Shown here: piece after piece, positions 1-64,000 of the stretch
How positions within the stretch are numbered: the stretch's first letter is position 1
Layout of the letters: the number at the start of each line of letters is the position of its first letter
DNA from: Salinirussus salinus
GTDB lineage: Archaea > Halobacteriota > Halobacteria > Halobacteriales > Haloarculaceae
Direction: 5' to 3'
Length of the DNA stretch: 64,000 nt
Assembly (NCBI RefSeq): GCF_009831455.1
Contig: NZ_WOWO01000004.1
Span: 434,001 to 498,000, forward strand
Made by a program: the position numbers and the translations under genes
The notes under the pieces: generated by a model
What the model was told of the DNA's origin: nothing
Seen by the model: only the letters and a program-made list of their open reading frames with translations
Databases searched by the model: none

Positions 1-1
1 C

Positions 2-835
2 GACGCCGTGGCCGAGCGGGCCCGCCGGTACGCCGAGACGACCGACCGCCCCGCGGTCTGGTCGGCCACCGAGCACGGCGAGGCCTTCGGCCCGCTCCCG
101 GCGCGCATGCGGTACGCCATCGACGGGCTCGCGGTCCGCGGTCCCTACCGCAACGGGAGTCTGTCGGCCTCGGGCACGGTCCGGCTCGTGACCGGCGAGT
201 CGGTCGGCGTGAACGCGACGGCGACGAACGTCGGCGGCCGCACAGGGCCGTACAACCTGACGCTGACCCGTGACGGCCGGGTCGTCGACTACGCGACCGG
301 CGAGCTCGACCCCGACGGGACCGCCGCGGTGCCGGTCGCGGCCTCCTTCGGAGAGCCCGGCACCTACGCGCTGGCGGTCGAGGGGGCACGCCGGACCGTC
401 GAGGTGCGCCGGCCGGCCGCCCTCACCGTGTCGGAGCTCGCTGTCGACCGCGGGCGGGTCGAGCCCGGTGCGTCGGTGACCGTGACCGCGACCGTCCGCA
501 ACGGTGCCGACCGGCCCGGGGAGACGGCTCTGACCGTCGCCCGCGACAGCCAGGTCGTCGACCGCCGCACCCTCCGCCTGGACGCCGGCGGCGTGCGAAC
601 CGTCTCCCTGAGCGTCCGGGTCCCGGAGGGCAGCCACCGGATCACCGCCGGCGACCGGTCGGTGACCGTCACCGGCGGGGACGGTGAGACGACGGCCGGG
701 GGGCGTGAAGAGACCGGCGGGTCGGGCGGCGACGCCACGGCCGGCGGCGCCACGCCCGGCTTCGGGGTCGCCGGCGTCGTTCTGGCGGTCGCTGCTGTGC
801 TCGCGGTGGCCCGCGCGCTCGCCCTCGACCGCTAG
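2..835 (+). CDS. PGF-CTERM surface protein, C-terminal part (5' end outside window)
   Basis: The frame is open to the left edge, so the N-terminus is missing; the GTG at 8 is probably internal. What remains shows two tandem CARDB/Ig-like beta domains (around residues 35-125 and 135-225 of the visible part), a Gly/Thr/Glu-rich linker, and a C-terminal tripartite sorting signal: TPGFG, a hydrophobic helix and a basic end (ALALDR). This is the PGF-CTERM signal recognised by archaeosortase A, whose gene lies at 50.5 kb. The protein is therefore expected to be exported and lipid-anchored. The layout resembles the C-terminus of haloarchaeal DUF1616-type surface proteins, but that is uncertain. Its stop codon overlaps that of the convergent thiD/thiN gene in a shared CTAG. 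Confidence 0.75.
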   Translation, partial: DAVAERARRYAETTDRPAVWSATEHGEAFGPLPARMRYAIDGLAVRGPYRNGSLSASGTVRLVTGESVGVNATATNVGGRTGPYNLTLTRDGRVVDYATGELDPDGTAAVPVAASFGEPGTYALAVEGARRTVEVRRPAALTVSELAVDRGRVEPGASVTVTATVRNGADRPGETALTVARDSQVVDRRTLRLDAGGVRTVSLSVRVPEGSHRITAGDRSVTVTGGDGETTAGGREETGGSGGDATAGGATPGFGVAGVVLAVAAVLAVARALALDR

Positions 836-2196
836 ACCGCGTCGAGGAGTGTCGTAACCCGGTCGACCAGCGCTCCCGCGCCCGGCGCGAACAGCGTGAC
901 CAGCGGTTCCCTCGCGCCGCCCGTTCCCACGGCCGCGACGGGACTCCGGTCGGCGCCGGTGACTGCGGCCTCGACGCCGCGCCGGATGGCGACCGGAGCG
1001 GCGCCGTCTTCGCGCCCGTCCCCGTCCGCGTGGTCCTCCCGGTCGTACTCGACGACCGCCCCCTCCAGGTCGGAGAGCGCCGTCGCGATAGCGTCGTCGT
1101 ACCGGCAGTTCGCGGCGAAGCGCAGGTCGGCGTCGGCCTCGCGGGCGGCGAGCAGCGCGCCGGCGACGTGGGTCGAGGCGCCAAAGCGGACCCCCCGGGG
1201 GGAGGCGACGCCGTCGAGCGTCCGCGTGACCCGTCCCTCGACGGCCGCACACTCCCCCGCGGTTTCGGCGTAGGGAGTCGCGCCGGCGACGTTCATACCC
1301 ACCTCGGGAACGAGCGGCGAGACGTCGCGCTCGATGAGGTCCCGGAGGACCCACTCGACGCGCTCGGCGGTCGGCTGGCGGGCCGCGCGGTCCCGGAGCG
1401 CGACCGCGTGGTGGACCGCGCCCGGCCCCCCGCCGACGTCGACGTTGTACCGGACCGCCCGCGCGAGCAGGTCCACCCCCGACCGGACCGCCGCCGGCAG
1501 GTCGTCGCCGTGGGCGAGCCGGGTGGCGATGGCCGAGGAGAGCGTACAGCCCGAACCGTGGGTCGCGGTCGTGTCGACGCGCGCGTGCCGCAGCGTCTCG
1601 ACGGTGTCGGCGGTGACGAGCACGTCGACGACGTCCTCGCCGCCGAGGTGGCCGCCCTTGACGAGGGCGGCGTCGGCTCCCATCCCGACCAGGTCCTCGC
1701 CGGCTGCGGTAGCGCTCTCTGGGTCGGTCACCTCCCTGCCCGTGAGCACCTCCGCCTCGTCGACGTTGGGCGTGACGAGCGTCGACCCGGCGACCAGTTC
1801 CTCGTAGGCGTCCTCGGCCGCTGGCTCGAGCAGACGGTCGCCCGAGGCGGCGACCATCACCGGGTCGACGACCGCCGGGCAGTCCAGCCCGGCGACCCGC
1901 TCCGCGACGAGTTCGACGACGGGTGCGGTGGCGAGCATCCCGGTCTTGACCGCTGCCACGTCGAAGTCCTCGAAGACTGCGGTCGCCTGGGCGTCGACCT
2001 CCTCGACCGGCAGGACGTGGGTGCTCTCGACGCCCGTCGTGTTCTGTGCGGTGACGCTCGTGACGACGCTGGTGCCGAAGCCGCCGCCGGCCTCGACCGT
2101 CTTGAGGTCGGCCTGGACCCCCGCGCCGCCGCCGGAGTCGCTGCCGGCGACGGTACAGACGACCGGCGGCGTGACGGGTGCAGCCTTCCGTGTCAT
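832..2196 (-). CDS. thiD: Bifunctional HMP/HMP-phosphate kinase and thiamine-phosphate synthase (ThiD-ThiN)
   Basis: 454 aa. The N-terminal ~260 residues are a ribokinase-fold Thi[18 protein letters not shown] near the start, the central [13 protein letters not shown] stretch and a [11 protein letters not shown] anion-hole motif. The C-terminal ~180 residues match ThiN, the archaeal thiamine-phosphate synthase domain that replaces ThiE. Together they phosphorylate HMP to HMP-PP and couple it to the thiazole phosphate in the cytoplasm. This fusion is standard in haloarchaea. The start chosen at 2196 (MTRKAAPV) gives the usual family N-terminus; an upstream in-frame ATG at 2223 would add nine residues. 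I see no TPP riboswitch upstream. The gene is monocistronic, convergent with the surface-protein gene. Confidence 0.93.
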
Positions 2197-2343
2197 GGAC
2201 GGACGTACAACCGGGTCGTACAAATCAGCGGTGGGATACGCCGCGCCGGGACCGACCTATCCGGACCGGGGGTCCCGGAGCCCCTCCGGGTCCTCGGTCA
2301 GTATAGAACAAACATGAACAAAAATAAGCCGATAAACGATACA

Positions 2344-2350
2344 TTTATAC
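2344..2350 (+). promoter_or_regulatory. TATA box for the small DUF7331-like gene
   Basis: TTTATAC in an AT-rich stretch (about 2310-2352) that stands out from the GC-rich surroundings. It lies about 55 bp before the ATG at 2403, which predicts a short leader. Confidence 0.5.
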
Positions 2351-2402
2351 AGTAATACGGCTGATGTTGAATAGAAGGGCGACAAAAGCCCGTAGATACA
2401 AC

Positions 2403-2546
2403 ATGAACGGCGAACCAGAGCAGGCGACCGAGGGGGACGAGCAGTACGCGTCCATCGAGACGGGCGACGGCGACACAGTCATCTACGACCGGACCAACGA
2501 GCACGCCTGGGTTCAGTCCTCCCACACCGTCGATATCGAGGCCTGA
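2403..2546 (+). CDS. Small acidic haloarchaeal protein, DUF7331-like
   Basis: 47 aa, starting MNGEPEQ. An ATG at 2364 is in frame but lies before an AT-rich leader, so 2403 is preferred. The pattern (acidic N-terminus, a central VIYDRTNEHAWVQS segment, then SHTVDIEA) is what I recall for the small DUF7331 family of haloarchaea, which has no known function. It has no transmembrane segment and no cysteine. It stands alone, 100 bp before an ABC exporter operon. The family assignment comes from memory of the pattern, not from a search. Confidence 0.65.
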   Translation: MNGEPEQATEGDEQYASIETGDGDTVIYDRTNEHAWVQSSHTVDIEA

Positions 2547-2603
2547 GTCCGCCGTCCGTTCGGGGTGAGGACGGCTTTCCGGGCAGGCGAGGCTGCTGGC
2601 GAC

Positions 2604-2609
2604 CTTTTA
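2604..2609 (+). promoter_or_regulatory. TATA-like element for the ABC exporter operon
   Basis: CTTTTATTTC about 40 bp before the ATG at 2650, in an otherwise GC-rich gap. It predicts transcription of both exporter genes with a short leader. Confidence 0.45.
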
Positions 2610-2649
2610 TTTCCACCCGGACCGAGGGGTCGGTCGAGATGGTCCCCTC

Positions 2650-3558
2650 ATGACGGCGATACGGACGGAGAGTCTCACGAAACGGTTCGGCAGCCTCACG
2701 GCCGTCGACGACCTCGACCTCACAGTACAGGAAGGGGAGGTGTTCGGCTTCCTGGGTCCCAACGGCGCGGGCAAGTCGACGACGATCGACGTCCTGCTGG
2801 ATTTCGTCCGGCCGACCGCCGGCACCGCCACAGTCCTGGGTCGGGACGCCCAGACCGAGAGCACCGCGGTTCGCGAGCGCATCGGCGTCCTTCCGGAGGG
2901 GTTCGACCTCTACGACCGCCTCTCCGGACGGGCACACGTCGACCTCGCGGTCGACCTGAAAGACGCCGACGACGACCCCGACGCGATACTCGAGCGGGTC
3001 GGACTCTCCGCCGAGGCGGGCCGGCGCAACGCCGGCGGCTACTCCCAGGGGATGCGCCAGCGCCTCGCGCTGGGGATGGCGCTGGTCGGCGAACCCGACC
3101 TGCTCGTCCTCGACGAGCCGACCAACGGGCTCGACCCCAACGGCGCCCGCGAGATGCGCGCCATCGTCCGCGAGGAGGTCGACCGCGGCGCGACGGTCTT
3201 TTTTTCCTCGCACATCCTCGACCAGGTCCAGGCGGTCTGTGACCGGGTGGGGATCATCGACGACGGCGCGCTCGTGGCCGTCGACACCATCGACGGCCTC
3301 CGCGCGGAGGTCGGCACCGCCGCCACGATCACCCTCGAGGTCGACGCCCTCCCGACCGACCTCCACCTGACCGAACTCGAGGGGGTCTCCGGGGTCTCCT
3401 TCGGCGAGTCGTCGGTCACCGCCACCTGCACCGACCCCGCAGCGAAGGTCGCAGTCATCGACCGGGTCCGCGAGGCCGGCGCCACGGTCCGGGACATCAC
3501 GACCAGCGAAGCCTCCCTCGAAGAGCTGTTCGCGGCCTATACGGGGGAGCGACGATGA
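2650..3558 (+). CDS. ABC exporter ATP-binding protein
   Basis: 302 aa cytoplasmic ATPase. Walker A is GPNGAGKST (about residues 36-44), the signature is a variant GGYSQGMRQR, and Walker B is LLVLDEPTNG followed by the D-loop and a SSH switch. A ~90-residue C-terminal extension typical of the CcmA/NatA/NosF group follows. It overlaps the permease gene by four bases (ATGA), so the two are translationally coupled and form one exporter: two copies of this ATPase with the permease dimer. The substrate cannot be told from sequence; drugs, ions or lipids are all possible for this group. Confidence 0.93.
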   Translation: MTAIRTESLTKRFGSLTAVDDLDLTVQEGEVFGFLGPNGAGKSTTIDVLLDFVRPTAGTATVLGRDAQTESTAVRERIGVLPEGFDLYDRLSGRAHVDLAVDLKDADDDPDAILERVGLSAEAGRRNAGGYSQGMRQRLALGMALVGEPDLLVLDEPTNGLDPNGAREMRAIVREEVDRGATVFFSSHILDQVQAVCDRVGIIDDGALVAVDTIDGLRAEVGTAATITLEVDALPTDLHLTELEGVSGVSFGESSVTATCTDPAAKVAVIDRVREAGATVRDITTSEASLEELFAAYTGERR

Positions 3559-4367
3559 GGTGGCTCGCGGTCGCCCGGAAGGACTTCGAGAACGCCGCCC
3601 GGGCGTACCTGGTCTGGGGGGTGGCCGGCGTCCTCGCCGCCCTGGTCGTCCTGATCGTCGCCATCCCGGGGCTGGTGGGCAACTTCTCGGCCCGGCTGGC
3701 CTTCGAGGCGACCACGCAGGCGGTGGGAACCGTCGTCCCTATCGTCGCGCTGGTCGCCGCCTACCTCTCGGTGGCGGGCGAACGCGAGTCGGGGACGCTT
3801 CGGATCCTGCTCAGCCTCCCGCCCTCGCGGCGCGACGTCGTCCTCGGGAAGTTCCTCGCCCGCGCGGCGCTGGTCGTCGCGAGCATCCTGCTCGCCTTCG
3901 CGCTCGGGGTGGTCGCCAGCCTCCTCGTCTACGGGACGGTCCCGGTCGACGTCGTCCTCGGGACGGCCGCGTTGACCTGTCTGCTCGGTGTTTCCTTCGT
4001 GGGTATCGCGGTCGGTATCTCCGCATCGGTCGGGAGTCGGGCCCGCGCGGTGGCGCTCGCGGTCGCCTTCTTCGTGCTGACCGTGGTGCTCTGGTCGCCG
4101 CTGTTGCTCGCGGTTCGGGTCCTGCTCGAACTCCCCTTGCAGGGCGGGGCCCAGCCGGACTGGTTTCTCTTCCTGGAGTCGTTCCCGCCCTCGAGTGCGT
4201 TCGGACGGCTGTACGACAGCGTCGTTGGGTCGCTGTTGCCCGGCGGACCGGCAGCCAGCGACAGCGTCTTTCTGAGCGACGCCGCCATGCTCGCCGTGCT
4301 GGCGTTCTGGACGCTGGTGCCGCTGGCGCTGGGATACTGGCGGTTCGAGCGGGCCGACCTCGGCTAG
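3555..4367 (+). CDS. ABC-2 type exporter permease (NosY-like)
   Basis: 270 aa integral membrane protein with about six hydrophobic helices: an N-terminal one after the RKDFENAARAYLVW amphipathic start, pairs in the middle, and a final one ending in WRFERADLG. The GERESGTLRILLSLPPSRRDVVLGKF stretch, quoted here only as its GERESGTLR core, is the conserved cytoplasmic coupling element of ABC-2/NosY permeases that contacts the ATPase. The start overlaps the ATPase stop. The end overlaps the stop of the convergent usp gene in a CTAG. Confidence 0.9.
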   Translation: MRWLAVARKDFENAARAYLVWGVAGVLAALVVLIVAIPGLVGNFSARLAFEATTQAVGTVVPIVALVAAYLSVAGERESGTLRILLSLPPSRRDVVLGKFLARAALVVASILLAFALGVVASLLVYGTVPVDVVLGTAALTCLLGVSFVGIAVGISASVGSRARAVALAVAFFVLTVVLWSPLLLAVRVLLELPLQGGAQPDWFLFLESFPPSSAFGRLYDSVVGSLLPGGPAASDSVFLSDAAMLAVLAFWTLVPLALGYWRFERADLG

Positions 4368-4777
4368 ACGGGGACGAGCAGGACGGGAACTCTGTGCGTG
4401 TTGAGGACGGCCTCGGTCATGCTCGGGAGCACGAGCTCCTCGATCCGTCCCTGTTCGACCTCGCCCATGACGACGTACTCGAACTCCCGACCGGACTCCA
4501 GGATGGCGTCGGTGAGCCGCGTCTGTTTCGAGACGTCGGCCGCCTCCGCGTCGTCGGTCTCGACGTTCAGGTCGAGTTCCAGGGGGATGTCGGGGTCGAC
4601 CCGGTCGACCGTCGTACGGACCTCCGCCTCGAGGTCCCGGGCGGGCTCGTCCGCAACTTCCCGGGCGTGGTAGACGAACAGGCCGTCGCCGCTGGCAGCG
4701 GCGCGTTCGGCCGCGAACTCCAGCACGGCGGTTCGCTCCTCGGGCAGCCCCCCGTACGCGACGAAGATGGTTCCCAT
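4364..4777 (-). CDS. Universal stress protein (UspA family)
   Basis: 137 aa, the usual single-domain Usp length. It starts MGTIFVAYGG and ends NTHRVPVLLVPV, the typical last strand of the Usp alpha/beta fold. The nucleotide-binding loop reads MGEVEQGRIEELVLPSMTE, a degenerate version of the GxxG(9x)G(S/T) ATP motif, so ATP binding is doubtful. The long open frame upstream to 5764 is antisense to the mutase gene and is not coding; the start at 4777 matches the family. Monocistronic. Confidence 0.88.
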   Translation of the reverse strand: MGTIFVAYGGLPEERTAVLEFAAERAAASGDGLFVYHAREVADEPARDLEAEVRTTVDRVDPDIPLELDLNVETDDAEAADVSKQTRLTDAILESGREFEYVVMGEVEQGRIEELVLPSMTEAVLNTHRVPVLLVPV

Positions 4778-4882
4778 ACCCGCCGTACACCCCCGGGTGA
4801 CTTCAGCCTTGGTCGGCCGTCGGTGGAGCCCGCCGGGGATAGAGACGACATACCGAAGGGGGTGGCACCCGACCGGGCGGGT

Positions 4883-6205
4883 ATGTTCGGAACGAGCGGC
4901 ATCCGCGGGCCGGTCGGTGAGGAGGTGACGGCGGCGCTGGCACTCGATGTCGGCCGGGCGCTGGGCGCCGAGACCGACCGGGTCGTCGTCGGCCGGGACC
5001 CCCGCGAGAGCGGGCGGCTCCTCGCGGACGCGCTGGCCGCCGGCCTGCGGGAGTGTGGAACCGACGTCGTGGACCTGGGGCTGGCGGCGACCCCGACGGT
5101 CGCCCGCGCCGTCGCCTGGGAGGGCGCCGACGCCGGCGCGGCGGTCACGGCTTCGCACAATCCCCCGGCCGACAACGGGATCAAACTCTGGCAGCGAAGC
5201 GGCCAGGCCTTCGACGCGCCGATGCGCGAGCGGGTCGCAGAGCGGGTCCGTGCCGGCGAACCCGACCTCGCGGCCTGGGACGGGCTGGGCGGCCGGACGG
5301 CCGCGAACGCGACCGACCGCCACCGCGAGGCACTCGTCGGGGCGGTCGACCCCGCCCGCGACCTCTCCGTGGTCGTCGACGTCGGCAACGGGGCGGGCGG
5401 GGTCACTGCCCGGGCGCTCCAGGACCTCGGTTGCGAGGTCGAGACGCTGAACGCCCAGCCCGACGGCTCCTTTCCCGGCCGGCCCAGCGAACCCACCGCC
5501 GAGCACTGTACCTCCCTTTCTACCCTCGTGCGCAATTCCGACGCGGACCTCGGCATCGCTCACGACGGCGACGCCGACCGCATGCGTGCGGTCACCGCCG
5601 ACGGTGACTTCCTCTCGGGTGACGTCCTCTTGGCGATACTCGCCCGGGCCGCCGCCGAGGCCGGCGAGACCGTCGCGGTGCCCGTCGACACGAGCCTGGC
5701 GGTCGCGGACCACCTCGAGGAGGCCGACGTCGGGGTCACGCGGACGCCGGTCGGGGACGTCCACGTCGCGGCCGCGGCCAGCGAGCCCGGCGTGGCCTTC
5801 GGCGGCGAGCCCAGCGGGGCCTGGGTCTGGCCGGACGAGACGCTGTGTCCCGACGGCCCGCTGGCGGCCTGCAAGCTGGCCGAACTGGCCGCCGACCGGC
5901 CGCTGGCCGAGCGTGCAGCGGCCGTCGAAACCTACTCGATCCGCCGCCGGTCGGTCGAGGTCGGGGACAAGGCGGCGGTGATGGACAGGGTTCGGGAGCG
6001 AGTCACGCGGGAGGAAGACGAGGAGACGGTGTCGACGCTTGATGGCGTGCGCGTCGAGCGCGAGGAGGGGTGGACCCTCGTCCGGGCCAGCGGCACCCAG
6101 CCGCTCGTGCGCCTGACTGCCGAGGCACGAACGGAGGAGGGCGCTGAAGGGCTACTCGCCGATGCGGAGTCGCTGCTGTCGGCCGCCAGAAGGGATGTAA
6201 GCTAG
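4883..6205 (+). CDS. glmM: Phosphohexomutase, GlmM/phosphoglucosamine mutase-like
   Basis: 440 aa alpha-D-phosphohexomutase with all four domains: the catalytic TASHNPP loop (phospho-Ser about residue 91), the metal loop DGDADRM, the sugar loop GGEPSGAW and the C-terminal phosphate loop RASGTQP. The start MFGTSGIRG is the family's conserved N-terminus, so the frame upstream to 3560 is a shadow of the permease gene. The GEPSG sugar loop and the short size favour phosphoglucosamine mutase, which feeds UDP-GlcNAc synthesis for glycoproteins; phosphoglucomutase or phosphopentomutase activity is possible. A paralogue lies at 17.5 kb. Confidence 0.88.
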   Translation: MFGTSGIRGPVGEEVTAALALDVGRALGAETDRVVVGRDPRESGRLLADALAAGLRECGTDVVDLGLAATPTVARAVAWEGADAGAAVTASHNPPADNGIKLWQRSGQAFDAPMRERVAERVRAGEPDLAAWDGLGGRTAANATDRHREALVGAVDPARDLSVVVDVGNGAGGVTARALQDLGCEVETLNAQPDGSFPGRPSEPTAEHCTSLSTLVRNSDADLGIAHDGDADRMRAVTADGDFLSGDVLLAILARAAAEAGETVAVPVDTSLAVADHLEEADVGVTRTPVGDVHVAAAASEPGVAFGGEPSGAWVWPDETLCPDGPLAACKLAELAADRPLAERAAAVETYSIRRRSVEVGDKAAVMDRVRERVTREEDEETVSTLDGVRVEREEGWTLVRASGTQPLVRLTAEARTEEGAEGLLADAESLLSAARRDVS

Positions 6206-6360
6206 CCGCGTCGCGTCGACCGGGCCTGTCGGACGTCGGCTCCGTCGCGGATCTTGTCCTCACACTGGGGGCAGACCCGCGGCTTGTCGACGCCGTTCGG
6301 TGTGAAAACACGTGCGTAGTCGGCGGTTACAAAGGCACCGCAGTTCTGGCATTCCGGCAT
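6202..6360 (-). CDS. Small zinc-ribbon protein, DUF7563-like (copy 1)
   Basis: 52 aa, read directly: it starts MPECQNCGAFVTADYARVF and ends QARSTRRG. Two CxxC knuckles (CQNC and CPQC) about 27 residues apart should bind one zinc. The layout matches the small haloarchaeal DUF7563 zinc-ribbon family, of unknown function, and is clearly related to the gene at 17301. The stop overlaps that of the mutase gene in a CTAG. The divergent SDR gene starts 88 bp away, so the two share a promoter region. Confidence 0.85.
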   Translation of the reverse strand: MPECQNCGAFVTADYARVFTPNGVDKPRVCPQCEDKIRDGADVRQARSTRRG

Positions 6361-6447
6361 ACACCCCAACTGTAGAGACACCCCGTCTTAATGATTGGTG
6401 GTTCGAGAATAACTCACACTTTTCAGTTCGGGGGACTGTTGGAAGGC

Positions 6448-7176
6448 ATGGCACACACAGCCGTCATCGCCGGCGTCGGCCCCGGTCTGGGCGCGTCGCT
6501 GGCCCGCCGGTTCGCCGCCGAGGGGTGTGACGTCGGGCTGCTCGCCCGCACCGAGTCGTTCGTCCAGGGGCTCGCGGCCGACATCCGAACCGAGTACCCC
6601 GGCGACGCCGTCGCCGCGTCCGCCGACATCACCGACCGCGAGGCCGTCGCCGACGCCTTCGCGACTGTCCGGGAGGCCTTCGGGCCCGTCGACGTGCTCG
6701 TCAACCACGCCAGCGGCGCCACCTGGGACGGCGCCGACGTCGACCCCGCGGACTTCCGGCACAGCCTGGAGGTCGGCCCCGTCGGCAGTCTCCACTGCAC
6801 CCAGGAGGCGCTGGCGGACATGCGCGACACCGAGGAGGACGGTCCGCCGGAGGGCACCCGCGGGACGGTCATCTTCACCGGCGCGACCTCCGCGGTCCGC
6901 GGGCGCGAGGGTGCCCTGGGATTCAGCGCCGCGAAGTTCGCCGTCCGGGGGATGGCGGAGTCGCTGGCCCGCGAACTCGGCCCGGAGGGGGTCCACGTCG
7001 CCCACGTCGTCATCGACGGCGGGATCGCTACCCCGGCGGCGCTCGAGGCGGGCGCCGACCCCGACGAGCTGCTCGACCCCGACGCCATCGCCGACTCCTA
7101 CTGGCACCTGGTCGAGCAGGACCGCTCCTCGTGGACGCTCGAACTCGACCTGCGCCCGCACGTCGAGGAGTTCTGA
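6448..7176 (+). CDS. SDR-family oxidoreductase with Phe at the catalytic Tyr position
   Basis: 242 aa Rossmann-fold short-chain dehydrogenase. The N-terminal cofactor loop is GVGPGLG, the NHASG motif follows, and the active-site helix reads GFSAAKFAVRG: the usual YxxxK has Phe in place of Tyr while the Lys is kept. Homologues of the group whose ends read ARELGP..VHVAHVVIDG commonly show this substitution, so it is probably a subfamily trait and not damage. The start at 6448 puts the cofactor motif at the usual position near the N-terminus; the earlier ATG at 6391 is in the promoter region. Substrate unknown. Confidence 0.88.
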   Translation: MAHTAVIAGVGPGLGASLARRFAAEGCDVGLLARTESFVQGLAADIRTEYPGDAVAASADITDREAVADAFATVREAFGPVDVLVNHASGATWDGADVDPADFRHSLEVGPVGSLHCTQEALADMRDTEEDGPPEGTRGTVIFTGATSAVRGREGALGFSAAKFAVRGMAESLARELGPEGVHVAHVVIDGGIATPAALEAGADPDELLDPDAIADSYWHLVEQDRSSWTLELDLRPHVEEF

Positions 7177-7239
7177 GCCGCGGCGGTCGGCCCGGACCCG
7201 GCGCCGTGGATATAATGCCCTCCGCCGCAAAGGCAGGAC

Positions 7240-7332
7240 ATGGACCGCTCCGGACTGGCACTCGCCGGGCTGAAGCTGTTGCACCTGGCCATCCTCGCGA
7301 GTGCGCTCGTAGCCGCGGACGGGCTCGCGTAA
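7240..7332 (+). CDS. Possible 30-residue membrane peptide
   Basis: ATG at 7240, preceded by an AGGCAGG purine-rich stretch about six bases upstream, encodes MDRSGLALAGLKLLHLAILA then a short tail ending DGLA and TAA. The peptide is one hydrophobic helix with a charged N-terminus. A TATA-like GGATATAATG lies about 27 bp upstream (7208-7217). It may be a true micro-protein or the chance translation of a gap between convergent genes. I do not recognise a family. Confidence 0.35.
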   Translation: MDRSGLALAGLKLLHLAILASALVAADGLA

Positions 7333-7352
7333 ACGGTCCGACCCCACAGTTC

Positions 7353-8381
7353 TTAGGGCAGGATCACCGACCGGAAGCGCACCTCGCCGCTGTCCATCCG
7401 GTCGTACGCAGCGCGCGCCTCCTCCAGGGGAAAGGTCTCGACCTCGGGGGTGATGTCACGCAGTGCGCTGAACTCCAGGGCGTCCTGGGAGTCGCGGCCG
7501 TGGCCCGAGGCCCACCCGCGGACGGCGCTGCGGCTCCCGACGAGGTGCCCGGCGGGGACCTCGACGGGCTCGTCCGGCACCCCGACGACGGCTACCTCCC
7601 CGTCCGTGTCGAGGCCCGGAACGACACTGGCGATGGCGTCGGCGTTCGGTGCCGTGGCGAGGACGACGTCCGCGCCGCCCAGCTCCCGGAGGGCCTCGCC
7701 GGGGTCATCGCTGCTCGCGTCGACGAAGTGGTCGGCGCCGAACTCGCGGGCTGCCGGCTCCTTGTCGGGGCTCGTCGAGATCGCCACGGTCTCGAAGCCG
7801 CCGGCACGGGCGTACTGGATCCCGAGGTGGCCCAGCCCGCCCACGCCCTGGACCGCGACGAGGTCGCCCGGCCGGGCGTCGGTGTGTCGCAGGGCGTTGT
7901 AGGTGGTGACGCCGGCACACAAAAGCGGGGCGGCGTCGGCAGCGTCGAGTTCTTCGGGAACGGCCGCGAGCACCGCGCTGTTGACGAGCGTCGCCTCGGC
8001 GTAGCCGCCGTCGACGGTCACGCCGTGGATCTCGGCGTTGGCACACTGCTGGAACTCGCCGCGCCGGCAGGGTTCGCAGGTGAAGCAGTGGCCGGCGTGC
8101 CAGCCCGCTCCGACGCGGTCGCCCTCCTCCCAGGCGTCGACTCCGGGGCCGACGGCCTCGACCCGGCCGACGACCTCGTGCCCGGGGACCCGCGGGTACG
8201 AGAGGTCCGGGTGGGTTCCCTCCTTGGCGTTGGCGTCGCTGTGACAGACGCCGCAGGCCTCGACGGCGACGCGGACCTGGCCGGGGCCGGGCTCGGGCAG
8301 GCTGCGCTCGACGACCTCGAAGGGCTCGCCGGGAGCCGGGACCTCGACTGCGCGGACCGTCTCGGCATCGGGGTCGGACAT
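7353..8381 (-). CDS. Zinc-dependent alcohol dehydrogenase
   Basis: 342 aa medium-chain dehydrogenase. The catalytic zinc ligands are in CGVCHSD and GHEVVG; the structural zinc site is intact (CFTCEPC then Cys after seven residues). The NAD(P) loop is GVGGLGHLG. It reversibly oxidises alcohols to aldehydes in the cytoplasm. The Cys-Gly-Val-Cys-His-Ser-Asp start and the GWHAGHC segment resemble the AdhA/YahK-like, often NADP-preferring group, but preference is not proven. The start at 8381 (MSDPDAET) is preferred over 8402. Monocistronic, 79 bp after a DUF7090-like gene on the same strand. Confidence 0.92.
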   Translation of the reverse strand: MSDPDAETVRAVEVPAPGEPFEVVERSLPEPGPGQVRVAVEACGVCHSDANAKEGTHPDLSYPRVPGHEVVGRVEAVGPGVDAWEEGDRVGAGWHAGHCFTCEPCRRGEFQQCANAEIHGVTVDGGYAEATLVNSAVLAAVPEELDAADAAPLLCAGVTTYNALRHTDARPGDLVAVQGVGGLGHLGIQYARAGGFETVAISTSPDKEPAAREFGADHFVDASSDDPGEALRELGGADVVLATAPNADAIASVVPGLDTDGEVAVVGVPDEPVEVPAGHLVGSRSAVRGWASGHGRDSQDALEFSALRDITPEVETFPLEEARAAYDRMDSGEVRFRSVILP

Positions 8382-8460
8382 GAGGGCCGGAAGGAGCCGC
8401 AAACGGAAAACGGCGGTGCCGAGGCGACCGCGGGGGGTCGGCAGCCGCCCGCGCTGGCGC

Positions 8461-9039
8461 TCAGAACCGGGCGGTCACGGCGCCGTCCTCGTCGAGTTCG
8501 ACGACGCCGTCGAACAGTTCGCTGAAGGAGGCGACGGTGTCGTCCTCGTGGACCCCGCGGGCGAGATGAAAGAGGCCGACGGCGTCGTACTCCGCGAGCA
8601 GTTCGAGCAGGTCCTCGACGGCTGCGATGGCTCGCTTTTCGTCGGCGTAGTAGACCATCTCGGTGATCGAGTCGACGCTGACCCGGAGTTTCCCCTCGTG
8701 GGAGTCGAGAAACGCCTCGACCCGGTCGACGATGGCGTCGAGGTTGTCGGGGGCGGAGACGTACTGGACGCGGTCGCTCTGGCGGCGGGTGTAGCCGCGC
8801 TCGACGGAGATGGCGTCGAGGATGGTGGCGCTGTCCTCGTCGACCTCGTAGTGTTCGAGCTTCTGTTCGACCTCGCGCGCCGTCGTCCGGGTCGAGACCA
8901 CCAGCAGGTGGTCGGTGTCGGTCTTCAGGAAATCGGTGTCGATCCGGTCGGTCTGTGCCGTGCTCGGGTGCACGAGCAGGACTCCGGTCCCGGCCGGGAC
9001 CGACTCCGGGGCGTTCTCGATGGCCAGCGCGTACTCCAT
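8461..9039 (-). CDS. Haloarchaeal DUF7090-like, RecA/KaiC-fold protein
   Basis: 192 aa. It starts MEYALAIENAP. The pattern GTGVLLVHPSTAQTDRID, LLVVSTRTTAREVEQKL, SVDSITEMVYY and AVGLFHLARGVHED looks like a RecA/KaiC-like core that has lost its Walker A lysine loop, so it is probably a non-ATPase relative. I recall this as a conserved haloarchaeal family (DUF7090), of unknown role. The first ATG at 9048 would add three residues; 9039 is the family start. A zinc-ribbon gene follows upstream on the same strand, 51 bp away. Confidence 0.75.
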   Translation of the reverse strand: MEYALAIENAPESVPAGTGVLLVHPSTAQTDRIDTDFLKTDTDHLLVVSTRTTAREVEQKLEHYEVDEDSATILDAISVERGYTRRQSDRVQYVSAPDNLDAIVDRVEAFLDSHEGKLRVSVDSITEMVYYADEKRAIAAVEDLLELLAEYDAVGLFHLARGVHEDDTVASFSELFDGVVELDEDGAVTARF

Positions 9040-9090
9040 ACACACCACGACGGGGCCGGGGCAACTATAAGCGTGCGGGCTCGGGCACCC

Positions 9091-9390
9091 TCACAGCGTC
9101 CGCCGACCCTCCGCTTGCGAGGACCGCTCGAGGAAACCCATCCGTCCGGGGAGCTCGCCCACGCAGCGCCGGCAGAACCGGTAGCCGCGGGCGTTGACGG
9201 CGCCACACTCCGGGCACTCCACGTCCTCCCCGCGGACGTGGTCTTCCGGCCCACCGGCGGCCGACGCGTCGCTGCCGGAAGCGTCCCCGTCCCCGCCAGC
9301 ACCCGGACGGTTCCGGTAGGCGTAGGCCAGCGCCAGCAGGTGCAGCAGCGCGAGCACGAAGATGGCTCCGTAGACCCATCCCCCGGACAT
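9091..9390 (-). CDS. Membrane-anchored zinc-ribbon protein (DUF7577-like)
   Basis: 99 aa. One N-terminal transmembrane helix (about residues 6-25, VYGAIFVLALLHLLALAYAY), a Gly/Ala/Asp-rich linker, and a C-terminal zinc ribbon with CPECGAVN and CRRCVGEL. The topology suggests a membrane-tethered cytoplasmic zinc finger. The build resembles haloarchaeal DUF7577 zinc-ribbon proteins. The start at 9390 (MSGGW) puts the helix at the N-terminus; the longer frame to 9480 runs through an AT-rich promoter-like stretch. It probably shares transcription with the DUF7090-like gene downstream. Confidence 0.75.
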   Translation of the reverse strand: MSGGWVYGAIFVLALLHLLALAYAYRNRPGAGGDGDASGSDASAAGGPEDHVRGEDVECPECGAVNARGYRFCRRCVGELPGRMGFLERSSQAEGRRTL

Positions 9391-9543
9391 ATGCGAATGT
9401 ACGGCCACGAGTAACTTAGAATTTTTGTCACTTCTCCGGAGAGGAGCGGCGTGCGGACCGGTCCGCCAGGGCGCAGACACGGGTCGACACGGCCGGAGGT
9501 TTTTGTCCGGTGGCGGGACCAGACCGCCCGATGGGACTCACGG

Positions 9544-10035
9544 GTGACCCGCGTGGCTGAGCCGGCCCTCCTCGTCCGGCGGCGTCCGGACGGTCGCGGG
9601 GACTGCTTCCGGGCGCAGTGGGGCGGGAGCGAGGCGGCCCTGTCGGCCGTCCTGGAGGCCGGCCAGCCGCCACGCCGGGTCGCCGGCTGGGAGCCGTCCC
9701 GGCGGGCCGTTCCCAGGTCGGCGTGGCTCGCGGACCTCGACTGCCTCAGGCTGTCGGCGGTCTATCTCGAGGACGGCGACCGGGCCAGCGTCTACCTTCC
9801 GCTGTGGTTCGGGCTCCCGGCTGCGGGGCTGGACGCGGACCCGGACGCCGGCGCGCTCGCCCGGGTCCGGTCGCTGGCCGACGCCCGCAAACTCCGGCAC
9901 GACTGGCGTGAGCTGAAAGGGCGAGTCGGAGACGCGGTCAGTGCTGGTCGGCTCCCGCTCGCCGCCGTCCCGCTGGTGCTCCGTGGAGCTCTCGCCGGCC
10001 GGGAGACGCTGGACGGCGTGCCGCCGCCGGAGTGA
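9544..10035 (+). CDS. Haloarchaeal protein of unknown function, possibly DUF6735-like
   Basis: 163 aa from a GTG at 9544 (VTRVAEPALLVRR). No good ATG exists in frame: the ATG at 9531 is out of frame and stops after nine codons. The pattern ALLVRRRPDGRGDCFRAQWGG, then AVYLEDGDRASVYLPLWFGL, then a C-terminal LKGRVGDAVSAGRLPL resembles the DUF6735 family of haloarchaea (query-response-like pattern of a YERPDG...HWG start and a WFGL core). No catalytic motif is evident. The start is the weakest point: a frameshift near 9531 that removed a normal MGHR-like start is possible. Confidence 0.6.
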   Translation: MTRVAEPALLVRRRPDGRGDCFRAQWGGSEAALSAVLEAGQPPRRVAGWEPSRRAVPRSAWLADLDCLRLSAVYLEDGDRASVYLPLWFGLPAAGLDADPDAGALARVRSLADARKLRHDWRELKGRVGDAVSAGRLPLAAVPLVLRGALAGRETLDGVPPPE

Positions 10036-10140
10036 CCCGCGTTCGTCGTGCCGCCGCGTTCCCCTCCCGGGACGGCCACGACCCACCCGGGCCGGTCCCG
10101 AGTCTGCAGGCTTTTGTGGGCGCCCGTCCTACCGCGGGAC

Positions 10141-10854
10141 GTGACAGGGGTCGAGAGCAGAGTCGCGCCCGACGCGGAGTCCGCCCGCGACCTCGCAGCG
10201 GCGGCGCTGGACCGGGAGGCGACGGTCGTCGTCTTCGGCCGCTGTACCGTCGAGTACGACGGCCGGGCGGCGAGCACGCTCGGCCCGGGCGACCGGCTGG
10301 TGGTGCTCAAGCCCGACGGGACCGCGCTGGTCCACACCGACGAGGGGCAAAAGCCGGTGAACTGGCAGCCCCCTGGCTGTGCCCACAGCGTCGCCGTCGA
10401 GGAGGGGCTGGTCGTCCGCAGCGAGCGGGAGACGCCCGCCGAGACCCTGCTCGTCGAGTTCGAGGACGTCGCCCACGCCGCCGCCTACGACGGCTCGGAC
10501 CCCGAGGACCTCTCGCTGTCGGGCACCGAGGCCGACCTCAAAGAGCGGATCCTCGCCGACCCCGACCTCGTGGAGGCGGGCTTCGAACCACGGGCGACCG
10601 AGCGGGAGACTCCGGCGGGTGCGGTCGACGTCTTCGGCGTCGACGCCGACGGGAACCGGGTCGTACTGGAACTCAAACGCCGCCGGGTCGGCCCGGACGC
10701 GGTGAGCCAGCTCAACCGCTACGTCGACGCCCTCCAGCGGGACCTGCACGCCGACGCGACCGTCCGGGGTGTGCTCGTCGCCCCCTCGGTGACCGACCGG
10801 GCCCGCAGCCTGCTGGCCGAGCGGGGGCTGGAGTTCGTCTCGCTGGAGCCCTGA
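10141..10854 (+). CDS. nucS: Endonuclease NucS / EndoMS (mismatch-specific)
   Basis: 237 aa from a GTG at 10141. The N-terminal half is the beta-sandwich DNA-binding/dimer domain; the C-terminal half has the RecB-like nuclease core: GAVDVFGVD supplies the catalytic Asp, VLELKRR the ExK motif and QLNRYVDAL the QxxxY motif. NucS cuts both strands at mismatches (EndoMS activity) or branched DNA and works with PCNA. It converges on mutS with no gap between stop codons, so two mismatch-processing enzymes sit side by side. The frame extends upstream to 10048, but that part is GC-rich non-family sequence. Confidence 0.93.
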   Translation: MTGVESRVAPDAESARDLAAAALDREATVVVFGRCTVEYDGRAASTLGPGDRLVVLKPDGTALVHTDEGQKPVNWQPPGCAHSVAVEEGLVVRSERETPAETLLVEFEDVAHAAAYDGSDPEDLSLSGTEADLKERILADPDLVEAGFEPRATERETPAGAVDVFGVDADGNRVVLELKRRRVGPDAVSQLNRYVDALQRDLHADATVRGVLVAPSVTDRARSLLAERGLEFVSLEP

Positions 10855-13476
10855 CTACTCCAGTTCTTCCTTCAGCTCGGCCAGCACGTTCAGCGCCTCC
10901 AGTGGTGTGGTGTTCCCGACGTCCAGGTCCGCGAGCCGCTCGCGGACCGCCCTCGGGACGTCGCTGCCGTCCGCTGTCCCCTCCGCGCCACTGATGCCAG
11001 AACCGTGGCCGTTGGTCGCGGTTGCGACGGACTCGTCCCCGGTGGCGGACTCGCTCCCGGAACCGGACTCGCCGAGCAGGTCGGCGGCGCGGTCGACGAC
11101 CGTCCCGGGCACGCCGGCGGTGCCCGCCACCTCGACGCCGTAGGAGGCGGCGGCCGCGCCGGGCTCGACGGCGTGCTCGAAGACCACCTCGCCCCCGTCC
11201 TGGCTGGTCCGGAAGTGGAGGTTGAACACGCCCGGGAGCTCGTCGGCGACCGCCGTGAGGTCGTGGTGATGGGTCGCGAACAGCGTGAGCGCCCCCACCT
11301 CGTCGTGGAGGTGCTCGGTGACCGCCTGCGCGATGGCGAGGCCGTCGGCGGTGCTCGTGCCCCGTCCGACCTCGTCGAGCAGGACCAGCGAGTGCTCGGT
11401 CGCACCCTGGAGGATGTCGGCGAGTTCGGTCATCTCGACCATGAACGTCGACCGGCCGCCGGCGATGTCGTCGCTGGCGCCAACCCTGGTAAAGACCCGG
11501 TCGAGCACCGAGAGGTGGGCGTCGCTCGCGGGGACGAAGCTGCCCGCCTGGGCGAGGATCGCGATGAGGGCGGCCTGGCGCATGTAGGTCGATTTCCCGC
11601 TCATGTTGGGGCCGGTGACGACCGCGACGCGGTGCTCGCCATCGAGGTGGAGGTCGTTGGGGACGAAGTCGTCCTCGGTGCGCTCGACGACCGGGTGGCG
11701 CCCGTCCTCGACGTCGAGGTGGGGGTCGCCATCGACCACGGTCGGCCGGCAGTAGCCGTACTCGGCGGCGACGGTCGCGAAGGAGACCAGCGCGTCCAGC
11801 CGCGCGAGCGCGTCCGCGACCGTCTGGAGGCGCTCGGCCGCGTCGGCGACCTCGCCGCGCACTTCGCTGAACAGCTCGTACTCCAGGTCGTCGGCGCGGC
11901 TCTCGGCGCCCAGGATCTCGTCTTCCCGCTCCTTGAGCTCCGGCGTGTAGTAGCGCTCGGCGTTTTTCAGCGTCTGGCGGCGCTCGTACTCGTCGGGGAC
12001 GCTGTCGAGGTTGGCGTCGGTCACCTCGATGTAGTAGCCGTGGACGGCGTTGTGACCGACCTTCAGTGAGTCGATGCCCGTCCGCTCGCGCTCGCGGGCC
12101 TGCAGGTCGTCGATCCACGCCTTCCCCTCGCGTTCGGTCTCCCGCAACTCGGCCAGCCGGTCGTCGTACCCGGGCTTGATTATCCCGCCCTCGGTGAGTT
12201 CGCGGTCGGGGTCCTCCCGGACGGCCTCGCCGATGAGCCCCCGGACGTCCGAGAGGTCCGCGAGCCGCTCCCGCAACTCGACGAGCAGGTCAGCCTCACA
12301 GTTTCGGAGTGTCTCCCGCACGTCGGGCACCACGTCGAGCGTCTCCTTCAGCGAGCGCAGGTCCCGCGCGGTCGCCCGCGAGCGGCCGACACGGGAGACC
12401 AGCCGCTCGACGTCGTAGACCTCCCGGAGCAGGTCGTGCAGGCGCTCGCGGTGCTCGACCGCCCCCCGGAGTTCGCCGACGGCGTCGTGGCGGGCGGCGA
12501 TCCGGTCGGGGTCGACCAGCGGGCGGCGCAGCCAGTCGGTGAGCCGGCGCCGGCCCAGGGCGCTGGCGGTCTCGTCCAGCACCTCCACCAGCGAGAGGTC
12601 GTCCCGGCCGCGGACGGTCCGGCGGTCGAAGAGTTCCAGACTGTCGAGCGCGACCGCGTCCAGCAGCATGTACTCCCGGGGGTCGTACCGGGTGAGGTGG
12701 TTCAGATACTCCAGCCGCTCCCCGGCCCCGCGGGCGTACTCCGCATACGACAGGAGCGCGCCGCAGGCCCGGAGTTCGGTCTCGTTGCCCAGCAGCCGGC
12801 CGGGGGCGCCGAAGTAGGCTTCGAGGGTCCCGCGGGCGCTGTCGGCCTCGAAGGCCGTCGGGTCGTAGGGGCTGACCACGCAGTCCTCGCTCAGCAGGTC
12901 AGGCGAGGCGTCGGGACCGACGATGGCCTCCGCGGGCTCGAACCGGCCGAGTTCGTCCGCAACCAGGTCAGGGTCGCGGGCACTGGTCGCGTAGAAGTCG
13001 CCCGTCGAGACGTCGAGCACCGCGAGGGCGTGCTCGCCCCCGGCGGCGACCGCGGCGACGTAGTTGTTGTCCTCGCCCTCCAGGAGTTCCGCCTCGGTGA
13101 GCGTCCCCGGCGTGACCACGCGGGTGACCGCCCGGTCGACGACCCCGCTGGCCTGGGCGGGCTCCTGGACCTGGTCGGCGACCGCGACCCGATAGCCCGC
13201 CTCGAGCAGGTCCTCGATGTAGGACTCCGCGTTGTCGATGGGGACGCCCGCCATCGGGTACTGGCCGGTGTTGTCCTCCCGCTTCGTGAGGGTCACCTCG
13301 CAGGTCCGAGCGACGGTCTCGGCGGCCTCGCAGAAGGCCTCGTAGAAGTCCCCGACCTGGAAGAGGAGGAGGGCGTCGTCGTACTGTTCGCAGAGTTCGA
13401 AGTACTGGGCCATCATCGGCGTGAGCTCCTCGCGGCGCTCGCGCATCTTCGCGGGCGGACCCAGAGCCGCGTCCAT
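10855..13476 (-). CDS. mutS: DNA mismatch repair protein MutS
   Basis: 873 aa, the usual MutS1 length. Domain I carries the mismatch-reading [10 protein letters not shown] motif (Phe-x-Glu wedge in DFYEAF), followed by the [16 protein letters not shown] stretch, the connector, the long lever/clamp helices and the C-terminal ATPase: Walker [10 protein letters not shown], Walker [14 protein letters not shown] and the trans helix ATHHHDL. A Ser/Gly/Thr-rich linker precedes a short C-terminal end. The start at 13476 (MDAALGPP) drops an upstream extension that would run across the vapB promoter. MutL is not in the window. Monocistronic. Confidence 0.95.
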
Positions 13477-13588
13477 ACCCGGCCGGCCGGGCGCGACGGT
13501 ATTCACCGTTTCGCACCCGTCGCGGGCCTCGTCATCCACCCGGCCGGCCCGCACCGCGGGCACCAGTTCTGCCTCGAATTTATGTATG

Positions 13589-13606
13589 TACACACACCAC
13601 TGTGTA
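13589..13606. promoter_or_regulatory. Palindromic operator candidate of the first VapBC module
   Basis: TACACA, six bases, TGTGTA: a perfect inverted repeat lying between the TATA-like TTTATGTATG (13580-13588) and the vapB start at 13612. VapB-type antitoxins repress their own promoter, so this is a likely VapB/VapBC binding site. The second VapBC module has an 18-bp palindrome in the same place. Confidence 0.5.
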
Positions 13607-13611
13607 TTGAA

Positions 13612-13854
13612 ATGGCGACGAAAACGATCTCACTCGACGAGGAAGCCTACGAGCGGCTCAGGGCTCACAAGCGGGAGGGCGAGTCCTTCTCGGACGTCGT
13701 CAAGCGGCTCGCGGGCGAGCGCTCGTGGACGGAAGTGGCCGGCATTCTCTCCGACGAGGAGGCGGAGGAACTCGAGGACATCGTCGAGGCTGGACGGGAC
13801 CGCTCCCGCGAGCGCCGCGAGCGCCTCGACACGGACCTGCGGAGCGGGGAATGA
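13612..13854 (+). CDS. vapB: VapB-type antitoxin (first module)
   Basis: 80 aa. Starts [20 protein letters not shown], the N-terminal DNA-binding part, followed by the conserved [13 protein letters not shown] segment and a charged C-terminal tail ([11 protein letters not shown]) that would wrap the toxin. It is closely similar to the antitoxin at 36149 across its first 60 residues. The stop overlaps the toxin start (ATGA), so translation is coupled. It neutralises VapC and probably represses its own promoter through the palindrome just upstream. Confidence 0.85.
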
Positions 13855-14243
13855 TCGAGGACACGTCGTTCATCGTCGACGTCCTGCACGACGAACCCGA
13901 CGCCCTCCGGTATCTCGAGCGTCTGGAACGGGAGAACCGCCCGGAGAAGGTCGCCTCGGTCACGGTTCTCGAACTCTACGAGGCCGTCCCTCAGTTGGCT
14001 GTCCCGGAGGAACGCCAACGGAAGATACTCGACGTGCTCGACACCCGACACGCCGTCGCCGCCGACGAGACGGTGATGCGGAAGGCAGGGACGCTCTCCG
14101 GGGAACTCGCGTCCCGGGGCGAAACCATCGACCGGGAGGACTGTATAATCGGTGCGACGGCGCTGCTGGCCGACGAGCCAGTCCTCACCCGCAACCACGA
14201 CCACTTCGAACGCATCGACGGCCTCAACGTGGAGACGTACTGA
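13851..14243 (+). CDS. vapC: VapC-type PIN-domain ribonuclease toxin (first module)
   Basis: 130 aa PIN domain. Acidic residues sit where expected: [14 protein letters not shown] at the N-terminus, VTVLELYEAV, DREDCIIGATAL and the final VLTRNHDHF. These would bind Mg2+ and cleave RNA, in VapC toxins usually tRNA or rRNA. It is coupled to vapB by a four-base overlap. The paralogous toxin at 36390 shares the VMRKAGxLSG and VLTRN stretches. rpiA starts only 41 bp downstream on the same strand, so read-through is possible. Confidence 0.9.
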   Translation: MIEDTSFIVDVLHDEPDALRYLERLERENRPEKVASVTVLELYEAVPQLAVPEERQRKILDVLDTRHAVAADETVMRKAGTLSGELASRGETIDREDCIIGATALLADEPVLTRNHDHFERIDGLNVETY

Positions 14244-14284
14244 TACCCCGAACGCTTTACACCCTCACGCGAGCAGGGGCGGGT

Positions 14285-14974
14285 ATGAAGGGTGGTGGCA
14301 GCGAGGCGGCCAAACGCCGGGCGGGTGAGTCCGCGGCAGAGGCCGTCGAGGACGGGATGGTCGTGGGACTCGGCACCGGAAGCACCGCAGCCCACGCGAT
14401 CCGGAAGCTCGGCCGGCGTGTCGACGCCGGCCTGGACATCGAGGGGATCCCCACCTCATTCCAGGCCCGCGAGCGCGCCAGCGAGGCCGGCATCCCGCTG
14501 ACGACGCTCTCGGAGGCCACGCCCGACCTCGCCATCGACGGGGCCGACCAGGTCGCCGGCGGCCACCTCGTCAAGGGCGGGGGCGCGGCCCACACCCGCG
14601 AGAAGCTGGTCGACGCCGCTTCCGACCGCCTGCTGGTGGTCGTCGACCCCTCGAAGCTGGCCGACGCGCTCGACCACCCGGTCCCCCTGGCCGTCCTGCC
14701 CGACGCCCGTCGGCCCGTCGCCGACGCCGTCCGCGAGCAGGGCGGCGAGCCCGACCTGCGCCGTGCCGAGCGCAAGGACGGCCCCGTGGTCACCGACGAG
14801 GGCCATCTCGTGCTCGACTGTGACTTCGGGGCGGTCGACGACCCCGCAGGTCGCTCCCGGGCGCTGTCGGCCGTTCCGGGCGTGGTCGAACACGGTCTGT
14901 TCGTCGGCATGGCCGACGAGATACACGTTGGGGACGGGGATGGCGTGACGGTCCACACTCCCGGGACGGAGTAA
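14285..14974 (+). CDS. rpiA: Ribose-5-phosphate isomerase A
   Basis: 229 aa. Contains the RpiA hallmarks GLGTGSTAAHAI near the N-terminus, the DLAIDGADQV catalytic Asp motif, KGGGAAHTREK with the general-base region, and VVVDPSKLAD. It interconverts ribose 5-phosphate and ribulose 5-phosphate, which in haloarchaea supplies pentose for nucleotides. The start at 14285 fits the family; a TATA-like CGCTTTACACC lies about 27 bp upstream (14251-14261). The stop lies 18 bp from the convergent GMC oxidoreductase gene. Confidence 0.95.
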   Translation: MKGGGSEAAKRRAGESAAEAVEDGMVVGLGTGSTAAHAIRKLGRRVDAGLDIEGIPTSFQARERASEAGIPLTTLSEATPDLAIDGADQVAGGHLVKGGGAAHTREKLVDAASDRLLVVVDPSKLADALDHPVPLAVLPDARRPVADAVREQGGEPDLRRAERKDGPVVTDEGHLVLDCDFGAVDDPAGRSRALSAVPGVVEHGLFVGMADEIHVGDGDGVTVHTPGTE

Positions 14975-14992
14975 CAGTGAATCCGGGAGCGT

Positions 14993-16627
14993 TCAGTCGT
15001 CGTCGGCGGCCACCGGCTCGGCGGTCGGTTCGGTCTCGCCGCGGACAAGGTCGGCGGCCTTCTCCGCGACCATGATCGTCGGGGCGTTGGTGTTGCCCGA
15101 GGAGATGGTCGGCATCACGGAGGCGTCGACCACGCGCAGCCCCTCGACGCCGTGGACCCGCAGCCGGTCGTCGACGACGGCCATGTCGTCGTCGCCCATC
15201 TTGCAGGTGCCCACGGGGTGGTAGACCGTGTGGGCGGTCTCGCGGATGTGCTCGATGATCCCCTCGTCGGTCTGGACTCCCTCGCCGGGCCAGACCTCCC
15301 GTCCCAGCACGTCCGCGAAGGCCTCCGTGTCGAAGATCTCGCGGGCGCGCTTGACGCCCTCGACGAGCACCTCCAGGTCCTTCTCCTCGTCGAGGTAGTT
15401 GGGGTCGATGGCGGGGTCGTCGAAGGGGTCGGCCGACCGGAGCCGTATCTCCCCGCGGCTCTCCGGGCGGACCTGGGTCGCGCCCAGCGAGACGCCGTGG
15501 CCCTCGTCGGGGTTGTCCTTCCCGTGGTTCATCAGAAAGCCCGGACAGAAGTGAAACTGCAGGTCCGGCGCCGGCTCCCCGTCGTCGACGTAGGTGAACC
15601 CGCCGGACTCGGCGACGTTCGTCGTCAGCGGCCCCGACTTGAACAGCATGTACTTGATGAGGTTGACGAGACTTTCGGCCTCGTCGAGGGTGTCGGTCTC
15701 GGTGGTCTCGTGGATCGTAAAGGCGAAGAGGTGGTCCTGGAGGTTCTTGCCGACGCCCGGAACGTCGGCGGTCACCTCGACCCCGTGCTCGGCGAGGTGG
15801 TCGGCCGGCCCCACGCCCGAGAGCATGAGCAGTTGCGGGGAGTTGACCGCGCCGGCGCTCAGGATCACCTCCGAGTCGGCGGTCGCCTCCCGTCGTTTCC
15901 CGTCCTGCTCGTAGACGACGCCGGTCGCGCGGTCGCCGTCGAAGGTGATTTCGGTGACCTGGGCGCCCGTCTCGGCGGTCAGCGTCGACCGGTCGAGGAC
16001 GGGCTTGAGGTAGGCGTCGGCCGCGCTGCACCGTTTTCCTCCTTTCTGGGTGACGTGGTACAGCCCCGCGCCCTCCTGTTGCTCGCCATTGAAATCGCCG
16101 TTGGGCGGGAGGCCGGCCTCGACGGCCGCGTCGACGAAGCGCTCGGCCAGCGGCCGGGGGTCCTGCGGGTCGGTGACGTTCAGCGGCCCCTCGGTACCGT
16201 GGTAGCCGGGGTCCCCGCGGGGGGAATCGAGCGTCTCCGCCCGCTTGAAGTACGGCAGGACGTCCTCGTAGCCCCAGCCCTCGTTGCCCCGCTCGGCCCA
16301 GGTGTCGTAGTCGTGGGGGTGGCCGCGGATGTAGATCATCGCGTTGATCGAACTCGACCCGCCCAGGGTCTTCCCGCGGGGCCAGTACAGCTCCCGGCCG
16401 TTCATCTCCGCCTGGGGTTCGGTGTCGTAGTTCCAGTCCCGCTCGCTGTTTTCCTCTTCGGCCAGCGTCGCAAAGCCCGCCGGCATGCTGACCTCGCGGT
16501 CGTCGTCGGGCTTGCCGGCCTCGAGCAGGAGCACCGAACTCCCCTCGGAGAGCCGGTTTGCGAGTACACAGCCCGCCGACCCGGCACCGACGACGACGTA
16601 GTCGTACGTCATGTGCTGACGTGCCAT
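14993..16627 (-). CDS. GMC-family FAD-dependent oxidoreductase (choline dehydrogenase-like)
   Basis: 544 aa. N-terminal FAD-binding motif VVGAGSAGCVLANRL, the GMC signature around WPRGKTLGGSSSINAM, and the C-terminal active site HPVGTCKMG plus SGNTNAPT with the catalytic His and Asn. It oxidises an alcohol; choline, glycine-betaine-related or sugar alcohols are the usual substrates. Betaine production would make sense in a halophile, but no betaine aldehyde dehydrogenase is adjacent. The start at 16627 is supported by a TATA box exactly 27 bp upstream, so the mRNA is probably leaderless. Confidence 0.93.
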   Translation of the reverse strand: MARQHMTYDYVVVGAGSAGCVLANRLSEGSSVLLLEAGKPDDDREVSMPAGFATLAEEENSERDWNYDTEPQAEMNGRELYWPRGKTLGGSSSINAMIYIRGHPHDYDTWAERGNEGWGYEDVLPYFKRAETLDSPRGDPGYHGTEGPLNVTDPQDPRPLAERFVDAAVEAGLPPNGDFNGEQQEGAGLYHVTQKGGKRCSAADAYLKPVLDRSTLTAETGAQVTEITFDGDRATGVVYEQDGKRREATADSEVILSAGAVNSPQLLMLSGVGPADHLAEHGVEVTADVPGVGKNLQDHLFAFTIHETTETDTLDEAESLVNLIKYMLFKSGPLTTNVAESGGFTYVDDGEPAPDLQFHFCPGFLMNHGKDNPDEGHGVSLGATQVRPESRGEIRLRSADPFDDPAIDPNYLDEEKDLEVLVEGVKRAREIFDTEAFADVLGREVWPGEGVQTDEGIIEHIRETAHTVYHPVGTCKMGDDDMAVVDDRLRVHGVEGLRVVDASVMPTISSGNTNAPTIMVAEKAADLVRGETEPTAEPVAADDD

Positions 16628-16650
16628 GGCACCGATGGCGGCGCCAGCGA

Positions 16651-16657
16651 CTTAAAA
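16651..16657 (-). promoter_or_regulatory. TATA box of the GMC oxidoreductase gene
   Basis: TTTTAAG on the minus strand, centred 27 bp before the ATG at 16627. This spacing predicts a leaderless transcript and supports that start. Confidence 0.6.
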
Positions 16658-16758
16658 GTGCGTCCGAAGCGTGGGTGCTGAGCGGCTGACGCCCGGCTGT
16701 GAACGCAGCCGACGCTGAAGGCGTGGGGGGAGAAAATCGAGAACGCGGGGCGTCCAGC

Positions 16759-16926
16759 TTACAGGTCGCGGGGCTGGACGGTCTTGCGGTCGTTGGCCTG
16801 TGCGCGGTCCGCAGCGTCCTCGAGCAGCTCCTCGACCTCGTCGTCGAGGGCATCGTAGAAGTCGGAGGCGACGTTCATGTCGTCGAGCGTTTCCTTCACG
16901 GCGGCTTTGACGATTAGGTCTGCCAT
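16759..16926 (-). CDS. DUF1931 histone-fold protein
   Basis: 55 aa, read directly: it starts MADLIVKAAVKETLDDMNVA and ends NDRKTVQPRDL. The whole protein is one small histone-like fold (helix-strand-helix-strand), matching the archaeal DUF1931 family, which is related to archaeal histones in fold but not shown to wrap DNA the same way. Acidic overall. The start is supported by a TTATAA box 27 bp upstream. Monocistronic. Function in vivo is unknown to me. Confidence 0.85.
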   Translation of the reverse strand: MADLIVKAAVKETLDDMNVASDFYDALDDEVEELLEDAADRAQANDRKTVQPRDL

Positions 16927-16952
16927 ACAGGAGCCCGTTTCCCGAGGACGGG

Positions 16953-16958
16953 TTATAA
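16953..16958 (-). promoter_or_regulatory. TATA box of the DUF1931 gene
   Basis: TTATAA in AGCTTATAACCC on the minus strand, about 27 bp before the ATG at 16926, so a leaderless mRNA is expected. Confidence 0.6.
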
Positions 16959-17063
16959 GCTTTCCCGTTTATCGCCGCTCTCGGCGCCTGTGACGGGGTG
17001 TTCGGCCGCTTCCCGGCCGGCTGGACCCGACACATAAGAGGGATCCGGCTCCGTAGTCCCGAC

Positions 17064-17267
17064 ATGCATGACAGCCCCGACGCCGTCGCAGGTGGGGAGT
17101 TGAGCCCGGCGGCTGTGGAGGCACGGCTCGCCGGGTACGTCACCAGCGAGGCCGGCCGGTTCGACGCCATGCGCGAGCGACGCAGCGGCGTCCCCGAGGC
17201 GGCTCAGAGGCCAGGATTCGTGCCTAACAGTGTTGGCACTCAGGATATGTCCCGTGGCCGCGTGTGA
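17064..17267 (+). CDS. Hypothetical small protein
   Basis: 67 aa, starting MHDSPDAVAGGELSPAAVEA. The N-terminal ~40 residues look like a real acidic haloarchaeal protein, but the last ~25 residues (basic, SVGTQDMSRGRV) do not, which could mean a frameshifted or decayed gene. A TATA-like ACATAAGA (17032-17039) is centred 27 bp before the ATG, which fits a leaderless gene. No family recognised. A DUF7563-like gene follows 33 bp later. Confidence 0.42.
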   Translation: MHDSPDAVAGGELSPAAVEARLAGYVTSEAGRFDAMRERRSGVPEAAQRPGFVPNSVGTQDMSRGRV

Positions 17268-17300
17268 TCGATCGCTGGCGAAGGATGCCGGCACCGGATG

Positions 17301-17450
17301 ATGCCAGAATGTAACCACTGCGGTGCGCACGTCTCGGACCGATTCGCACGGGTGTTCGCCGACGAGTACGGGCGGATCCACGCATGCCCGAGCTGCTCGG
17401 CGAACGCCGGCATCGCCGAAGTCGCACGGGAGCGTGCGCGCCAAGTCTGA
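17301..17450 (+). CDS. Small zinc-ribbon protein, DUF7563-like (copy 2)
   Basis: 49 aa, read directly: it starts MPECNHCGAHVSDRFARVFA and ends ARERARQV. Two CxxC knuckles (CNHC and CPSC) make a zinc ribbon. It aligns over its full length with the gene at 6202 (MPEC..CGA.V...ARVF), so the window holds two paralogues. A second ATG directly before it (17298) is possible; 17301 gives the family start. Unknown function. Confidence 0.8.
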   Translation: MPECNHCGAHVSDRFARVFADEYGRIHACPSCSANAGIAEVARERARQV

Positions 17451-17531
17451 CCCCAGATAGTGTCGCCTTCAACCGGACGGGATTTCTCCCGCTTGGCAGT
17501 CTTTTAGTGGCGTCCCCGCCCAGCAGCGAGT

Positions 17532-18923
17532 ATGGACGACGCCGACGCGGTCAGCTTCGGGACGGACGGCTGGCGGGCCACCCGCGAGGAGTTCACGCTG
17601 CCCCGCGTCCGGCTGGTCGGCCGGGCGGTCGCCGCCCACCTCGACGACGGGGACAGGGCGGGGCCAGTCGCCGTCGGCTACGACGCCCGCGAGCGCTCCC
17701 GGGAATTCGCCGAGGCGCTGGCCGACGTGCTGACGGCGGCCGGCCGGGACGTCCGGCTCTCCGACCGCGACTGCCCGACGCCGACGCTGGCTTGGACCGT
17801 CACACGAGAGTGTGCCGGCGGCCTCGTGATAACGGCCTCGCACAACCCCCCCGAGTACAATGGCGTGAAGTTCATTCCTACGGACGGCGCGCCCGCCCTG
17901 CCGGCGGTCACCGAGGACATCGAGCGCCGGCTGGGCGCCGTCGCCGACGACCCGCCGACGGTCCCGGAGGGCGAGGCCGGCACCGCCACCGACGTCGACA
18001 TGGTCGGCCCCTACGTCGAGCACGCCCTGGACTTTGCCGGGGCGGATCTGTCGGGGCTGTCGGTGGTCTACGACGCGATGCACGGCAGCGGGCGCGGCGT
18101 GACCGACCGCCTGCTCTCACGGGCGGGCGCCGACGTCACCCGCCTGCGGTGTGACCGCGACCCCGACTTCGGCGGCAGCGCACCGGAGCCGGTCCCCGAG
18201 CGGACCGAGCAGCTGGTCGGGCGGGTCACCTCCGGGGAAGCGGGCCTCGGAGTCGTCAACGACGGCGACGCCGACCGGCTGGGTATCGTCACCCCCGAAC
18301 GCGGATTTCTCGACCCGAACGTCCTCCTGGCGGTCCTCTACGAGTTCCTGCTGGAGGACGACGCCGGCGACGTCGTCCGGACGGTCTCGACCTCTAGCCT
18401 GGTGGACCGAGTCGCCGCGGCCCACGGCCAGGCCGTCCACGAGACGGCGGTCGGCTTCAAGTGGGTCGCCGAGGCGATGGCCGAGCACGATGCGCTCGCC
18501 GGCGGCGAGGAGAGCGGCGGCTTCGGCGTCACCGCCCACCTCCGCAACAAGGACGGCGTCCTCCTCGCGCTGCTCGTGGCCGCCGCCGCGAGCGAACGCC
18601 CGCTCGACGCGCGCGTCGACGACCTGTTCGAGACCCACGGCGAGGTCCACCAGGACCGCGTCAGCGTCGACTGCCCCGACGACCGCAAGCCGGGGATCCT
18701 GGACGCGCTGGAGGAGGGCATCGGCGACGAGGTGGCCGGGACGCCCGTCGAGGAGGTCAACACGGTCGACGGGTTCAAAGTCGCGCTCGCGGACGGGACC
18801 TGGCTGCTGGTCCGACCGTCCGGGACCGAGCCGAAGATGCGTGTCTACGCCGAGGCCACGAGTCAGGAACGGGTCGAGGAGCTCCTGGCTGCCGGCCGGG
18901 ACCTCGTCGCCCCCCACGTGTAG
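17532..18923 (+). CDS. Phosphoglucomutase/phosphomannomutase family protein
   Basis: 463 aa phosphohexomutase. Begins with the family's FGTDGWR motif, then the phospho-Ser loop TASHNPPEYNG, the metal loop NDGDADRLG, a sugar loop GGEESGGFG and the phosphate loop RPSGTEPK. The GEESGG sugar loop points to glucose/mannose phosphates, unlike the GEPSG of the copy at 4.9 kb, so this is the better candidate for phosphoglucomutase or phosphomannomutase supplying glycan precursors. A TATA-like TCTTTTAG lies about 30 bp upstream (17499-17506). It faces a GNAT gene with a 2-bp gap. Confidence 0.92.
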   Translation: MDDADAVSFGTDGWRATREEFTLPRVRLVGRAVAAHLDDGDRAGPVAVGYDARERSREFAEALADVLTAAGRDVRLSDRDCPTPTLAWTVTRECAGGLVITASHNPPEYNGVKFIPTDGAPALPAVTEDIERRLGAVADDPPTVPEGEAGTATDVDMVGPYVEHALDFAGADLSGLSVVYDAMHGSGRGVTDRLLSRAGADVTRLRCDRDPDFGGSAPEPVPERTEQLVGRVTSGEAGLGVVNDGDADRLGIVTPERGFLDPNVLLAVLYEFLLEDDAGDVVRTVSTSSLVDRVAAAHGQAVHETAVGFKWVAEAMAEHDALAGGEESGGFGVTAHLRNKDGVLLALLVAAAASERPLDARVDDLFETHGEVHQDRVSVDCPDDRKPGILDALEEGIGDEVAGTPVEEVNTVDGFKVALADGTWLLVRPSGTEPKMRVYAEATSQERVEELLAAGRDLVAPHV

Positions 18924-18925
18924 GG

Positions 18926-19306
18926 CTACCCGGTCCCGGCGCGCAGGACCCCGCGGTACCGGTCGGGCTCGTCGGCGGGCTCGATGTCGAACCCCAGCGA
19001 TTCCCAGAACGGCCGGACGCGGGCGTCGAACTCCGCGACCAGCCGGTCGCGGCGGTCGGCGGCGGCCTCGACCAGCGCGGTCCCGATCCCCTGGTCGCGG
19101 CGGCCCCGCCGCACCGCGACCGCGGCGATACGGTCGCCGTCGAGGACGAGCGTCCCCAGCACCCGGCCCTCCTCGACGGCCACGAGCACGTCCCCGCTGG
19201 CGATGCGCTCGCGCAGGCTGTCGACGTCGACCCGGAGAGCGGCGCCGTCGACGACGTTGAGCACGTCCGGGAGGTCCGCGACGGTCGCCTCGCGGACGGC
19301 CGTCAC
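18926..19306 (-). CDS. GNAT-family N-acetyltransferase
   Basis: 126 aa single GNAT domain. The acetyl-CoA loop is RRGRRDQGIGTAL (R-x-x-G-x-G pattern), preceded by the IAAVAV strand and followed by the final PFWESLGF strand-helix. It transfers acetyl from acetyl-CoA to an amine; substrate unknown. An 18-codon open frame (19303-19359) starts just upstream and overlaps its start in ATGA; it may be a leader peptide or chance. Confidence 0.88.
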   Translation of the reverse strand: MTAVREATVADLPDVLNVVDGAALRVDVDSLRERIASGDVLVAVEEGRVLGTLVLDGDRIAAVAVRRGRRDQGIGTALVEAAADRRDRLVAEFDARVRPFWESLGFDIEPADEPDRYRGVLRAGTG

Positions 19307-19415
19307 GGCGACTCACCGGCCGCCGGCGGGGTCGGGAGTGCCGGGAGGAACACGGCCATATCTGACTGAACGGCTGCGGTGGAAAAAACCCCTTCGCGGT
19401 CGTCCGCACTCCCCT

Positions 19416-19616
19416 CTACCCGCCCTCGACGAGACGGACGACCTGCACGGTGTCGACGTCCTCGGGGACGGCGACGTCGGTCGGGACGGGGTTGCCGTCG
19501 ACCAGCACGGCCACCTCCTGGCGGCTCACTTCGAAGGGGGCGAGCAGGTCGGCGTAGGTCTCCCCCTCGACCTCCCGGACCCCCTCGCCCGCAAAGTCGA
19601 CGGCGACGGTTGGCAT
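19416..19616 (-). CDS. samp2: Ubiquitin-like small archaeal modifier protein, SAMP2-type
   Basis: 66 aa beta-grasp protein ending in RLVEGG, the diglycine needed for adenylation by the E1-like UbaA and for isopeptide or thiocarboxylate formation. Length and the central [15 protein letters not shown] pattern match SAMP2 of Haloferax (from memory), which conjugates to proteins and donates sulfur for tRNA thiolation. Unusual point: the sequence contains no lysine at all, so it cannot form lysine-linked poly-SAMP chains as SAMP2 can through Lys58 in Haloferax; here the equivalent position is Gln. The start at 19616 matches the family length exactly. Confidence 0.87.
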
Positions 19617-19746
19617 ACCCGCTGCTCGGCAGCGGAGCGGCTTCAGCGTGTCGCGTCCCCTTAGGCCCCCGCGCTGCCCCCGCCGCGGACAGGTGTCTGG
19701 CCTCGGTCTCGCGGGGTTTATGCCCGCCCCGAGCCACCCCGTGGGT

Positions 19747-20727
19747 ATGAGCGAGGCCGAGGCCGACGCCGACAGCGGGGGGCGCGAGGAGATCTGGCTG
19801 GAGAAGTACCGCCCACAGCGGCTCGCCGAGATCGTGGGCCAGGAAACGATCACCGAACGGCTCCAGAGCTATGTTAATAAAAATGAATTATCACATATGT
19901 TATTTTCTGGCCCGGCGGGCGTCGGCAAGACAACCGCCGCGATGGCGATCGCCAAGGAACTCTACGGCGAGGACTGGTCGGACCATTTCCTCGAGCTCAA
20001 CGCCTCCGACGAGCGCGGCATCGACGTGGTCCGCGACCGGATCAAATCTTTCGCCCGTACCTCCTTCGGCGGCGCGGACTACCGGATCATCTTCCTCGAC
20101 GAGGCCGACGCCCTCACCTCCGACGCCCAGGCAGCACTCCGCCGGACGATGGAGCAGTTCTCGAACAACGTCCGCTTCATTCTCTCGTGTAACTACTCCT
20201 CGCAGATCATCGACCCGATCCAGTCGCGGTGTGCGGTGTTCCGGTTCTCGCCGCTGCCCGACGAGGCCGTCGCGGCGCAGGTCCGGAAGGTGGCCGACAC
20301 CGAGGGCATCGAGGTGACCGACGACGGCGTCGACGCCCTCGTGTACGCCGCCGACGGCGACATGCGCAAGGCCATCAACGGGCTCCAGGCCGCCGCGGTG
20401 ACGGGCGAACTGGTCGACGAGGAGGCCGTGTTCGCGGTCACCAGCACCGCCCGGCCAGAGGAGATCCGCGAGATGGTCACGCTCGCACTCGATGGGGAGT
20501 TCACGGCCGCGCGGGCGCGGCTGGACGAGTTGCTCACCGAGGAGGGGATCGCCGGCGGGGACATCATCGACCAGCTCCACCGCTCGGTCTGGGAGTACGA
20601 CCTGGGCGACGAGGCCGCGGTGCGGGTGCTCGAACGCATCGGCGAGGCCGACTACCGGATCACCGAGGGAGCGAACGAGCGCATCCAGCTCGAGGCGCTT
20701 CTGGCGTCGCTGGCGCTCGAGGAGTAG
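19747..20727 (+). CDS. rfcS: Replication factor C small subunit (clamp loader)
   Basis: 326 aa AAA+ ATPase. RFC box [15 protein letters not shown], Walker A GPAGVGKT (about residues 55-62), Walker B FLDEADAL, sensor 1 CNYSSQI and the QSRCAVFRF arginine-finger motif. It loads PCNA with the RFC large subunit. No intein is present. Codons 42-54, just before Walker A, are strikingly AT-rich (TTA Leu, AAT Asn, AAA Lys) in a gene that is otherwise GC-rich; archaeal rfcS genes are known intein hosts at or near Walker A, so the tract may mark past exchange. Start at 19747 is the family start. Confidence 0.95.
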
Positions 20728-20767
20728 TCCCCCGGCACGCGACGCGGATCCACGGCCTTCGGAACTG

Positions 20768-20773
20768 TTATAC
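20768..20773 (+). promoter_or_regulatory. TATA box of alaS
   Basis: TTATAC in CTGTTATACGG, about 30 bp before the ATG at 20802, in the short gap after rfcS. It predicts a leaderless or nearly leaderless alaS mRNA. Confidence 0.55.
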
Positions 20774-20801
20774 GGATTCCTGAGCCAGAGTAGGGCAACG
20801 A

Positions 20802-23624
20802 ATGAGCGACCTCGAGGAGGAGTACCGACTGGACTACTTCGCGGAGCACGGCTTCCAGCGCCGGGAGTGTGTGTCGTGTGGGGACCACTTCTGGACCCGC
20901 GACGGGGGCCGCGAGACCTGCGGGGAGCCCCCCTGCGAGCAGTACAGCTTCATCGACGAGCCGGGCTTCGCGGAGGAGCTCACCCTGGAGGAGATGCGGG
21001 AGGCCTTTCTGTCCTTTTTCGAGGAGCGCGGCCACGGGCGGATCGACCCCTACCCCGTCGCCGCCAACCGCTGGCGCGACGACGTCCTGCTGACTCAGGC
21101 GTCGATCTACGACTTCCAGCCCCACGTCACCTCCGGGCGGTCGCCCCCGCCGGCGAACCCGCTGGCGGTCTCGCAACCGTGTATCCGGATGCAGGACATC
21201 GACAACGTCGGCAAGACCGGCCGCCACACGATGGCCTTCGAGATGATGGGCCACCACGCGTTCAACGCCGAGGAGGGCGCCGGCTACGCCTACGAGGGCG
21301 AGATATACTGGAAAGAGGAGTGCGTGGAGTACTGCGTCGGCCTGCTCGAGGAGCTCGGCGCCGACATCGAGGAGGTCACGTTCATCGAGGACCCGTGGGT
21401 CGGCGGGGGCAACGCCGGGCCGGCCTTCGAGGTGATCTACAGAGGTCTGGAGCTGGCCACCCTCGTGTTCATGCAGTTCGAGCAGGACCCCGACGGCGAC
21501 TACGAGATGAAAGACGGCAACACGTACAGCCGGATGGACCGCCGGGTGATCGACACCGGCTACGGGCTGGAACGGTGGACCTGGATGAGCCAGGGGACCC
21601 CCACCGTCTACGAGGCCGTCTACCCCGAGATGCTCGACTTCCTCCGGGAGAACGCCGGCCTCGACTACTCGGCCGACGAGGAGGCGCTCGTCAACGACGC
21701 CGCCCGCCTCTCCGGCCAGCTGGACATCGACGACGTCGACGACGTGGAGGCCGCACGCGGGGAGATCGCCGACGAACTCGGCGTCGACGTCGGGGAGCTG
21801 CGCGGGCTCGTCGAGCCCCTGGAGCAGGTCTACGCCATCGCCGACCACTCCCGGACGCTCGCCTACATGCTGGGTGACGGGATCGTCCCCTCGAACGTCG
21901 GGACGGGCTACCTGGCGCGGATGGTGCTCCGCCGGACCAAACGCCTCGCGGACACCGTCGGCGTGGACGCCCCGCTGGACGAGCTGGTGGACATGCAGGC
22001 CGAGCGGCTGGGCTACGAGAACCGCGACACCGTCCGGGACGTCGTCCGGACCGAACTCGAAAAGTACCGCGAGACCCTCGAGCGCGGGACCAGACGCGTC
22101 GAGAGCCTCGCCGAGGAGTACGCCCGCCAGGGCGGCACGATCCCGACCGAGGAGCTGGTGGAGCTGTACGACTCTCACGGCATCCAGCCGGAGATGGTCG
22201 CGGAGATCGCCGCCGACCACGGCGTCGACGTGGACGTGCCAGACGACTTCTACTCGCAGGTGGCCGGTCGCCACGGTGGCGGCGAGGCCGAGGCCGACGC
22301 GGGCGCGGGCGAGGCGGTCGACGTCTCCGACCTCCCGGAGACCGACCAGCTCTACTACGAGGACCAGGAACGGACCTCCTTCGAGGCGGTCGTGCTGGAC
22401 GTCTTCGAGCGTGAGGTCGAGAGCGGCGAGGACGAGGACGACAGTGAGGTCGACGTGGGAGAGACGGTCTACGATGTCGTCCTGGACCAGACGATGTTCT
22501 ACCCGGAGGGGGGTGGCCAGCCCGCCGACCACGGGACGCTGGCCACCCAGGACGGCGACGTGACCGTCGACGTCACCGACGTTCAGGTCGAGGAGGGGGT
22601 CATCCTCCACCGGTGTGACGGCGACCCCGGCAAGGGGGAGTTCGTCCGCGGGCAGGTCGACGGCGACCGGCGCCGCCGGCTGATGCAACACCACACCGCG
22701 ACCCACATCGTCGGCCACGCCGCCCGGCAGGTGCTCGGCGAGCACATCCGCCAGGCCGGCGCGCAGAAACACACCGACAGCGCCCGGCTCGACGTCGAGC
22801 ACTACCGGTCGGTCTCCCGCGAGGAGGTCGAGGCCATCGAACGCGTCGCCAACGAGGTGGTGCGGGAGAACACGGCGGTCACCCAGGAGTGGCTCGAGCG
22901 CAACGAGGCCGAGGAGCGGTACGGCTTCGACATCTACCAGGGCGGGATCCCCGCCGGCGAAGAGGTCCGGCTCATCTCCGTCGACGCCGACACCCAGGCC
23001 TGTGGCGGCACGCACGTCTCCCGGACCGGCGACATCGGCGCGATCAAGCTGCTGGGGACCGAGCGCGTTCAGGACGGCGTGGTCCGGCTGACCTACGCGG
23101 CCGGCGAGGCCGCGATCGAGGCCACCCAGGAGACCGAGAACGCCCTCTACGAGGCTGCGGAGGTGCTCGACGTCAGCCCGGCGGAGGTGCCCGGGACCGC
23201 CCGCCGCTTCTTCGAGGAGTGGAAAGAGCGGGGCAAGCGCATCGAACAGCTCAAGGAGGACCTGGCGGACGCCCGCGCGAGCGGCGGGGACGCCGGCGAG
23301 GAGGTGGACCTCGGAGGCACCACTGCCGTCGTCCAGCGCCTGGACGGCGACATGGACGAACTCCGCGCGACCGCCAACGCCCTGGTCGAAGAGGGAACAG
23401 TCGCGGTGCTGGGTTCTGCGGTTGATGGCGCGCAGTTCGTCGTCGCGGTCCCGGACGGCGTCGGCGTCGACGCCGGCGAGGTCGTTGGCGAACTCGCTGC
23501 CCGGGTCGGCGGCGGCGGCGGCGGCCCGCCCGACTTCGCGCAGGGCGGCGGTCCCGACGCCGACGCGCTCGAGGAGGCGCTCGGGGAGGCGCCCGACATC
23601 CTCAAGCGGAAGCTGAACGCCTGA
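20802..23624 (+). CDS. alaS: Alanyl-tRNA synthetase
   Basis: 940 aa, archaeal type. An N-terminal zinc-binding extension ([10 protein letters not shown] and a CGEPPC pair) precedes the class II core with motif 2 around [16 protein letters not shown] and motif 3 GYGLERW. The editing domain has [10 protein letters not shown] and [10 protein letters not shown], the zinc ligands that hydrolyse mischarged Ser- and Gly-tRNAAla. The C-Ala end is Gly-rich ([15 protein letters not shown]). It charges tRNAAla. The downstream hydrolase ATG follows the stop directly, so the two form an operon. Confidence 0.96.
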
Positions 23625-24404
23625 ATGCCGCGCACAGTCCGCGACGGCGTCGAACTCTACTACGAGGTGCGGGGAGCGGGCCACGGCGACCGCGAGCCCG
23701 TCGCCTTCGTCGGCGACGCCGGCTACGGCGCCTGGCAGTGGAGCTTTCAATCGCGCGTTACGGGCCCTCACGAGACCGTCGTCTACGACCACCGCGGCAC
23801 CGGCCGGTCGGACGCGCCGGCGGGGCCCTACGACGTGGCGACGCTTGCTGCGGACCTGGAGGCGGTGCTCGCCGACGCGGGCCTCGCGGGTGTCCACCTC
23901 GTCGGCGCCGGGCTGGGCGGGGCGGTCGCGCTCGCCCACGCCCACGAGTACGACCGCAGCCGCCGCCTCGCGCTGTTCGGGACCGCTCCGACCGGCGAGG
24001 CCGTCGACGAGGCGGCGCTGCGGGCTCTGTACGCCCCGCCCGGCGACGGGGACGCCTGCCGCTCATCCCTGGAGGGTGCGCTCTCGCCGGCCTTCCGGGA
24101 ATCGAACCCCGAGGTCCTCGACCGCATGTGTGAGTGGCGTGCCGCGGACGACGCCGATAGCGGGGGGTTCGAGGCGCAGGCCGCGGCCTGGCTGGACTTT
24201 GCCGGAGTGTCGCTGTACGAGGTGACCGCGCCGACGCTCGTTTTCCGGGGGGTCGACGACCCGGTCGTCCCCGAGGCCGCCGCCCGGGAACTCGCCGCGG
24301 ATCTGCCCCGCGGGGAGTGTCTCGCCGTCGAGGGTCGCCACCTCGCCCACGTCGAGTCCGCGCGGGCGGTGACGGACCGACTGCTCGACTTTTTCGAGGG
24401 CTGA
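23625..24404 (+). CDS. Alpha/beta hydrolase
   Basis: 259 aa. Oxyanion region AFVGDAGYGAWQW, then YDHRGTGRSDAP, a nucleophile elbow that reads LVGAGLGGAVAL, a late acidic residue in RGVDDPVV and His in GRHLAHVE. The elbow GxGxGG has Ala-Gly where Ser is normal (G-x-S-x-G), so the nucleophile is missing; it may act as a non-hydrolytic enzyme (for example a lyase or a haloperoxidase-fold relative) or have lost catalysis. It begins on the base after the alaS stop, so it is co-transcribed with alaS. Confidence 0.87.
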   Translation: MPRTVRDGVELYYEVRGAGHGDREPVAFVGDAGYGAWQWSFQSRVTGPHETVVYDHRGTGRSDAPAGPYDVATLAADLEAVLADAGLAGVHLVGAGLGGAVALAHAHEYDRSRRLALFGTAPTGEAVDEAALRALYAPPGDGDACRSSLEGALSPAFRESNPEVLDRMCEWRAADDADSGGFEAQAAAWLDFAGVSLYEVTAPTLVFRGVDDPVVPEAAARELAADLPRGECLAVEGRHLAHVESARAVTDRLLDFFEG

Positions 24405-24420
24405 GTCGACCGAAGTGGAG

Positions 24421-24442
24421 CCACTCTTTCTATCGGTAGTGG
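24421..24442 (+). terminator. Weak terminator-like hairpin after the alaS operon
   Basis: CCACT, twelve bases including TTTCTAT, AGTGG: a 5-bp stem 17 bp after the hydrolase stop. The loop carries the pyrimidine-rich stretch typical of archaeal termination. Weak on its own. Confidence 0.3.
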
Positions 24443-24476
24443 GCTGAGGTAGACGCCGCGCTCCACTCTACACAGC

Positions 24477-24569
24477 ATGAAAGCCCCGGGACGTTCGACT
24501 CGGGGTCGGGAGGTTGCCCCTCGCGTACTCCCGGACCTCCATGAAAGCCCCGGGACGTTCGACTCGGGG
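24477..24569. repeat. Pair of 29-bp direct repeats, 64-bp period
   Basis: Copies at 24477-24505 and 24541-24569 are identical (starting ATGAAAGCCCCGGGACGTTC). The 35 bp between them is GC-rich and unique. Only two copies exist here, so it is not a CRISPR array. Confidence 0.8.
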
Positions 24570-24801
24570 GCCTCGCTGCGCTCCTCGGCCTCCGGCCTGC
24601 GGTGCTTGCGTCAGCCGCCGTCGTCGAACGCCTCGCCCCTTTCAGTCCCGCCCGACGCCACGTGCCTCCCCAGCCGATTCGCTCCTTCGCTTCGCTCAGT
24701 CGCTCATCCCTCGCACGGTGCTCGTCGCGGCCGGAGCCGCGACAGCGCGCGCCCGGCCCGACTATCCAGGTCGGGCGGGGTTGAAAGGGGGGGCGGCTTT
24801 C
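24477..24801. other. Hairpin-dense non-coding island A
   Basis: No gene is seen from 24405 to 24899. The stretch opens with two copies of a 29-bp direct repeat (24477-24505 and 24541-24569, beginning ATGAAAGCCCCGGGACGTTC), each able to form a CCCCG/CGGGG hairpin. Further on, a 19-nt inverted repeat (24638-24656 with 24770-24788, two mismatches) encloses an 8-bp perfect hairpin GTCGCGGC-CGGA-GCCGCGAC (24724-24743) and a 7-bp one (24756-24776). GAAAGCC at 24479 and GGCTTTC at 24795 could be its ends. The head GAAAGC(C/T)CC(G/C)GGACG is shared with island B at 49.4 kb. It could be a structured RNA or a non-autonomous mobile element. Confidence 0.5.
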
Positions 24802-24899
24802 TTGCTGTTCTGGGCAGTCTCGCTCTCAGAATTACCCGCCCAACCACGCCATCAGAGAGAGACCGGAACGTTTCTTGTCCGGACGGGCGACCTGGGGGT

Positions 24900-25931
24900 A
24901 TGACCAGCGTCAAGGACTTTCGCGTCGAGGAGCCCGCCACCCCGGAGGCCCTCGGCCGCGGGAGCTTCCGGTTCACCGACGACTACAGCGTCTTCGACTG
25001 GGGGAAGATGCCCGACGAGATCCCCGACAAGGGCGCCTCGCTGTGCACGATGGGGGCGTTCAACTTCGAGTTGCTGGAGGCGGCGGGCATCCCGACCCAC
25101 TACCGGGGAGTCGTCATAGATGGCGAGCCGCTAGATGTCGACACGGCCCTGGACCACGGGGTCGCACCACGCGAGATGGCCATCGACCTGGCGCAGGTCC
25201 CTGACCTTCCCTTCGACGAGCGCGAGGGGTACGACTACGACGCCTACCACGAGGCTGCGGGGTCGAACTACGTCGTCCCCCTGGAGGTTGTCTTCCGGAA
25301 CCGCGTGGGGGCCGGGTCGTCGTTGCGCTCGCGGACGGAACCGGGCGAGCACGGTCTCGACCACGGGGCGTGGCCCGAGGGGGCAGTGGACCTGCCGGAG
25401 GCGGTCGTGGAGTTCTCCACGAAGTACGAGGAGCAGGACCGGTATCTCGACCCCGCCGAGGCCGACCGGATCGCGGGCGCCGCAGAGCTCGCGGAACTCG
25501 AGGCGCTGGCCCGCGAGGTCAACCGCGTCGTGACCGAGCGCGCCGCGGAGACCGGGTTCGTCCACCAGGACGGGAAGATCGAGTGTGTCTACCACGACGG
25601 CGACCTGCTGGTCGCTGACGTCGTCGGCACCTTCGACGAGAACCGCTTTTCCTACGACGGCCAGCAGGTCTCCAAGGAGGTGCTCCGGCAGTACCACAAG
25701 CGGACCCAGCCGGGGTGGGTCGAGGCCGTGGGCGCGGCCAAAGCGGAGGCCGACCGGCGCGGCGTCGCCGACTGGAAGGGGCTGTGTGACCGCGCGCCCG
25801 ACCCGCTGGAGAACCACGTCCTCGGCGTCGCCCGCGACCTCTACTGCGCAGGCACGAACGCCTACGTCGGCCGGGAGGTCTTCGACGCGCCGACCATCGA
25901 CGAGGCCGTCGCGTCCGTGCGGGACCTCTGA
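24900..25931 (+). CDS. purC: Phosphoribosylaminoimidazole-succinocarboxamide (SAICAR) synthase
   Basis: 343 aa, the longer haloarchaeal form. Contains the SAICAR-synthetase core: [17 protein letters not shown] at the N-terminus, [11 protein letters not shown] for substrate binding, and the ATP/metal region [19 protein letters not shown] with DENRF. It condenses CAIR with aspartate in purine synthesis. The frame is open upstream to 24477 through island A, but the family start is [14 protein letters not shown] at 24900. Other purine genes in the window (purU, purS, purQ) lie 5-7 kb away, not in the same operon. Confidence 0.93.
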
Positions 25932-25950
25932 GGTACCGGCCCGTCCGCGG

Positions 25951-26418
25951 TCATCCCTTGCCCCCGCCCGTGCAGGCGACGGTGACCGTCCGGGTGGTGT
26001 CGACGCTGACGTCGTCACCGGTGGCACTGACACCGACGGTCCACGTTTCGGTGTCGGTGCCGGGCGAGGCGTCACAGTTGACCGTCGCAGTCACAGCCGC
26101 TGCCTCCCCCGTGCCGAGATGGTCCGGGGCGTCGTACCCCTGTAGGACCGGTGGGGTCGGACCGTCCCCCCGCACAGTGACGTCGACAGTCAGGGGTTGC
26201 TCGAACCGGTTCGTGAGTGTCAGGACGACCACGTCCTCGGGAGGGCCGGCGCCGACTGTCGGCTCGGCGGGCTCGGCGCCGACGTACGCTTCGCCCTCGT
26301 CGGCGACCGCCAGTTCGACTGAGCGGTCGCCGGAGATCGTCGCGACCCCGCCGGTGCCCGTCGTGAGGAGGACCAGGGTGGCGATGGCGACGACGCCGAG
26401 CCTCCGCAACCGGTTCAT
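25951..26418 (-). CDS. Secreted protein of the DUF1102/signal-peptidase cluster
   Basis: 155 aa. A Sec-type signal peptide (MNRLRRLGVVAIATLVLLTT, then TGTGGVATIS) is followed by a beta-rich domain: AVADEGEAYVGAEP, VLTLTNRFEQPLTVDVTV, an NCDAS segment and a final VTVACTGGGKG. The two cysteines could form a disulfide outside the cell. The strand pattern DEGEAY.G.E resembles the start of DUF1102-type mature proteins (the gene at 27365 has DQNAYLKL), so it may be a diverged relative. It overlaps the upstream regulator gene by four bases, forming a two-gene operon divergent from the DUF1102 gene. Confidence 0.72.
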   Translation of the reverse strand: MNRLRRLGVVAIATLVLLTTGTGGVATISGDRSVELAVADEGEAYVGAEPAEPTVGAGPPEDVVVLTLTNRFEQPLTVDVTVRGDGPTPPVLQGYDAPDHLGTGEAAAVTATVNCDASPGTDTETWTVGVSATGDDVSVDTTRTVTVACTGGGKG

Positions 26419-27014
26419 CGCTCCACCTCCGGAGGGCTGCTACTGGTGCCGAGGCGCATCTCCGTCCGGCCGTAGTAGGCGTGGACGAGCGCGGAGACGA
26501 GAAACGTCGTCAGGACGAACACGCCGAGAGCGATGTCGGGGACGCTCCCGAAGAAGGGGAGCCCGGCGTAGCCTGCGCCGAGCACGCCCGCGTTGGCCGT
26601 GCCCAGGAGGAGGTAGTACTGGCTCCAGGGGACGTCCCGGCCCTCGACGACCTCCAGGTAGAGGTCCAGGTCCTCGGCGGCCGGCCCGAGCGTGACGACG
26701 CCGGCCCGGTCGTCGAACTCGACGATGCCGGTCTCGTCCATCCGCGGGAGGTGCACCTGCTGGAGGGAGGTGTACACGCGCTTTCGCTCGTCGGCCGAGA
26801 CCTCCCGCACGCTCGTCCCGTTCTCCCAGGCCGCCACCCGCTCGGCCAGCTCGCCCAGTTCCGCCCGCTCGCCGTTTCGCTGGAGGTGCCGGAGTGCGAA
26901 CCGACGGCGGTGATTGCTCAACAGGTCGAAGGCCTCGTCGCGCCAGCTGCGCTGCTCGTCGGGAATCGCCGGGCCCTCGCCCTCCGATTTCCGACCCACC
27001 CCCGTCGCGCTCAT
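26415..27014 (-). CDS. Membrane-anchored winged-helix regulator (DUF7344-like)
   Basis: 199 aa from 27014 (MSATGVGRK); an in-frame ATG at 27062 would add 16 residues. The N-terminal half is a winged helix typical of DUF7344: FDLLSNHRRRFALRHLQRNG, then the Leu-rich helix, VYTSLQQVHLPRMDETGIVEFD and the wing. Two hydrophobic helices follow (about 129-150 and 155-178 in this numbering), so the DNA-binding domain is tethered to the membrane. It overlaps the secreted-protein gene and faces the DUF1102 gene across 350 bp, which suggests that it controls this surface cluster. Confidence 0.8.
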   Translation of the reverse strand: MSATGVGRKSEGEGPAIPDEQRSWRDEAFDLLSNHRRRFALRHLQRNGERAELGELAERVAAWENGTSVREVSADERKRVYTSLQQVHLPRMDETGIVEFDDRAGVVTLGPAAEDLDLYLEVVEGRDVPWSQYYLLLGTANAGVLGAGYAGLPFFGSVPDIALGVFVLTTFLVSALVHAYYGRTEMRLGTSSSPPEVER

Positions 27015-27364
27015 GGGTCCCCGGGTCGCCAGCATCCCCCGTTTCCGAGTCGACGCCCCCACGCCAGACTCGACGTACTCCCCCGATTGTCAATCATTGG
27101 TTGCGTATATCATTCGATTGCGTTCTGCTTAGATACAGGGCGACTAACAACTCGTTACCAGCTGACTACGGGCCGGAAACAGCCGGCTACTCGGTTTCTG
27201 TCGGAGCCTGATGCCGGGCGGCGGTTTTCCGCCCGCCCCTGAATCACCTTCAGCTTGCTTGATACAATGGGGGTGGCAGGGCTGGGTGTGGACAAGCACG
27301 CCCGCCCCGGGACCGGTCGTCTGTCGACGTGGCGTCGCCGGCGGGCGTGCGACAGGAGACAACA
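27015..27364. other. Divergent promoter region of the DUF1102 cluster
   Basis: 350 bp without a supported gene. An AT-rich core at about 27087-27135 (GCGTATATCATTCGATTGCG region) would hold the promoter of the membrane winged-helix gene. The right end has CAGCTTGCTTGATACAATGG, a weak TATA-like element for the DUF1102 gene that implies a leader of about 90 nt. No clear palindromic operator was seen. Confidence 0.4.
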
Positions 27365-27931
27365 ATGAAACGACGCAAATTCCTCGTGGGCCTCGGGGCC
27401 CTCTCGGCAGGGACCGCAGCGACGATCGGCACGAGCGCGTTCGAAGGTGCGTACATGAACGGCGACCGGTCGATGACGCTCGACGTCGCCAGTGACCAGA
27501 ACGCGTACCTGAAGCTGAGACCGACCAGTCAGTACGCCTCCACTGAAGCGGTCAGCGGAGGCTGGGAAGGCGGGCAGGGTGTGAGCCAGCTGACGGTCAC
27601 GATCGACCGCCTGAACCCCAACATGGACACCCGGCTGGACGACGTCTTCCGGGTGCAGAACACGACCGGCGAGGAGTTCGAGCTGCTGATCGACGACTCC
27701 CCGGACTGGAACGGCGGCTACGAGGACACCCTCCAGATCTTCGCCCAGCCGTCCAGCGGGAGTCCGGTCCGGCTGGATGACGGCGGCTCGATCACGCTCG
27801 GTGCTGGTGAAGAGGTCGAGATCAACATCATCGTCCTGCTCGCTTCCGGTCCAAACAGCGGGGACCCGAACGGGTTCAGCGACCCCGACACGCTGTCGTT
27901 CACTGCCGACGGGACGGACTCGAACGCCTGA
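27365..27931 (+). CDS. DUF1102 exported protein (TasA/camelysin-like candidate)
   Basis: 188 aa. The N-terminus MKRRKFLVGLGALSAGTAAT has a twin-arginine RRKFL signal with a hydrophobic stretch and a GTSAFEG cleavage region. The mature part is beta-rich: MTLDVASDQNAYLKL, VTIDRLNPNMDTRLDDVFRV, VEINIIVLLASG. DUF1102 proteins occur beside signal peptidases in archaea and resemble the bacterial TasA/camelysin fibre proteins. The next gene is a SipW-like signal peptidase 119 bp downstream. The likely role is a secreted surface or matrix fibre subunit; that is inference. Confidence 0.78.
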   Translation: MKRRKFLVGLGALSAGTAATIGTSAFEGAYMNGDRSMTLDVASDQNAYLKLRPTSQYASTEAVSGGWEGGQGVSQLTVTIDRLNPNMDTRLDDVFRVQNTTGEEFELLIDDSPDWNGGYEDTLQIFAQPSSGSPVRLDDGGSITLGAGEEVEINIIVLLASGPNSGDPNGFSDPDTLSFTADGTDSNA

Positions 27932-28049
27932 CGCGTTCGACGTGTCGGTCCCGGCGACACGGGCCGCGTAGTCGCCGTTTACTCCAATTTTTGTTGCACC
28001 GTAGCCACCGAGTACTTGTAACACCCGACGCGCAAGCCCCGGTCGGCAG

Positions 28050-29201
28050 ATGGGGGTGCGCAGCATCGGTGCGCGGGTAGGGGGAGTCGCCGTCGTCGCC
28101 GTCGCCGCGACGGTCGCCGTCGGCGCGCTGTTCGGCCAGCCGCTGCTACTGGGATTCGTCGAGACGGGCAGCATGCAGCCCGGCCTGGCTCCCGGCGACG
28201 GCTTCGTGGCGCTCCCGCCGGCGCTCGTCGGGGGGGTCGGGGTCGGCGACGTCGTGACCTTCCGGGCCGAACAGCTCAACGGCGGTGGACTGGTCACCCA
28301 CCGGGTCGTCGGCGTCACGGACGAGGGGTTCATCACCAGGGGCGACGCCAACCCCGTTCGCGACCAGGCCGGCGACGAGCCGCCGGTCAAGCGCGCACAG
28401 GTCGTCGCCGTCGCCCTCCAGGTCGACGGCGATGTCGTCGCTCTCCCCCACCTCGGAACCGCCGTCTCCGCAGCCACTGGCGCAGTTCGTGGGGTACAGG
28501 GCACGCTGGCCCGAGTCACGGGGTTCTCCTCGTTTCTCGGCGTCCGGGGGCTTGCCTACCTTCTCTTCGTCCTCTCGCTCGTCTGGTACGCGGTCGGGGC
28601 GTGGCGCGGCGGCCAGGCCGGCCGGGAGCGCCGCGAGACGGCCCGGGAAACGGGCCACAGCGCCCGGCTCGCCGTCGCGGGTCTCGCCGCGCTGGTCGTG
28701 CTCGTCGCGACCGCCAGCATGGCGCTTCCGGCGGGCACCCAGGAGTACGAGGTCGTCAGTGCCGAGTTCGACTCGGAGGGTGCCCGCGTGATCCCGATGG
28801 GGGAGTCGGAGACGACGACACATCCCGTTGGCAACGGGGGCGTCCTCCCGACAGTAGTCTATCTCGAACCGGCCAGCGAGGGGGTGACGGTGCAGCCACG
28901 CGAGACGTACCTCGAGGGCGGCGACCGCGAGAACGCGACGGTGACCCTCCAGGCCCCGCCGGAGACGGGGCTCTACCGGCGCTTCGTCGCCGAGCACCGG
29001 TATCTCGCCCTGTTGCCGCGCTCGGTCATCCACGACCTCCACGGCCTGCACCCCTGGGCGCCGGTCCTCGCCATCGACGCCCTGCTCGGTGTGCCGTTCT
29101 ACGTTCTGGGGGTCTCGCTGGTCGGGCGCGGCCGCGTTCGCACCACCACCCGGGACGGTCCCTCGGCCCTCCGGCGCGCGCTCACCCGACTCAAACCATG
29201 A
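28050..29201 (+). CDS. SipW-like signal peptidase I
   Basis: 383 aa, longer than a minimal archaeal enzyme. A first membrane helix (about residues 8-28) is followed by the catalytic domain with Ser41 in ETGSMQPGL, His84 in VTHRVVG and Asp99 in TRGDAN: the Ser/His/Asp set of archaeal and SipW enzymes. Two or more C-terminal helices follow (LAYLLFVLSLVWYAVGAW; LAVAGLAALVVLVATASM) plus an extracytoplasmic beta domain (residues ~245-325) and a last helix. It probably processes the DUF1102 and associated proteins. It overlaps the DUF5305 gene by four bases. Confidence 0.85.
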   Translation: MGVRSIGARVGGVAVVAVAATVAVGALFGQPLLLGFVETGSMQPGLAPGDGFVALPPALVGGVGVGDVVTFRAEQLNGGGLVTHRVVGVTDEGFITRGDANPVRDQAGDEPPVKRAQVVAVALQVDGDVVALPHLGTAVSAATGAVRGVQGTLARVTGFSSFLGVRGLAYLLFVLSLVWYAVGAWRGGQAGRERRETARETGHSARLAVAGLAALVVLVATASMALPAGTQEYEVVSAEFDSEGARVIPMGESETTTHPVGNGGVLPTVVYLEPASEGVTVQPRETYLEGGDRENATVTLQAPPETGLYRRFVAEHRYLALLPRSVIHDLHGLHPWAPVLAIDALLGVPFYVLGVSLVGRGRVRTTTRDGPSALRRALTRLKP

Positions 29202-30460
29202 CATCGAAACTCAGACTCAGGGCAGTGCTGGACCGCAACCGCGGGTTCGCCGTCGCCGCCTTGCTCGCGTGTCTCCTGCTCGGGGGGTGGCTGACCTACG
29301 GCGCCTACGCCGCGCCGGGCACCCACCTCGAGGAGCGACCCGAGTCCGAGTGGACGCTCTCGGGCTCGCTGTCTCACGGCGCCACCGTGACCGGCGCGGC
29401 CAACGGCACCGCGTTCGACCCCGGCGAGCGGGTCTCGAACCGCTCGGTCTACTTCGAGCGGGTGATGCCGGTCCTCCGGGGGAACCTCTCGCTGGCCGCG
29501 ACCGGCGCCGACACACCGGTCGAGGTCCGCGTCAACCGCTCGGTGACGGTCAGGAGCGTCGATGCGGGCGGACCCGCCGAGCGGTCGACGGTCTACTGGG
29601 AGAACCGGACCGCGCTCGGAGCCACCAGGGTCACCCTCGCGCCCGGCGAGCGCCTCCGGCTCCCGTTCCGGACAAACGTGACGCGTGCGCTCCAGCGGGC
29701 GCGCAACGTCAGCGAGCGGCTCGACTCCCCCGGGCAGCCCCGCGTGCTGGTCATCACGACGGCCGTCGCGACCAGGCAGGCGGGGGACGCTCGCCCCCGG
29801 CAGCTCCGGCTGACGCTCTCCATCGACGATGACGGCGGCGTCTACCGCGTCCGGACCGAGCCGGTCTCGCAGACGTTCACCGAGACGGAAACGGTGCCCG
29901 TCCCCAACGACCCCGGCCCGCTCCGGGAGGCCGGCGGGCCGCTGTTGCTGGTCGGCGGCGGCGCCGGGCTGGCGGGGATCGGGGCGCTGGCCGTCCTGGG
30001 TCGGCTCGGACTGACCGGCCGGGAGCGGGCGTGGCTGGACTACCGCACCCACCGCGCCGACTACGACGAGTGGGTCACGACCGTCCGGCTCCCGCCGGAG
30101 GCCGAGCGGCTCCCGGCCGGCGAGGCGCCGACGCTCGCCGACCTGGTCGACCTCGCGATCGACACGGACAGCGCCGTCCTCGAAGCGCCCGACGGCGACG
30201 CGTACCACGTCATCGACGACGGCTACCGGTACACGTTCGAGCCGCCGGCGGACCCGACGGACCCGGCGACCGACGACGGGAGTCAGGACGCGGACCCGCT
30301 CGACGCGGACGCGACCCCGCCTGATACGGACGCGAACGGAGCTCCGACCGACGGCGACGGCGCCGACCTTCCCACCCGGATCGGCGCGCTGCTGGGGGCG
30401 GAGGACGGGGGCCGGCCGGAGGAGAGCACGACGGTCGACGACGGCGACCGGGAGTCCTGA
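29198..30460 (+). CDS. DUF5305 membrane protein of the signal-peptidase cluster
   Basis: 420 aa. N-terminal helix (about 17-37), a large extracytoplasmic beta domain with the DUF5305 pattern (LEERPESEWTLSGSLSHGA, NRSVYFERVMPVLRGNLSL), then a second helix (about 240-262) and an acidic cytoplasmic tail rich in Asp/Pro/Thr. It starts inside the signal peptidase stop codon (ATGA). DUF5305 proteins are found next to SipW-like peptidases in haloarchaea; the role could be as assembly or anchor partner of the exported fibre proteins. No enzymatic motif visible. Confidence 0.8.
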   Translation: MTSKLRLRAVLDRNRGFAVAALLACLLLGGWLTYGAYAAPGTHLEERPESEWTLSGSLSHGATVTGAANGTAFDPGERVSNRSVYFERVMPVLRGNLSLAATGADTPVEVRVNRSVTVRSVDAGGPAERSTVYWENRTALGATRVTLAPGERLRLPFRTNVTRALQRARNVSERLDSPGQPRVLVITTAVATRQAGDARPRQLRLTLSIDDDGGVYRVRTEPVSQTFTETETVPVPNDPGPLREAGGPLLLVGGGAGLAGIGALAVLGRLGLTGRERAWLDYRTHRADYDEWVTTVRLPPEAERLPAGEAPTLADLVDLAIDTDSAVLEAPDGDAYHVIDDGYRYTFEPPADPTDPATDDGSQDADPLDADATPPDTDANGAPTDGDGADLPTRIGALLGAEDGGRPEESTTVDDGDRES

Positions 30461-30467
30461 CCTCGCC

Positions 30468-31445
30468 TCAGTCGTCGGCTTCGGGACTCTCCTGCTCGGC
30501 GACGACCTCGCCCAGGCCGTCGACGGGGCGGTCGGGGACCAGCTTGTCGAGTTCCTCGGGCGCGCCGAGCTGCGCGTCGCTGTCCTCGGGGTCACGCAGC
30601 CGCGTGCGCCCGCGGTGGACCGTCACCTCGTCGTCGAGGTGGAGGTCGATGGCCTCGAGCAGGGCATCCGCTTCGAGGGGCTGGCCGATGCGCCGGAGGT
30701 CCTCCGCGTCGACCTCGGGGTCCTGGGGGACATTAAAGGCGCGCTGGGTGATGATCGGCCCCTGGTCTAAGTCCGTCGTCACGTAGTGGGCGGTAACGCC
30801 GGCGATCCGGACCCCTTCCTCCAGGGCCTGGAGGTACGCCTCGGCGCCCGGGAACGAGGGCAAAAGCGAGGGGTGGACGTTGATGATCCGGTTCTCGTAG
30901 CGGAAGACCACGTCCGGGCTGAGGATGCGCATGTACCGCGCCAGCACCACGAGGTCGACCTCGTACTCGGCGAGCAGGTCGAGCAACTCCGCCTCGTCGG
31001 GGGTCCCCTTCTCGTCGCCGATGTCGTGGAAGGGGACGTCGTACTTCTCGGCGAGCGGCTGGAGGTCGGGGTGGTTGCCGATGACGACGCTGACCTCGGC
31101 GTCCAGGTCTCCGGAGGCCCAGGCCTCGAAGATGGCCTCCAGGCAGTGTGACTCCTTGGTGACGAGCACCGCGAGGCGGCTGGTCTCCCGGTCCGCGGGG
31201 AAGCGGACCTGCACGTCGACGCCCAGCTCGTCGCCGAGTTCGGCGAGGTCCTCCCGGAGTTTCTCCTGGGTGCAGACCATCTCGCCGGTGTCGACGTGCA
31301 TCGTCATCCGGAAGACGCCCTCCCGGACGGCCTGGTCCAGGTCCTCGATGTTGATCGACCGCTCGAACAGCAGCGTCGTCACCTCGGCGATGAGTCCCGT
31401 GTCGTCCTCGCCGACGACGGTGATCTCGGTGAACTCGCTCGTCAC
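30468..31445 (-). CDS. purU: Formyltetrahydrofolate deformylase
   Basis: 325 aa from a GTG at 31445 (VTSEFTEITVVGEDDTG). The first ~85 residues are an ACT-type regulatory domain (GLIAEVTTLLFERSINIEDL); the rest is a formyltransferase fold with NVHPSLLPSFPG and the catalytic Asp/His in GVTAHYVTTDLDQGP. A longer-than-usual acidic C-terminal tail (about 40 residues after the TVHRGRTRL strand) is common in haloarchaea. PurU releases formate from 10-formyl-THF and so balances one-carbon units for purine synthesis, fitting its place near purS and purQ on the other strand. Confidence 0.93.
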   Translation of the reverse strand: MTSEFTEITVVGEDDTGLIAEVTTLLFERSINIEDLDQAVREGVFRMTMHVDTGEMVCTQEKLREDLAELGDELGVDVQVRFPADRETSRLAVLVTKESHCLEAIFEAWASGDLDAEVSVVIGNHPDLQPLAEKYDVPFHDIGDEKGTPDEAELLDLLAEYEVDLVVLARYMRILSPDVVFRYENRIINVHPSLLPSFPGAEAYLQALEEGVRIAGVTAHYVTTDLDQGPIITQRAFNVPQDPEVDAEDLRRIGQPLEADALLEAIDLHLDDEVTVHRGRTRLRDPEDSDAQLGAPEELDKLVPDRPVDGLGEVVAEQESPEADD

Positions 31446-31686
31446 GGCCGCCACCCCATGTCGGTCATCGTTGCCAGATAGCTGACCGTCGCCGGACAAA
31501 AACGTTCGTTTCCGGGCCGGCGGCTGGCGGTGTGGCACGGGACAGCCCCGGGGGTCGCCCGGCTGGCCCTCCCCTCGTGGACAGGGAGGCCAGTGGTCGG
31601 CGCGCCGTCGCACGGGGTTGCAGAGGCGGGACGACCGGGCCGGGGAACCGCAAGCGTTTTCGACGGCGCCGGCCCGGTACGAACCG

Positions 31687-31944
31687 ATGACCGCCTACAC
31701 CGCCACCGTCACCGTCCGGCTCAAGCGGGGGGTGCTCGACCCCGAGGCCGAGACCACCCAGCGCTCGCTGGAGCGGCTCGGCTTCGAACTCGAGGACCTG
31801 CGCTCGGCCGACCAGTTCGAGGTCGACCTCGACGCCGCGGACCGCTCCAGCGCGGAGCAGCGGGTCACCGAGATGACCGAGCGGCTGCTCGCCAACCCGA
31901 CCATCCACGACTACGAGGTCGCGGTCGCCGAACGCGAGACATGA
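31687..31944 (+). CDS. purS: FGAM synthase subunit PurS
   Basis: 85 aa. MTAYTATVTVRLKRGVLDPE and the QRSLERLGF helix match PurS, the small dimeric subunit that joins PurL and PurQ to form phosphoribosylformylglycinamidine synthase. Start at 31687 fits the family; the open frame extends upstream without family sequence. purQ follows 49 bp later. purL is not in the window. Confidence 0.94.
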   Translation: MTAYTATVTVRLKRGVLDPEAETTQRSLERLGFELEDLRSADQFEVDLDAADRSSAEQRVTEMTERLLANPTIHDYEVAVAERET

Positions 31945-31993
31945 CTGTTGCTCCTCCGGCGGCGACCGTCGGTTCCCACACGAGGTGGTCACT

Positions 31994-32671
31994 GTGACGG
32001 TCGCCGTCGTCCAGTTCGGCGGCTCGAACTGCGACCGCGATACCGTCCAGGCGCTCGAGTCGCTCGGCGTCGACGCCGGCCTGGTCTGGCACGAGGACGG
32101 CCTGCCCGGAGACACCGACGGCGTGGTGCTCCCCGGCGGATTCTCCTACGGCGACTACCTCCGGGCGGGGGCGATGGCGGCCCGCTCGCCTGTCATGGAG
32201 GAGGTCCGGGCAGCCGCCGAGGACGGGGTCCCGGTGCTGGGTGTCTGCAACGGCGCCCAGATCGGCTGTGAGGCCAGCTTCGTGCCCGGCGCCTTCACCA
32301 CCAACGCCAGCGCCCGCTTCCAGTGTGAGCGCGTCCACGTCCGGGTCGAGAACGCCGACACGCCCTGGACCCGTGCCTACGACGAGGGGGAGGTGCTCGA
32401 GCTGCCCATCGCCCACGGCGAGGGCCGCTTCGAGGTCGACGACGACCGGCTGGCCGACCTCGAGGACGAGAACCGCGTGCTCTTCCGGTACTGCGACGCG
32501 TCCGGCGAGGTGACCGACGACGCCAACCCGAACGGCTCGAAACACAACGTCGCCGGACTCACCGGCGACCGGGAGCACGTCGCGGTGATGATGCCCCACC
32601 CCGAGCGGGTCACGCTCCCCGACGTCGGCGCCACCGACGGACGGGGCGTGCTCGCGGCCTTCGCGGACTGA
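31994..32671 (+). CDS. purQ: FGAM synthase glutaminase subunit PurQ
   Basis: 225 aa class I glutamine amidotransferase. The start is a GTG at 31994 giving the family's VTVAVVQFGGSNCDRDT; a GTG at 31985 would add three residues. The nucleophile Cys is in LGVCNGAQIG and the catalytic His-Glu pair in MPHPERVT. It supplies ammonia from glutamine to PurL in the fourth step of purine synthesis. Co-transcribed with purS. Confidence 0.95.
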   Translation: MTVAVVQFGGSNCDRDTVQALESLGVDAGLVWHEDGLPGDTDGVVLPGGFSYGDYLRAGAMAARSPVMEEVRAAAEDGVPVLGVCNGAQIGCEASFVPGAFTTNASARFQCERVHVRVENADTPWTRAYDEGEVLELPIAHGEGRFEVDDDRLADLEDENRVLFRYCDASGEVTDDANPNGSKHNVAGLTGDREHVAVMMPHPERVTLPDVGATDGRGVLAAFAD

Positions 32672-32743
32672 CCGACCCGCTGCGTCAGCCCCCCGAACCA
32701 CCTGTCCCCCGGCGGATTTGCAGGCGCAGCAAACCTGCGGTTG

Positions 32744-32750
32744 TTTATAT
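32744..32750 (+). promoter_or_regulatory. TATA box of the natAB-like operon
   Basis: TTTATAT in GGTTGTTTATATGAC, about 30 bp before the ATG at 32780. Fits a leaderless or nearly leaderless transcript covering both exporter genes. Confidence 0.6.
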
Positions 32751-32779
32751 GACGGTACGGCTCGACCCGCCGGACGAGT

Positions 32780-33496
32780 ATGACTGAGGCCGCCCTGTCA
32801 GTGCAGTCCCTTCGCAAGTCCTACGGCGACGTCCAGGCGCTCCGGGACGTCACCTTCGAGGTAGCGCCCGGCGAGATCTTCGGGCTCGTCGGCCCCAACG
32901 GTGCGGGCAAGTCAACCACGCTCCGGACCGTGGCGACGCTTCTGAACGCCGACAGCGGGACCGTCACCGTCGGAGGCGCCGACCGCGACGAGGAACCGAA
33001 CGCCGTCCGGGAGGCACTCCGGTACCTGCCCGAGGAGGCCGGCGCCTATGAAAATCTCACCGGCCGCGGCTACCTGAACTTCGTCGCCTCCTTCTACGCC
33101 GATGACCCCGACCCGCTCGTGGAGGCGGGCGTCGAGATGGCCGACCTCGGCGAGCGGGTCGACGACAAGACCAGCGAGTACAGCAAGGGGATGACCCGGA
33201 AGCTGCTGATCGCGGCGGCGCTGATGACCGAGCCCGACCTGGCGATCCTCGACGAGCCCACCTCGGGGCTGGACGTGCGCAACGCCCGACAGGTCCGGGA
33301 CACGATCAAATCCTACCCCGGCGCCGAGCGCAGCGTCGTCCTCTCCTCGCACAACATGCTGGAGGTGGAGTACCTCTGTGACCGGGTCGGCCTGCTTGAC
33401 GAGGGGGAGGTCGTCGCCACGGGGACCCCCGAGGAGCTTGTCGCCCGGACGGGGACGGAGAACCTTGAGGACGCCTTCCTGGAGGTAACGGCATGA
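32780..33496 (+). CDS. ABC exporter ATP-binding protein (NatA-like)
   Basis: 238 aa ATPase. Walker A GPNGAGKST, the signature replaced by TSEYSKGMTRKL (S-x-G-M form of this family), Walker B LAILDEPTSG and the LSSH switch. It pairs with the downstream permease (ATGA overlap). The pair resembles NatAB, the sodium-exporting ABC system of Bacillus, and other ABC-2 exporters; in a halophile sodium extrusion would be attractive, but the substrate is not shown by sequence. Confidence 0.92.
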   Translation: MTEAALSVQSLRKSYGDVQALRDVTFEVAPGEIFGLVGPNGAGKSTTLRTVATLLNADSGTVTVGGADRDEEPNAVREALRYLPEEAGAYENLTGRGYLNFVASFYADDPDPLVEAGVEMADLGERVDDKTSEYSKGMTRKLLIAAALMTEPDLAILDEPTSGLDVRNARQVRDTIKSYPGAERSVVLSSHNMLEVEYLCDRVGLLDEGEVVATGTPEELVARTGTENLEDAFLEVTA

Positions 33497-34743
33497 GGCA
33501 GTTCCTGCGGCTGACCTGGAAGGAGGTCCGCGAGCTGCTCCGGCCCCGCTACGTTCTCCCGATCCTGCTCGTTCCCATCCTCTTTGTCGCACTCGGGCAG
33601 GGCTTCGGCGGGATCGACGAGGCGACCTCGGGGCAACCCTCGGTCGGCGTCGTCGTCAACGACACCGGCGAGTACGGGGCCATCGTCAACGAGACCTACA
33701 GCCAGGGGGCGGAGGTGGTCTACCACGGAGCGAACGTCTCCGCGGCCGAGGCCATGGAACGGACCCGGGCCGCCGGCGGGACGGCGCTGGTCGTCGTTCC
33801 CGGCGGGTTCAGCGAGCGGATCGCCGCCGGCGAACAGGGCGGGGTCCAGGTCAGGACGGTCGTCGACAGCGTCTCGCTGACCGGGATCGCCTCCTCCGGG
33901 CAGGTCGACGGGCTGCTCGGCGTCGCAGCCGAGCGGATCACGAAGACGGCTACCGGCGCCACGGACGCCCAGCTCGACCCCGTCGATCCCTCCTACCTCA
34001 CGCTGGTCAAGGGTCAGCAGGTGGCCCAGCCCCCGAGCGTCCTCTCGAGTGCCTTCACCTCGCAGTTCATCTTCATCCCCGTCGTGATCATGCTGGTCAT
34101 CGTCTTCTCCGGGCAGATGGTGATCAACTCCATGGGTATCGAGAAGGAGAACAAGACCCTGGAGACGCTGCTGACGATGCCGGTCGCGCGGCGGACGATC
34201 GTCGCCGCCAAGCTCGTCGGGAGCGCGACCGTCGGCCTGCTCGCCGCGGGCGTGTTCACGGTCGCCCTCTTCGAGTACCAGTCCGGCCTCACCGGCGGCG
34301 CCAGCGCCCTGCCGGCCGAATTCAGCCTCGGCGCCGCGGAGTATCTCGTCGTCGGCGCGGCCATTTTCTTCGCCGTCGTGGGCGCGCTGGCGCTCGCGCT
34401 CGTGCTCGGGGTCTTCGCCGGCGACCGCCAGGGCGCACAGATCCTCCTCTTCCCGCTGTCGATCCTCGCGATCGCGCCCGCCTTCGCCACCATGTTCGCC
34501 GACTTCTCGACGCTCTCGCTCCCGCTGCAGGCGCTGCTCTTTGCTATCCCCTTCACGCACCCGGTGATGGCCCCGAAACAGCTGATGTTCGGGGACAGCG
34601 GGCTCGTGCTCGCGGGGATCGCCTACGAGGCGGTCTTCGCGCTGGCGGCCATCGGGCTCGCAGTGTACGTCTTCAACTCCGACCGGGTGGTGACCGGCAG
34701 CGCCGGCCGGCTGGGCCGGTGGCTCGAACGCCTCCAGCGGTGA
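33493..34743 (+). CDS. ABC exporter permease (NatB-like)
   Basis: 416 aa. One N-terminal helix after FLRLTWKEVRELLRPRYVLP, a large extracytoplasmic domain (about residues 45-180), then a bundle of five to six helices beginning at SQFIFIPVVIMLVIVFSGQM. The coupling element is NSMGIEKENKTLETLLTMPV, typical of ABC-2/NatB proteins. The layout (big loop after TM1, TM cluster at the C-terminus) is that of NatB/YhaP. It is translationally coupled to the ATPase gene. Confidence 0.9.
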   Translation: MRQFLRLTWKEVRELLRPRYVLPILLVPILFVALGQGFGGIDEATSGQPSVGVVVNDTGEYGAIVNETYSQGAEVVYHGANVSAAEAMERTRAAGGTALVVVPGGFSERIAAGEQGGVQVRTVVDSVSLTGIASSGQVDGLLGVAAERITKTATGATDAQLDPVDPSYLTLVKGQQVAQPPSVLSSAFTSQFIFIPVVIMLVIVFSGQMVINSMGIEKENKTLETLLTMPVARRTIVAAKLVGSATVGLLAAGVFTVALFEYQSGLTGGASALPAEFSLGAAEYLVVGAAIFFAVVGALALALVLGVFAGDRQGAQILLFPLSILAIAPAFATMFADFSTLSLPLQALLFAIPFTHPVMAPKQLMFGDSGLVLAGIAYEAVFALAAIGLAVYVFNSDRVVTGSAGRLGRWLERLQR

Positions 34744-34805
34744 GCCGGCGGCACCGCTCGGGAGCGTCGAAAGGGGAATAGGATGGGGAACGAGGCCATG
34801 GAGGT

Positions 34806-34867
34806 GTGACAGTCGGGCGTGCGCCCGAGGGCTCCTGGCCCTGCCAGCACGTAGACGGCAGGGTCAC
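34806..34867 (+). ncRNA. Candidate structured RNA or terminator complex after natB
   Basis: A compact fold can be drawn: closing stem GTGA/TCAC (34806-34809 with 34864-34867), hairpin TCGGGCG-TG-CGCCCGA (34813-34828) and hairpin CCCTGCC/GGCAGGG (34839-34845 with 34857-34863), i.e. a three-way junction. It lies in the 244-bp gap between natB and raSEA (34744-34987), which holds no gene. It starts about 60 bp after natB. It could be a 3' regulatory structure of the exporter mRNA, a stand-alone small RNA, or part of a terminator for either convergent gene. Confidence 0.35.
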
Positions 34868-34987
34868 TAATACCCGAGCCAGCCGGAGTGAAAGTAAAAC
34901 TGGCAGACGGCGGCGCTGTATGTCTTGCTATCTCATCACGTCCCTCGTCGCCTCCCAGTCCAGGGCCGTCTCGGGCCGGCCCCGCTC

Positions 34988-36064
34988 TCAGCGCGCCAGC
35001 GGCATCGAGTAACTGCGCTCGCGGTCCATGACCTCTTCCCACGTGCGCTCACAGGGGCAGGAGACCTGCTCGAAGACGGAGGGGTCCTGCCGGAGGTCGA
35101 AGTCCTTGATTGCGCGCTGGACGCGGTCGTCGCACTCCCGGCAGTTGTGCGGGCCGCGGTCCGAGCCGTGGCCGACGGGGTCAGAGACCACGAGGACGTC
35201 CTCGTCGGCGGTGTCCTCTAGGACTTCGCAGACCGACCAGAGCCACGGTGGCCGGTAGCCGTCGGCGTGAAAGAGGTCCTCGACCATCGTGTGTCGCTGC
35301 ACGTTACAGGGGTTCATCGAAACGGTGTGACAGCCCTCGACGCCGGCACACCGTCCGATGGACGATTTCATGTCCGCGACCGCCTCGGCCTCCGAGAGGA
35401 AGGGCGGCTTCATGAGGAGGTAGGCCTTCACGCCCGCGCCGGCGTCGGCGACGTCGGCGGCGGCGCGCTCGAACTCCGCGAACTCGAAGTACTTGTTGAC
35501 GCAGTCCTGCCGGACGCGGTCGGTCGCGGTCTCCAGGCCCACCGCGACGTCCGTCGCGAGCCCGCGGTCGGTGAAGTCGGCGACCTTCTCCGCGTCGATG
35601 AAGTCGGGCAGCGACTCGACGACGATCCGGTCGCGGTCGGCGAAGGTCTCGACGATGGCCTGGCGGGTCTCCGCCCCGACCTCCCGCTCGTCGAGGAAGG
35701 AGCCGGAGGTGTAGATCTTGACCTGCCCGGCGGGTTCGTCTGCGTGTTCGTCCTCGTGGTCGAGGCACTTCTCGACCTGGGTCATGAGGTCCTCGTGGGA
35801 GACGCTGCCGCCCTCGACGGACTCGGCGACGTAGCCACACATCGTGCAGCCGCCGGCGCGGGCCCACCGGCAGCCGCCGGTGTTGAGGATGATCGTCAGC
35901 GAGTCGTAGACGCCGTCGGGGGTGTTGTCTTCGTCCAGCCAGACGCGGGTTGGCTCGGTCGGGTCGTGGCTCTCGTCCTTCCGGGCCCGGATTTCGCGCA
36001 TCGCCCGGTTGTGGGCGTCCATCCCGCGTCCCTGCTCGTAGACCTCGGGACTGGGCTTGCTCAT
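34988..36064 (-). CDS. raSEA: Archaeosine-synthesis radical SAM enzyme RaSEA
   Basis: 358 aa. The iron-sulfur motif is GGCRWARAGGCTMCGY (C-x7-C-x2-C), not the classical CxxxCxxC, as in the ELP3/TsaA-like group that includes RaSEA. Further motifs: VKIYTSGSFLDERE, VGLETATDRVRQDCVN and a C-terminal set of conserved Cys (CRECDDR, CPCERTW). RaSEA works with ArcS: ArcS adds lysine to the preQ0 base at tRNA position 15 and RaSEA cleaves it to leave the formamidine of archaeosine. Start MSKPSPEVYEQGRG at 36064. It is on the same strand as arcS-tgtA but cut off from them by a VapBC module. Confidence 0.92.
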   Translation of the reverse strand: MSKPSPEVYEQGRGMDAHNRAMREIRARKDESHDPTEPTRVWLDEDNTPDGVYDSLTIILNTGGCRWARAGGCTMCGYVAESVEGGSVSHEDLMTQVEKCLDHEDEHADEPAGQVKIYTSGSFLDEREVGAETRQAIVETFADRDRIVVESLPDFIDAEKVADFTDRGLATDVAVGLETATDRVRQDCVNKYFEFAEFERAAADVADAGAGVKAYLLMKPPFLSEAEAVADMKSSIGRCAGVEGCHTVSMNPCNVQRHTMVEDLFHADGYRPPWLWSVCEVLEDTADEDVLVVSDPVGHGSDRGPHNCRECDDRVQRAIKDFDLRQDPSVFEQVSCPCERTWEEVMDRERSYSMPLAR

Positions 36065-36135
36065 TGGCAGAAGACAGCGGGGCTGTGCGTAAGTCGGCTT
36101 CGCTGTCAGCCGGCGGGAAAAGTCATTTGCCTGTC

Positions 36136-36153
36136 TGCATACAACCGTATGCA
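36136..36153. promoter_or_regulatory. Palindromic operator candidate of the second VapBC module
   Basis: TGCATAC, AACC, GTATGCA: a perfect 18-bp inverted repeat that runs over the ATG at 36149. An autorepressing VapB would block the promoter or start codon by binding here. Same spacing logic as the TACACA/TGTGTA site at the first module. Confidence 0.55.
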
Positions 36154-36388
36154 CATGTCCAAGAGCGTTCGCCTCTCCGAGGAAGCTTACGAGCGTCTGG
36201 CGGCACACAAACGCGAGGACGAGACGTTCTCCGACGTTGTGCTCCGGCTGGCGGGCGAGCGCTCGCTGCTGGACCTCGCCGGTATTCTGAGCGACGAGGA
36301 GGCAGACGCGCTCCGGGACGCGGTCGCCGAGCGCCGCGAGCGACGCCAGCGGGGCCTCGAAGAGCGTGCTGAGGAGCTGGGGTCGTGA
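36149..36388 (+). CDS. vapB: VapB-type antitoxin (second module)
   Basis: 79 aa from 36149 (MHMSKSVRL) or 77 aa from 36155. Close paralogue of the antitoxin at 13612: both share the SEEAYERL.AHKRE, TFSDVV.RLAGERS and ILSDEEA blocks. It lies between raSEA and arcS on the opposite strand and its promoter sits in their shared gap. The toxin GTG follows one base after its stop. Confidence 0.85.
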   Translation: MHMSKSVRLSEEAYERLAAHKREDETFSDVVLRLAGERSLLDLAGILSDEEADALRDAVAERRERRQRGLEERAEELGS

Positions 36389-36389
36389 C

Positions 36390-36779
36390 GTGCTACTCGA
36401 CACGACCTTCCTGATCGACCTGATGAACGGCGACGACGGGGCTGTCGACAAGGCTCGCGAGCTGGAGCACGACCTCGTCCAGCAGCGGCTCTCGTCGATG
36501 ACGCTGTTCGAACTGTACTACGGCGTCGCCCGAGCGAGTGACTCCCCCGACGAACGCGAGCGGGTAGAGACCGTTCTGGAATCGAAGCCAGTCCATCCGG
36601 CCGACACTGCCGTCATGCGGAAGGCCGGCCGCCTGTCCGGTCGCCTGGCAAACGATGGCACCCCGGTCGACGACGGTGACGTCATCATCGCCGCGACTGC
36701 GGATGTTGTCGACGAGCCGGTGCTCACGCGGAACGTCGACGACTTCGAACGGCTCGGGACTACGGTCGAGACGTATTGA
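36390..36779 (+). CDS. vapC: VapC-type PIN-domain toxin (second module)
   Basis: 129 aa from a GTG at 36390 (VLLDTTFLIDLMNGDD); the upstream ATG at 36366 would overlap the antitoxin. PIN acidic residues: DTTFLIDLMNG, TLFELYYG, DDGDVIIAATA and VLTRNVDDF. Shares VMRKAGRLSGRLA with the first VapC (VMRKAGTLSGELA), so both modules derive from one ancestor. Ends 3 bp from the arcS stop (convergent). Expected to cleave a structured RNA when free of VapB. Confidence 0.9.
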   Translation: MLLDTTFLIDLMNGDDGAVDKARELEHDLVQQRLSSMTLFELYYGVARASDSPDERERVETVLESKPVHPADTAVMRKAGRLSGRLANDGTPVDDGDVIIAATADVVDEPVLTRNVDDFERLGTTVETY

Positions 36780-36782
36780 CGA

Positions 36783-38531
36783 CTATCGCTCCTTGACGTG
36801 ACGGACGTTCGCGGCGATCCCCCTCGTGCTCTCGGCCATCTCCCGGCCGTGCATCTCCGCCCGGCCGACCGCGAAGGCGCTCGGCCCCTCGACCACGACC
36901 TCGTCGCCGACCCGGATCGCCTCGCTGGCGTCGACGACGCCCGGCGCGAGCACCGAGCCGTGGGGAACGAAGTCGTCGATCTCGACGCGTTTCGTGGGCG
37001 CGTCGCTGTCGACCCACCGGCGCGCGCCGGCGAGCGTCAGCGAGAGCACGCCGTAGTTGGGGACGAGCGCCGCCAGTTGCTCGCCGTCGGGGTGGTGGGC
37101 CTTCAGTTTCGGGTAGCGCGCTTTGACCTGGATGTCCCCGAAGAGCGCGTCGCCGGCGCCGCGGCCGAACTGGTAGTCCGCGACCGCCCGGAGGGTGTTG
37201 TGCTGGCGCTCGCGCTTGCGGTACTTGTCTTCCCCCGCGAGCGCGCTCGCGAGGTTCGCAAGGGAGTCCGTGGTCGTCGGGTGGTCGGCGACGGTGTACT
37301 CGAACTCGACGCCGAGGCCGTCCTCGACGCGCTCGCAGATTGGCCGGTAGTCCTCCGGGACGTGAGCGATCATCCGCGGGTAGTCGTTTCCCCGGAGGTA
37401 GGCAGCCAGCACGTCGCTCACGAACTCGACTTCCGTTGCGGACCAGTCCCCTGTCACCACGGAGTCGTAGTGCTGGGCGGGGTAGGTGAGTTCGAGTTCC
37501 TGGGGGACGACGCCGATGGGGGAGGTCATCGAGACGGTGTGGGCGCGGAACTGGACGGCATCGTGGAACTGGCCGTGGCTCTGGGAGTCGCTGTAGGGTT
37601 TATGCGCCGAGCAGGGGACGAGCACGAGCGGGTTGTCAAAGCGACAGCGGTAGCGGTCGGTGACCCGCCGGGCGAAGCGCTGGATCTCCACCCGACGGAG
37701 GGTGTCGTCGCTTGCGGCGGTGATCTCCGCACGCCGGATAACGGGGGTGCGCTGCTCGAGGTAGCCGTACTGGCGGTCGAGCCGGCGGAAGACCGCGGTG
37801 TGCCACTGCTCGTGGCGGGCCTGCCCCTCGACGTAGTCGCGCAGGCGGCCCCGCCTGATGCGCTCGCGGACGGTCGCCAGGGCTGCCCGGAGGGCGTACT
37901 CGTTGTGGGCGACACAGTCCTCGCGGTCGAAGTCCGCGCAGGGGCCCTGGCAGGCCGGGCAGGCACAGGGGAGTTCGGTCAGGTCCTCGAGGAAGTGCTC
38001 GCCGTCGGCGGTGAGGTACTTCCCCCGGGTACCCTTCACGACCGCCCGGTCGGTATCCACGAGGTCCACACCCGCATAGGCGAGCGTGGCGACGTTGCCG
38101 GGGGTCGCCACGCCCGGGAGGTAGAGAGCGCTGTCGGCGGGGATGGCGTCGCGGGTCCCCACGATGGCGTCGACGAACGCTTCGGCGTGACCCGCGATGG
38201 ACTGACCAGTCGAGAGGACGTAGGCGTCGGCTCCGTGGTCGGCGGCGGTCGCGGGGCTGACGACCGCAGCGCTGGGGTAGTCGACGTCGGGATATTCGCC
38301 GGCGAAGGCCGACTGGACTTCCTCGGGCGTGCCGCCCGGGAGTGCGCGGTGGGGAAGCACCGTCAGCGAACCCTCGTCACCCTCTGGTACCTCGCGGTCG
38401 GCAGTCCACTCGCTGCCGGCGTCTGCGAGGACTTCGTCCACGAGGCCGGGCGTGGTCACCGGGTCGGCCAGCCGGAGTTCCCCCAGCCGGGCCGCGCCGT
38501 CCCGGTCGTGGACCTCGAAGTAGTCGGTCAT
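36783..38531 (-). CDS. arcS: Archaeosine synthase (TgtA2/ArcS)
   Basis: 582 aa. The N-terminal half is a TGT-like barrel that has lost the transglycosylase active-site Asp motif seen in TgtA; the family's zinc-like cluster [10 protein letters not shown] is kept. The ArcS-specific core is [20 protein letters not shown], and the C-terminus is a PUA RNA-binding domain ([20 protein letters not shown] region). It modifies preQ0-tRNA at G15 with RaSEA. The start at 38531 overlaps the tgtA stop by four bases, so tgtA-arcS form a coupled operon. Confidence 0.94.
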
Positions 38532-40039
38532 TCGTCGCCCTCCTCGCGCTCCGCTGTGGATCGACTTGTCTCCCGGCGCTCCACGCTCACACCGTCCGGC
38601 AACCGCTCGAGCGCCGACTGCGGCCACCCGCCGTGGACCACCCGGACCGTCGTGCCGGGGTTGGCCTCGGCCAGCCGGCGGACCCCCTCGGCGGCGGCCT
38701 CGTAGGCCTGGGGCTCCAGCCGCTCGGGCACCTCGGCGGTCAGCGGGTAGGCGTCTTTCAGCGCCGGCGGCAGCGGGCCGAAGGGGGGACGGCAGAGCCA
38801 CCGCTCGCTCTCCCCGCCGTCGCCGTCGTCGCCGGACCGGCCGCCCACGACCACCTCGTCGCCGACCTCCAGCCGGGCGAGCCGGTCGTGGTGGCGCTGC
38901 ACTTCGGGGCGGCTGGCGCTCTCGGCGGAGAGGTGGAAGAACGTCCCCTTCGAGACGGGGTCAGTCGCCTCGAGGAACTCCCCGTGTTCGAGTAGCGCCC
39001 GGTATCCATCGAGCAGGGTCGGGTGCCCGCGGGCACGCGCCTCGACGAGTTCGAGGAGGTTCCCCTCGCGGATGGCGCCCTTCACGCGGCGCATCTCGGC
39101 GAAGGAGACGTGGATGTTGTGCTCGGCGAGCACCTCGCCGCGCTCGCGCTCGGGCCGGTCGCGCAGCTCGGCGGGCGTCCACTCCCCGCAGGCGGGACAC
39201 GCGCAGGGAAAGTACTCCAGGTCGTCGAGGCGGTCGGTGCCGCGGACGGTGAGATAGCGGTCGTCGCGGGCGTACAGCGCGTACGCGGCGGAGTCGAAGA
39301 GGTCACAGCCGAGTGCCGCCGCGAGCGCGAAGGTCATCGGGTGGCCGGCGCCGAAGAGGTGGACCGGCGCGGATTCGGGGAGCCCCCGTTTCGCGGCGAC
39401 GACGGCCTCCACGACGTCGCCGTAGCGGTAGTCATTGAGCAGGGGGACGACGGCACCGACCGGAAAGACGTCGGCACCGCTGTCGGCGGCCTCCCTGGCT
39501 GCGCGTTCGCGGATCTCGGGGTAGGTTCCCCCCTGGACCGGCCCCGTCAGTAGCATGTCGCCGACGTCCATCCCGGCGGCACGCTCGATGCGCTCCTGGG
39601 TGCTCGCTTGCTCCCGGGACGCCTGCTCGCGGTCGGCGTCGGGCGGCGTGGGGATGTCGACTGGCGTCCCGATGTCCGAACCCACGTCGTGCTGGAACTG
39701 GACGATCTCCTCGGTCGTGACGTCGATCTCGCCGTATTCGGCGAGCTGGAAGGAGCCCGAGTCGGTCATGACCGCTCCCGGGAAATCGAGCAGGTCGTGC
39801 AGGCCCCGCTCGAGAGCGGGCTCGCGCAGGTCCTCGCTGCCGTGGAGGACGTAGCTGTTGGTGATGAGGATCTCCGCGCCGAAGTCCTCGGCCAACCGCC
39901 GCGGGGGGACCGTCTGGACGTGGGGGTTGACCACCGGCAGGAGCGCGGGGGTCTCGACGGTCACGCCCGCCCGGGGAACCTCGAGTTCGCCCAGCCGGCC
40001 GGCGCCGTCGTACCGGCGCACCTCGAAGACGTCTCGCAT
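38528..40039 (-). CDS. tgtA: tRNA-guanine(15) transglycosylase (archaeal TgtA)
   Basis: 503 aa. N-terminal catalytic barrel with the nucleophile/base motif MTDSGSFQL (Asp93) and the zinc site CACPACGEW, followed by the archaeal C-terminal domains including a PUA-like end ([33 protein letters not shown]). It swaps guanine-15 of tRNA for preQ0, the first step of archaeosine synthesis. The start at 40039 ([18 protein letters not shown]) mirrors the arcS start [18 protein letters not shown], showing that the two are ancient paralogues. First gene of the operon. Confidence 0.95.
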
Positions 40040-40156
40040 TGGTCCCCCTGTGCTTGCGGCGGCGGTAAGGGTTGTGTTCCGTGGAATGACTCCTGCCGTG
40101 CGGGGTCGCTTTCCCCCGGCCGATGCCAACACGTCTCGGCTGATGTCTTATTCTAC

Positions 40157-40172
40157 GATTTTTGGAAAAATC
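40157..40172. promoter_or_regulatory. Palindrome upstream of the AbrB-PIN module
   Basis: GATTTTT GG AAAAATC, a 16-bp inverted repeat in an AT-rich stretch after CTTATTC (40147-40153), between the tgtA start and the antitoxin ATG at 40219. Likely promoter/operator region of the module, perhaps bound by the AbrB-type protein. Confidence 0.45.
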
Positions 40173-40218
40173 ACAGAATTACGGAAACGCTCATGTGTCC
40201 TTCACCACAACGTCGAGT

Positions 40219-40443
40219 ATGCGGATCACCGCTCGGGATGGTCGGATCTACCTGCCGAAAGAGCTCCGCGAGAAGTTCGGCGAGGAGTTCGAGCTCATCG
40301 ACCGCGGCGACCGGCTGGTGCTCGTCCCGCAGCCTGACGACCCGCTCGAGGCGCTCCGCGAGGAGGTCCGGGACTCCGACAAGTCCGTCGAGGAGTTGAC
40401 CGGTGGTGCGCTCGCGGAGGCGCTGGAGGAGGCCGGTCGGTGA
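40219..40443 (+). CDS. AbrB/MazE-type antitoxin
   Basis: 74 aa. MRITARDGRIYLPKELREKF is a swapped-hairpin AbrB DNA-binding domain; residues ~45-74 (LEALREEVRDSDKSVEEL region) form a charged tail for toxin binding. Divergent from tgtA. The PIN toxin starts one base after the stop. AbrB-type antitoxins paired with PIN toxins are a standard VapBC variant. The upstream frame to 40162 runs through the promoter and is not used. Confidence 0.85.
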   Translation: MRITARDGRIYLPKELREKFGEEFELIDRGDRLVLVPQPDDPLEALREEVRDSDKSVEELTGGALAEALEEAGR

Positions 40444-40444
40444 C

Positions 40445-40819
40445 ATGCCGTACGTCGAGGCTGATTTCCTGCTCGCACTGGTCAAAGAGGAGGACTGGCT
40501 TGCCGACGCTGCCGAACGGGTGTACGAGGACCACGACGACCTGTGGACTGCCAGGGATACGCTGGTCGAGTTGATGCTCGTCGCCTACCGCGAGGGGTGG
40601 GATGTCCTCCGGGTCGTCGCGAGCGCGAAGGAACTCGTCGAGGTGCGGGGGGACGTGGAGTCGGTTCTCGCCGCCGCCAGCTACGTCGAAGACGAGGGGT
40701 TCACGCCACTCGACGCGCTCCACCTCGTCAATTCGGGGGAGGATGCTATCGTCTCTACTGACTCGGACTACGACGACTTCTCCGAACGGATCACACTGGA
40801 GGAATACACCCCGCAGTGA
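40445..40819 (+). CDS. PIN-domain ribonuclease toxin (AbrB-linked)
   Basis: 124 aa. Starts MPYVEADFLLALVKEEDW with the first acidic pair, then TLVELMLVAYREG, PLDALHLVNSG and VSTDSDYDDF at the usual PIN positions. It differs clearly in sequence from the two VapCs at 13.9 and 36.4 kb, so it is an independent module. Coupled to the antitoxin (1-bp gap). Followed by the convergent acyl-CoA synthetase gene after 31 bp. Confidence 0.87.
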   Translation: MPYVEADFLLALVKEEDWLADAAERVYEDHDDLWTARDTLVELMLVAYREGWDVLRVVASAKELVEVRGDVESVLAAASYVEDEGFTPLDALHLVNSGEDAIVSTDSDYDDFSERITLEEYTPQ

Positions 40820-40850
40820 CGTTCTGAGTACTCGCAACCGCCGGGCAGCG

Positions 40851-42518
40851 CTACTCCTGCTCGCGGAGCTTGTACCGCTGGATCTTCCCGGTCGTGGTCT
40901 TCGGCAGCTCGTCGACGAACTCGACTATCCTGGGGTACTGGTACTTCGCGAGGTTCTCGCGGACGTACCCCTGGATGTCCTCTGCGAGTTCGTCGCTCGG
41001 TTCGGCGCCGGGGGTCACGACGACGAACGCCTTGACGACCTTGCCGCGGGTCTCGTGATCAACACCGACCACGGCCGCGTTCGCGACGGCCTCGTGTTCG
41101 AGCAGCGCGTCCTCGACCTCGGCCGGGCCGACGCGGTAGCCGCTGGTGATGATCACGTCGTCGTCCCGGGCCGTGAACCAGAACCGCCCGTCCTCGTCCC
41201 TGGAGCCGATGTCGTCGGTGTCCATCCACCGGCCGTCATCGCCGAGGAATGACTCGGCAGTCAGCTCCGGCGCGTTCCAGTACTCCTCGAACATGACCGG
41301 GTCCGGGCGCTCGACGGCGATAGCGCCGACCTCCCCGGACGGTAACGGTTCGCCGCTCTCGTCGACGATGTCGACCGTATGACCCGGTACCGGCTTGCCC
41401 ATGCTCCCCGGCTCCGGGTCGAACCACTGCGAGCAGTTCGAGACGACCAGATTGGCCTCGGTCTGGCCGTAGAGTTCGTTCAGCGGCGCGTCGAAGACTC
41501 CGGCCACCCAGTCGTGCAGTTCCGACGGAACCGGCTCGCCGCCGGTGGCGATGGCGACCACGTGCCCGAAGTCGTACTCGGAGGGGTCGGCCTGGGCCAT
41601 CGTCTTCAGCATCGTCGGCGTCAACAGCGGGTACGTGACGCCGTAGCGCTCGATCAGCTCGAAGGTCGCCTCGGGGTCGAACTCCTCCGACCGGTAGCCG
41701 ACCGCTGGCACCCCGTAGTGCCACGCGGGTAGCAACACGTCGTAGAGCCCCCCGACCCACGCCCAGTCGGCCGGCGTGTACAGCACCGGGTCGGCGTCGT
41801 GCCACGGGAACTCCAGGGCCATCTGGACGCAGGGCAGGTGTCCCAGGAGGTACTGGTGGCCCTGGAGGACGCCTTTCGGCCGGCCGGTCGTCCCGCTCGT
41901 GTAGACGAGCACCGCCGGGTCGTCGGGGGCGGTCTCCACCGGGTCGAACTGCCGGGACCCGCGCAGGTCGGCAAAGCGCTCGCCGACGGCGTGGTCCGGG
42001 ACCTCCGGGTCAGCGCCTATCCCGACGACGTGCTCGACCGACTCGACGGTCTCGACGGCCTCGCCGACCGCGCCGAAGACGTCCGGGTCCGCGACGACGG
42101 CCGTCGTGTCGCTGTCGGCCAGCCGGAACTCGAGGGCGTCCGGACCATAAAGAACCGAGAGCGGGACCGCTACCGCCCCCAGCTTGTAGGCCGCGACGTG
42201 GGCCAGCGCCGTCTCGACGCGCTGGGGGGCGACGACGGCGACCCGGTCGCCGCGCTCGACCCCCCGTGCCCGGAGCGCGTTCGCGAGTTCGTTCGACCGC
42301 CGCTCAAGCTGCCAGAAGGTGAACTGGTCGCGCTCTCCCGCTGCCGACTCGGTGAACAGCGCCACGCGCCCGCGGTCGTCCGCGTGTCTCGTCACGTCGA
42401 CGCCGATGTTGTACGTCTCGGGGATCTCCCACTCGAAGCCCTCGCGAGCCTGCTCGTACGTGTCGAAGCTGCTGAGGTTCGGGACCGGCTCCGTCTCCCA
42501 GTCGATGTCCGTGGTCAT
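40851..42518 (-). CDS. Acyl-CoA synthetase, AMP-forming
   Basis: 555 aa ANL-superfamily enzyme. P-loop-like motif VYTSGTTGRPKGV, LYGQTEANLVV, the hinge around DDIGSRDEDGRFWFTARDDDV (quoted core WFTARDDDVI) and the C-terminal catalytic Lys in LPKTTTGKIQR. It activates a carboxylic acid to the acyl-CoA through acyl-AMP. The WHDADPVLYTPADWAWVGG segment is shared with archaeal medium-chain or acetate-type synthetases; exact acid unknown. It lies just downstream of an enoyl-CoA hydratase gene on the same strand (82 bp gap), so fatty-acid catabolism is likely. Confidence 0.92.
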   Translation of the reverse strand: MTTDIDWETEPVPNLSSFDTYEQAREGFEWEIPETYNIGVDVTRHADDRGRVALFTESAAGERDQFTFWQLERRSNELANALRARGVERGDRVAVVAPQRVETALAHVAAYKLGAVAVPLSVLYGPDALEFRLADSDTTAVVADPDVFGAVGEAVETVESVEHVVGIGADPEVPDHAVGERFADLRGSRQFDPVETAPDDPAVLVYTSGTTGRPKGVLQGHQYLLGHLPCVQMALEFPWHDADPVLYTPADWAWVGGLYDVLLPAWHYGVPAVGYRSEEFDPEATFELIERYGVTYPLLTPTMLKTMAQADPSEYDFGHVVAIATGGEPVPSELHDWVAGVFDAPLNELYGQTEANLVVSNCSQWFDPEPGSMGKPVPGHTVDIVDESGEPLPSGEVGAIAVERPDPVMFEEYWNAPELTAESFLGDDGRWMDTDDIGSRDEDGRFWFTARDDDVIITSGYRVGPAEVEDALLEHEAVANAAVVGVDHETRGKVVKAFVVVTPGAEPSDELAEDIQGYVRENLAKYQYPRIVEFVDELPKTTTGKIQRYKLREQE

Positions 42519-42600
42519 CGTTCACACACTCTGGTTGCTCGAATGGCTCCCCCGCGCGACTTAGATGTGGGGGTGGATTTCAGTCCCCTCCGGCCCGCAC

Positions 42601-43386
42601 TCACCGCCGGAACGACGGCTCCCGCCCCTCCCTGAACGCCTGCACACCCTCGTCCGCGTGCGCGGACGCGAACGTCTCTTTCCCGAGCTGGGTCTCCAGA
42701 CGGAACGCGTCGTCGGGCCGGCGGCCGGCACACCGGTGGACCGTCTCCTTGATCCGCTGGACCGCCTCGGGGCTGTTCTCGGCGATGCTCTCCGCCACTG
42801 CCTCCGCGCGCTCCAGCACCTCCTCGTCGGGGACGACCTCGTTGACCAGCCCGGCATCGAGTGCGTGGGCGGCCGGGAACAGGTCCCCGGTGAGGAGAAA
42901 TTCCATGGCCCGGCAGTAGGGGATCTGTCGGGGCAGCCGGACGTGCGAGCCGGCGATGGGTGCGATGCCCCACCGGGGCTCCTGCAGGCCGAAGCGGGCG
43001 CTCTCCGCGGCGACCCGGATGTCCGTCGCCTGGAGGAACTCCATCCCGCCGGCGACACAGAGCCCGTTGACCGCGGCGATGACCGGTGTGCGGACGAGGT
43101 CGTGGCGCAGAAAGAGGTCGTCCTCGTCGGGCTCGATGTCGGGGTCGGGGCCGGTGGCCTCCGGGATCGTCTCCTCCAGGTCGGCGCCGGTACAGAAGGC
43201 CTCCTCGCCGGCGCCGGTCACGACGATGGCCCGGACCTCGTCGTCCCCGTCGGCGTCGTGGATGGCACGCGCCCCTGCCTGCATCATCTCTGGCGTCAGG
43301 GAGTTGTGTTTCTCCGGGCGGTCGAAGGTGACGTACGCGGTGGTGCCGTCGGTCTCGTATCGGAGTCCCTCTGTCTGTGGCGTCAT
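42601..43386 (-). CDS. Enoyl-CoA hydratase/isomerase family protein
   Basis: 261 aa crotonase fold. TFDRPEKHNSLTPEM near the N-terminus, the oxyanion loop GAGEEAFCTGADLEE and NGLCVAGGMEFLQATD. The catalytic Glu expected in hydratases (two Glu near residues ~115 and ~135) is only partly clear, so isomerase or related activity is possible. Start supported by a TTTATTC box 27 bp upstream. Operon-like with the acyl-CoA synthetase. Confidence 0.9.
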   Translation of the reverse strand: MTPQTEGLRYETDGTTAYVTFDRPEKHNSLTPEMMQAGARAIHDADGDDEVRAIVVTGAGEEAFCTGADLEETIPEATGPDPDIEPDEDDLFLRHDLVRTPVIAAVNGLCVAGGMEFLQATDIRVAAESARFGLQEPRWGIAPIAGSHVRLPRQIPYCRAMEFLLTGDLFPAAHALDAGLVNEVVPDEEVLERAEAVAESIAENSPEAVQRIKETVHRCAGRRPDDAFRLETQLGKETFASAHADEGVQAFREGREPSFRR

Positions 43387-43410
43387 TCCCGACGGGTTCG
43401 CTCCGGGGCT

Positions 43411-43417
43411 GAATAAA
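43411..43417 (-). promoter_or_regulatory. TATA box of the enoyl-CoA hydratase gene
   Basis: TTTATTC on the minus strand centred 27 bp before the ATG at 43386, implying a leaderless transcript. Confidence 0.6.
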
Positions 43418-43558
43418 CGTTGAGTGGGGGAGACGGTGCTGCAATTCCATGACCCGGCGCGTAACGTCGTCGGCTTCGATCATGACTGGTATTTGTGAAG
43501 CTCTAGCCACCCACCAAAACGCGTTTGTGCGCTGGGGATGTATGGACGACTACAGTCC

Positions 43559-43717
43559 ATGTCGCTCGAAAACCGGGAAGAGAAGACCGCCGCTGAACTC
43601 CTCGCCGAGGAAACTGGCCGTCCTGTCGAGGAGTTCGAGTTCACCGAGGACATGGAATTTCCGGACCTCGACGACCTCGAAGTACACGACGCTGACGAAT
43701 ACTATTCCGAGGACTGA
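43559..43717 (+). CDS. Small acidic protein of unknown function
   Basis: 52 aa, read directly: starts MSLENREEKTAAELLAEETG and ends ADEYYSED. Highly acidic (about 21 Asp/Glu), with no hydrophobic segment. The last 16 bases overlap the 3' end of the convergent DUF7718 gene. Such small acidic proteins can be antitoxins, and this one lies in a toxin-antitoxin-rich zone, but there is no direct evidence. Too short for routine gene calls. Confidence 0.5.
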   Translation: MSLENREEKTAAELLAEETGRPVEEFEFTEDMEFPDLDDLEVHDADEYYSED

Positions 43718-44103
43718 GTGCGCCACGGCCCGTGTAGGCCGTGCCACCGTTCGAACTGTGTGAGTAGCCGGTCTGCGTTCTGTGTGAGGTAGTCCTCTGA
43801 GTAGCGAAATGCTCGGTTTAGAGGGACTGGCGGAAATCCAGTCCTGACCTGGTGTTTCTCGCCATCTCGGTAGATATCCAGATGGAGTCCTTCGTCGCGA
43901 ACGTCGTGGGACTGTTCACCCGTGATGTCGTCGTCGAAACGCGCGACCGTCCGCCAGTCGGGGGCATTCTGCCCGGTCGGCGTCGCCTCGATGTCGTACT
44001 CGAGCTGTGCGACGAACCGACGGACCTGCCCCTGTTCGGTTTCCAGTTCGCGCCGAATGCGCGCGTACGGCCAGCGGATCCACGCCGGTGGGTGGTCCGT
44101 CAT
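43702..44103 (-). CDS. DUF7718-like protein, candidate toxin partner of UPF0175
   Basis: 133 aa. Starts MTDHPPAWIRWPYARIRREL; the core has FVAQLEYDIEATPTG, DWRTVARFDDD, HDVRDEGLHLDIYRDGEKHQ and LLTQFERWHGLHGPW. I recall this H-D-V-R-x-E-G-L-H-L pattern from the haloarchaeal DUF7718 family, which has no known activity; conserved His and Asp residues would suit an RNase-like active site, but that is inference. It lies 35 bp downstream of a UPF0175 antitoxin-type gene on the same strand, as expected for a toxin in an antitoxin-first operon. Confidence 0.7.
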   Translation of the reverse strand: MTDHPPAWIRWPYARIRRELETEQGQVRRFVAQLEYDIEATPTGQNAPDWRTVARFDDDITGEQSHDVRDEGLHLDIYRDGEKHQVRTGFPPVPLNRAFRYSEDYLTQNADRLLTQFERWHGLHGPWRTQSSE

Positions 44104-44138
44104 CGCTCGGATCCGGGGATGTGCCCGAGAGACGCCAT

Positions 44139-44360
44139 CTACTCGCCCAGGTCGCGGGCAGCGTCGACCTCCCGCTGCAGGTCCTCGTCGGTGCGGGGAC
44201 CGTACAGCGCGGTGAATCCGGCTTCCTCCAGTACCTCCTCGAACTCCCAGCGAGACAGGCCGACCGCTTCGGCTGCTCGCCCGAGCGAGAGTTCACCGAG
44301 TACGTATCGCCCGACTGCGGTCGCCAGTTCGTCGGCCGGTTCGCTTCCGGCAGACGCCAT
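44139..44360 (-). CDS. UPF0175-family (antitoxin-type) protein
   Basis: 73 aa. The core YVLGELSLGRAAEAVGLSRW is the UPF0175 helix-turn-helix-like pattern; the rest (FEEVLEEAGFTALYGPRTDE) forms the C-terminal helix. UPF0175 proteins are usually antitoxins paired with DUF3368 PIN toxins; here the partner is instead a DUF7718-type protein. Start MASAGSEPADELA at 44360; upstream the frame is a shadow. Divergent from the RHH-ParE module, with about 117 bp of shared promoter. Confidence 0.8.
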   Translation of the reverse strand: MASAGSEPADELATAVGRYVLGELSLGRAAEAVGLSRWEFEEVLEEAGFTALYGPRTDEDLQREVDAARDLGE

Positions 44361-44447
44361 CGTTGCTAGAATGCGGGCCGACGGAGGTAATAATCTGTCC
44401 CCGGTCCTCGAGTCGTAGACCCCTGCATTACGGTTTATTCGATAACG

Positions 44448-44473
44448 TTTATGATAACACCAGGGTAATACCC
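44448..44473 (+). promoter_or_regulatory. Promoter and operator-like repeat of the RHH-ParE module
   Basis: TTTATGAT (44448-44455) is centred 27 bp before the ATG at 44478, so the mRNA should be leaderless. GGGTA-A-TACCC (44463-44473) is a short inverted repeat between TATA box and start, a likely RHH binding site. Confidence 0.5.
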
Positions 44474-44477
44474 AGGT

Positions 44478-44774
44478 ATGTCTGACGCCGACGCGGGGGC
44501 AAATGATGACCCCGAGATGACCACGCTTACGCTGAAGGTCCCCAAAGGATTTCTCGATGACCTTGACGCTACCTGGCGTGCAGAGGATTTCCCGTCCCGG
44601 AGCGAGTTTATCCGGTGGGCACTTCGAGACGCGGTGAAGCACCCCGGGTTCTCCCGTGCAGGGTGGAAGGATATCGCCGCGAGCGAGCACCAGCGCCGGA
44701 CAGGGGAGGGGCAGACTTACACTAGCGACGAAATCCGGGCACGCCTGAACGACGACGCGAATGAGCCCGAGTGA
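44478..44774 (+). CDS. Ribbon-helix-helix antitoxin (ParD/CopG-type)
   Basis: 98 aa. The RHH core is MTTLTLKVPKGFLDDLDATW with SRSEFIRWALRDAV, the two-stranded ribbon and helices that bind DNA as a dimer. An acidic leader of 13 residues precedes it; internal ATG at 44517 (MTTLTLK) is an alternative start. The C-terminal tail (TYTSDEIRARLNDD) would cover the toxin. The last 14 bases overlap the toxin gene. Confidence 0.85.
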   Translation: MSDADAGANDDPEMTTLTLKVPKGFLDDLDATWRAEDFPSRSEFIRWALRDAVKHPGFSRAGWKDIAASEHQRRTGEGQTYTSDEIRARLNDDANEPE

Positions 44775-45051
44775 CGGCGAGTGGGACTGGCGGTTCACCG
44801 CCCCCGCGGAGCGCGAATACGAGAAGCTACAACCACACGAGCAAGAGCGGATCGTCTCGAAGCTCGACGAGATCGTGAACGACCAGTGGCGGGATCCGGG
44901 CGACTACCTGGAGCCACTCACAGGAGCGCCCCACTCGAAGCTCCGGATCGGTGCGTTTCGTCTCGGCTGCGAGGCCGACCAGAGCGAGCGATTGCTGTGG
45001 ATCTACAACATTGAGAAACGCCCGGGTGCGTACAAACCCGGTGACGACTGA
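44761..45051 (+). CDS. RelE/ParE-superfamily toxin
   Basis: 96 aa. WDWRFTAPAEREYEKLQPHE, then PGDYLEPLTGAPHSKLRIGAFR and a final LLWIYNIEKRPGAY: the RelE/ParE fold with basic/aromatic residues in the last strand. RelE members cut mRNA in the ribosome; ParE members poison gyrase, and sequence alone does not decide. It overlaps its antitoxin by 14 bases. Its stop codon runs directly into the inverted-repeat element at 45051. Confidence 0.85.
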   Translation: MSPSDGEWDWRFTAPAEREYEKLQPHEQERIVSKLDEIVNDQWRDPGDYLEPLTGAPHSKLRIGAFRLGCEADQSERLLWIYNIEKRPGAYKPGDD

Positions 45052-45132
45052 TAGTGATTGCTGTAACTGTTTACCGGTTCGACCGCCCGCAGTCGGGCGG
45101 TCGATGCCGAAATGACATACAGCAGTCACTAT
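45051..45132. mobile_element. 82-bp MITE-like inverted-repeat element
   Basis: Bounded by 15-bp inverted repeats ATAGTGATTGCTGTA and TACAGCAGTCACTAT (14 of 15 match), with a perfect 9-bp hairpin GACCGCCCG-CAGT-CGGGCGGTC in the centre (45081-45102). No coding capacity. It starts at the last base of the toxin stop codon. It looks like a miniature inverted-repeat element; the central hairpin could also terminate the toxin transcript. No duplicated target site is evident. Confidence 0.5.
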
Positions 45133-45449
45133 GAGTCGCTGACCACCACCACTATCCCCGCCACGGACACAAAACATATACCCAGGGTGTCAGACGCGTG
45201 GCATACTCCGCGGGTCGAAAACGCGCCCGTGGCCGGAGAGCGCCCGAATCGCCCGGGATCGGCGGATAGGGCGCGTGTGAGTGTGTGTCCCACATCCTAT
45301 CTAACCACAAAGCATTTAATACATCCACCGTACCTTTCCGTTGTACCCCTGCCCATGGTGATAGAAGCGAGTACACCCACGCCGACCGGTTGCCCGCCGC
45401 TGCAGTGTCGCGGGCGGAAAGCGTCTATCGCCGGCTAACGATACAAACT
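45133..45449. other. S-layer gene upstream region
   Basis: About 317 bp without a supported gene. Left part is GC-rich and unremarkable; the right part holds the S-layer promoter (TATA at 45315-45321) and a leader of roughly 100 nt before the ATG at 45450. Short AT-rich stretches include AAAACATATACCC near 45170. Confidence 0.5.
45315..45321 (+). promoter_or_regulatory. S-layer gene TATA box
   Basis: TTTAATA in AGCATTTAATACATCC. Transcription should start near 45345, giving a ~105-nt leader before the ATG at 45450. Long leaders are known for strongly expressed haloarchaeal S-layer genes. Confidence 0.6.
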
Positions 45450-48326
45450 ATGACAGGAAACAATACAAGAGACAAGCTCCGTGGCCTGTTCCTGGCCGCG
45501 ATCATGGTAACCAGCGTCTTCGTTGGTTTCATCGCGTTTGCCGGGACAGCTGCGGCAGCGAATCAGGACCTGGTGAAGGATCCGATCCATTACCAGGATC
45601 CCACAAACGATGACGGTGTAATCGAACTTGCCTTCGAAGGTGACGTGAACGTAAATGGTGACTTCCAGGTTGGCGTTGCGGGCCTGGACGAGGTCACCGT
45701 TGGCCAGAGTTATATCACGGCCACCGGCGGGCAAGTAGAAATCGACATGGCACAGTACGCTGCGGACAATAACTTGGCAGATAACGGTGTCTTCCCGCGC
45801 GTCGAAAACGTCACGTACGACGTCGCTGCCGCGGGCGACAGTTCGGCTACGGCTTCTGACACCGTTGATGTCCGCTTCGCCGGTGCGTCGCTGAACGTGG
45901 CTACGGGCTCGCCAAGCTCAAGCAACCAGTTCGAGGGAACAACGATTGCACTCTTCGACAATGCTCCTGGCACCAGCAACCAGGTCACGGTCGAGAGTGA
46001 CAGCGTGTTCGCGCAGCCGTCCACCGGGGTCAACAGTGAGGTGGCGCTGTTCGACACCACCGACCGCGCGCTCGAAGTGTACAACGTCAGCAACCTTGGT
46101 GGTGGCGACGACTTACAGTTCCGGCTGCGTGACCTCGGCCTCACCGCCACGTCTGACGAGAGCGAATTCTTCGACGACGAGGACATCACTGGCACTGTCT
46201 CGTCCGACTCTTCCAACCGTGACATTCTCATCGAGCTCCTCGACGAGGATGACGACGTCGTTGCGGACACCGAAACCGAGATCGGTGCCGAGCTGGAGAC
46301 CGACTTCACGTTCGGTTCGCAGGACACTGGTGACTACACCGTCGAGGTGACCGACCTCGCTACCGGTGTGACTGCCAGCACGGATACTATCTCCGTGGTT
46401 GCTGCGCCCGACGCTGACGCCTCCTTCGGTGAGATCGAAGGTGACCAGCGCGGTGACATCGTTGAGATCCCGATCGAGGTTACCGGTCAGAATACCGCTA
46501 ACATCACCATCGGGTCTGATGGCGTTGGTTACAACGTCAGCATGACCGTCGAAGACGGTGTGGATGACGAAGAGGACGAAGACGGTGTCGTGACGCTCAA
46601 GTGGAACACCTACAATGCTGGCACACTTAGCGGATTCAACGCTAACCCCAGCAGCGTCTTCACCGTCGCAGACAGTGACGACGAGGTCCGCGACCTCAAA
46701 GTTACCACGTCGGATATCGATGGCCAGGATGACATCATCGAAGCGGGGACCTACGAGGTCGCCGTCGGTAGCGGTGAGGACGGACCGCCGAACCCCAGCG
46801 CGGATTCCCTGGCAACCGTTCGGATCTCCGAACGCGAGAGTTCCGAGACCGGGATCAGTCTTCTGACTGCCCCGGATTCGGTTGATCCCCAGGACGACGT
46901 TGACCTGGCGTACATCCAGGATAACGTCGGCTCCGCCATCACGCCGGCTTCGAATATCGCTGAGAACGACCACCTGATCGCCGCGATCAGCGCTCAGGGT
47001 CTTGAGGGTGCAGTGAACGCGACTGGCGCGAACAACGACCTGGGCAAGTTCGCTGGCATCCACGCAGGCTCTGCTGGCGAGGGCGGATTTAGCGTTCCAG
47101 ACCTCACTGACCCCACCGCCCTGAACCTGCCAGACGACCAGATTGTGATCGAGGCTGTCGAGGTTGACCCTGGCCCGAACCAGGACGCTGACGTCGTTAA
47201 CGTCGAACCGGTCGTTGACCAGGTCGTCGCCGACACGGCGAACGACACCTACTACGTCGTCATCGACAACGATGATGGCGCCCTCAGCAACGCGCTGGAG
47301 GAGGAGGACGACTACAACCTCGAATTCAACATCCTTCCGGCTAACCAGGACACGAACAACTACGGTCTCGTCGCTCCGAATGAGGACGACGAGTTCGAGA
47401 ATGAGACTGCGAGCGCGCAGTTCGACATCGTCGACGAGGAAGCCACGATCGACGGTCCTGACACCCTGGAGGTCCAGGCTCAGGACGGTGTGACCATCAC
47501 TGGCACGTCCACCGTTGCACCGGGTGCTGAACTGGACATCCAGGTCAGTTCCCAGCGCAACGAGCCGAGCCAGTTCATCAACACGTCGACCGCGACAGTC
47601 CAGACCGACGGCACGTGGAGTGCTGACTTCGGTGACACCTTCGCCGACGCTGTCGAAGGAACGAACTTCGACATTGAGGTCACTTACGAAGGTCGGACTC
47701 TCAGCACCGACACGGACACAGGTGTTGTTGAGGGCGAACCCGTCGTCAACACCCTGACCTTCGAGGACCAGGAAGTCGTCGCCACTGGCACCCAGACGGT
47801 TGTCGTGCAGAACGTCAACCTGTCTGACGGTGGCTTCATCGCCATCCACCAGGGCGGTCCTGGCGGCCCGGTCATCGGCAACAGCGACTACATCGCTGAG
47901 AACACCGACCGGACCAACATCGCCATCTCGCTGAGCGAGCAGCTGCCGCAGGGCGAGACCACGCTGGTCGCGATGGCCCACCAGGACACGAACAACAACC
48001 AGGAGTACGAGTTCGACGGCGGTGCCGTCGACGCTCCGTACCCCGGTGACAACTTCGTGAGCTCGGCCACCATCACGGCCGGCCAGGCTCAGCCGACTGA
48101 GACGGACACGCCGGACGAGCCGACTGAGACGGACACGCCGGACACGCCGGACGAGCCGACTGAGACGGACACGCCGGACACGCCGGACGAGCCGACCGAG
48201 ACGGACACGCCCGACGAGCCGGCTGACACGACCACCGACGGTGCCGGTTCGCCCGGCTTCGGTGTGACTGCAGCCATCGTCGCGCTGCTCGGTGCCGCGT
48301 TCCTGGCACTGCGCCGTCGCGCCTAA
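45450..48326 (+). CDS. csg: S-layer glycoprotein precursor with PGF-CTERM signal
   Basis: 958 aa. Signal peptide in residues 1-37 (basic NTRDKLR, hydrophobic LFLAAIMVTSVFVGFIAFAG, AAAA cleavage region); the mature protein starts about NQDLVKDPIHYQDPT. The mature part has several Ig-like beta domains, is very acidic and has about nine N-x-S/T glycosylation sequons (for example NVSN, NITI, NVSM, NATG, NDTY, NETA, NTST). A Thr/Asp/Pro repeat linker (PTETDTPDE units) precedes GSPGFGVTAAIVALLGAAF and LRRRA, a full PGF-CTERM signal. Archaeosortase A (50.5 kb) should cut and lipid-link it. It would form the cell's outer lattice. Codon third positions are less GC-rich than neighbours. Confidence 0.95.
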   Translation: MTGNNTRDKLRGLFLAAIMVTSVFVGFIAFAGTAAAANQDLVKDPIHYQDPTNDDGVIELAFEGDVNVNGDFQVGVAGLDEVTVGQSYITATGGQVEIDMAQYAADNNLADNGVFPRVENVTYDVAAAGDSSATASDTVDVRFAGASLNVATGSPSSSNQFEGTTIALFDNAPGTSNQVTVESDSVFAQPSTGVNSEVALFDTTDRALEVYNVSNLGGGDDLQFRLRDLGLTATSDESEFFDDEDITGTVSSDSSNRDILIELLDEDDDVVADTETEIGAELETDFTFGSQDTGDYTVEVTDLATGVTASTDTISVVAAPDADASFGEIEGDQRGDIVEIPIEVTGQNTANITIGSDGVGYNVSMTVEDGVDDEEDEDGVVTLKWNTYNAGTLSGFNANPSSVFTVADSDDEVRDLKVTTSDIDGQDDIIEAGTYEVAVGSGEDGPPNPSADSLATVRISERESSETGISLLTAPDSVDPQDDVDLAYIQDNVGSAITPASNIAENDHLIAAISAQGLEGAVNATGANNDLGKFAGIHAGSAGEGGFSVPDLTDPTALNLPDDQIVIEAVEVDPGPNQDADVVNVEPVVDQVVADTANDTYYVVIDNDDGALSNALEEEDDYNLEFNILPANQDTNNYGLVAPNEDDEFENETASAQFDIVDEEATIDGPDTLEVQAQDGVTITGTSTVAPGAELDIQVSSQRNEPSQFINTSTATVQTDGTWSADFGDTFADAVEGTNFDIEVTYEGRTLSTDTDTGVVEGEPVVNTLTFEDQEVVATGTQTVVVQNVNLSDGGFIAIHQGGPGGPVIGNSDYIAENTDRTNIAISLSEQLPQGETTLVAMAHQDTNNNQEYEFDGGAVDAPYPGDNFVSSATITAGQAQPTETDTPDEPTETDTPDTPDEPTETDTPDTPDEPTETDTPDEPADTTTDGAGSPGFGVTAAIVALLGAAFLALRRRA
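48093..48218 (+). repeat. Tandem PTETDTPDE-type repeats in the S-layer gene
   Basis: Four in-frame units (9, 12, 12 and 9 codons: PTETDTPDE or PTETDTPDTPDE) built on GAGACGGACACGCCGGAC. They encode the Thr-rich, probably O-glycosylated linker that lifts the lattice from the membrane. Copy number may vary between strains by slippage. Confidence 0.85.
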
Positions 48327-48333
48327 CTAACTA

Positions 48334-48352
48334 ACCGACCACCGCGGTCGGT
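48334..48352 (+). terminator. Terminator-like hairpin after the S-layer gene
   Basis: ACCGACC-ACCGC-GGTCGGT, a 7-bp perfect stem eight bases after the stop, followed by CCCTTCG and later CTTTCTTTC. Well placed to end or stabilise a very abundant mRNA. Confidence 0.55.
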
Positions 48353-48790
48353 CCCTTCGACGTTCGCCTTTCTTTCGCGTGCTCGCCGGGTAGCGACAGC
48401 GCCGCGAGTGCGACGTGCCGGTCGATCGTGTCTGTGCACTCCTGCTATCGGGTAACAACGGAGACGTGGAGACGACGGGCTATGCGCGAATCGACACGAG
48501 GGATCGGTAAGCGGCTCGGCGGGGTCGTGTGACCTGCATCACGCCGTAGATTGGCTTGAATCCACGGTCAACGACAGAGAGGTCCGTGTCGAACGGACGG
48601 CCACAGCGACCGTCAGGTCTTGCGGCGAGAGGGTTCCCTTTCATCGTGCAGATATATACACAGAGTGATGGTATTGACGGCAACAATCTCGGTGACAATG
48701 CCGAACCCCTCTGCACCCACTGTGTAATACTGTCGCCGCTTCCTCGCACCACCTGTCGTGTTTCAGTAGAGAAGCAGCGGTCGACAGTTT
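48353..48790. other. Non-coding gap between S-layer gene and HicA
   Basis: 438 bp with no gene I can support; the open frames here have no family features. An orphan TATA-like ATATATACACAG (48650-48661) sits about 130 bp from any start codon, so an unannotated small RNA in either direction is possible. Confidence 0.4.
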
Positions 48791-49036
48791 TCAGGCGTGT
48801 TCGTCGACCCACTCACACCAGGCTTCGAAGTCGTCTGCGCCACACTGGTCTGCGATCGAGCGGAGGGTTCCTATCTTTATTTCTCTATGCTGTGGGACAT
48901 CGACGTTACGCACCTCTCCAGTCTCCGGGTGTTCGTACCGAAGTCGCACGTGGCTCCCCTCGCGGGCAACCGGCACGTAACCGAAGCTCCGGAGTACTTT
49001 GACTATCTCACGGCCCGAGAACGTCTTCCTGACCAT
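48791..49036 (-). CDS. hicA: HicA-family mRNA interferase toxin
   Basis: 81 aa. RKTFSGREIVKVLRSFGYVP, then the key His in REGSHVRLRYEHP and VPQHREIKIGTL: the HicA double-stranded-RNA-binding fold with catalytic His (GSHV). It cleaves mRNA without translation. It follows hicB by three bases on the minus strand, so the antitoxin is first here. A C-terminal acidic stretch (CGADDFEAWCEWVDEHA) is an extension. Confidence 0.9.
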   Translation of the reverse strand: MVRKTFSGREIVKVLRSFGYVPVAREGSHVRLRYEHPETGEVRNVDVPQHREIKIGTLRSIADQCGADDFEAWCEWVDEHA

Positions 49037-49039
49037 CCA

Positions 49040-49309
49040 TTACCGTAGAAATCCCGGTAGCTCGTCGTGCTCCCCGAGGTCCCCGACGTCGATATCCATC
49101 TCCTCGTCGAGAAACTCGTCGGGGTCGTCGACCGGCTCACCACCCCCGGCTTCGAGCCGGAGCACCTCGGCCAGTTGTGCCAGCGCTTCCGCACGCGTCT
49201 CTCCGCCTCTGGCGAGCCCGGTTTCGAGGTCGCGGGCAGTCACGCTCCCGTCGTCTTCGTGGATGAACTCCACACCCTCGCGTTTTCGGTCGCGTGACGT
49301 GCTTGCCAT
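49040..49309 (-). CDS. hicB: HicB-family antitoxin
   Basis: 89 aa. GVEFIHEDDGSVTARDLETG with the partial RNase H-like HicB fold (TRAEALAQLAEVLRLEA), then an acidic tail. No ribbon-helix-helix domain is visible, so autoregulation through this protein is uncertain. It precedes hicA on the minus strand. A hairpin-dense island (49363-49687) lies directly upstream. Confidence 0.82.
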   Translation of the reverse strand: MASTSRDRKREGVEFIHEDDGSVTARDLETGLARGGETRAEALAQLAEVLRLEAGGGEPVDDPDEFLDEEMDIDVGDLGEHDELPGFLR

Positions 49310-49362
49310 ACCAGATCACAGTCGGATCTCGGTGATAAGCCTTCGGACGGCTCCCAGGGATA

Positions 49363-49687
49363 GTGTTCAGATTAGAGCGATTCGGTTAGAGACACCTCGA
49401 AAGCTCCCGGACGCGCGACGGCTTCGCCGTCGTGGCATGACGAGGTCGGCGGGGCCGACCTCATGCTCGGTGAACCCGGACGACGCAAGCCGCGAGGCGC
49501 CACCGGCGCCTCGGCCCGTGCGAACGGGCCGGAGGCCCGTGAGCAGACACCGTGATCCGAAAGACCGGTCTGCGGTCTTTCGAACGACAGCGAGTGTCAC
49601 GCGAGGCGGAGCCGAGCGTGACCTTGAGAGACGAGATGCCGGGGGGATTTCGAGGTGTCCGCAGCAAACCCGCGCTGATCTGAACAC
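49363..49687. other. Hairpin-dense non-coding island B with long inverted ends
   Basis: No gene lies between 49310 and 49741. The ends are inverted repeats: GTGTTCAGAT (49363-49372) with ATCTGAACAC (49678-49687), and GACACCTCGAAA (49391-49402) with TTTCGAGGTGTC (49648-49659), so about 48 bp of each end pair with gaps. Inside are at least six perfect hairpins: GACGGC-TTC-GCCGTC type (about 49419), GAGGTCGGC-GGG-GCCGACCTC (about 49451-49471), CGAGGCGCC-ACC-GGCGCCTCG (about 49494-49514), GCCCGT-GCGA-ACGGGC, GAAAGACC/GGTCTTTC and GTCACGC/GCGTGAC. A folded RNA or a non-autonomous mobile element are both possible. Confidence 0.6.
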
Positions 49688-49741
49688 CAGCGTCGTGAGG
49701 GCCGTTCCATTCAATACAGTCGGGTGTATACCTCCGAGTGA

Positions 49742-50023
49742 ATGGCACAGCAGCCCGCCCGGATCGTCCGCGAGGTTCACGACGAGCCTCACATCAAGGG
49801 GAGCCGCGTCAGCGTCCGGCACATCTACGCGCGGGTTCACGACCGTGGGCTCCGCCCCGAAACGGTCGCCGAACGGCTCGACCTCGACCTCGCGGACGTG
49901 TATCACGCGCTGGCCTACTACCACGACCACCCCGAAGAGATGGCTGCTGTCGAGCGCCAGCGCGAGGAGGCCACGGAGGCAGCACGCGAACGGACGACTA
50001 TCAGTCCACCCGACGACGGGTAA
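49742..50023 (+). CDS. DUF433 antitoxin-type protein
   Basis: 93 aa. ARIVREVHDEPHIKGSRVSV, then GLRPETVAERLDLDLADVYHAL: the DUF433 winged/HTH pattern, which pairs with DUF5615 PIN-like proteins as a toxin-antitoxin or defence-like module. Ends in a charged tail (RQREEATEAARERTT). Its stop shares one base with the start of the next gene (TAATG). Promoter in the short AT-rich stretch AATACAGTCGGGTGTATACC (49713-49732). Confidence 0.87.
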   Translation: MAQQPARIVREVHDEPHIKGSRVSVRHIYARVHDRGLRPETVAERLDLDLADVYHALAYYHDHPEEMAAVERQREEATEAARERTTISPPDDG

Positions 50024-50367
50024 TGTCGGTCCTGCTGTTGCTTGATGAGCACGTCGACCACGAGGTCTACCACAGACTCGACGACTACGGACACTGCGTC
50101 GAACACGTCGCCTTTCATGACACGCTTGAGCCGGGTGACTCGGACCGGGCGCTCGCTGACTACTCCCTGGAGCACGGGGCGCTGATCGTCACGTACGACG
50201 ACGACTTCGAGCAACACCACGACGAGTCGGACTACTGGGGCGTGCTCTTCTTCTCCGACGACGGCTGGTCGGCTACCGAAGTCGCCGAGACGGTCCATCG
50301 AGTCGTCGAGTTGTACGACGAACCGACGCTAAGCCAGCTGAACCTCGTCGGCCGTGAGTGGCTGTAG
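50023..50367 (+). CDS. DUF5615 PIN-like toxin
   Basis: 114 aa. SVLLLLDEHVDHEVYHRLDD gives the DEH motif, then HGALIVTYDDDFEQHH and GVLFFSDDGWSATEV: the PIN-like DUF5615 fold with its acidic cluster (DEH, DDD). Expected to be a nuclease toxin, coupled to the DUF433 gene by a one-base overlap. Convergent with nothing; artA starts 127 bp later. Confidence 0.87.
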   Translation: MSVLLLLDEHVDHEVYHRLDDYGHCVEHVAFHDTLEPGDSDRALADYSLEHGALIVTYDDDFEQHHDESDYWGVLFFSDDGWSATEVAETVHRVVELYDEPTLSQLNLVGREWL

Positions 50368-50493
50368 GCACCCTGGGGGCCGTCTCCGTCCCCTGTCGGC
50401 TCGTGTTGGGCCCGGCTACGCCGAGGCGTACCATATCGCCCGCTCCCGACCGTCACATAAGACATATACTCGCCTCCGACCAACTCCGAACAG

Positions 50494-51468
50494 ATGCTCG
50501 ACTCGCTCCTGGGCGCCCTCGAGGCGGCTCACACGGTCTCGGGGCCGCTGGGCTGGCTCGTCGTGGGGGTCTTTCTCGCCGGCGTCGCCCTGGAGCGGTA
50601 CGACCGCGAGTACGCGCGGTGGGTCTACGTCGGGTCGTGGGTCCTGATCGCCGCGTACTGGCTCTCGATGGTCCACTACTTCGCCATCGACCAGAAGAGC
50701 GTCGTCGAGGGCATCGGCGTCGTCGCTGGCATCCCGCTCTCGGTCTACGTCGGCTACCTGCTCGCCCGCGGGCGTGACTCGCTGTTTACCCTCTCGCGGG
50801 CCGTCGCCCTGATGGGGCTCTTTTATATGCCGCTCGTCGCTATCCCGGTCGTCCGGCAGACCCTCATCGAGACGGTCACCGACCAGACCGGGTTCGTCCT
50901 GAACCTCGTCGGCGTCACCCCGCAGGTCGCCGACGGCTTCTACGTCGACGGGCTGCGGATCGCCGAGAAGAGCCACCCCTACGAGAGCACCTTCGTCTAC
51001 TACGTCGGCGGCGAGCCCCTGACCCACACCATCCTGATCGCGTGCACGGGCATCGGCAGCATGGCGATCATCGCCGGGCTGGTGGCGGCCGTCGACGCCC
51101 CACTGAACCGGAAGTTCCAGGCGCTTGCGATCACGCTCCCAATCATTTACGTGCTCAACATCGCCCGGAACGTCTTCATCTCCGTCAGCATGGGCGAGCA
51201 ACTGCTCCAGGTCTTCCCCGGAGCCATCAGCTCCCTCTTCGCGCTGGAGAACACCGTGATGGTCTCCTACATCGTCGCCGACCGGATCGTCTCCCAGAGC
51301 CTGTCGGTGGTCGTCCTCGTCGGGCTCCTCTGGCTGATCGTCCAGCGCGTCCCCGAAGTGCTGACTGTCGTCGACGACGTGGTCTACGTGCTCACCGGCC
51401 GGGAGTACGACCTCGGCGAGGCACTCGGCGTGACTGTCGACTCCGGGCAGTCCCAGCCCGGCGACTGA
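50494..51468 (+). CDS. artA: Archaeosortase A
   Basis: 324 aa, about eight to nine membrane helices. The active-site residues fall where the family expects: Cys184 in IACTGIGSM, Arg225 in NIARNVFI and Arg264 in VADRIVSQ. The spacing between them (41 and 39 residues) equals that recalled for Haloferax ArtA (Cys173, Arg214, Arg253). ArtA cuts PGF-CTERM proteins and links them to lipid. Two clients are visible in the window, csg at 45.5 kb and the partial protein at the left edge. A TATA-like CATAAGACATATAC lies about 30 bp upstream (50455-50468). Confidence 0.96.
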   Translation: MLDSLLGALEAAHTVSGPLGWLVVGVFLAGVALERYDREYARWVYVGSWVLIAAYWLSMVHYFAIDQKSVVEGIGVVAGIPLSVYVGYLLARGRDSLFTLSRAVALMGLFYMPLVAIPVVRQTLIETVTDQTGFVLNLVGVTPQVADGFYVDGLRIAEKSHPYESTFVYYVGGEPLTHTILIACTGIGSMAIIAGLVAAVDAPLNRKFQALAITLPIIYVLNIARNVFISVSMGEQLLQVFPGAISSLFALENTVMVSYIVADRIVSQSLSVVVLVGLLWLIVQRVPEVLTVVDDVVYVLTGREYDLGEALGVTVDSGQSQPGD

Positions 51469-51513
51469 TCCCCCGTCGCTGACCTCGCCGCCGTTTCCCC
51501 CGGGCTGCCACGC

Positions 51514-53079
51514 TCACCCGCGACAGGAGTGGCTCACGAGCCGCTCCCGTCGAACGGGTCCGTCGCCGTCAAGCTTTGTCGGTTCGAGGACGGCGTACAG
51601 TGAGACGGTCTCGACGTGGCTATCGTGGGCTCGACTCCAGCGGTGACAGAGTCCGTCCGCGACACCGTGGAGCACGGCGGGGTCGTCGGTCGCCCAGACC
51701 GAGCGGAGGTACTTGCGCCACCGGTTGGTGGGGTACCAGGCCGCGCCGTCCGGCGGCGGCACCCAGCGGACGGCGCCGCCGTGAAGCGCGTCCACCTGCC
51801 CGCCGTCGTCTGTCATCGCCGGCGCGAGAACCAGGACGTCCCGCGTCGGCGGGGCGGCGAACATGTCCCAGCTGTCCTCTGCGGGGTCGAGATTCCCCGG
51901 CACCCCGTCGGGCGCCTCGACCAGACCGACGGCGGCGGCGTTCCAGACCAGCAGCCCGACGACGAGGACGACGCCCGCGGCCTGCCCCGCCTTTCGACTC
52001 CGGGCCCGGACCCGTTGCCAGCGCCCGGCCAGCTCGCCCCGCGGCTCGTCGCGGCCGCCGTCGCGTTCTCCCTCGCCTTTCGGGAGCGACAGCCAGGACG
52101 GGAGCCGGCCGATGACCGACGACGCCCGCACTGTCGCGGCCGCCGCGGACACCCGGTCCCAGACCCCGGACGGGAGGAAGGGGAGCAACGCGACCACGGA
52201 GACGAACGGGAAGACGCCGAGGCGCATGGTTGCGGCCATCCCGAGGTGGGCGCCGACGAACAGGCCGGCGAGGACGGCCCGGCGCCGGCCGGTCGTCGCG
52301 ACGAGCCCGACTGAGGCGACGAGCAGGCCGAGCCAGACGACCTCGAGGACGCCGAGCAGCGCCGGGAGATCCGCGAGCGCCGCCCCCAGGGGCGTCGTGA
52401 ACTCGTCGAGCCGGAAGACGTGGGCCAGCGCTCCCCCATCCAGCCAGCGCTCGCTCCCCAGCTTGAAGCCGGCGTTCGTCGCGTAGACGAGCACGACCTG
52501 TATCAGCAATCCGGCGGTGGCGACGCCCGCAACGCGTTCCCGCGCACCAATGCCCGAACGGGCGCGACCCCGGACCCGTCCGGCGAGTGTGTCCAGCGAC
52601 CACCGCGAGCCGAGCGGGAGGAAGACACCCCAGAAGAGGAGCCGGCGCAACAGCGAGTCGCCGCCGTTGAGCACCAGGGGATTGCGGGCGTGCAGGGAGA
52701 CCAGCAACAGCCAGGACACCAGCACTGCTAGCCGGGTCCGGTAGCCGACGAGCAGCGCCAGTGCGCAGATCCCGGCGACCAGAAAGAGCCCCGCCTGAAG
52801 CAGGACGTCCCCGGAGAGTGCGTGGACGGAGAGCTGGCTGATGACGGGTCGTTTCGCCTCGAGCAGCGACCGCGGCAAGATTCCCCTGTCCGTATAGAAG
52901 GCGACCAGATTCCGCGAGCGCAGGAGCAGGTCCCCGAGGAGTACGACCCCGAGTCCGATGCGGAACGCCGCCAGCGCCCGCGGGTCGACCCCGAGCCGAC
53001 GGGCGAGTGTCGCGTGGAGCCACCTGATACTCCGCCTGAGGCTGCGGCCGGCTTGAGTCGTGGCTGGGGGCAGTGACAT
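51514..53079 (-). CDS. HTTM-domain membrane protein
   Basis: 521 aa with about eight to ten helices. The HTTM (horizontally transferred transmembrane) pattern, related to vitamin-K gamma-carboxylase and human GGCX, is clear: LAAFRIGLGVVLLGDLLLRS, FYTDRGILPR, VGYRTRLAVLVSWLLLVSLHARNP-type core and NGGDSLLRRLLFWGVFLPLG. Function in archaea is unknown. It is convergent with artA (45 bp apart). A central hydrophilic loop (GEGERDGGRDEPRGE) is lineage-specific. Confidence 0.85.
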   Translation of the reverse strand: MSLPPATTQAGRSLRRSIRWLHATLARRLGVDPRALAAFRIGLGVVLLGDLLLRSRNLVAFYTDRGILPRSLLEAKRPVISQLSVHALSGDVLLQAGLFLVAGICALALLVGYRTRLAVLVSWLLLVSLHARNPLVLNGGDSLLRRLLFWGVFLPLGSRWSLDTLAGRVRGRARSGIGARERVAGVATAGLLIQVVLVYATNAGFKLGSERWLDGGALAHVFRLDEFTTPLGAALADLPALLGVLEVVWLGLLVASVGLVATTGRRRAVLAGLFVGAHLGMAATMRLGVFPFVSVVALLPFLPSGVWDRVSAAAATVRASSVIGRLPSWLSLPKGEGERDGGRDEPRGELAGRWQRVRARSRKAGQAAGVVLVVGLLVWNAAAVGLVEAPDGVPGNLDPAEDSWDMFAAPPTRDVLVLAPAMTDDGGQVDALHGGAVRWVPPPDGAAWYPTNRWRKYLRSVWATDDPAVLHGVADGLCHRWSRAHDSHVETVSLYAVLEPTKLDGDGPVRRERLVSHSCRG

Positions 53080-53171
53080 CGGCTGGACGGTCGTTGTTGG
53101 TGGGGCGCTTCGGGCGGGCTACGAGGGGATTCGACCGAGCCGAGCGGTAAGTGCTTTCTCCCGCTCGCCGG

Positions 53172-53729
53172 CTACGTCCCCGAGGTGCCATCGCGCTCGA
53201 ACAGCGCGTAGTAGCAGACGCCGAAGGCCGTCCGGCCGTCGCGGAGGCCACCCTCGCGGGCCCGGTCGAGCAGGTCCTCGAGCGTCGCAGTCGTGACGTC
53301 GATGGTCTCGTCGTCGTCGAGGTCCTGCTCGGCGGTCGGCTCACAGCTGCGGGCAACGTAGTAGTGGAAGACGGCGTCCGAGAAGCCGTTCGCCGGCTCG
53401 ACGGTGGTCAGGTGAGCGAGCGCGTCGGCCTCGTAGCCCGTCTCCTCGCGGAGTTCGCGGGCTGCCGCCCGCTCCGGATCCTCCTCGGGTTCAGTCGTCC
53501 CTGCCGGGAGTCCGCGGTTGACCCGCTTGACCGCGTGGCGCCACTCCTCGACCAGTACGACCTTCTCGTCGGAGGAGAACGGGAGGATGACGACGCTCTC
53601 CTGCTCGGAGAGGTAGTCGAAGTCGGTCTCGGTGCCGCCGGGGAGGCGGACGTCCTCGCGGACGATGTCGAAGCCGGGGCAGGAGTAGGCAGTCGACTCG
53701 GCGAGTGTTTTCCAGGCACGGTCACCCAT
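53172..53729 (-). CDS. Nudix hydrolase, ADP-ribose pyrophosphatase-like
   Basis: 185 aa. Full Nudix box: G in PAGTTEPEED and then RAAARELREETGY (G-x5-E-x7-R-E-x2-E-E-x-G). A beta-sheet start (SVVILPFSSDEKVVLVEEWRH) matches ADP-ribose/NUDT5-type enzymes that hydrolyse nucleoside diphosphate sugars with Mg2+. Start MGDRAWKTLAES at 53729. Monocistronic; 57 bp from the flippase gene on the same strand. Confidence 0.92.
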   Translation of the reverse strand: MGDRAWKTLAESTAYSCPGFDIVREDVRLPGGTETDFDYLSEQESVVILPFSSDEKVVLVEEWRHAVKRVNRGLPAGTTEPEEDPERAAARELREETGYEADALAHLTTVEPANGFSDAVFHYYVARSCEPTAEQDLDDDETIDVTTATLEDLLDRAREGGLRDGRTAFGVCYYALFERDGTSGT

Positions 53730-53785
53730 TGCCTGGGATCGGTGTGAGAAGAATAAAAAGGGCGACGCACTGACACCGCCCGCGG

Positions 53786-55204
53786 CTACCCGACGCGTGG
53801 AAGATTGTCGCGGATGACGCCACGCAGTGCTGGAGAAATCCCGACGATGACGAGCCCGTAGACGGCTGCGCCGAGGGCGACGAGTCCGAGCGCGACCGGG
53901 AGCGTCCGCGGAAGCGCCGCCTTTCCGGCGAGCACGACTCCCCCCATCAGGGCCGCTGCGCCCGCCTGTCGGGCCAGCTCGGCGGTCGGCATCTCGACCG
54001 CGAGGACCGACCTGATTGCGGTGTAACCAGCCGCCAGGCCGACGAGGGCGGACGTAGCAGTGGCCACGGCGGCGCCGACCCAGCCGTACAGTGCCACGAG
54101 CAGGACGTTCAGTCCGAGGTTGGACGCGAAGAATACGCCTTGGACGCGGAATGCAAGGTCCGGTCGGTTGATGGCGTTCAGCGCGTTCACGAACTGTTGC
54201 AGGTAGACGTACACCAGCCGGGCCGCGACGAGGACGACGAGTACCACTCCTCCTTTGGTGAACTCCGGGCCGTAGATGCGCAGTACCTCCCCCTGGAGGA
54301 TGGCAGCCCCGACCAGTCCCGGCACGAGCAACAGCCCGGCAAAGCGTATCGAGTCGGTGACGAGCCCCGCCACTTCGTCCCGGCGCGCCTCGCTCGACAG
54401 CTCGCTGATCGCGGGAAACATCGACCGTGCGATCGATGCTCCGAAGACGGCAAGCACTGATGCGAGGTTCCAGCTCACCTCGTAGACGCCGATCAGGCCG
54501 TCGGCGACGAACAGCCCGAGAACGAGCGTGTCCATCGACGCGAAGGCCCGCCCGCTGAGCGACGTCAGCCAGGCGTAGCGCGCGTAGGAGAGAAGGTCGA
54601 CCAGGTGTTCCCGGGACGGGAGGCTGACTGACGGGGAGACGTACAGCGTGCCCGCGAGTGCGGCCACGACTGCTCCGGCCGCGTAGCCGGCGAACAATCC
54701 GGTCAGCGCGAATCCGAGGAAGATCGCGCCGATCTGGATCAGGCTTCGAACGGTGCGTTCGAGTGGCGTCAGGACGGAGGAGACGTGAACCAGGTCGAGT
54801 CCGTCGAGGGCTGCGGCGACGAACTTGAACGCCCCGGTCGCGAACAGCAGGCCGACGACGACGACCACCGGCACGCCGCGGAGATATCCCGAGAGTAGCG
54901 GCTCCGCGGCGAGCAGGACAACCGCGAGGACGAGAAAGAGGACTCCCTGCAGGAGGACTCCGGCGACCAGATACTTCTCCTGCTCGACACCCTCGCTGAG
55001 CCGCTTTTTGACCGCCGTCTGGAGTCCGAGATTGCCGACCACCCGAAGCCAGATAACCACAGCTACGATGACGAAATAGACGCCGAGTACGTCGTCACCC
55101 TGCGAGCCGAGCGCGCGGGCGACGTACAGCGTCGCAAAGAACCCGAGCGCCGTGGTGGCGATCTCGGAGAGAAAGTTGACGATGGAAGTCTGTCCGATCC
55201 TCAT
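53786..55204 (-). CDS. Polysaccharide/lipid-linked glycan flippase (Wzx/AglR-like)
   Basis: 472 aa, about 12-14 helices. N-terminal MRIGQTSIVNFLSEIATTAL and LGFFATLYVARALG are typical of the MOP/Wzx export family, with a second VSSVLTPLERTVRSLIQIGAIF half. Haloarchaeal AglR-type proteins move dolichol-linked sugars across the membrane for S-layer N-glycosylation; the nearby glycosyltransferases fit. Divergent from the GT gene at 55376 across 171 bp with a palindrome. Confidence 0.87.
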   Translation of the reverse strand: MRIGQTSIVNFLSEIATTALGFFATLYVARALGSQGDDVLGVYFVIVAVVIWLRVVGNLGLQTAVKKRLSEGVEQEKYLVAGVLLQGVLFLVLAVVLLAAEPLLSGYLRGVPVVVVVGLLFATGAFKFVAAALDGLDLVHVSSVLTPLERTVRSLIQIGAIFLGFALTGLFAGYAAGAVVAALAGTLYVSPSVSLPSREHLVDLLSYARYAWLTSLSGRAFASMDTLVLGLFVADGLIGVYEVSWNLASVLAVFGASIARSMFPAISELSSEARRDEVAGLVTDSIRFAGLLLVPGLVGAAILQGEVLRIYGPEFTKGGVVLVVLVAARLVYVYLQQFVNALNAINRPDLAFRVQGVFFASNLGLNVLLVALYGWVGAAVATATSALVGLAAGYTAIRSVLAVEMPTAELARQAGAAALMGGVVLAGKAALPRTLPVALGLVALGAAVYGLVIVGISPALRGVIRDNLPRVG

Positions 55205-55277
55205 GGGTCAAGCTACACGGCCACCACGACCGCGTGTAGTACGTCGGTCTCGCGCACCGTAATTGAGCGTTGTGTTT

Positions 55278-55292
55278 GTGCTACTTTAGCAC
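55278..55292. promoter_or_regulatory. Palindrome between flippase and glycosyltransferase genes
   Basis: GTGCTA-CTT-TAGCAC, inside a larger imperfect TTGTG...CACAA symmetry, in the AT-rich 171-bp divergent gap. A regulator site for both genes is plausible. Confidence 0.4.
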
Positions 55293-55375
55293 CACAATCT
55301 TTCTAACCGCGCTACTCGAACCCTTCACCGGACTGTGAACTCGCTGGATATGCCAGTACCGGTGGTGGGAGATTG

Positions 55376-56356
55376 ATGCGGGTACTTTGGTTGGCGCCCG
55401 ATAAACCGGATGACATCAGCGTCGGCCGCGAGCGGATCGCAGCACACCTCCGCCACCGGGGTATTCGGGTGACGATTCGCGGGACGACAACACGGACTGT
55501 GGTCCAGACTGTCCGAGATCAGTGGGACTACGACGCAATCGTCGGGACAACCCGTGCCGGTGCGCTCGCTGGAAGCACTCTTCGCTACCACCTTGACTGT
55601 CCGCTCGTTGTCGACCACGTTGACCCGATCGCACAGTTCGTCACAACCCACTCGCGTTTATCGGCCATCCCCGTCCGCCGTCTCGAAAACATTGCCTTCC
55701 GGCTGAGTTCACATACACTGTATGTCTACGAAGAAGAACGAGAGCGGGTGTGCCGACGAACCGAGTGTACGAAGACCACACTCGGTGTCGATTACGACCG
55801 GTTCGCAACCCCCGACCCAGATATCCTCTCCGACGTACGGGAGGCCCTCTCGGAGTACGACTTGGCCGACAACGTTGCGGTCTACGTGGGTGGCTTGGAA
55901 CCGCTCTACAACATCGAACCGCTGCTGGCGAGCGTCGACCACCTTTCGGACTGGTCACTTCTCGTCCTCGGCACCGGCTCACTCCACGATTCGGTGAGGA
56001 AGCGCGCGGAGAACGACCCGTCGGTTGTGTTCCCCGGTACGGTGCCACACGAGACTGTCCCTGGCTATCTCCATCAAGCAGATGTCGGGCTCTCACTCGT
56101 TGATGACCCGTATACGCTGAAAGTACTCGAATACGGTGCAGCAGGACTGCCACCGGTGGTTCTCTCTGGCCGAGCACGAAGCCGGTTCGGTGGCCTCGTT
56201 ACATACTCCGACGCCGATCCGCGAGCCATCGCGGATAACATCTCACGGGCGGCCGAACGGACCGACGGCGCCGCGCTCCAGCAGTACGTCTCCCAGTTCG
56301 ACTGGGGAAGCGTCGCCGACGATTACGAGCAGGTGCTGCGCGAGGTGGTTGACTGA
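55376..56356 (+). CDS. GT-B fold glycosyltransferase (family 4-like)
   Basis: 326 aa from the ATG at 55376. N-terminal VLWLAPDKPDDISVGRERIA, C-terminal donor site with VYVGGLEPLYNI and SLVDDPYTLKVLEYGAAG (E-x7-E-like motif). It should transfer a sugar from a nucleotide or dolichol donor onto a growing glycan in the cytoplasm. First gene of a plus-strand operon with the sulfatase-like and GT2 genes (76 bp, then 6 bp gaps). Lower GC than the left half of the window. Confidence 0.85.
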   Translation: MRVLWLAPDKPDDISVGRERIAAHLRHRGIRVTIRGTTTRTVVQTVRDQWDYDAIVGTTRAGALAGSTLRYHLDCPLVVDHVDPIAQFVTTHSRLSAIPVRRLENIAFRLSSHTLYVYEEERERVCRRTECTKTTLGVDYDRFATPDPDILSDVREALSEYDLADNVAVYVGGLEPLYNIEPLLASVDHLSDWSLLVLGTGSLHDSVRKRAENDPSVVFPGTVPHETVPGYLHQADVGLSLVDDPYTLKVLEYGAAGLPPVVLSGRARSRFGGLVTYSDADPRAIADNISRAAERTDGAALQQYVSQFDWGSVADDYEQVLREVVD

Positions 56357-56432
56357 CCGACTGGCTGGGCTACTGGTGCCGGGCACCGGTCATATCACAA
56401 CCGTCAAATATCCACTCCAGCCACTCTGGCAC

Positions 56433-57800
56433 ATGAAAGATGTCCTCCTGGTCACTGTGGATTCCCTTCGAGCTGACCACGTGGGCTGTTATGGATACGA
56501 CCGGGATACGACCCCGGCTCTCGATTCTCGCGCCGACGACTCGGCGGTATACACCAACGCATTCGCACACGCCTGTTCTACCCGTCCGTCGTTCCCGACC
56601 ATTCTCACCTCGTCGTACCCGCTCATGTACGGCGGTTACGAGCGTCTCTCCGAGAGCCGCACACTCATCTCGGAGGTGTTCTCCGATGCCGGCTATCGGA
56701 CGGCTGGCTTCCACTCGAATGCCTATCTCAACCCGGAGTTCGGATACGGACGTGGATTCGACCACGTTTTCGACTCGATGACCGACCCCGGGACTTTTGC
56801 TCGTCTCCGGCAGTGGGTGAAAAACCACCTTGACGACGAGGGAATCGTGTATCAGACGCTTGCCTCGGCGTTTGACACCGCCGAGAGGCACGCCGGTGCT
56901 AACATCGGCTCGGCGTACGTCGATGCCGACGAAATCACCGACAGAGCGATCACATGGCTCCGTCAGGATACTGACCAGCCGACTTTCCTGTGGGTTCACT
57001 ACATGGACGTTCACCATCCCTACCTCCCCCCAGCAGAACACCAGAAGGCCTTCCGGGACGAGCCGATCAGCGAGCGGCGTGCCATCCAACTCCGCCGGAA
57101 GTTCATCGAACGTCCGGAGGAAGTGACCGATTCAGAATTGAGTGATATCATTGACCTGTACGACGCTGAAATCAGATTCACGGACTCACAAGTCTCTCGT
57201 TTGCTTGAAGCTGCTGATAAAGAACTCGACGATTACGTGTTCGCATTTACCTCCGACCACGGAGAGGAGTTCCGCGAACACGGCCGGTTCTCACACCACG
57301 CGACGTTCTACGACGAAGTCCTCCACGTACCGCTTATTTTGCATGATGGCGATAATACTGGCCAGTATCACAACATGGCCGGTCTGCTTGACGTGGCTCC
57401 TTCGCTGGTCGGAGCAGCTGACCTCGAGATCCCGGACCGGTTCTTCGGATACGACCTCCAGCGGCACCACGAAGGGACGTGGCCTCGTGAATCGGTTCTG
57501 GGAGATTGGTCACCCGATGGCCAAGGAGATGGCGAATGTCGCTACTCCTACCGAGACCACGAGTGGAAATTCATTCGCCGCGAAACGAAGGACGGTAACC
57601 ACGAAGAGCTGTATCGTCTCACTCAAGACCCACAGGAGGTCTCGAACGTTGCCGCTGACAATCAAGCAGTAGTTACGGAGTTTCGCGAGAAAATTGAGGC
57701 ACACGCAGACGACATCGACGAAACGAACGAGGAGCTACAGGAGGTCGAAATGGACGAAGAGGTTCGACAGCAACTGCGGGACCTGGGCTACCAGGAGTAG
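56433..57800 (+). CDS. AlkP/sulfatase-superfamily protein (no CxPxR motif)
   Basis: 455 aa from MKDVLLVTVDSLRADHVGCYGY, with the metal-binding Asp pair at the start, FTSDHGEEFREHGRFSHH for the second metal site and a C-terminal LYRLTQDPQEVSNV end like sulfatase-type enzymes. The nucleophile region reads HACSTRPSFPTIL: Cys-Ser-Thr-Arg-Pro, not C-x-P-x-R, so no formylglycine can form; a Thr/Ser nucleophile would make it a phosphodiesterase or phospho-group transferase. Between two glycosyltransferase genes it probably modifies a surface glycan. Confidence 0.82.
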   Translation: MKDVLLVTVDSLRADHVGCYGYDRDTTPALDSRADDSAVYTNAFAHACSTRPSFPTILTSSYPLMYGGYERLSESRTLISEVFSDAGYRTAGFHSNAYLNPEFGYGRGFDHVFDSMTDPGTFARLRQWVKNHLDDEGIVYQTLASAFDTAERHAGANIGSAYVDADEITDRAITWLRQDTDQPTFLWVHYMDVHHPYLPPAEHQKAFRDEPISERRAIQLRRKFIERPEEVTDSELSDIIDLYDAEIRFTDSQVSRLLEAADKELDDYVFAFTSDHGEEFREHGRFSHHATFYDEVLHVPLILHDGDNTGQYHNMAGLLDVAPSLVGAADLEIPDRFFGYDLQRHHEGTWPRESVLGDWSPDGQGDGECRYSYRDHEWKFIRRETKDGNHEELYRLTQDPQEVSNVAADNQAVVTEFREKIEAHADDIDETNEELQEVEMDEEVRQQLRDLGYQE

Positions 57801-57806
57801 CGCTCC

Positions 57807-58751
57807 ATGAACACCCCACTGGTTAGCGTTGTCATCCCAAGCTACGACCGACCGGACCGGTTACGGGATGCAGTCGAGACAGTAGAGGCCCAGACATACG
57901 ACCGGATCGAACTCATCGTCGTTGACGACTGCTCTCCAGAGCCTGTCGAACCGCGAATTGAGGAGCTTGATCTCGGCCGCTTCAAGCGCGTCCAATGTCT
58001 TCGCCACGACGAAAATAGAGGGGCAGCCGCGGCGAGATGTACTGGTATCGAAGCTGCCGAAGGCGAATTCATCGCATTTCTTGACGACGACGACAGATGG
58101 GATGAACGGAAGATCCAAGCGCAGGTTGACGCGATTCGTGAGTGGGGTGAGGATGCCGGCGTTGCCTACACTGGAATGCGCGTGGTGAACGAACACGATG
58201 AAACCATGCGTAAGCACACCCCGGAGCTTTCCGGTGACATCACACGAACCTTACTGTGCCGAAACGTCGTGGGCTCGTACTCGAGAGTTCTTGTCCGCCG
58301 AAATGCGATCGAAGATGTCGGTTATCCCGATGTGACCTTCCCCAGCTGGCAGGACTTAGAGTGGTGGATCCGTCTGTCGACCGAGTGGGAATTCGTGGCA
58401 GTCCCTGAACCGTTAACAATTGTTTATCAATCTGACGAACACGACCAGATAAGTGACGACTTCGACACTTTGGTCGAACAAACCTATCCTCGTTTTCTTG
58501 AAAAGTATCGCCCACTCGCATCTGAATTCGGTCGGCTGTTCGAACAGAAGATGCGTGCGTGGGCCGCTTTCCGGGTTGGCGGATACAACGCGCTACGTCT
58601 CGGACGGTTCTCGGAAGCTCGCCGCTATCTGTTGACTGCTGTTCGGCGATACCCTCTTGAGCGGGTCTTCTGGATATATTTGTTAGTTGCACTCACCGGC
58701 AAGTCTGGGTATGAGGGAGCGAAGAAAATCAAACGGTTCATTACCCACTAA
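57807..58751 (+). CDS. Glycosyltransferase family 2
   Basis: 314 aa GT-A fold. LVSVVIPSYDRPDRLRDAVE, the nucleotide-binding VDDCSPEP and the DxD-type metal motif AFLDDDDRWDE. A membrane-proximal C-terminus (YPLERVFWIYLLVAL) has a single hydrophobic stretch. It transfers a sugar in glycan assembly. It starts six bases after the sulfatase-like gene, so the operon is GT-B, AlkP-like, GT2. Convergent with the second AlkP-like gene. Confidence 0.9.
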   Translation: MNTPLVSVVIPSYDRPDRLRDAVETVEAQTYDRIELIVVDDCSPEPVEPRIEELDLGRFKRVQCLRHDENRGAAAARCTGIEAAEGEFIAFLDDDDRWDERKIQAQVDAIREWGEDAGVAYTGMRVVNEHDETMRKHTPELSGDITRTLLCRNVVGSYSRVLVRRNAIEDVGYPDVTFPSWQDLEWWIRLSTEWEFVAVPEPLTIVYQSDEHDQISDDFDTLVEQTYPRFLEKYRPLASEFGRLFEQKMRAWAAFRVGGYNALRLGRFSEARRYLLTAVRRYPLERVFWIYLLVALTGKSGYEGAKKIKRFITH

Positions 58752-58864
58752 CAGGGTCCAGAGCTTTTATGTTAGTACAATCATCGGCCAATATTGGAAA
58801 AAATTTCAAAATGAATGCACAATTTTGTTGATTATAGAAAACAGTCGTAAATAACCACTCACAT

Positions 58865-60295
58865 TTATAAATATCCCAATTCCGATAGCCTCTGTTCAAC
58901 TTCCGGAACGGTATCCGAAGCTTCTTTTTTCTTCACATTTTCCTTTTCTCTTACCGAACTACTCGCTTCCTCTATCTTTTTCTTGATCTTTTTTCCTTCC
59001 ATTTCTTCATCATTTTGATTTAAACAAACTGATGTATAGTCTCCCCGACGCTCAATGTACTTGTACAGCGTCTTGCCTGCTTGCGTGTAGACTGCCCGCC
59101 ACGGCCCATAGTAATCATCTGCGTTTTCTTTGCTATCGTCAAATAACTCATCATCTCCTTGTCGTAACCGCGTTGTAAATGTTATAACGGGGCCTTCTGG
59201 AACGAACGAATCATAATCGGTACCACGTTCAACTGCCGCTCGAACAGTCTTGGGAAAGGCAACAAGGCTGGCGGGCTGACTAATGACTTGGCTGCTATTC
59301 TGGTCTGGATATTTTACAACAAGCGGAACGTGAGTCAGAACTTCATGAATACCCCAGCTATGAGTGACCATTTTCGTCCGGTTAGTCAATCGACTCACTT
59401 CTCCGAACCCCTCACCGTGATCGCTCGTGATTACCACCAGAGTGTCGTCATGTTCATCTATATTCTTTAGAAATGAAATGATTTTCTCTACATATGAATC
59501 CAGCTGAAGAATGGTACCATCGTAAAGATGCTCAAACGCCTCAAGTTGCCACCACGGACGACCGGAAATAAATTCAGTTACCGGTGGGCCGTCTAGATTC
59601 TGATGAAGAGCAACTAACTCTTCACCCCCCCACTGGTTATATTCCTCTGTGGGTTCGTATGGGAAATGAGCGTCCATTAGATTGATACATGCTGCCCAAG
59701 GCCCCGAACCGTTCGTCCTCCATTGTTGAAAAGCCTTGACTACCTCTGACGACTCTACTGATTCAGTGAACCCGCTCCGTTGCTGAAGAACAAAGTGGTG
59801 AACGTTATTCAGAAACGCATGTGTGGGGTGCTCGTCATGTAGACATCGTTTAAGATTCCCAATAACACCTTCATGTTTGGCGACATCTGCTGGCCCATGG
59901 GCGTCCGAGAATAGTTTCCTTTCAGTATCAACGAACTCATCGGTTACACGCTTGTCAAATTGTTCAGAGAGATTTGATGCGTGTGCGACCACAGGATTTG
60001 TGGTGAAAATTCCAGTTTCGTATCCTTCCTTGGATAATTCTTCCCAGATTGTGGTGTTCGGTTTTATTTCATCTTCATGCTGCACAATTTGATGACCCTC
60101 GACATGGGTGCCTGTCCAGAGGCTCGCATGGCTGGCGACGCTGTGGATACCGGGAGACCGTGCCTGTTGATATAATGACGCCCGTGTCGCATACTCCGAT
60201 AAAAATGGGGTCGTTTCGCGATGATAGCCATATGCCCCGACATTTTTCGCACGGACGCTGTCTAAAATCAGAAGTAAAATGTTTGGTTTACTCAT
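58865..60295 (-). CDS. Second AlkP/sulfatase-superfamily protein (foreign-looking)
   Basis: 476 aa from MSKPNILLLILDSVRAKNVG. Metal sites: the first Asp pair, then VITSDHGEGFGE; the nucleophile region is ARSPGIHSVASHASLWTG, again no C-x-P-x-R. The gene is AT-rich and the protein ends in a lysine-rich, coiled tail (KKIKKKIEEASSSVREKENV), very unlike the acidic host proteome, so it was probably acquired recently. Upstream the frame continues to 61264 but that is antisense to the PHP gene. Likely a surface glycan phospho- or sulfo-modifying enzyme. Confidence 0.82.
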   Translation of the reverse strand: MSKPNILLLILDSVRAKNVGAYGYHRETTPFLSEYATRASLYQQARSPGIHSVASHASLWTGTHVEGHQIVQHEDEIKPNTTIWEELSKEGYETGIFTTNPVVAHASNLSEQFDKRVTDEFVDTERKLFSDAHGPADVAKHEGVIGNLKRCLHDEHPTHAFLNNVHHFVLQQRSGFTESVESSEVVKAFQQWRTNGSGPWAACINLMDAHFPYEPTEEYNQWGGEELVALHQNLDGPPVTEFISGRPWWQLEAFEHLYDGTILQLDSYVEKIISFLKNIDEHDDTLVVITSDHGEGFGEVSRLTNRTKMVTHSWGIHEVLTHVPLVVKYPDQNSSQVISQPASLVAFPKTVRAAVERGTDYDSFVPEGPVITFTTRLRQGDDELFDDSKENADDYYGPWRAVYTQAGKTLYKYIERRGDYTSVCLNQNDEEMEGKKIKKKIEEASSSVREKENVKKKEASDTVPEVEQRLSELGYL

Positions 60296-60415
60296 ATTCT
60301 CGTAGGCGTAGTTCAATCGACTACGTAACTTTACCGAGCTAATTACTCGCACGGGTTTGATTTTTCCTATTTCTCTCCTCGAAAGGACTATCCAATGGAT
60401 TGTACGACATAAGGT

Positions 60416-61267
60416 ATGATTTTGAGTAACGGACTCGCCGACCTCCACACCCACACCGTCGCCTCCGACGGGACCAGCACCGTCGCCGAGCGCGTCGAGC
60501 AGGCACGCGACCGCGACCTCCCCGTCATCGCCATCACAGACCACGACTGCATCGCCGACAGCCTCACCGACCGCGTCACCCACCACGACGACGTCACCGT
60601 CATCACCGGCGTGGAGGTCCGGGCCGACCTCGACGGCGAGAAGGTCGAGTTGCTGGGCTACTTCGTCGACCCCGACACCCCCGCCCTCAAGAAAGTCCTC
60701 GTGCGGGCACGCGAGTACCGCACCGAGCGCAACCGCACGCTCGCCGCCCGGCTCACAGAACTCACTGACCACCGCTTCGACTACGAGCAACTCGCCGACT
60801 CGGCGCCGGGGATGCTCGGTCGCCCGCACTTCGCCCAGCGGCTCATCGCCGAGGGCGTCGTCGACTCCGTCGGGGGGGCCTTCGAGGAGTATCTCGGAGC
60901 CGAGGGGAAGGCGTACGTCCCGATGGAGCGGGTGTCCCACGAGCGGATCATCGAAGCGCTCCACGACGCCGGCGGGCTCGTCTCGCTGGCGCACCCCGGC
61001 CGGATGAACGGCCTCGACGTCCCGGCGGCGCTCACCCCGCTCACGGAGGCCGGTCTCGACGCCCTCGAGGTCCGGTATCCCTACGGGCCCGACCCCGCAC
61101 TCACCGTCGACGAGGCGGCCAACCTGGCCGACGAGCACGGCCTGCTCCACACGGGTGGGTCGGACTGTCACGGGCCCGGGTCCGGGAAGTTCCGGATCGG
61201 GGACGTGCGGCTCCCGCGCGCGGAGCTGGAGGCGCTCGTCGAGGCTGCCGGTGTCGAACTCCACTGA
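60416..61267 (+). CDS. PHP-domain metal-dependent phosphoesterase
   Basis: 283 aa. All PHP motifs: LADLHTHTVASDG, AITDHDCIAD, GVEVRADLDG, SLAHPGR and GGSDCHGPGS, with the three-metal site. TrpH-like enzymes hydrolyse 3',5'-nucleoside bisphosphates or short oligos. It has host-like GC, unlike the divergent AlkP-like gene beside it (120 bp shared gap), and so marks the right edge of the low-GC surface cluster. Start MILSNGLADLHTH at 60416. Confidence 0.92.
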   Translation: MILSNGLADLHTHTVASDGTSTVAERVEQARDRDLPVIAITDHDCIADSLTDRVTHHDDVTVITGVEVRADLDGEKVELLGYFVDPDTPALKKVLVRAREYRTERNRTLAARLTELTDHRFDYEQLADSAPGMLGRPHFAQRLIAEGVVDSVGGAFEEYLGAEGKAYVPMERVSHERIIEALHDAGGLVSLAHPGRMNGLDVPAALTPLTEAGLDALEVRYPYGPDPALTVDEAANLADEHGLLHTGGSDCHGPGSGKFRIGDVRLPRAELEALVEAAGVELH

Positions 61268-61374
61268 CTGGTCGTCCGTCCACCTGCCGACTCAGGTCGG
61301 GCGCCGGGCGTAGCGGTTCCCGGACGCTAGACCCAAGTGGGGACCCGCCGTAGGGTCCGTCAGAGGCACACCAC

Positions 61375-61794
61375 ATGGAGATTTCCGACCGACTGCTCTG
61401 TCTGTTCTCCGGTCACGTAGAGGAACGAGAGGATTCGTACGTCGTCGAGGTCCCCGAGCGGGAACTCGACGTGGGAGCGCTCAGCGAGGGGGGCACCTAC
61501 CGGGTGGCGCTTCTGTCAGACGGCTCGTCTCCCGACCCGTCAACGGCGGACACCGCTACCGGTCCGGGCGGGGACCGCCACGAACCGGAGCCGCCTGTCG
61601 ACGAGGGCGACCGACGGGAGGTCGAGATCGACGCCATCGGCGACCAGGGTGACGGCATCACTCGCGTCGAGCGCGGCTTCGTCGTCGTCGTTCCCGAGAC
61701 CGACCAGGGCGAGCGCGTGACCATCGAGATCACCGACGTCCGACAGAACGTCGCCTTCGCCGACGTCGTCGAACGGCACGACCACTTCGGGTAG
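61375..61794 (+). CDS. TRAM-domain protein
   Basis: 139 aa. The N-terminal ~45 residues are family-specific (LLCLFSGHVEEREDSYVVEV), then an acidic linker and a C-terminal TRAM domain: REVEIDAIGDQGDGITRV, RGFVVVVPETDQGERV and ITDVRQNVAFADVV. TRAM domains bind RNA; small stand-alone ones in archaea may act as RNA chaperones. The start at 61375 is the first ATG of the frame. Confidence 0.92.
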   Translation: MEISDRLLCLFSGHVEEREDSYVVEVPERELDVGALSEGGTYRVALLSDGSSPDPSTADTATGPGGDRHEPEPPVDEGDRREVEIDAIGDQGDGITRVERGFVVVVPETDQGERVTIEITDVRQNVAFADVVERHDHFG

Positions 61795-61927
61795 GACTGC
61801 AGTCGCCGTGGAGTCCGAGGCGGGGGCCACAGTCACGGCTCTCTGGCGCCCCGCGCCCGTCCGACGGCCGCCCCACTCTGGCGCCCCGCATCTGGTCGGC
61901 AGCCGCGCCGCCGAGAAGGCTCCTGTA

Positions 61928-62779
61928 CTACCGCGAGTTTGCTGTGGCCTCGACGATGCCGACTTCCGAGAGCGGCCCCTCTGGCCCGGTCGGCCATCCG
62001 ACCTCACGGCCCTCCCACGAGACCCGGGCGTCGAGTCCGAACCGCTCGGCCGACTGCTCGACGTCCGTCGTCCCGAGCAGCAGGCCACAGGGCGAGGGGC
62101 CGAACCGCTCGAGCCGGTCGGCGAGCCCCGACCCCGCCGCCGGCTCGGCCAGGACCGGTGGAGCGCCGGGGAACCGGACCAGCGTCGCCTCGAACGGTTC
62201 GCCTGCCTCCCGGACCGGCTCGGGCAGGTCGGGAAACGCCCGGCGGAACTGCTCGGCCACGCGGTCGGCGTCGGGGACGCCGAGGACGACCCGCTCGATG
62301 CCGGTCAGTTCGCTCTCGGCCGCCGCAGGGGTCGGCGAGACGCGCCACTCCCGGGGCGTCTCGTCGGCGATGAGAAACGGCAGCGTCGCCCCCGGCTCGC
62401 CCTCGCCCAGCATCGCGAGTTCCCACGCCAGCTCGACCCCGTCGGGGCGCTCGCGGGCCATCGGTTCGGGTCCGTCGACAGCGATGCCGGCGTCGCGGAG
62501 CCGGGTTGCCTCCGCTGGGAGGTCTCCGGCCCGGACCGCCCACGCGCAGGGGCCGCCGTCGTTGCGGATGTGCGCGTCCCACAGCGGCGACTCGACGTCC
62601 GGCTCGGCGGTCGAGATGCACTCGACGTACGACCCGTCCGGGAAGCCAAGCAGGGACATCTCCGTGACGCCGTTCGAGTGCATCCCGCCGTACTCCGTCG
62701 GCAAGCCGACCGCGGCGAAGGCGTCCTCGAGCCGGTCGAGCGAACTCGCCGCCAGGGTCGCGTGGTCGATCCGAAGCAT
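61928..62779 (-). CDS. VOC/glyoxalase-like protein
   Basis: 283 aa from MLRIDHATLAASSLDRLEDA. Two glyoxalase-type beta-alpha-beta-beta-beta modules (about residues 1-115 and 160-275): GMHSNGVTEMSLLGFPDGSY and VVLGVPDADRVAEQF. The His and Glu metal ligands of VOC enzymes are present near H6 and the SYVE segment. Matches the PF13468 glyoxalase-like type. Substrate unknown. The upstream frame to 62857 crosses the promoter and is not family sequence. Confidence 0.87.
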   Translation of the reverse strand: MLRIDHATLAASSLDRLEDAFAAVGLPTEYGGMHSNGVTEMSLLGFPDGSYVECISTAEPDVESPLWDAHIRNDGGPCAWAVRAGDLPAEATRLRDAGIAVDGPEPMARERPDGVELAWELAMLGEGEPGATLPFLIADETPREWRVSPTPAAAESELTGIERVVLGVPDADRVAEQFRRAFPDLPEPVREAGEPFEATLVRFPGAPPVLAEPAAGSGLADRLERFGPSPCGLLLGTTDVEQSAERFGLDARVSWEGREVGWPTGPEGPLSEVGIVEATANSR

Positions 62780-62894
62780 GCTCCTGCTCACGTCTGGCCG
62801 TCCGACGGCAATACCTGTTTGGACGGTCGGCCAGCGGGGCGCACCCTTGGTATACAAGCCGGTACTTTGAGGCCCCCGACGCTCCTTCTCCCCG

Positions 62895-63077
62895 CTACCT
62901 CACCCCGAGGGCTCCTGGACCGTACTCCCGCGGGATGGGGTACGGAAGGGGGGCTTTCGGTCGCGGACACTGCTGATACAGCTCATCGATGTAGTCACCG
63001 CAGAAGTCGCAGATGGAGCGCTCTTGAGATTTTGAAGAACTCACGCTGTACACCCCGTTTTCGGTTGAAAGTTGCAA
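62895..63077 (-). CDS. Possible small zinc-finger-like protein (weak)
   Basis: 60 aa from a TTG at 63077: MQLSTENGVYSVSSSKSQER, then CDFCGDYIDELYQQCP and a Pro-rich tail. A CxxC plus a third Cys suggest half a zinc site. A TATA-like TATTTATAC lies on this strand at 63092-63100, about 20 bp upstream, which gives weak support. The frame may also be a decayed remnant of an integrated element, since it lies next to a duplicated tRNA end. Confidence 0.3.
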   Translation of the reverse strand: MQLSTENGVYSVSSSKSQERSICDFCGDYIDELYQQCPRPKAPLPYPIPREYGPGALGVR

Positions 63078-63106
63078 CTAATCCCGGAAAAAGTATAAAT
63101 ATGTAG

Positions 63107-63121
63107 TGGGCCGGCGCAGAT
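63107..63121. repeat. Duplicate of the tRNA-Pro 3' end (att-like)
   Basis: TGGGCCGGCGCAGAT is identical to 63237-63251, the 3' end of the tRNA-Pro gene, and the match continues as ATCGAAC against TCGAAC with one inserted base. The copy lies 116 bp beyond the tRNA's 3' end, as an attachment-site duplication left by an integrase would. Confidence 0.55.
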
Positions 63122-63200
63122 ATCGAACCGGAGCAAGACGGTCGCTCGCTCCGCTCGCGCTACGTCTTGCAGGGTCCGAATCTGCGCGGCGTCGCGCACA

Positions 63201-63226
63201 CGCGGCGCTCGCCAGTGAGCGCCGCG
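63201..63226 (-). terminator. Stem-loop downstream of tRNA-Pro
   Basis: CGCGGCGCTC-GCCAGT-GAGCGCCGCG, a 10-bp perfect stem that begins 11 bases after the tRNA 3' end (minus strand). Could end the tRNA transcript or be part of integration debris. Confidence 0.4.
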
Positions 63227-63236
63227 AGAAGCTTGA

Positions 63237-63309
63237 TGGGCCGGCGCAGATTCGAACTGCGGTTACGGCCACCCGAAGGCCGAAGGATACCAAGCTACCC
63301 CACCGGCCC
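63237..63309 (-). tRNA. tRNA-Pro (anticodon CGG)
   Basis: 73 nt. Acceptor GGGCCGG pairs with CCGGCCC plus discriminator A; D-arm GGGGTAGCTTGGTATCC; anticodon stem CGGCC/GGCCG with loop TTCGGGT giving anticodon CGG (reads CCG); T-arm CGCAG-TTCGAAT-CTGCG. No intron in the anticodon loop. CCA is not encoded. The 3' end is duplicated 116 bp downstream. Confidence 0.93.
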
Positions 63310-63401
63310 GCAACAGCACACGGAGGCAGTCGTGGCCGAAAGGTAAGCCTTCCGGAACGCCCGAACGCCGGCTTCATTGCGGGCCCGCGACAGGGTGTCG
63401 T

Positions 63402-63866
63402 ATGGACGTTCAGGACGCTCACATCCCCGAACCGGACTTCGCCACCTGTCTCCGGCACATGCCACAACCGTGTGTCGACCTCGTCGTGGCGTACGACGGC
63501 GGCGTACTGCTGGCCCGCCGGCAGAACGAGCCCGCGAAGGGTCGGCTCTTCTGGCCCGGCGGCCGCCTCTACAAGGGCGAACGGCTCGACGACGCTCCCC
63601 GGCGAATCGCCCGCGAGGAACTCGGTCTCGAGGTTCGCGTCGCCGAGCGACTCGGCGTGAGCGAGCACTTCTGGGAGGAGACGTCGGTCGCGGGGGTCGA
63701 GAGCCGACACACGATCCCGGTCGTCTACCGGGTGGTCCCAGAGCCTGCCGACCAGCCGGTCGAACTCGACGCTCAGCACGGCGAGTACGAGGTCCTCCGG
63801 GAGCCACGCGAGGACCTCCACGAGTACGTCCGCGAGTACCTCGACCGCTTCGAGTTGCTTCAGTAA
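63402..63866 (+). CDS. Nudix hydrolase, GDP-mannose mannosyl hydrolase-like
   Basis: 154 aa. The Nudix box is the shortened form seen in GDP-mannose mannosyl hydrolases: WPGGRLYKGERLDDAPRRIA then REELGLE, lacking the usual second Glu pair; the FWEETSVAGVESRH segment follows. Gmm releases mannose from GDP-mannose by attack on the sugar carbon. It may tune GDP-mannose for surface glycan synthesis. The ATG at 63402 is about 90 bp after the tRNA on the other strand. Ends 7 bases into the next gene. Confidence 0.87.
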   Translation: MDVQDAHIPEPDFATCLRHMPQPCVDLVVAYDGGVLLARRQNEPAKGRLFWPGGRLYKGERLDDAPRRIAREELGLEVRVAERLGVSEHFWEETSVAGVESRHTIPVVYRVVPEPADQPVELDAQHGEYEVLREPREDLHEYVREYLDRFELLQ

Positions 63867-64000
63867 CGGTCGGTGTCGAACCCCTCGGTGTCGACCCAGC
63901 TGTGTGCCAGCACGGTCGCGTGGTCGGCGTGTAGCGGGTGTGGCCCGAGGCTGATACGGTGGTCGGCGACGGCCTCGAGGAGCTCTCGCTCTTCCTCGGT
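63860..64000 (-). CDS. Partial conserved protein, C-terminal part only
   Basis: The frame is open to the right edge, so the N-terminus is outside. The visible 46 residues read TEEERELLEAVADHRISLGP and end EGFDTDRY. They look host-like (acidic, no hydrophobic helix), but I do not recognise a family. The stop overlaps the convergent Nudix gene by seven bases. Confidence 0.6.
   Translation of the reverse strand, partial: TEEERELLEAVADHRISLGPHPLHADHATVLAHSWVDTEGFDTDRY

Follow-up and report, generated by a model that had tools for sequence, protein, structure and literature searches.

In the window, a stretch of 64,000 nucleotides from Salinirussus salinus, five open reading frames fill positions 25951–30460, and they show the divergent layout that had been proposed from the sequence. 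On the minus strand lie P0001 (25951..26418, 155 aa), a TafC-like secreted protein, and P0002 (26415..27014), a DUF7344 winged-helix protein with one or more C-terminal TM segments, the two genes overlapping by 4 bases. The plus strand carries P0006 (27365..27931, 188 aa), a TafE/TafA-like pilin with a Tat signal and the predicted fibre subunit, followed by P0003 (28050..29201, 383 aa), a SipW/Sec11-type signal peptidase, and P0004 (29198..30460, 420 aa), a DUF5305 membrane protein. P0003 and P0004 also overlap by 4 bases. The order is pilin–peptidase–DUF5305 in one direction, with the DUF7344 gene and P0001 running the other way.

Promoters, and binding sites for any regulator, are expected in the intergenic region (27015..27364) that separates the divergent genes P0002 and P0006; for P0002, an alternative GTG start is possible at 27062. 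Comparison of 21 divergent intergenic regions of related loci settled no binding-site motif. The 8–9-mers CGGTCAAC (9 of 21 regions) and TATTGTAAT (7 of 21) exceed mono-nucleotide shuffles, and we leave them unused because their source loci are related to one another. The neighborhood of purine genes is conserved at 0 of 141 other loci.

The pilin, the signal peptidase and their partner proteins

The NCBIfam family nearest to P0006 is TafE, named an adapter (E 1.2e-16, 60.9 bits, below the cut-off of 155), and not the major pilin TafA (18.1 bits, below the cut-off of 190). Across the alignment of the P0006 family (n = 58), TafE matches every member at E ≤ 0.001 and TafA matches 55. The profile of this family aligns over its whole length, positions 2–181, with the pilin of the Natrinema sp. 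J7-2 Tafi pilus (PDB 9p0a) at E 3.2e-36, while phmmer with the single P0006 sequence finds the same pilin at a distance (E 0.0016, or 2.4e-6 in a smaller pool). P0006 is a pilin homologous over its length to this structurally solved Tafi pilin. Its AF2 model is all-beta with a mean pLDDT of 73, and 9p0a is the best VIA match (Z 8.9, 2.8 Å over 121 residues), tied with the Pyrobaculum bundling pili 7ueg (Z 8.6); the next match has Z 7.5. At this pLDDT, and with Foldseek returning no match at E ≤ 0.001, the structural match relies on that of the sequences.

The original prediction had labeled P0006 as DUF1102 and likened it to TasA-type fibre proteins. The label is right only at the level of the family, since P0006 itself has no match to Pfam DUF1102 (PF06510) at E ≤ 1, whereas 21 of the 58 members reach E ≤ 0.1 with this model, the best of them 6.6e-9. 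The structural likeness holds in part: the similarity of the model to 7ueg supports a predicted fold related to TasA-like archaeal fibres, but a TasA structure is absent among the VIA matches listed. Camelysin appears neither as a family match in the Pfam and NCBIfam lists nor among the VIA matches listed.

An RR pair is invariant in the P0006 family, and Ala25 (58/58) and Phe26 (57/58) are nearly so, which places the putative mature N-terminus at Ala25-Phe26. In 9p0a, 188 of 215 residues are modeled, and its first modeled residue would be the Phe of Ala-Phe if the unmodeled gap is N-terminal.

P0003 scores 52.5 bits with TIGR02228, the archaeal signal peptidase I family (cut-off 51.85), and 31.1 bits with the SipW equivalog NF046067, below the cut-off of 190. 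As had been predicted, its catalytic residues point to a SipW/archaeal Sec11-type enzyme with a Ser/His/Asp set instead of Ser/Lys: S41, H84, D99 and D105 are each present in 37/37 sequences of the peptidase alignment. Between TM3 (207–225) and TM4 (339–357) the protein carries a second extracellular domain (residues 222–340, 28713..29069, plus strand). By the TM map, the AF2 model (pLDDT 85.7) and VIA, this ectodomain is predicted to be a beta-sandwich, possibly of PapD/MSP-like fold. The best VIA match is MSP (Z 8.0), chaperones of the PapD/Caf1M/FimC type follow at Z 5.6–6.2, and most of the 50 matches listed are MSP/VAP, ASH/hydin or PapD-type chains. A Gly, an Asn, a Pro, an Arg and a further Pro are invariant in 37/37 ectodomains. 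A weak third signal-peptidase match in the S. salinus genome has no such domain.

Homology of the ectodomain to PapD chaperones finds no support from sequence profiles: comparison by hhalign with four chaperones of E. coli K-12 gives a probability of 1.4%, no sign of a sequence relation, and Pfam PapD_C matches 1 of 37 family members, at E 0.1. The best PDB profile matches, designed armadillo repeats at E 6e-4, are judged spurious, with single-repeat scores near 5 bits. Such a fold would suggest a built-in pilin chaperone.

P0004 matches Pfam PF17231 (DUF5305) with E 3e-37 and 128.6 bits at a gathering score of 29, which bears out the family label given earlier. Its role as an anchor, proposed at the same time, fits less well than that of a platform, because two TM segments (16–34 and 249–267) enclose an ectodomain in this protein and some 150 residues follow as a cytoplasmic tail. 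The membrane winged-helix protein was likewise correctly recognized: P0002 matches Pfam PF24035 (DUF7344) at E 5e-31, has at least one strong TM segment (161–179), and is the putative membrane-bound regulator of the module.

P0001 had been described as a secreted beta protein. The secreted type agrees with its N-terminus, but the protein is not an unrelated one and appears as a TafC-like minor subunit (NCBIfam TafC, E 9e-21, 74.4 bits, below the cut-off of 410). Its residues 16–150 align to positions 19–145 of the 373 in the TafC profile; of TafC, P0001 corresponds only to the N-terminal domain. The N-terminal RRLG fails the Tat pattern, and with a maximum 15-residue hydropathy of 2.2 the signal looks hydrophobic and Sec-type. 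A phmmer search of the PDB with P0001 gave no match.

Conservation and lineage of the module

The five genes are one conserved haloarchaeal module. At 20 loci of other genomes chosen by a P0006 match (L041–L060), homologues of both the peptidase and DUF5305 lie nearby in 16 and neither in 4. In the reverse direction, 20 loci hand-picked, and so non-random, among the DUF5305 matches listed have a peptidase nearby in 17 cases and a pilin in 18. From 279 confirmed peptidase loci, 80 were kept, and 63 named ones have at least 5.5 kb of upstream and 2.5 kb of downstream flank. Here DUF5305 is the next gene in 52, a pilin is present in 51, a divergent DUF7344 gene in 51 and a TafC-like gene in 39; 12 of the 63 have no strong pilin within the flank. 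The family HMMs behind the counts at DUF5305-selected and peptidase-selected loci were built from the S. salinus cluster and 41 loci, and the initial scan of those loci is a non-independent test. With these frequencies, a chance origin of the five-family layout is ruled out by far. DUF5305 as a family is present in 158 of 194 haloarchaeal genomes.

The peptidase tree (n = 54) divides into two halves (27/27) with support 100/98. The S. salinus peptidase belongs to one half, while TafA/TafE equivalogs occur at 14 loci, every one of them on the far side. With lineage membership taken from this tree, the DUF7344 tree shows the identical split at one branch (SH-aLRT 98), and the DUF5305 tree shows the same split except for four swaps. 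Gene order follows the division, since DUF5305 lies directly downstream of the peptidase in 26/27 loci of the S. salinus lineage compared to 3/27 of the other. The peptidase ectodomain is kept in both lineages, and phmmer neighbors of the 9p0a pilin are mixed between them. Loci without a peptidase (e.g. L046, L051, L057, L058, L089, L097, L099 and L107) lie outside the trees.

The cluster thus belongs to a lineage separate from that of the loci with TafA, TafC and TafE equivalogs. The S. salinus genome contains one module from each half of the tree, the second (locus L006 on contig C2) having two tandem TafA/TafE-like pilins and its own partner set. TafA is found nowhere in this genome at E ≤ 1e-20, and its absence, together with the peptidase and DUF7344 trees, rules out that the cluster is the TafA locus itself. 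The lineage is very widespread and seems to have no study of its own: our literature search found no experiment on it and no paper naming DUF1102 or DUF5305, and the tafi study by Galeva et al. may already cover it.

Proposed fibre assembly and alternative readings

We consider the cluster, with a probability of about three in four, to be a compact tafi-related fimbria module of a separate lineage, operating alongside the genome's second module. We infer the following assembly path. P0006 would be exported in folded form via Tat, and P0003 would remove its signal before Ala-Phe. The freed N-terminal strand would then complete the open beta-sandwich of a neighboring subunit by donor-strand exchange, and repetition of this step would build up a thin fibre. 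Related to the pilins, TafC-like, of a single domain and probably exported via Sec, P0001 may act as a minor subunit at the start, tip or base. P0004 would form the membrane platform, and P0002 would regulate the module from the membrane. The haloarchaeal fibre system of the original prediction persists in this path with its predicted beta-sandwich subunit, its own peptidase and a co-inherited winged-helix protein; what changes is the nearest system, which is tafi and not TasA.

Beyond this path, a rather doubtful reading makes the peptidase a processing-and-capping enzyme. The pilin would be cut by the first extracellular domain of the peptidase, and the membrane-tethered second domain would at once hold the open pilin, lending it a strand until the freed N-terminus of the next subunit replaces that strand. 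Signal peptidase and pilus chaperone would then be one protein in single-membrane archaea that have no usher.

The proximity of P0006 to the TafE adapter and the single pilin gene of the cluster also fit a reading in which no own fibre is made, P0006 and P0001 being additional adapter or tip subunits of the L006 fimbria, which has its tandem pilins and own partners. We regard this as unlikely, though the most serious of the alternatives. The cluster comes with a peptidase, a DUF5305 and a DUF7344 protein of its own, which differ by lineage from those of L006, and a single strong pilin is found in 19 of the 63 named loci of the same kind, so that complete units with just one pilin are a recurring form.

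Considerably less probable is that neither P0006 nor P0001 polymerises, the two being surface proteins of camelysin or S-layer-associated type that a dedicated peptidase processes and that form no filament. A beta-sandwich alone does not imply polymerisation, and other Ig-like chains match the P0006 model at Z 6–7. However, the two best structural matches, 9p0a and 7ueg, are both filament subunits, and the strength of the 9p0a profile match and the near invariance of the Ala-Phe start also argue against this reading.

A reading of the cluster as nothing more than the organism's usual tafi locus, orthologous to the Haloarcula TafA/TafC/TafE locus, would account for the same five families and for the TafE and TafC matches, but is very improbable given the lack of a TafA match at E ≤ 1e-20, the position of its peptidase and its DUF7344 protein across well supported splits from the equivalog loci, the different gene order, and three genomes (G000, G055 and G180) that carry one module of each kind.

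If the fimbria module reading is right, two fimbria systems often exist in parallel in haloarchaea, one near the published tafi and one of the lineage described here, and a separate peptidase and membrane-bound winged-helix protein serve each of them. DUF5305, the DUF7344 proteins of this kind and, in most haloarchaeal genomes, many Tat proteins now called "hypothetical" would thereby gain a likely function. The reading would also make testable how donor-strand fibres assemble where there is a single membrane and no usher, with the peptidase ectodomain as a concrete candidate for the assembly factor.

Comparison with known systems

The nearest characterized relative of the cluster is the haloarchaeal Tat-fimbriae, or tafi (Galeva et al., iScience 2025, 28:111793, as cited in PMC12687288), and not Bacillus TasA. 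Both have Tat-signal pilins of TafA/TafE type, a TafC-type protein, DUF7344, DUF5305 and a peptidase with an extra ectodomain. They differ in the lineage of the peptidase and DUF7344 and mostly of DUF5305. Unlike tafi, the S. salinus cluster has one pilin and no TafA equivalog, its P0001 covers TafC in the N-terminal part alone and lacks a Tat motif, and its order is pilin–peptidase–DUF5305 with DUF7344 and P0001 divergent. With the archaeal bundling pili of Pyrobaculum calidifontis (7ueg), the predicted P0006 fold is alike, while neither phmmer nor the family profile finds a sequence match.

The tapA-sipW-tasA operon of Bacillus subtilis shares the dedicated SipW-type peptidase and the Ala-Phe mature N-terminus (PMC9674648, PMC10151520), the latter being putative in P0006. 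TasA and TapA are described as starting with AFNDI/AFHDI (PMC10151520), and TasA with an aromatic residue at P2' is reported to be cut by SipW and poorly by LepB (PMC10269814). In contrast to this operon, the S. salinus cluster has a Tat-type signal, a peptidase ectodomain and the DUF5305 and DUF7344 partners. The periplasmic chaperones PapD, FimC and Caf1M of chaperone–usher systems may share the fold class predicted for the P0003 ectodomain. Unlike these, the P0003 domain is part of a signal peptidase and tethered to the membrane, in a cluster where no usher is seen.

Gene content and relatives of the pilin

All five open reading frames lie where the original prediction had placed them (25951–30460), and the same-strand pairs P0002/P0001 and P0003/P0004 each share a 4-base overlap. 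Pfam and NCBIfam assign P0002 to DUF7344, P0003 to archaeal-type signal peptidase I and P0004 to DUF5305. The Tat-signal pilin P0006 is a relative of TafE and P0001 a relative of TafC, both under the curated cut-offs. 'Taf' denotes the haloarchaeal Tat-fimbriae (tafi), with Galeva et al. 2025 cited as the describing paper (in PMC12687288). The label DUF1102, proposed for P0006, finds no match in the protein itself and is retained for part of its family, as 21 of the 58 members of the P0006 alignment match at E ≤ 0.1.

The profile of this alignment matches chain 9p0a_C across its length with E 3.2e-36. The PDB title of 9p0a is 'Structure of Natrinema sp. J7-2 Tafi pilus', which lends independent support from the PDB to the tafi relation of P0006. 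The AlphaFold2 model of P0006 is all-beta with a mean pLDDT of 73, and 9p0a is also its top match in the VIA structure comparison (Z 8.9, 2.8 Å, 121 residues). The Pyrobaculum bundling pilus 7ueg follows with Z 8.6 and the Sulfolobus thread 7pnb reaches 7.0, on a scale where unrelated Ig-like chains score up to 7.5. Foldseek returned no match to the model at E ≤ 0.001, the best row being 7ueg at 1.6e-3. TasA is not among the matches listed.

Distribution and two lineages of the module

We searched a class sample of 194 haloarchaeal genomes, the window's own included. P0006 matches occur in 125 genomes, DUF5305 in 158, TafE at E ≤ 1e-10 in 140 (19 of these at cut-off), TafC in 87 (14 above cut-off) and TafA above cut-off in 18. 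Loci selected by P0006 carry peptidase and DUF5305 nearby in 16 of 20 cases; both are absent nearby in L046, L051, L057 and L058. Among 20 loci hand-picked from the DUF5305 hits, 17 have a peptidase and 18 a pilin nearby. A scan of named genomes yielded 279 confirmed peptidase relatives, of which 80 were kept, 63 of them with sufficient flanks. In these 63 loci DUF5305 adjoins in 52, a pilin is present in 51, a divergent DUF7344 in 51 and a TafC-like gene in 39, and DUF5305, pilin and DUF7344 are all present in 39. Some loci have precisely the window's arrangement with one pilin, among them those of Salinibaculum litoreum (L121) and Halorubellus salinus (L122).

In a maximum-likelihood tree the 54 peptidases form two halves of 27 rows each, a split supported at 100/98. 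The half with the window also includes loci of four sampled families (f1–f4), and the opposite half holds all 14 TafA/TafE-equivalog loci together with L006, the second taf-like module of the window's genome. Three genomes have one peptidase on each side: G000, the window's own (window, L006), G055 (L059, L077) and G180 (L084, L083). In the DUF7344 tree a single branch separates the same two groups (26 and 23 rows, SH-aLRT 98). The DUF5305 tree needs two changes for this split, because the tafi-side loci L072, L073, L074 and L077 carry window-side DUF5305, apparently a swap of one component between the systems. A peptidase followed by DUF5305 on the same strand is found in 26/27 loci on the window side versus 3/27 on the tafi side. 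The matching splits and the gene order argue that peptidase and membrane winged-helix protein travelled together in two old branches, and this joint descent supports the original idea of a dedicated peptidase and a putative regulator.

Many modules of the window's lineage hold an extra protein of ~300–560 aa between pilin and peptidase (L042 8066–9661, L047 8485–10092, L053 7824–9263, L088 9018–9950); it matches the pilin profile weakly and is absent from the window. The window's module (24477–32671) is embedded in a series of genes for purine synthesis, with a SAICAR synthetase (PurC) ORF before it and formyl-transferase/ACT (PurU-like), PurS and PurQ-like ORFs after it. None of 141 other loci has any of these neighbours, and the location is thus apparently peculiar to this genome. 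L006 (2621–12650; contig C2, ~630.6–640.7 kb) likewise lies within a biosynthetic run, between leuB-like and leuD/leuC-like genes. Peptidase relatives also occur on plasmids. On Haloarcula sinaiiensis pHsi55 one without a listed gene (L202 8001–10132) adjoins an annotated DUF5305 gene, with PKD-domain and hypothetical genes near. On Haloferax mediterranei pHME505 a distant relative (L201 7926–9077, 35.6% identity) lies at the record start, with no DUF5305 or pilin gene listed nearby.

Putative cleavage site of the pilin and outer domain of the peptidase

The twin arginines of the P0006 alignment are invariant, followed by Ala25 in 58/58 and Phe26 in 57/58 proteins. Mature TasA and TapA are reported to begin with AFNDI and AFHDI (PMC10151520). 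TasA has an aromatic residue at P2'; the archaeal-like SipW processes it in Bacillus, and E. coli LepB is described as incompatible with it (PMC10269814). Taken together with the conserved Ala-Phe, these reports make cleavage before Ala-Phe by P0003 a close parallel, and we infer that the P0006 signal would be removed there. Ser41, His84, Asp99 and Asp105 of P0003 are invariant (37/37). At E ≤ 1e-8, G000 yields three matches to signal peptidase, namely P0003, that of L006 and a weak third (E 7.9e-9), whose inspected ORF has no P0003-like ectodomain.

In P0003 the catalytic part is followed by a further membrane crossing, a second outside domain (226–338) and a final TM segment. The ectodomain contains invariant Gly, Asn, Pro, Arg and Pro (37/37) and is modelled confidently (pLDDT 85.7). 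Its best 50 VIA rows, grouped by us from their titles, are nearly all MSP/VAP, ASH/hydin and PapD-type chaperone folds. The top Z is 8.0 and the pilus chaperones PapD, Caf1M and FimC reach 5.6–6.2, values that may reflect a common arrangement. The P0006 model itself matches MSP chains (Z ~6.6), so that the fold class is no specific proof. Comparing the ectodomain's profile with four chaperones of E. coli K-12 yielded a probability of 1.4%. A built-in pilin chaperone is a novel but improbable role for this domain.

Proposed assembly and known systems

P0001 aligns to positions 19–145 of the 373 in the TafC profile and has no Tat motif by the pattern used. TafC-like proteins carry this motif in 14/24 cases in the window's lineage versus 21/25 in the other, counts that depend on starts set by rule and possibly wrong in some rows. 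P0001 is probably a Sec-exported minor subunit. Gene content, conservation, family and fold relations and the division into lineages are what the analysis establishes; the assembly that best fits them is drawn by analogy to tafi and TasA. P0006 would be exported by Tat and cleaved by P0003 before Ala-Phe, and its N-terminal strand would insert into the next subunit. P0001 would begin, end or anchor the fibre, P0004 would serve as a platform with two TM segments and a long tail in the cytoplasm, and P0002 would act as sensor and regulator at the membrane. A literature search, with the text of the main tafi paper outside its reach, found no description of the window's lineage, its layout or the peptidase ectodomain. 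The kind of system to which the module belongs, one related to tafi, is already known.

Follow-up and report, generated by a model that had tools for sequence, protein, structure and literature searches.

Two MITEs of the IS6 family, MITEHarch3 and MITEBth2, measuring 227 and 336 bp, have already been recorded in ISfinder (PMC7986276, PMC6807381); to judge by its name, MITEHarch3 may come from a haloarchaeon. The insertion sequences ISH14 (696 bp) and ISH29 (697 bp) are given in PMC6807381 with a product of 211 aa and 8-bp TSDs, and the same source argues for splitting the archaeal members from IS6/IS26. According to PMC7986276, IS6 ends start with GG, contain a cTGTt motif and are accompanied by 8-bp duplications. 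Other short, transposase-free mobile repeats with palindromes are known from one haloarchaeon as the PATEs and SMRs of Haloquadratum (PMC3119063).

We analysed an island in a stretch of 64,000 nucleotides of Salinirussus salinus DNA, the whole of which we call the window. The island is very probably a decayed MITE-like, non-autonomous element with ends of the haloarchaeal IS6-family (ISH14/ISH29-like) type, mobilised in trans. Like MITEHarch3 and MITEBth2 it is non-coding, a few hundred bp long and bounded by IS6-type ends, as judged from their published descriptions. The hairpin-arm interior that characterises the island is not among the features given in the descriptions consulted. With ISH14 and ISH29, as far as they are described in these sources, it shares the type of ends and the 8-bp duplication, and the 695-697-bp elements discussed below agree with them in size and in the 211-aa transposase, but the transposase gene is theirs and the island has none. 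PATEs have no terminal inverted repeats or duplications, whereas the island has terminal repeats and its sister copies have duplications. SMRs also lack duplications and have ends unrelated to known transposons, while the island ends match IS6-family elements (PMC3119063).

A first-pass annotation, made from the sequence alone, had placed the island at 49363-49687. The sequence is as described there, but comparison with relatives shifts the limits to 49359-49691. The inverted ends, announced as 48 bp long, are present but imperfect: the arms at 49363-49408 and 49642-49687 span 46 nt and are 74% complementary. Their outer pair of 13 nt consists of 12 Watson-Crick pairs and one G.T, and the inner pair of 12 bp is perfect. 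The same annotation had seen at least six internal hairpins, of which six are confirmed, and the fold of the whole element lies far beyond chance (z -9.95 as DNA and -10.1 as RNA), with none of 100 dinucleotide shuffles folding as well. We found no credible protein-coding gene within the limits of the island; the overlapping ORFs show no gene signs, and 333 bp is too short to encode a transposase.

Table 1. Features of the island, its flanks and a related element, in window coordinates
Feature	Position	Strand	Basis
Whole element (333 bp), MITE-like	49359..49691	.	full-length match to IS6-type TIR class; left-flank homology stops at 49354
Left terminal repeat GATAGTGTTCAGATTAG, tip GA in place of GG	49359..49375	+	sequence comparison
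Inner inverted repeat, left arm GACACCTCGAAA	49391..49402	.	end type shared with Halonotius elements (...ACACCTCGAAAGCCCC)
Hairpin 1, CGACGGC-TTC-GCCGTCG	49416..49432	.	
Hairpin 2, GAGGTCGGC-GGG-GCCGACCTC, extension GCATGA/TCATGC	49442..49462	.	
5' core of conserved hairpin arm, GGTGAACCCGGACGACGCAAGC	49469..49490	+	comparison with other arms
Hairpin 3, CGAGGCGCC/GGCGCCTCG	49493..49513	.	covariation in 16 copies
Hairpin 4, ACGGGCC/GGCCCGT	49524..49540	.	covariation in 16 copies
Hairpin 5, CGAAAGACCG/CGGTCTTTCG	49558..49582	.	
3' core of arm, around ACAGCGAGTGT (cf. CAGCGAGT in other arms)	49587..49597	+	
Hairpin 6, GTCACGC/GCGTGAC	49596..49622	.	
Inner inverted repeat, right arm TTTCGAGGTGTC	49648..49659	.	
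Right terminal repeat, inward reading GCTGGTGTTCAGATCAG, tip GC in place of GG	49675..49691	-	
HicA + DUF7387 gene pair	flanks island	-	
DUF433 + DUF5615 gene pair	flanks island	+	
Second, more typical hairpin-family member	24474..24806	.	delimited by AGCAAGAAAGCCCC-type ends

The island ends in GATAGTGTTCAGATTAG and GCTGGTGTTCAGATCAG, which agree with the GGTAGTGTTCAGATAAG termini of a set of 695-697-bp elements coding for an IS6-family transposase. The island shares TGTTCAGAT with these elements, and its tips are mutated. Elements of Halonotius have the same end subtype as the window copy, for example TACTGTTCAGATTAGTGCGATTGGATTGAGAACATCTTGAAAGCCCC. Among 293 genomes from the order, 83 contain a related end, GGTNSTGTTCAGATAAG, for which the reversed control gave 0; this end bounds 695-697-bp elements with a single ORF. 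The 211-aa product scores 189-197 bits against the NCBIfam model NF033587 'IS6 family transposase' (cut-off 125), and 22.8 bits against the Pfam IS240 model, which is under its cut-off of 27. The search of this genome turned up a single IS6-type transposase, and the element encoding it ends differently (GGCACTGTCTAGTTGAG), so no helper that fits the island was found there. Two other movers were considered and rejected: a PF01609 transposase, of which the genome has one, and an IS1595 (PF12762) transposase, of which it has none and whose loci gave no end match.

Perfect 8-bp target duplications flank 21 of the 66 elements of the island's TIR class (0.0000 in mismatched-pair controls), and at least seven of eight flanking bases are identical in 26 of the 66 (controls 0.0018). 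Most of the 21 duplication-flanked elements are hairpin elements. A 343-bp hairpin element of a congener (L185) has the duplication GTACTCAC, and four one-armed, IS6-ended elements with intact arms (L195, L201, L203 and L206) have perfect duplications; elements of this last type are the closest architectural match to the island. The window copy itself has no target duplication, with 3/8 bases identical, and neither of its tips retains GG. These mutated tips, together with the missing duplication, mean that it is probably an immobile relic. A mobile element moved in trans, one of the explanations that the first-pass annotation had offered, is supported by the many copies, by ends common to transposase-bearing elements and by the 8-bp duplications in sister copies.

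It had also proposed to look for empty sites. There are relatives without the element on a homologous flank, but just one flank is homologous, and no clean empty site was found in the relatives compared. Homology of the left flank with one of them (L250 in genome G128) ends at 49354, a few bases outside the element; L250 has no element at this site, but its right flank differs too. In the congener, L185 adjoins a gene whose orthologue here has no such element beside it; in this case too, just one flank is homologous.

The proposed search for other copies was successful. The interior of the island is 83-86% identical to two other loci in the genome, and there are shorter matches elsewhere. We delimited 16 related elements in the genome, measuring 175-541 bp between AGCAAGAAAGCCCC and its reverse complement, lengths that leave out the outer ends of the elements. 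With up to two mismatches, AGCAAGAAAGCCCC has 67 matches in this genome vs 29 for the reversed control; in its exact form, the end subtype seen in the window copy is present just once. Two own-genome copies (L002 and L003) hold a hairpin that is related to hairpin 1 and has different stem bases. In the usual layout, a palindromic core, GCCCCTTTCAGTCCCGCCC - ~20 nt - GGGCGGGACTGAAAGGGGC, has one hairpin arm on either side, and the two arms stand back to back. The second member in the window contains an intact arm at 24543-24647 on the minus strand (covariance model, 98.8 bits, E 1.9e-19); this member is two-ended, and its left end is partly duplicated.

Exact matches to GGGACTGAAAGGGGC were found in 86/146 genomes of the same taxonomic family, covering 20 of its 22 genera, and the reversed control gave 0. 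All matches listed for the core palindrome belong to Halobacteria (Haloarcula, Halonotius, Halohasta, Halorarius, Haloterrigena, Natronococcus and others). Two patterns searched in viral contigs gave no match, nor did a DNA search of a plasmid collection, and a literature search with the conserved strings gave nothing relevant. We rejected an apparently 'autonomous' element of 2 kb, flanked by GGGACTGAAAGGGGC sites in G007, which is really a set of half-elements around a tRNA-methyltransferase-like gene and has no transposase. In genome G003, three loci (L180, L181 and L182) have the arms tail-to-tail, with their GGGGCTTTC ends facing each other and adjoining a shared module, GCGCGCTGGCGA...GGTTGGGGAGGGTGTGG.

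The arm is a hairpin of ~100 nt, GACTGAAAGGGG...GGGGCTTTC, which occurs class-wide. In 259 arms, 11.2 of 14 stem positions are paired when both sides come from the same arm, vs 7.2 when partners are swapped, and at least 12 positions are paired in 55% of the arms vs 0.7% with swapped partners. One side of the stem alone is represented by 194 different 12-mers. An alignment of 40 arms shows two-sided compensatory change at 20 of the 30 base pairs, so the compensatory changes that had been suggested as a check do exist in the hairpin family; 95.9% of the cells in this alignment pair, vs 74.1% after shuffling and 31-47% after sliding. The internal loops of the arm are conserved. The mismatches are biased between strands: G.T outnumbers A.C (60 vs 30, p 0.002) and G.A outnumbers C.T (232 vs 25), the latter nearly all at two fixed positions, and about two thirds of the arms have a tandem G.A pair at fixed positions. 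The compensatory counts are inflated by relatedness, and MAFFT aligns compensating stems imperfectly, so the counts support folding of one strand and do not prove an RNA.

The island keeps the arm cores, GAACCCGGACGACGCAAGC on the 5' side and CAGCGAGT on the 3' side, as seen by sequence comparison. The covariance model of the intact arm detects no such arm in the island, where its best score is 16.5 bits. In our own reading the island would be an elaborated and decayed arm, in which extra hairpins were inserted and the basal stem was replaced by IS6-type ends. In other genomes, 143 of 172 arm flanks showed no IS6-type ends under the test applied, so mobilisation by IS6 explains the window element and not the whole arm family. 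We suggest only tentatively that the arm, with its order GACTGAAAGGGG - covarying stem - tandem G.A - conserved internal loops - GGGGCTTTC, might be a structured nucleic acid that is spread through the class Halobacteria and has so far escaped description. It would act as RNA or ssDNA and would have been captured repeatedly by mobile ends, those of the IS6 type among them, with the island as one degenerate derivative. If the arm is functional, as RNA or as ssDNA, haloarchaea would have in it a very abundant structured motif that is missing from Rfam. If it is not functional, it shows how palindromic modules are shuffled as the interiors of MITEs evolve. The island itself is probably a relic. 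The hairpin family to which it points is abundant, and its named carriers come from several groups within Halobacteria.

The same fold and covariation could also mean that the island serves first of all as a structured non-coding RNA, either a gene or a cis element, with its fold under selection and its mobile ends incidental. We consider this rather unlikely. The RNA fold score, the compensatory change in two thirds of the arm pairs, the conserved internal loops and the strand-biased mismatches all speak for it, and the structured RNA suggested earlier may exist, given the strong compensatory change in the hairpin family. But Rfam has no match in the window at gathering thresholds, and its permissive mode returned just sub-threshold, chance-like matches. 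In two-armed elements one arm lies on each strand, so a single transcript would not have both in folding orientation, and the intact arm model matches the island no higher than the score given above. The strand bias suits ssDNA as well as RNA, and the hairpins might then be ssDNA recognition sites (REP/BIME- or IS200/IS605-derived PATE-like) moved by a HUH/Y1-type nuclease. Bacterial REP/BIME and REPIN sequences are imperfect palindromic units that occur in inverted pairs and in many copies. The arms resemble them as imperfect palindromes with conserved mismatches, present in many copies, single or in inverted pairs, both head-to-head and tail-to-tail. The IS6-ended elements differ from them in their ends, 8-bp duplications and ~100-nt arms, and the terminal inverted repeats and 8-bp duplications of the IS6-ended copies are absent from PATEs by definition (PMC3119063), which makes such an origin improbable.

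The position of the island between two divergent, toxin-antitoxin-like gene pairs (48791-49309 and 49742-50367) would fit a regulatory or recombination region of these genes, HicA/DUF7387 and DUF433/DUF5615. The probability of this is very small in our estimate, given that a relative has the left gene pair without the island, with homology ending just outside the element, and that other copies adjoin unrelated sequence. A recombination or replication signal, which the first-pass annotation had also named, found no support.

We return to the decayed IS6-ended element as the best explanation. An ISH14/ISH29-like transposase acting in trans would recognise GGNNNTGTTYAG and insert the element, leaving an 8-bp duplication, and the window copy would by now be immobile, as its lost GG tips and missing duplication suggest. 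Its interior would be an elaborated form of the class-wide hairpin arm, with stems that stay complementary while the sequence changes. The arm may act, or may once have acted, as a folded single strand of RNA or ssDNA, and would travel as cargo within the IS6-ended element. MITEs of the IS6 family are already known, and the hairpin cargo family appears to be undescribed in the sources searched.

Some minor observations concern the surroundings of these elements. In other genomes, CTAG is found 38-56 nt outside the conserved GAAAGCCCC end (for example in L072, L106, L111, L114, L119 and L153). Its distance is phased in threes (32:5:2), and purines recur there at every third base. We tried reading this CTAG, at the outer boundary, as a target site used by a second transposon and rejected the idea; neither a duplication nor a clear reading frame was found. 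The left flank of L082 has tandem copies of a 45-nt stretch that contains the element end, and their outward translation repeats GFLAVCGLLCSNRSR. Near the island, a large surface-protein-like ORF at 45285-48326 was recognised by eye, with a TETDTPDEPTET tail and a C-terminal hydrophobic segment, as was a multi-pass, archaeosortase-like membrane protein at 50494-51468.
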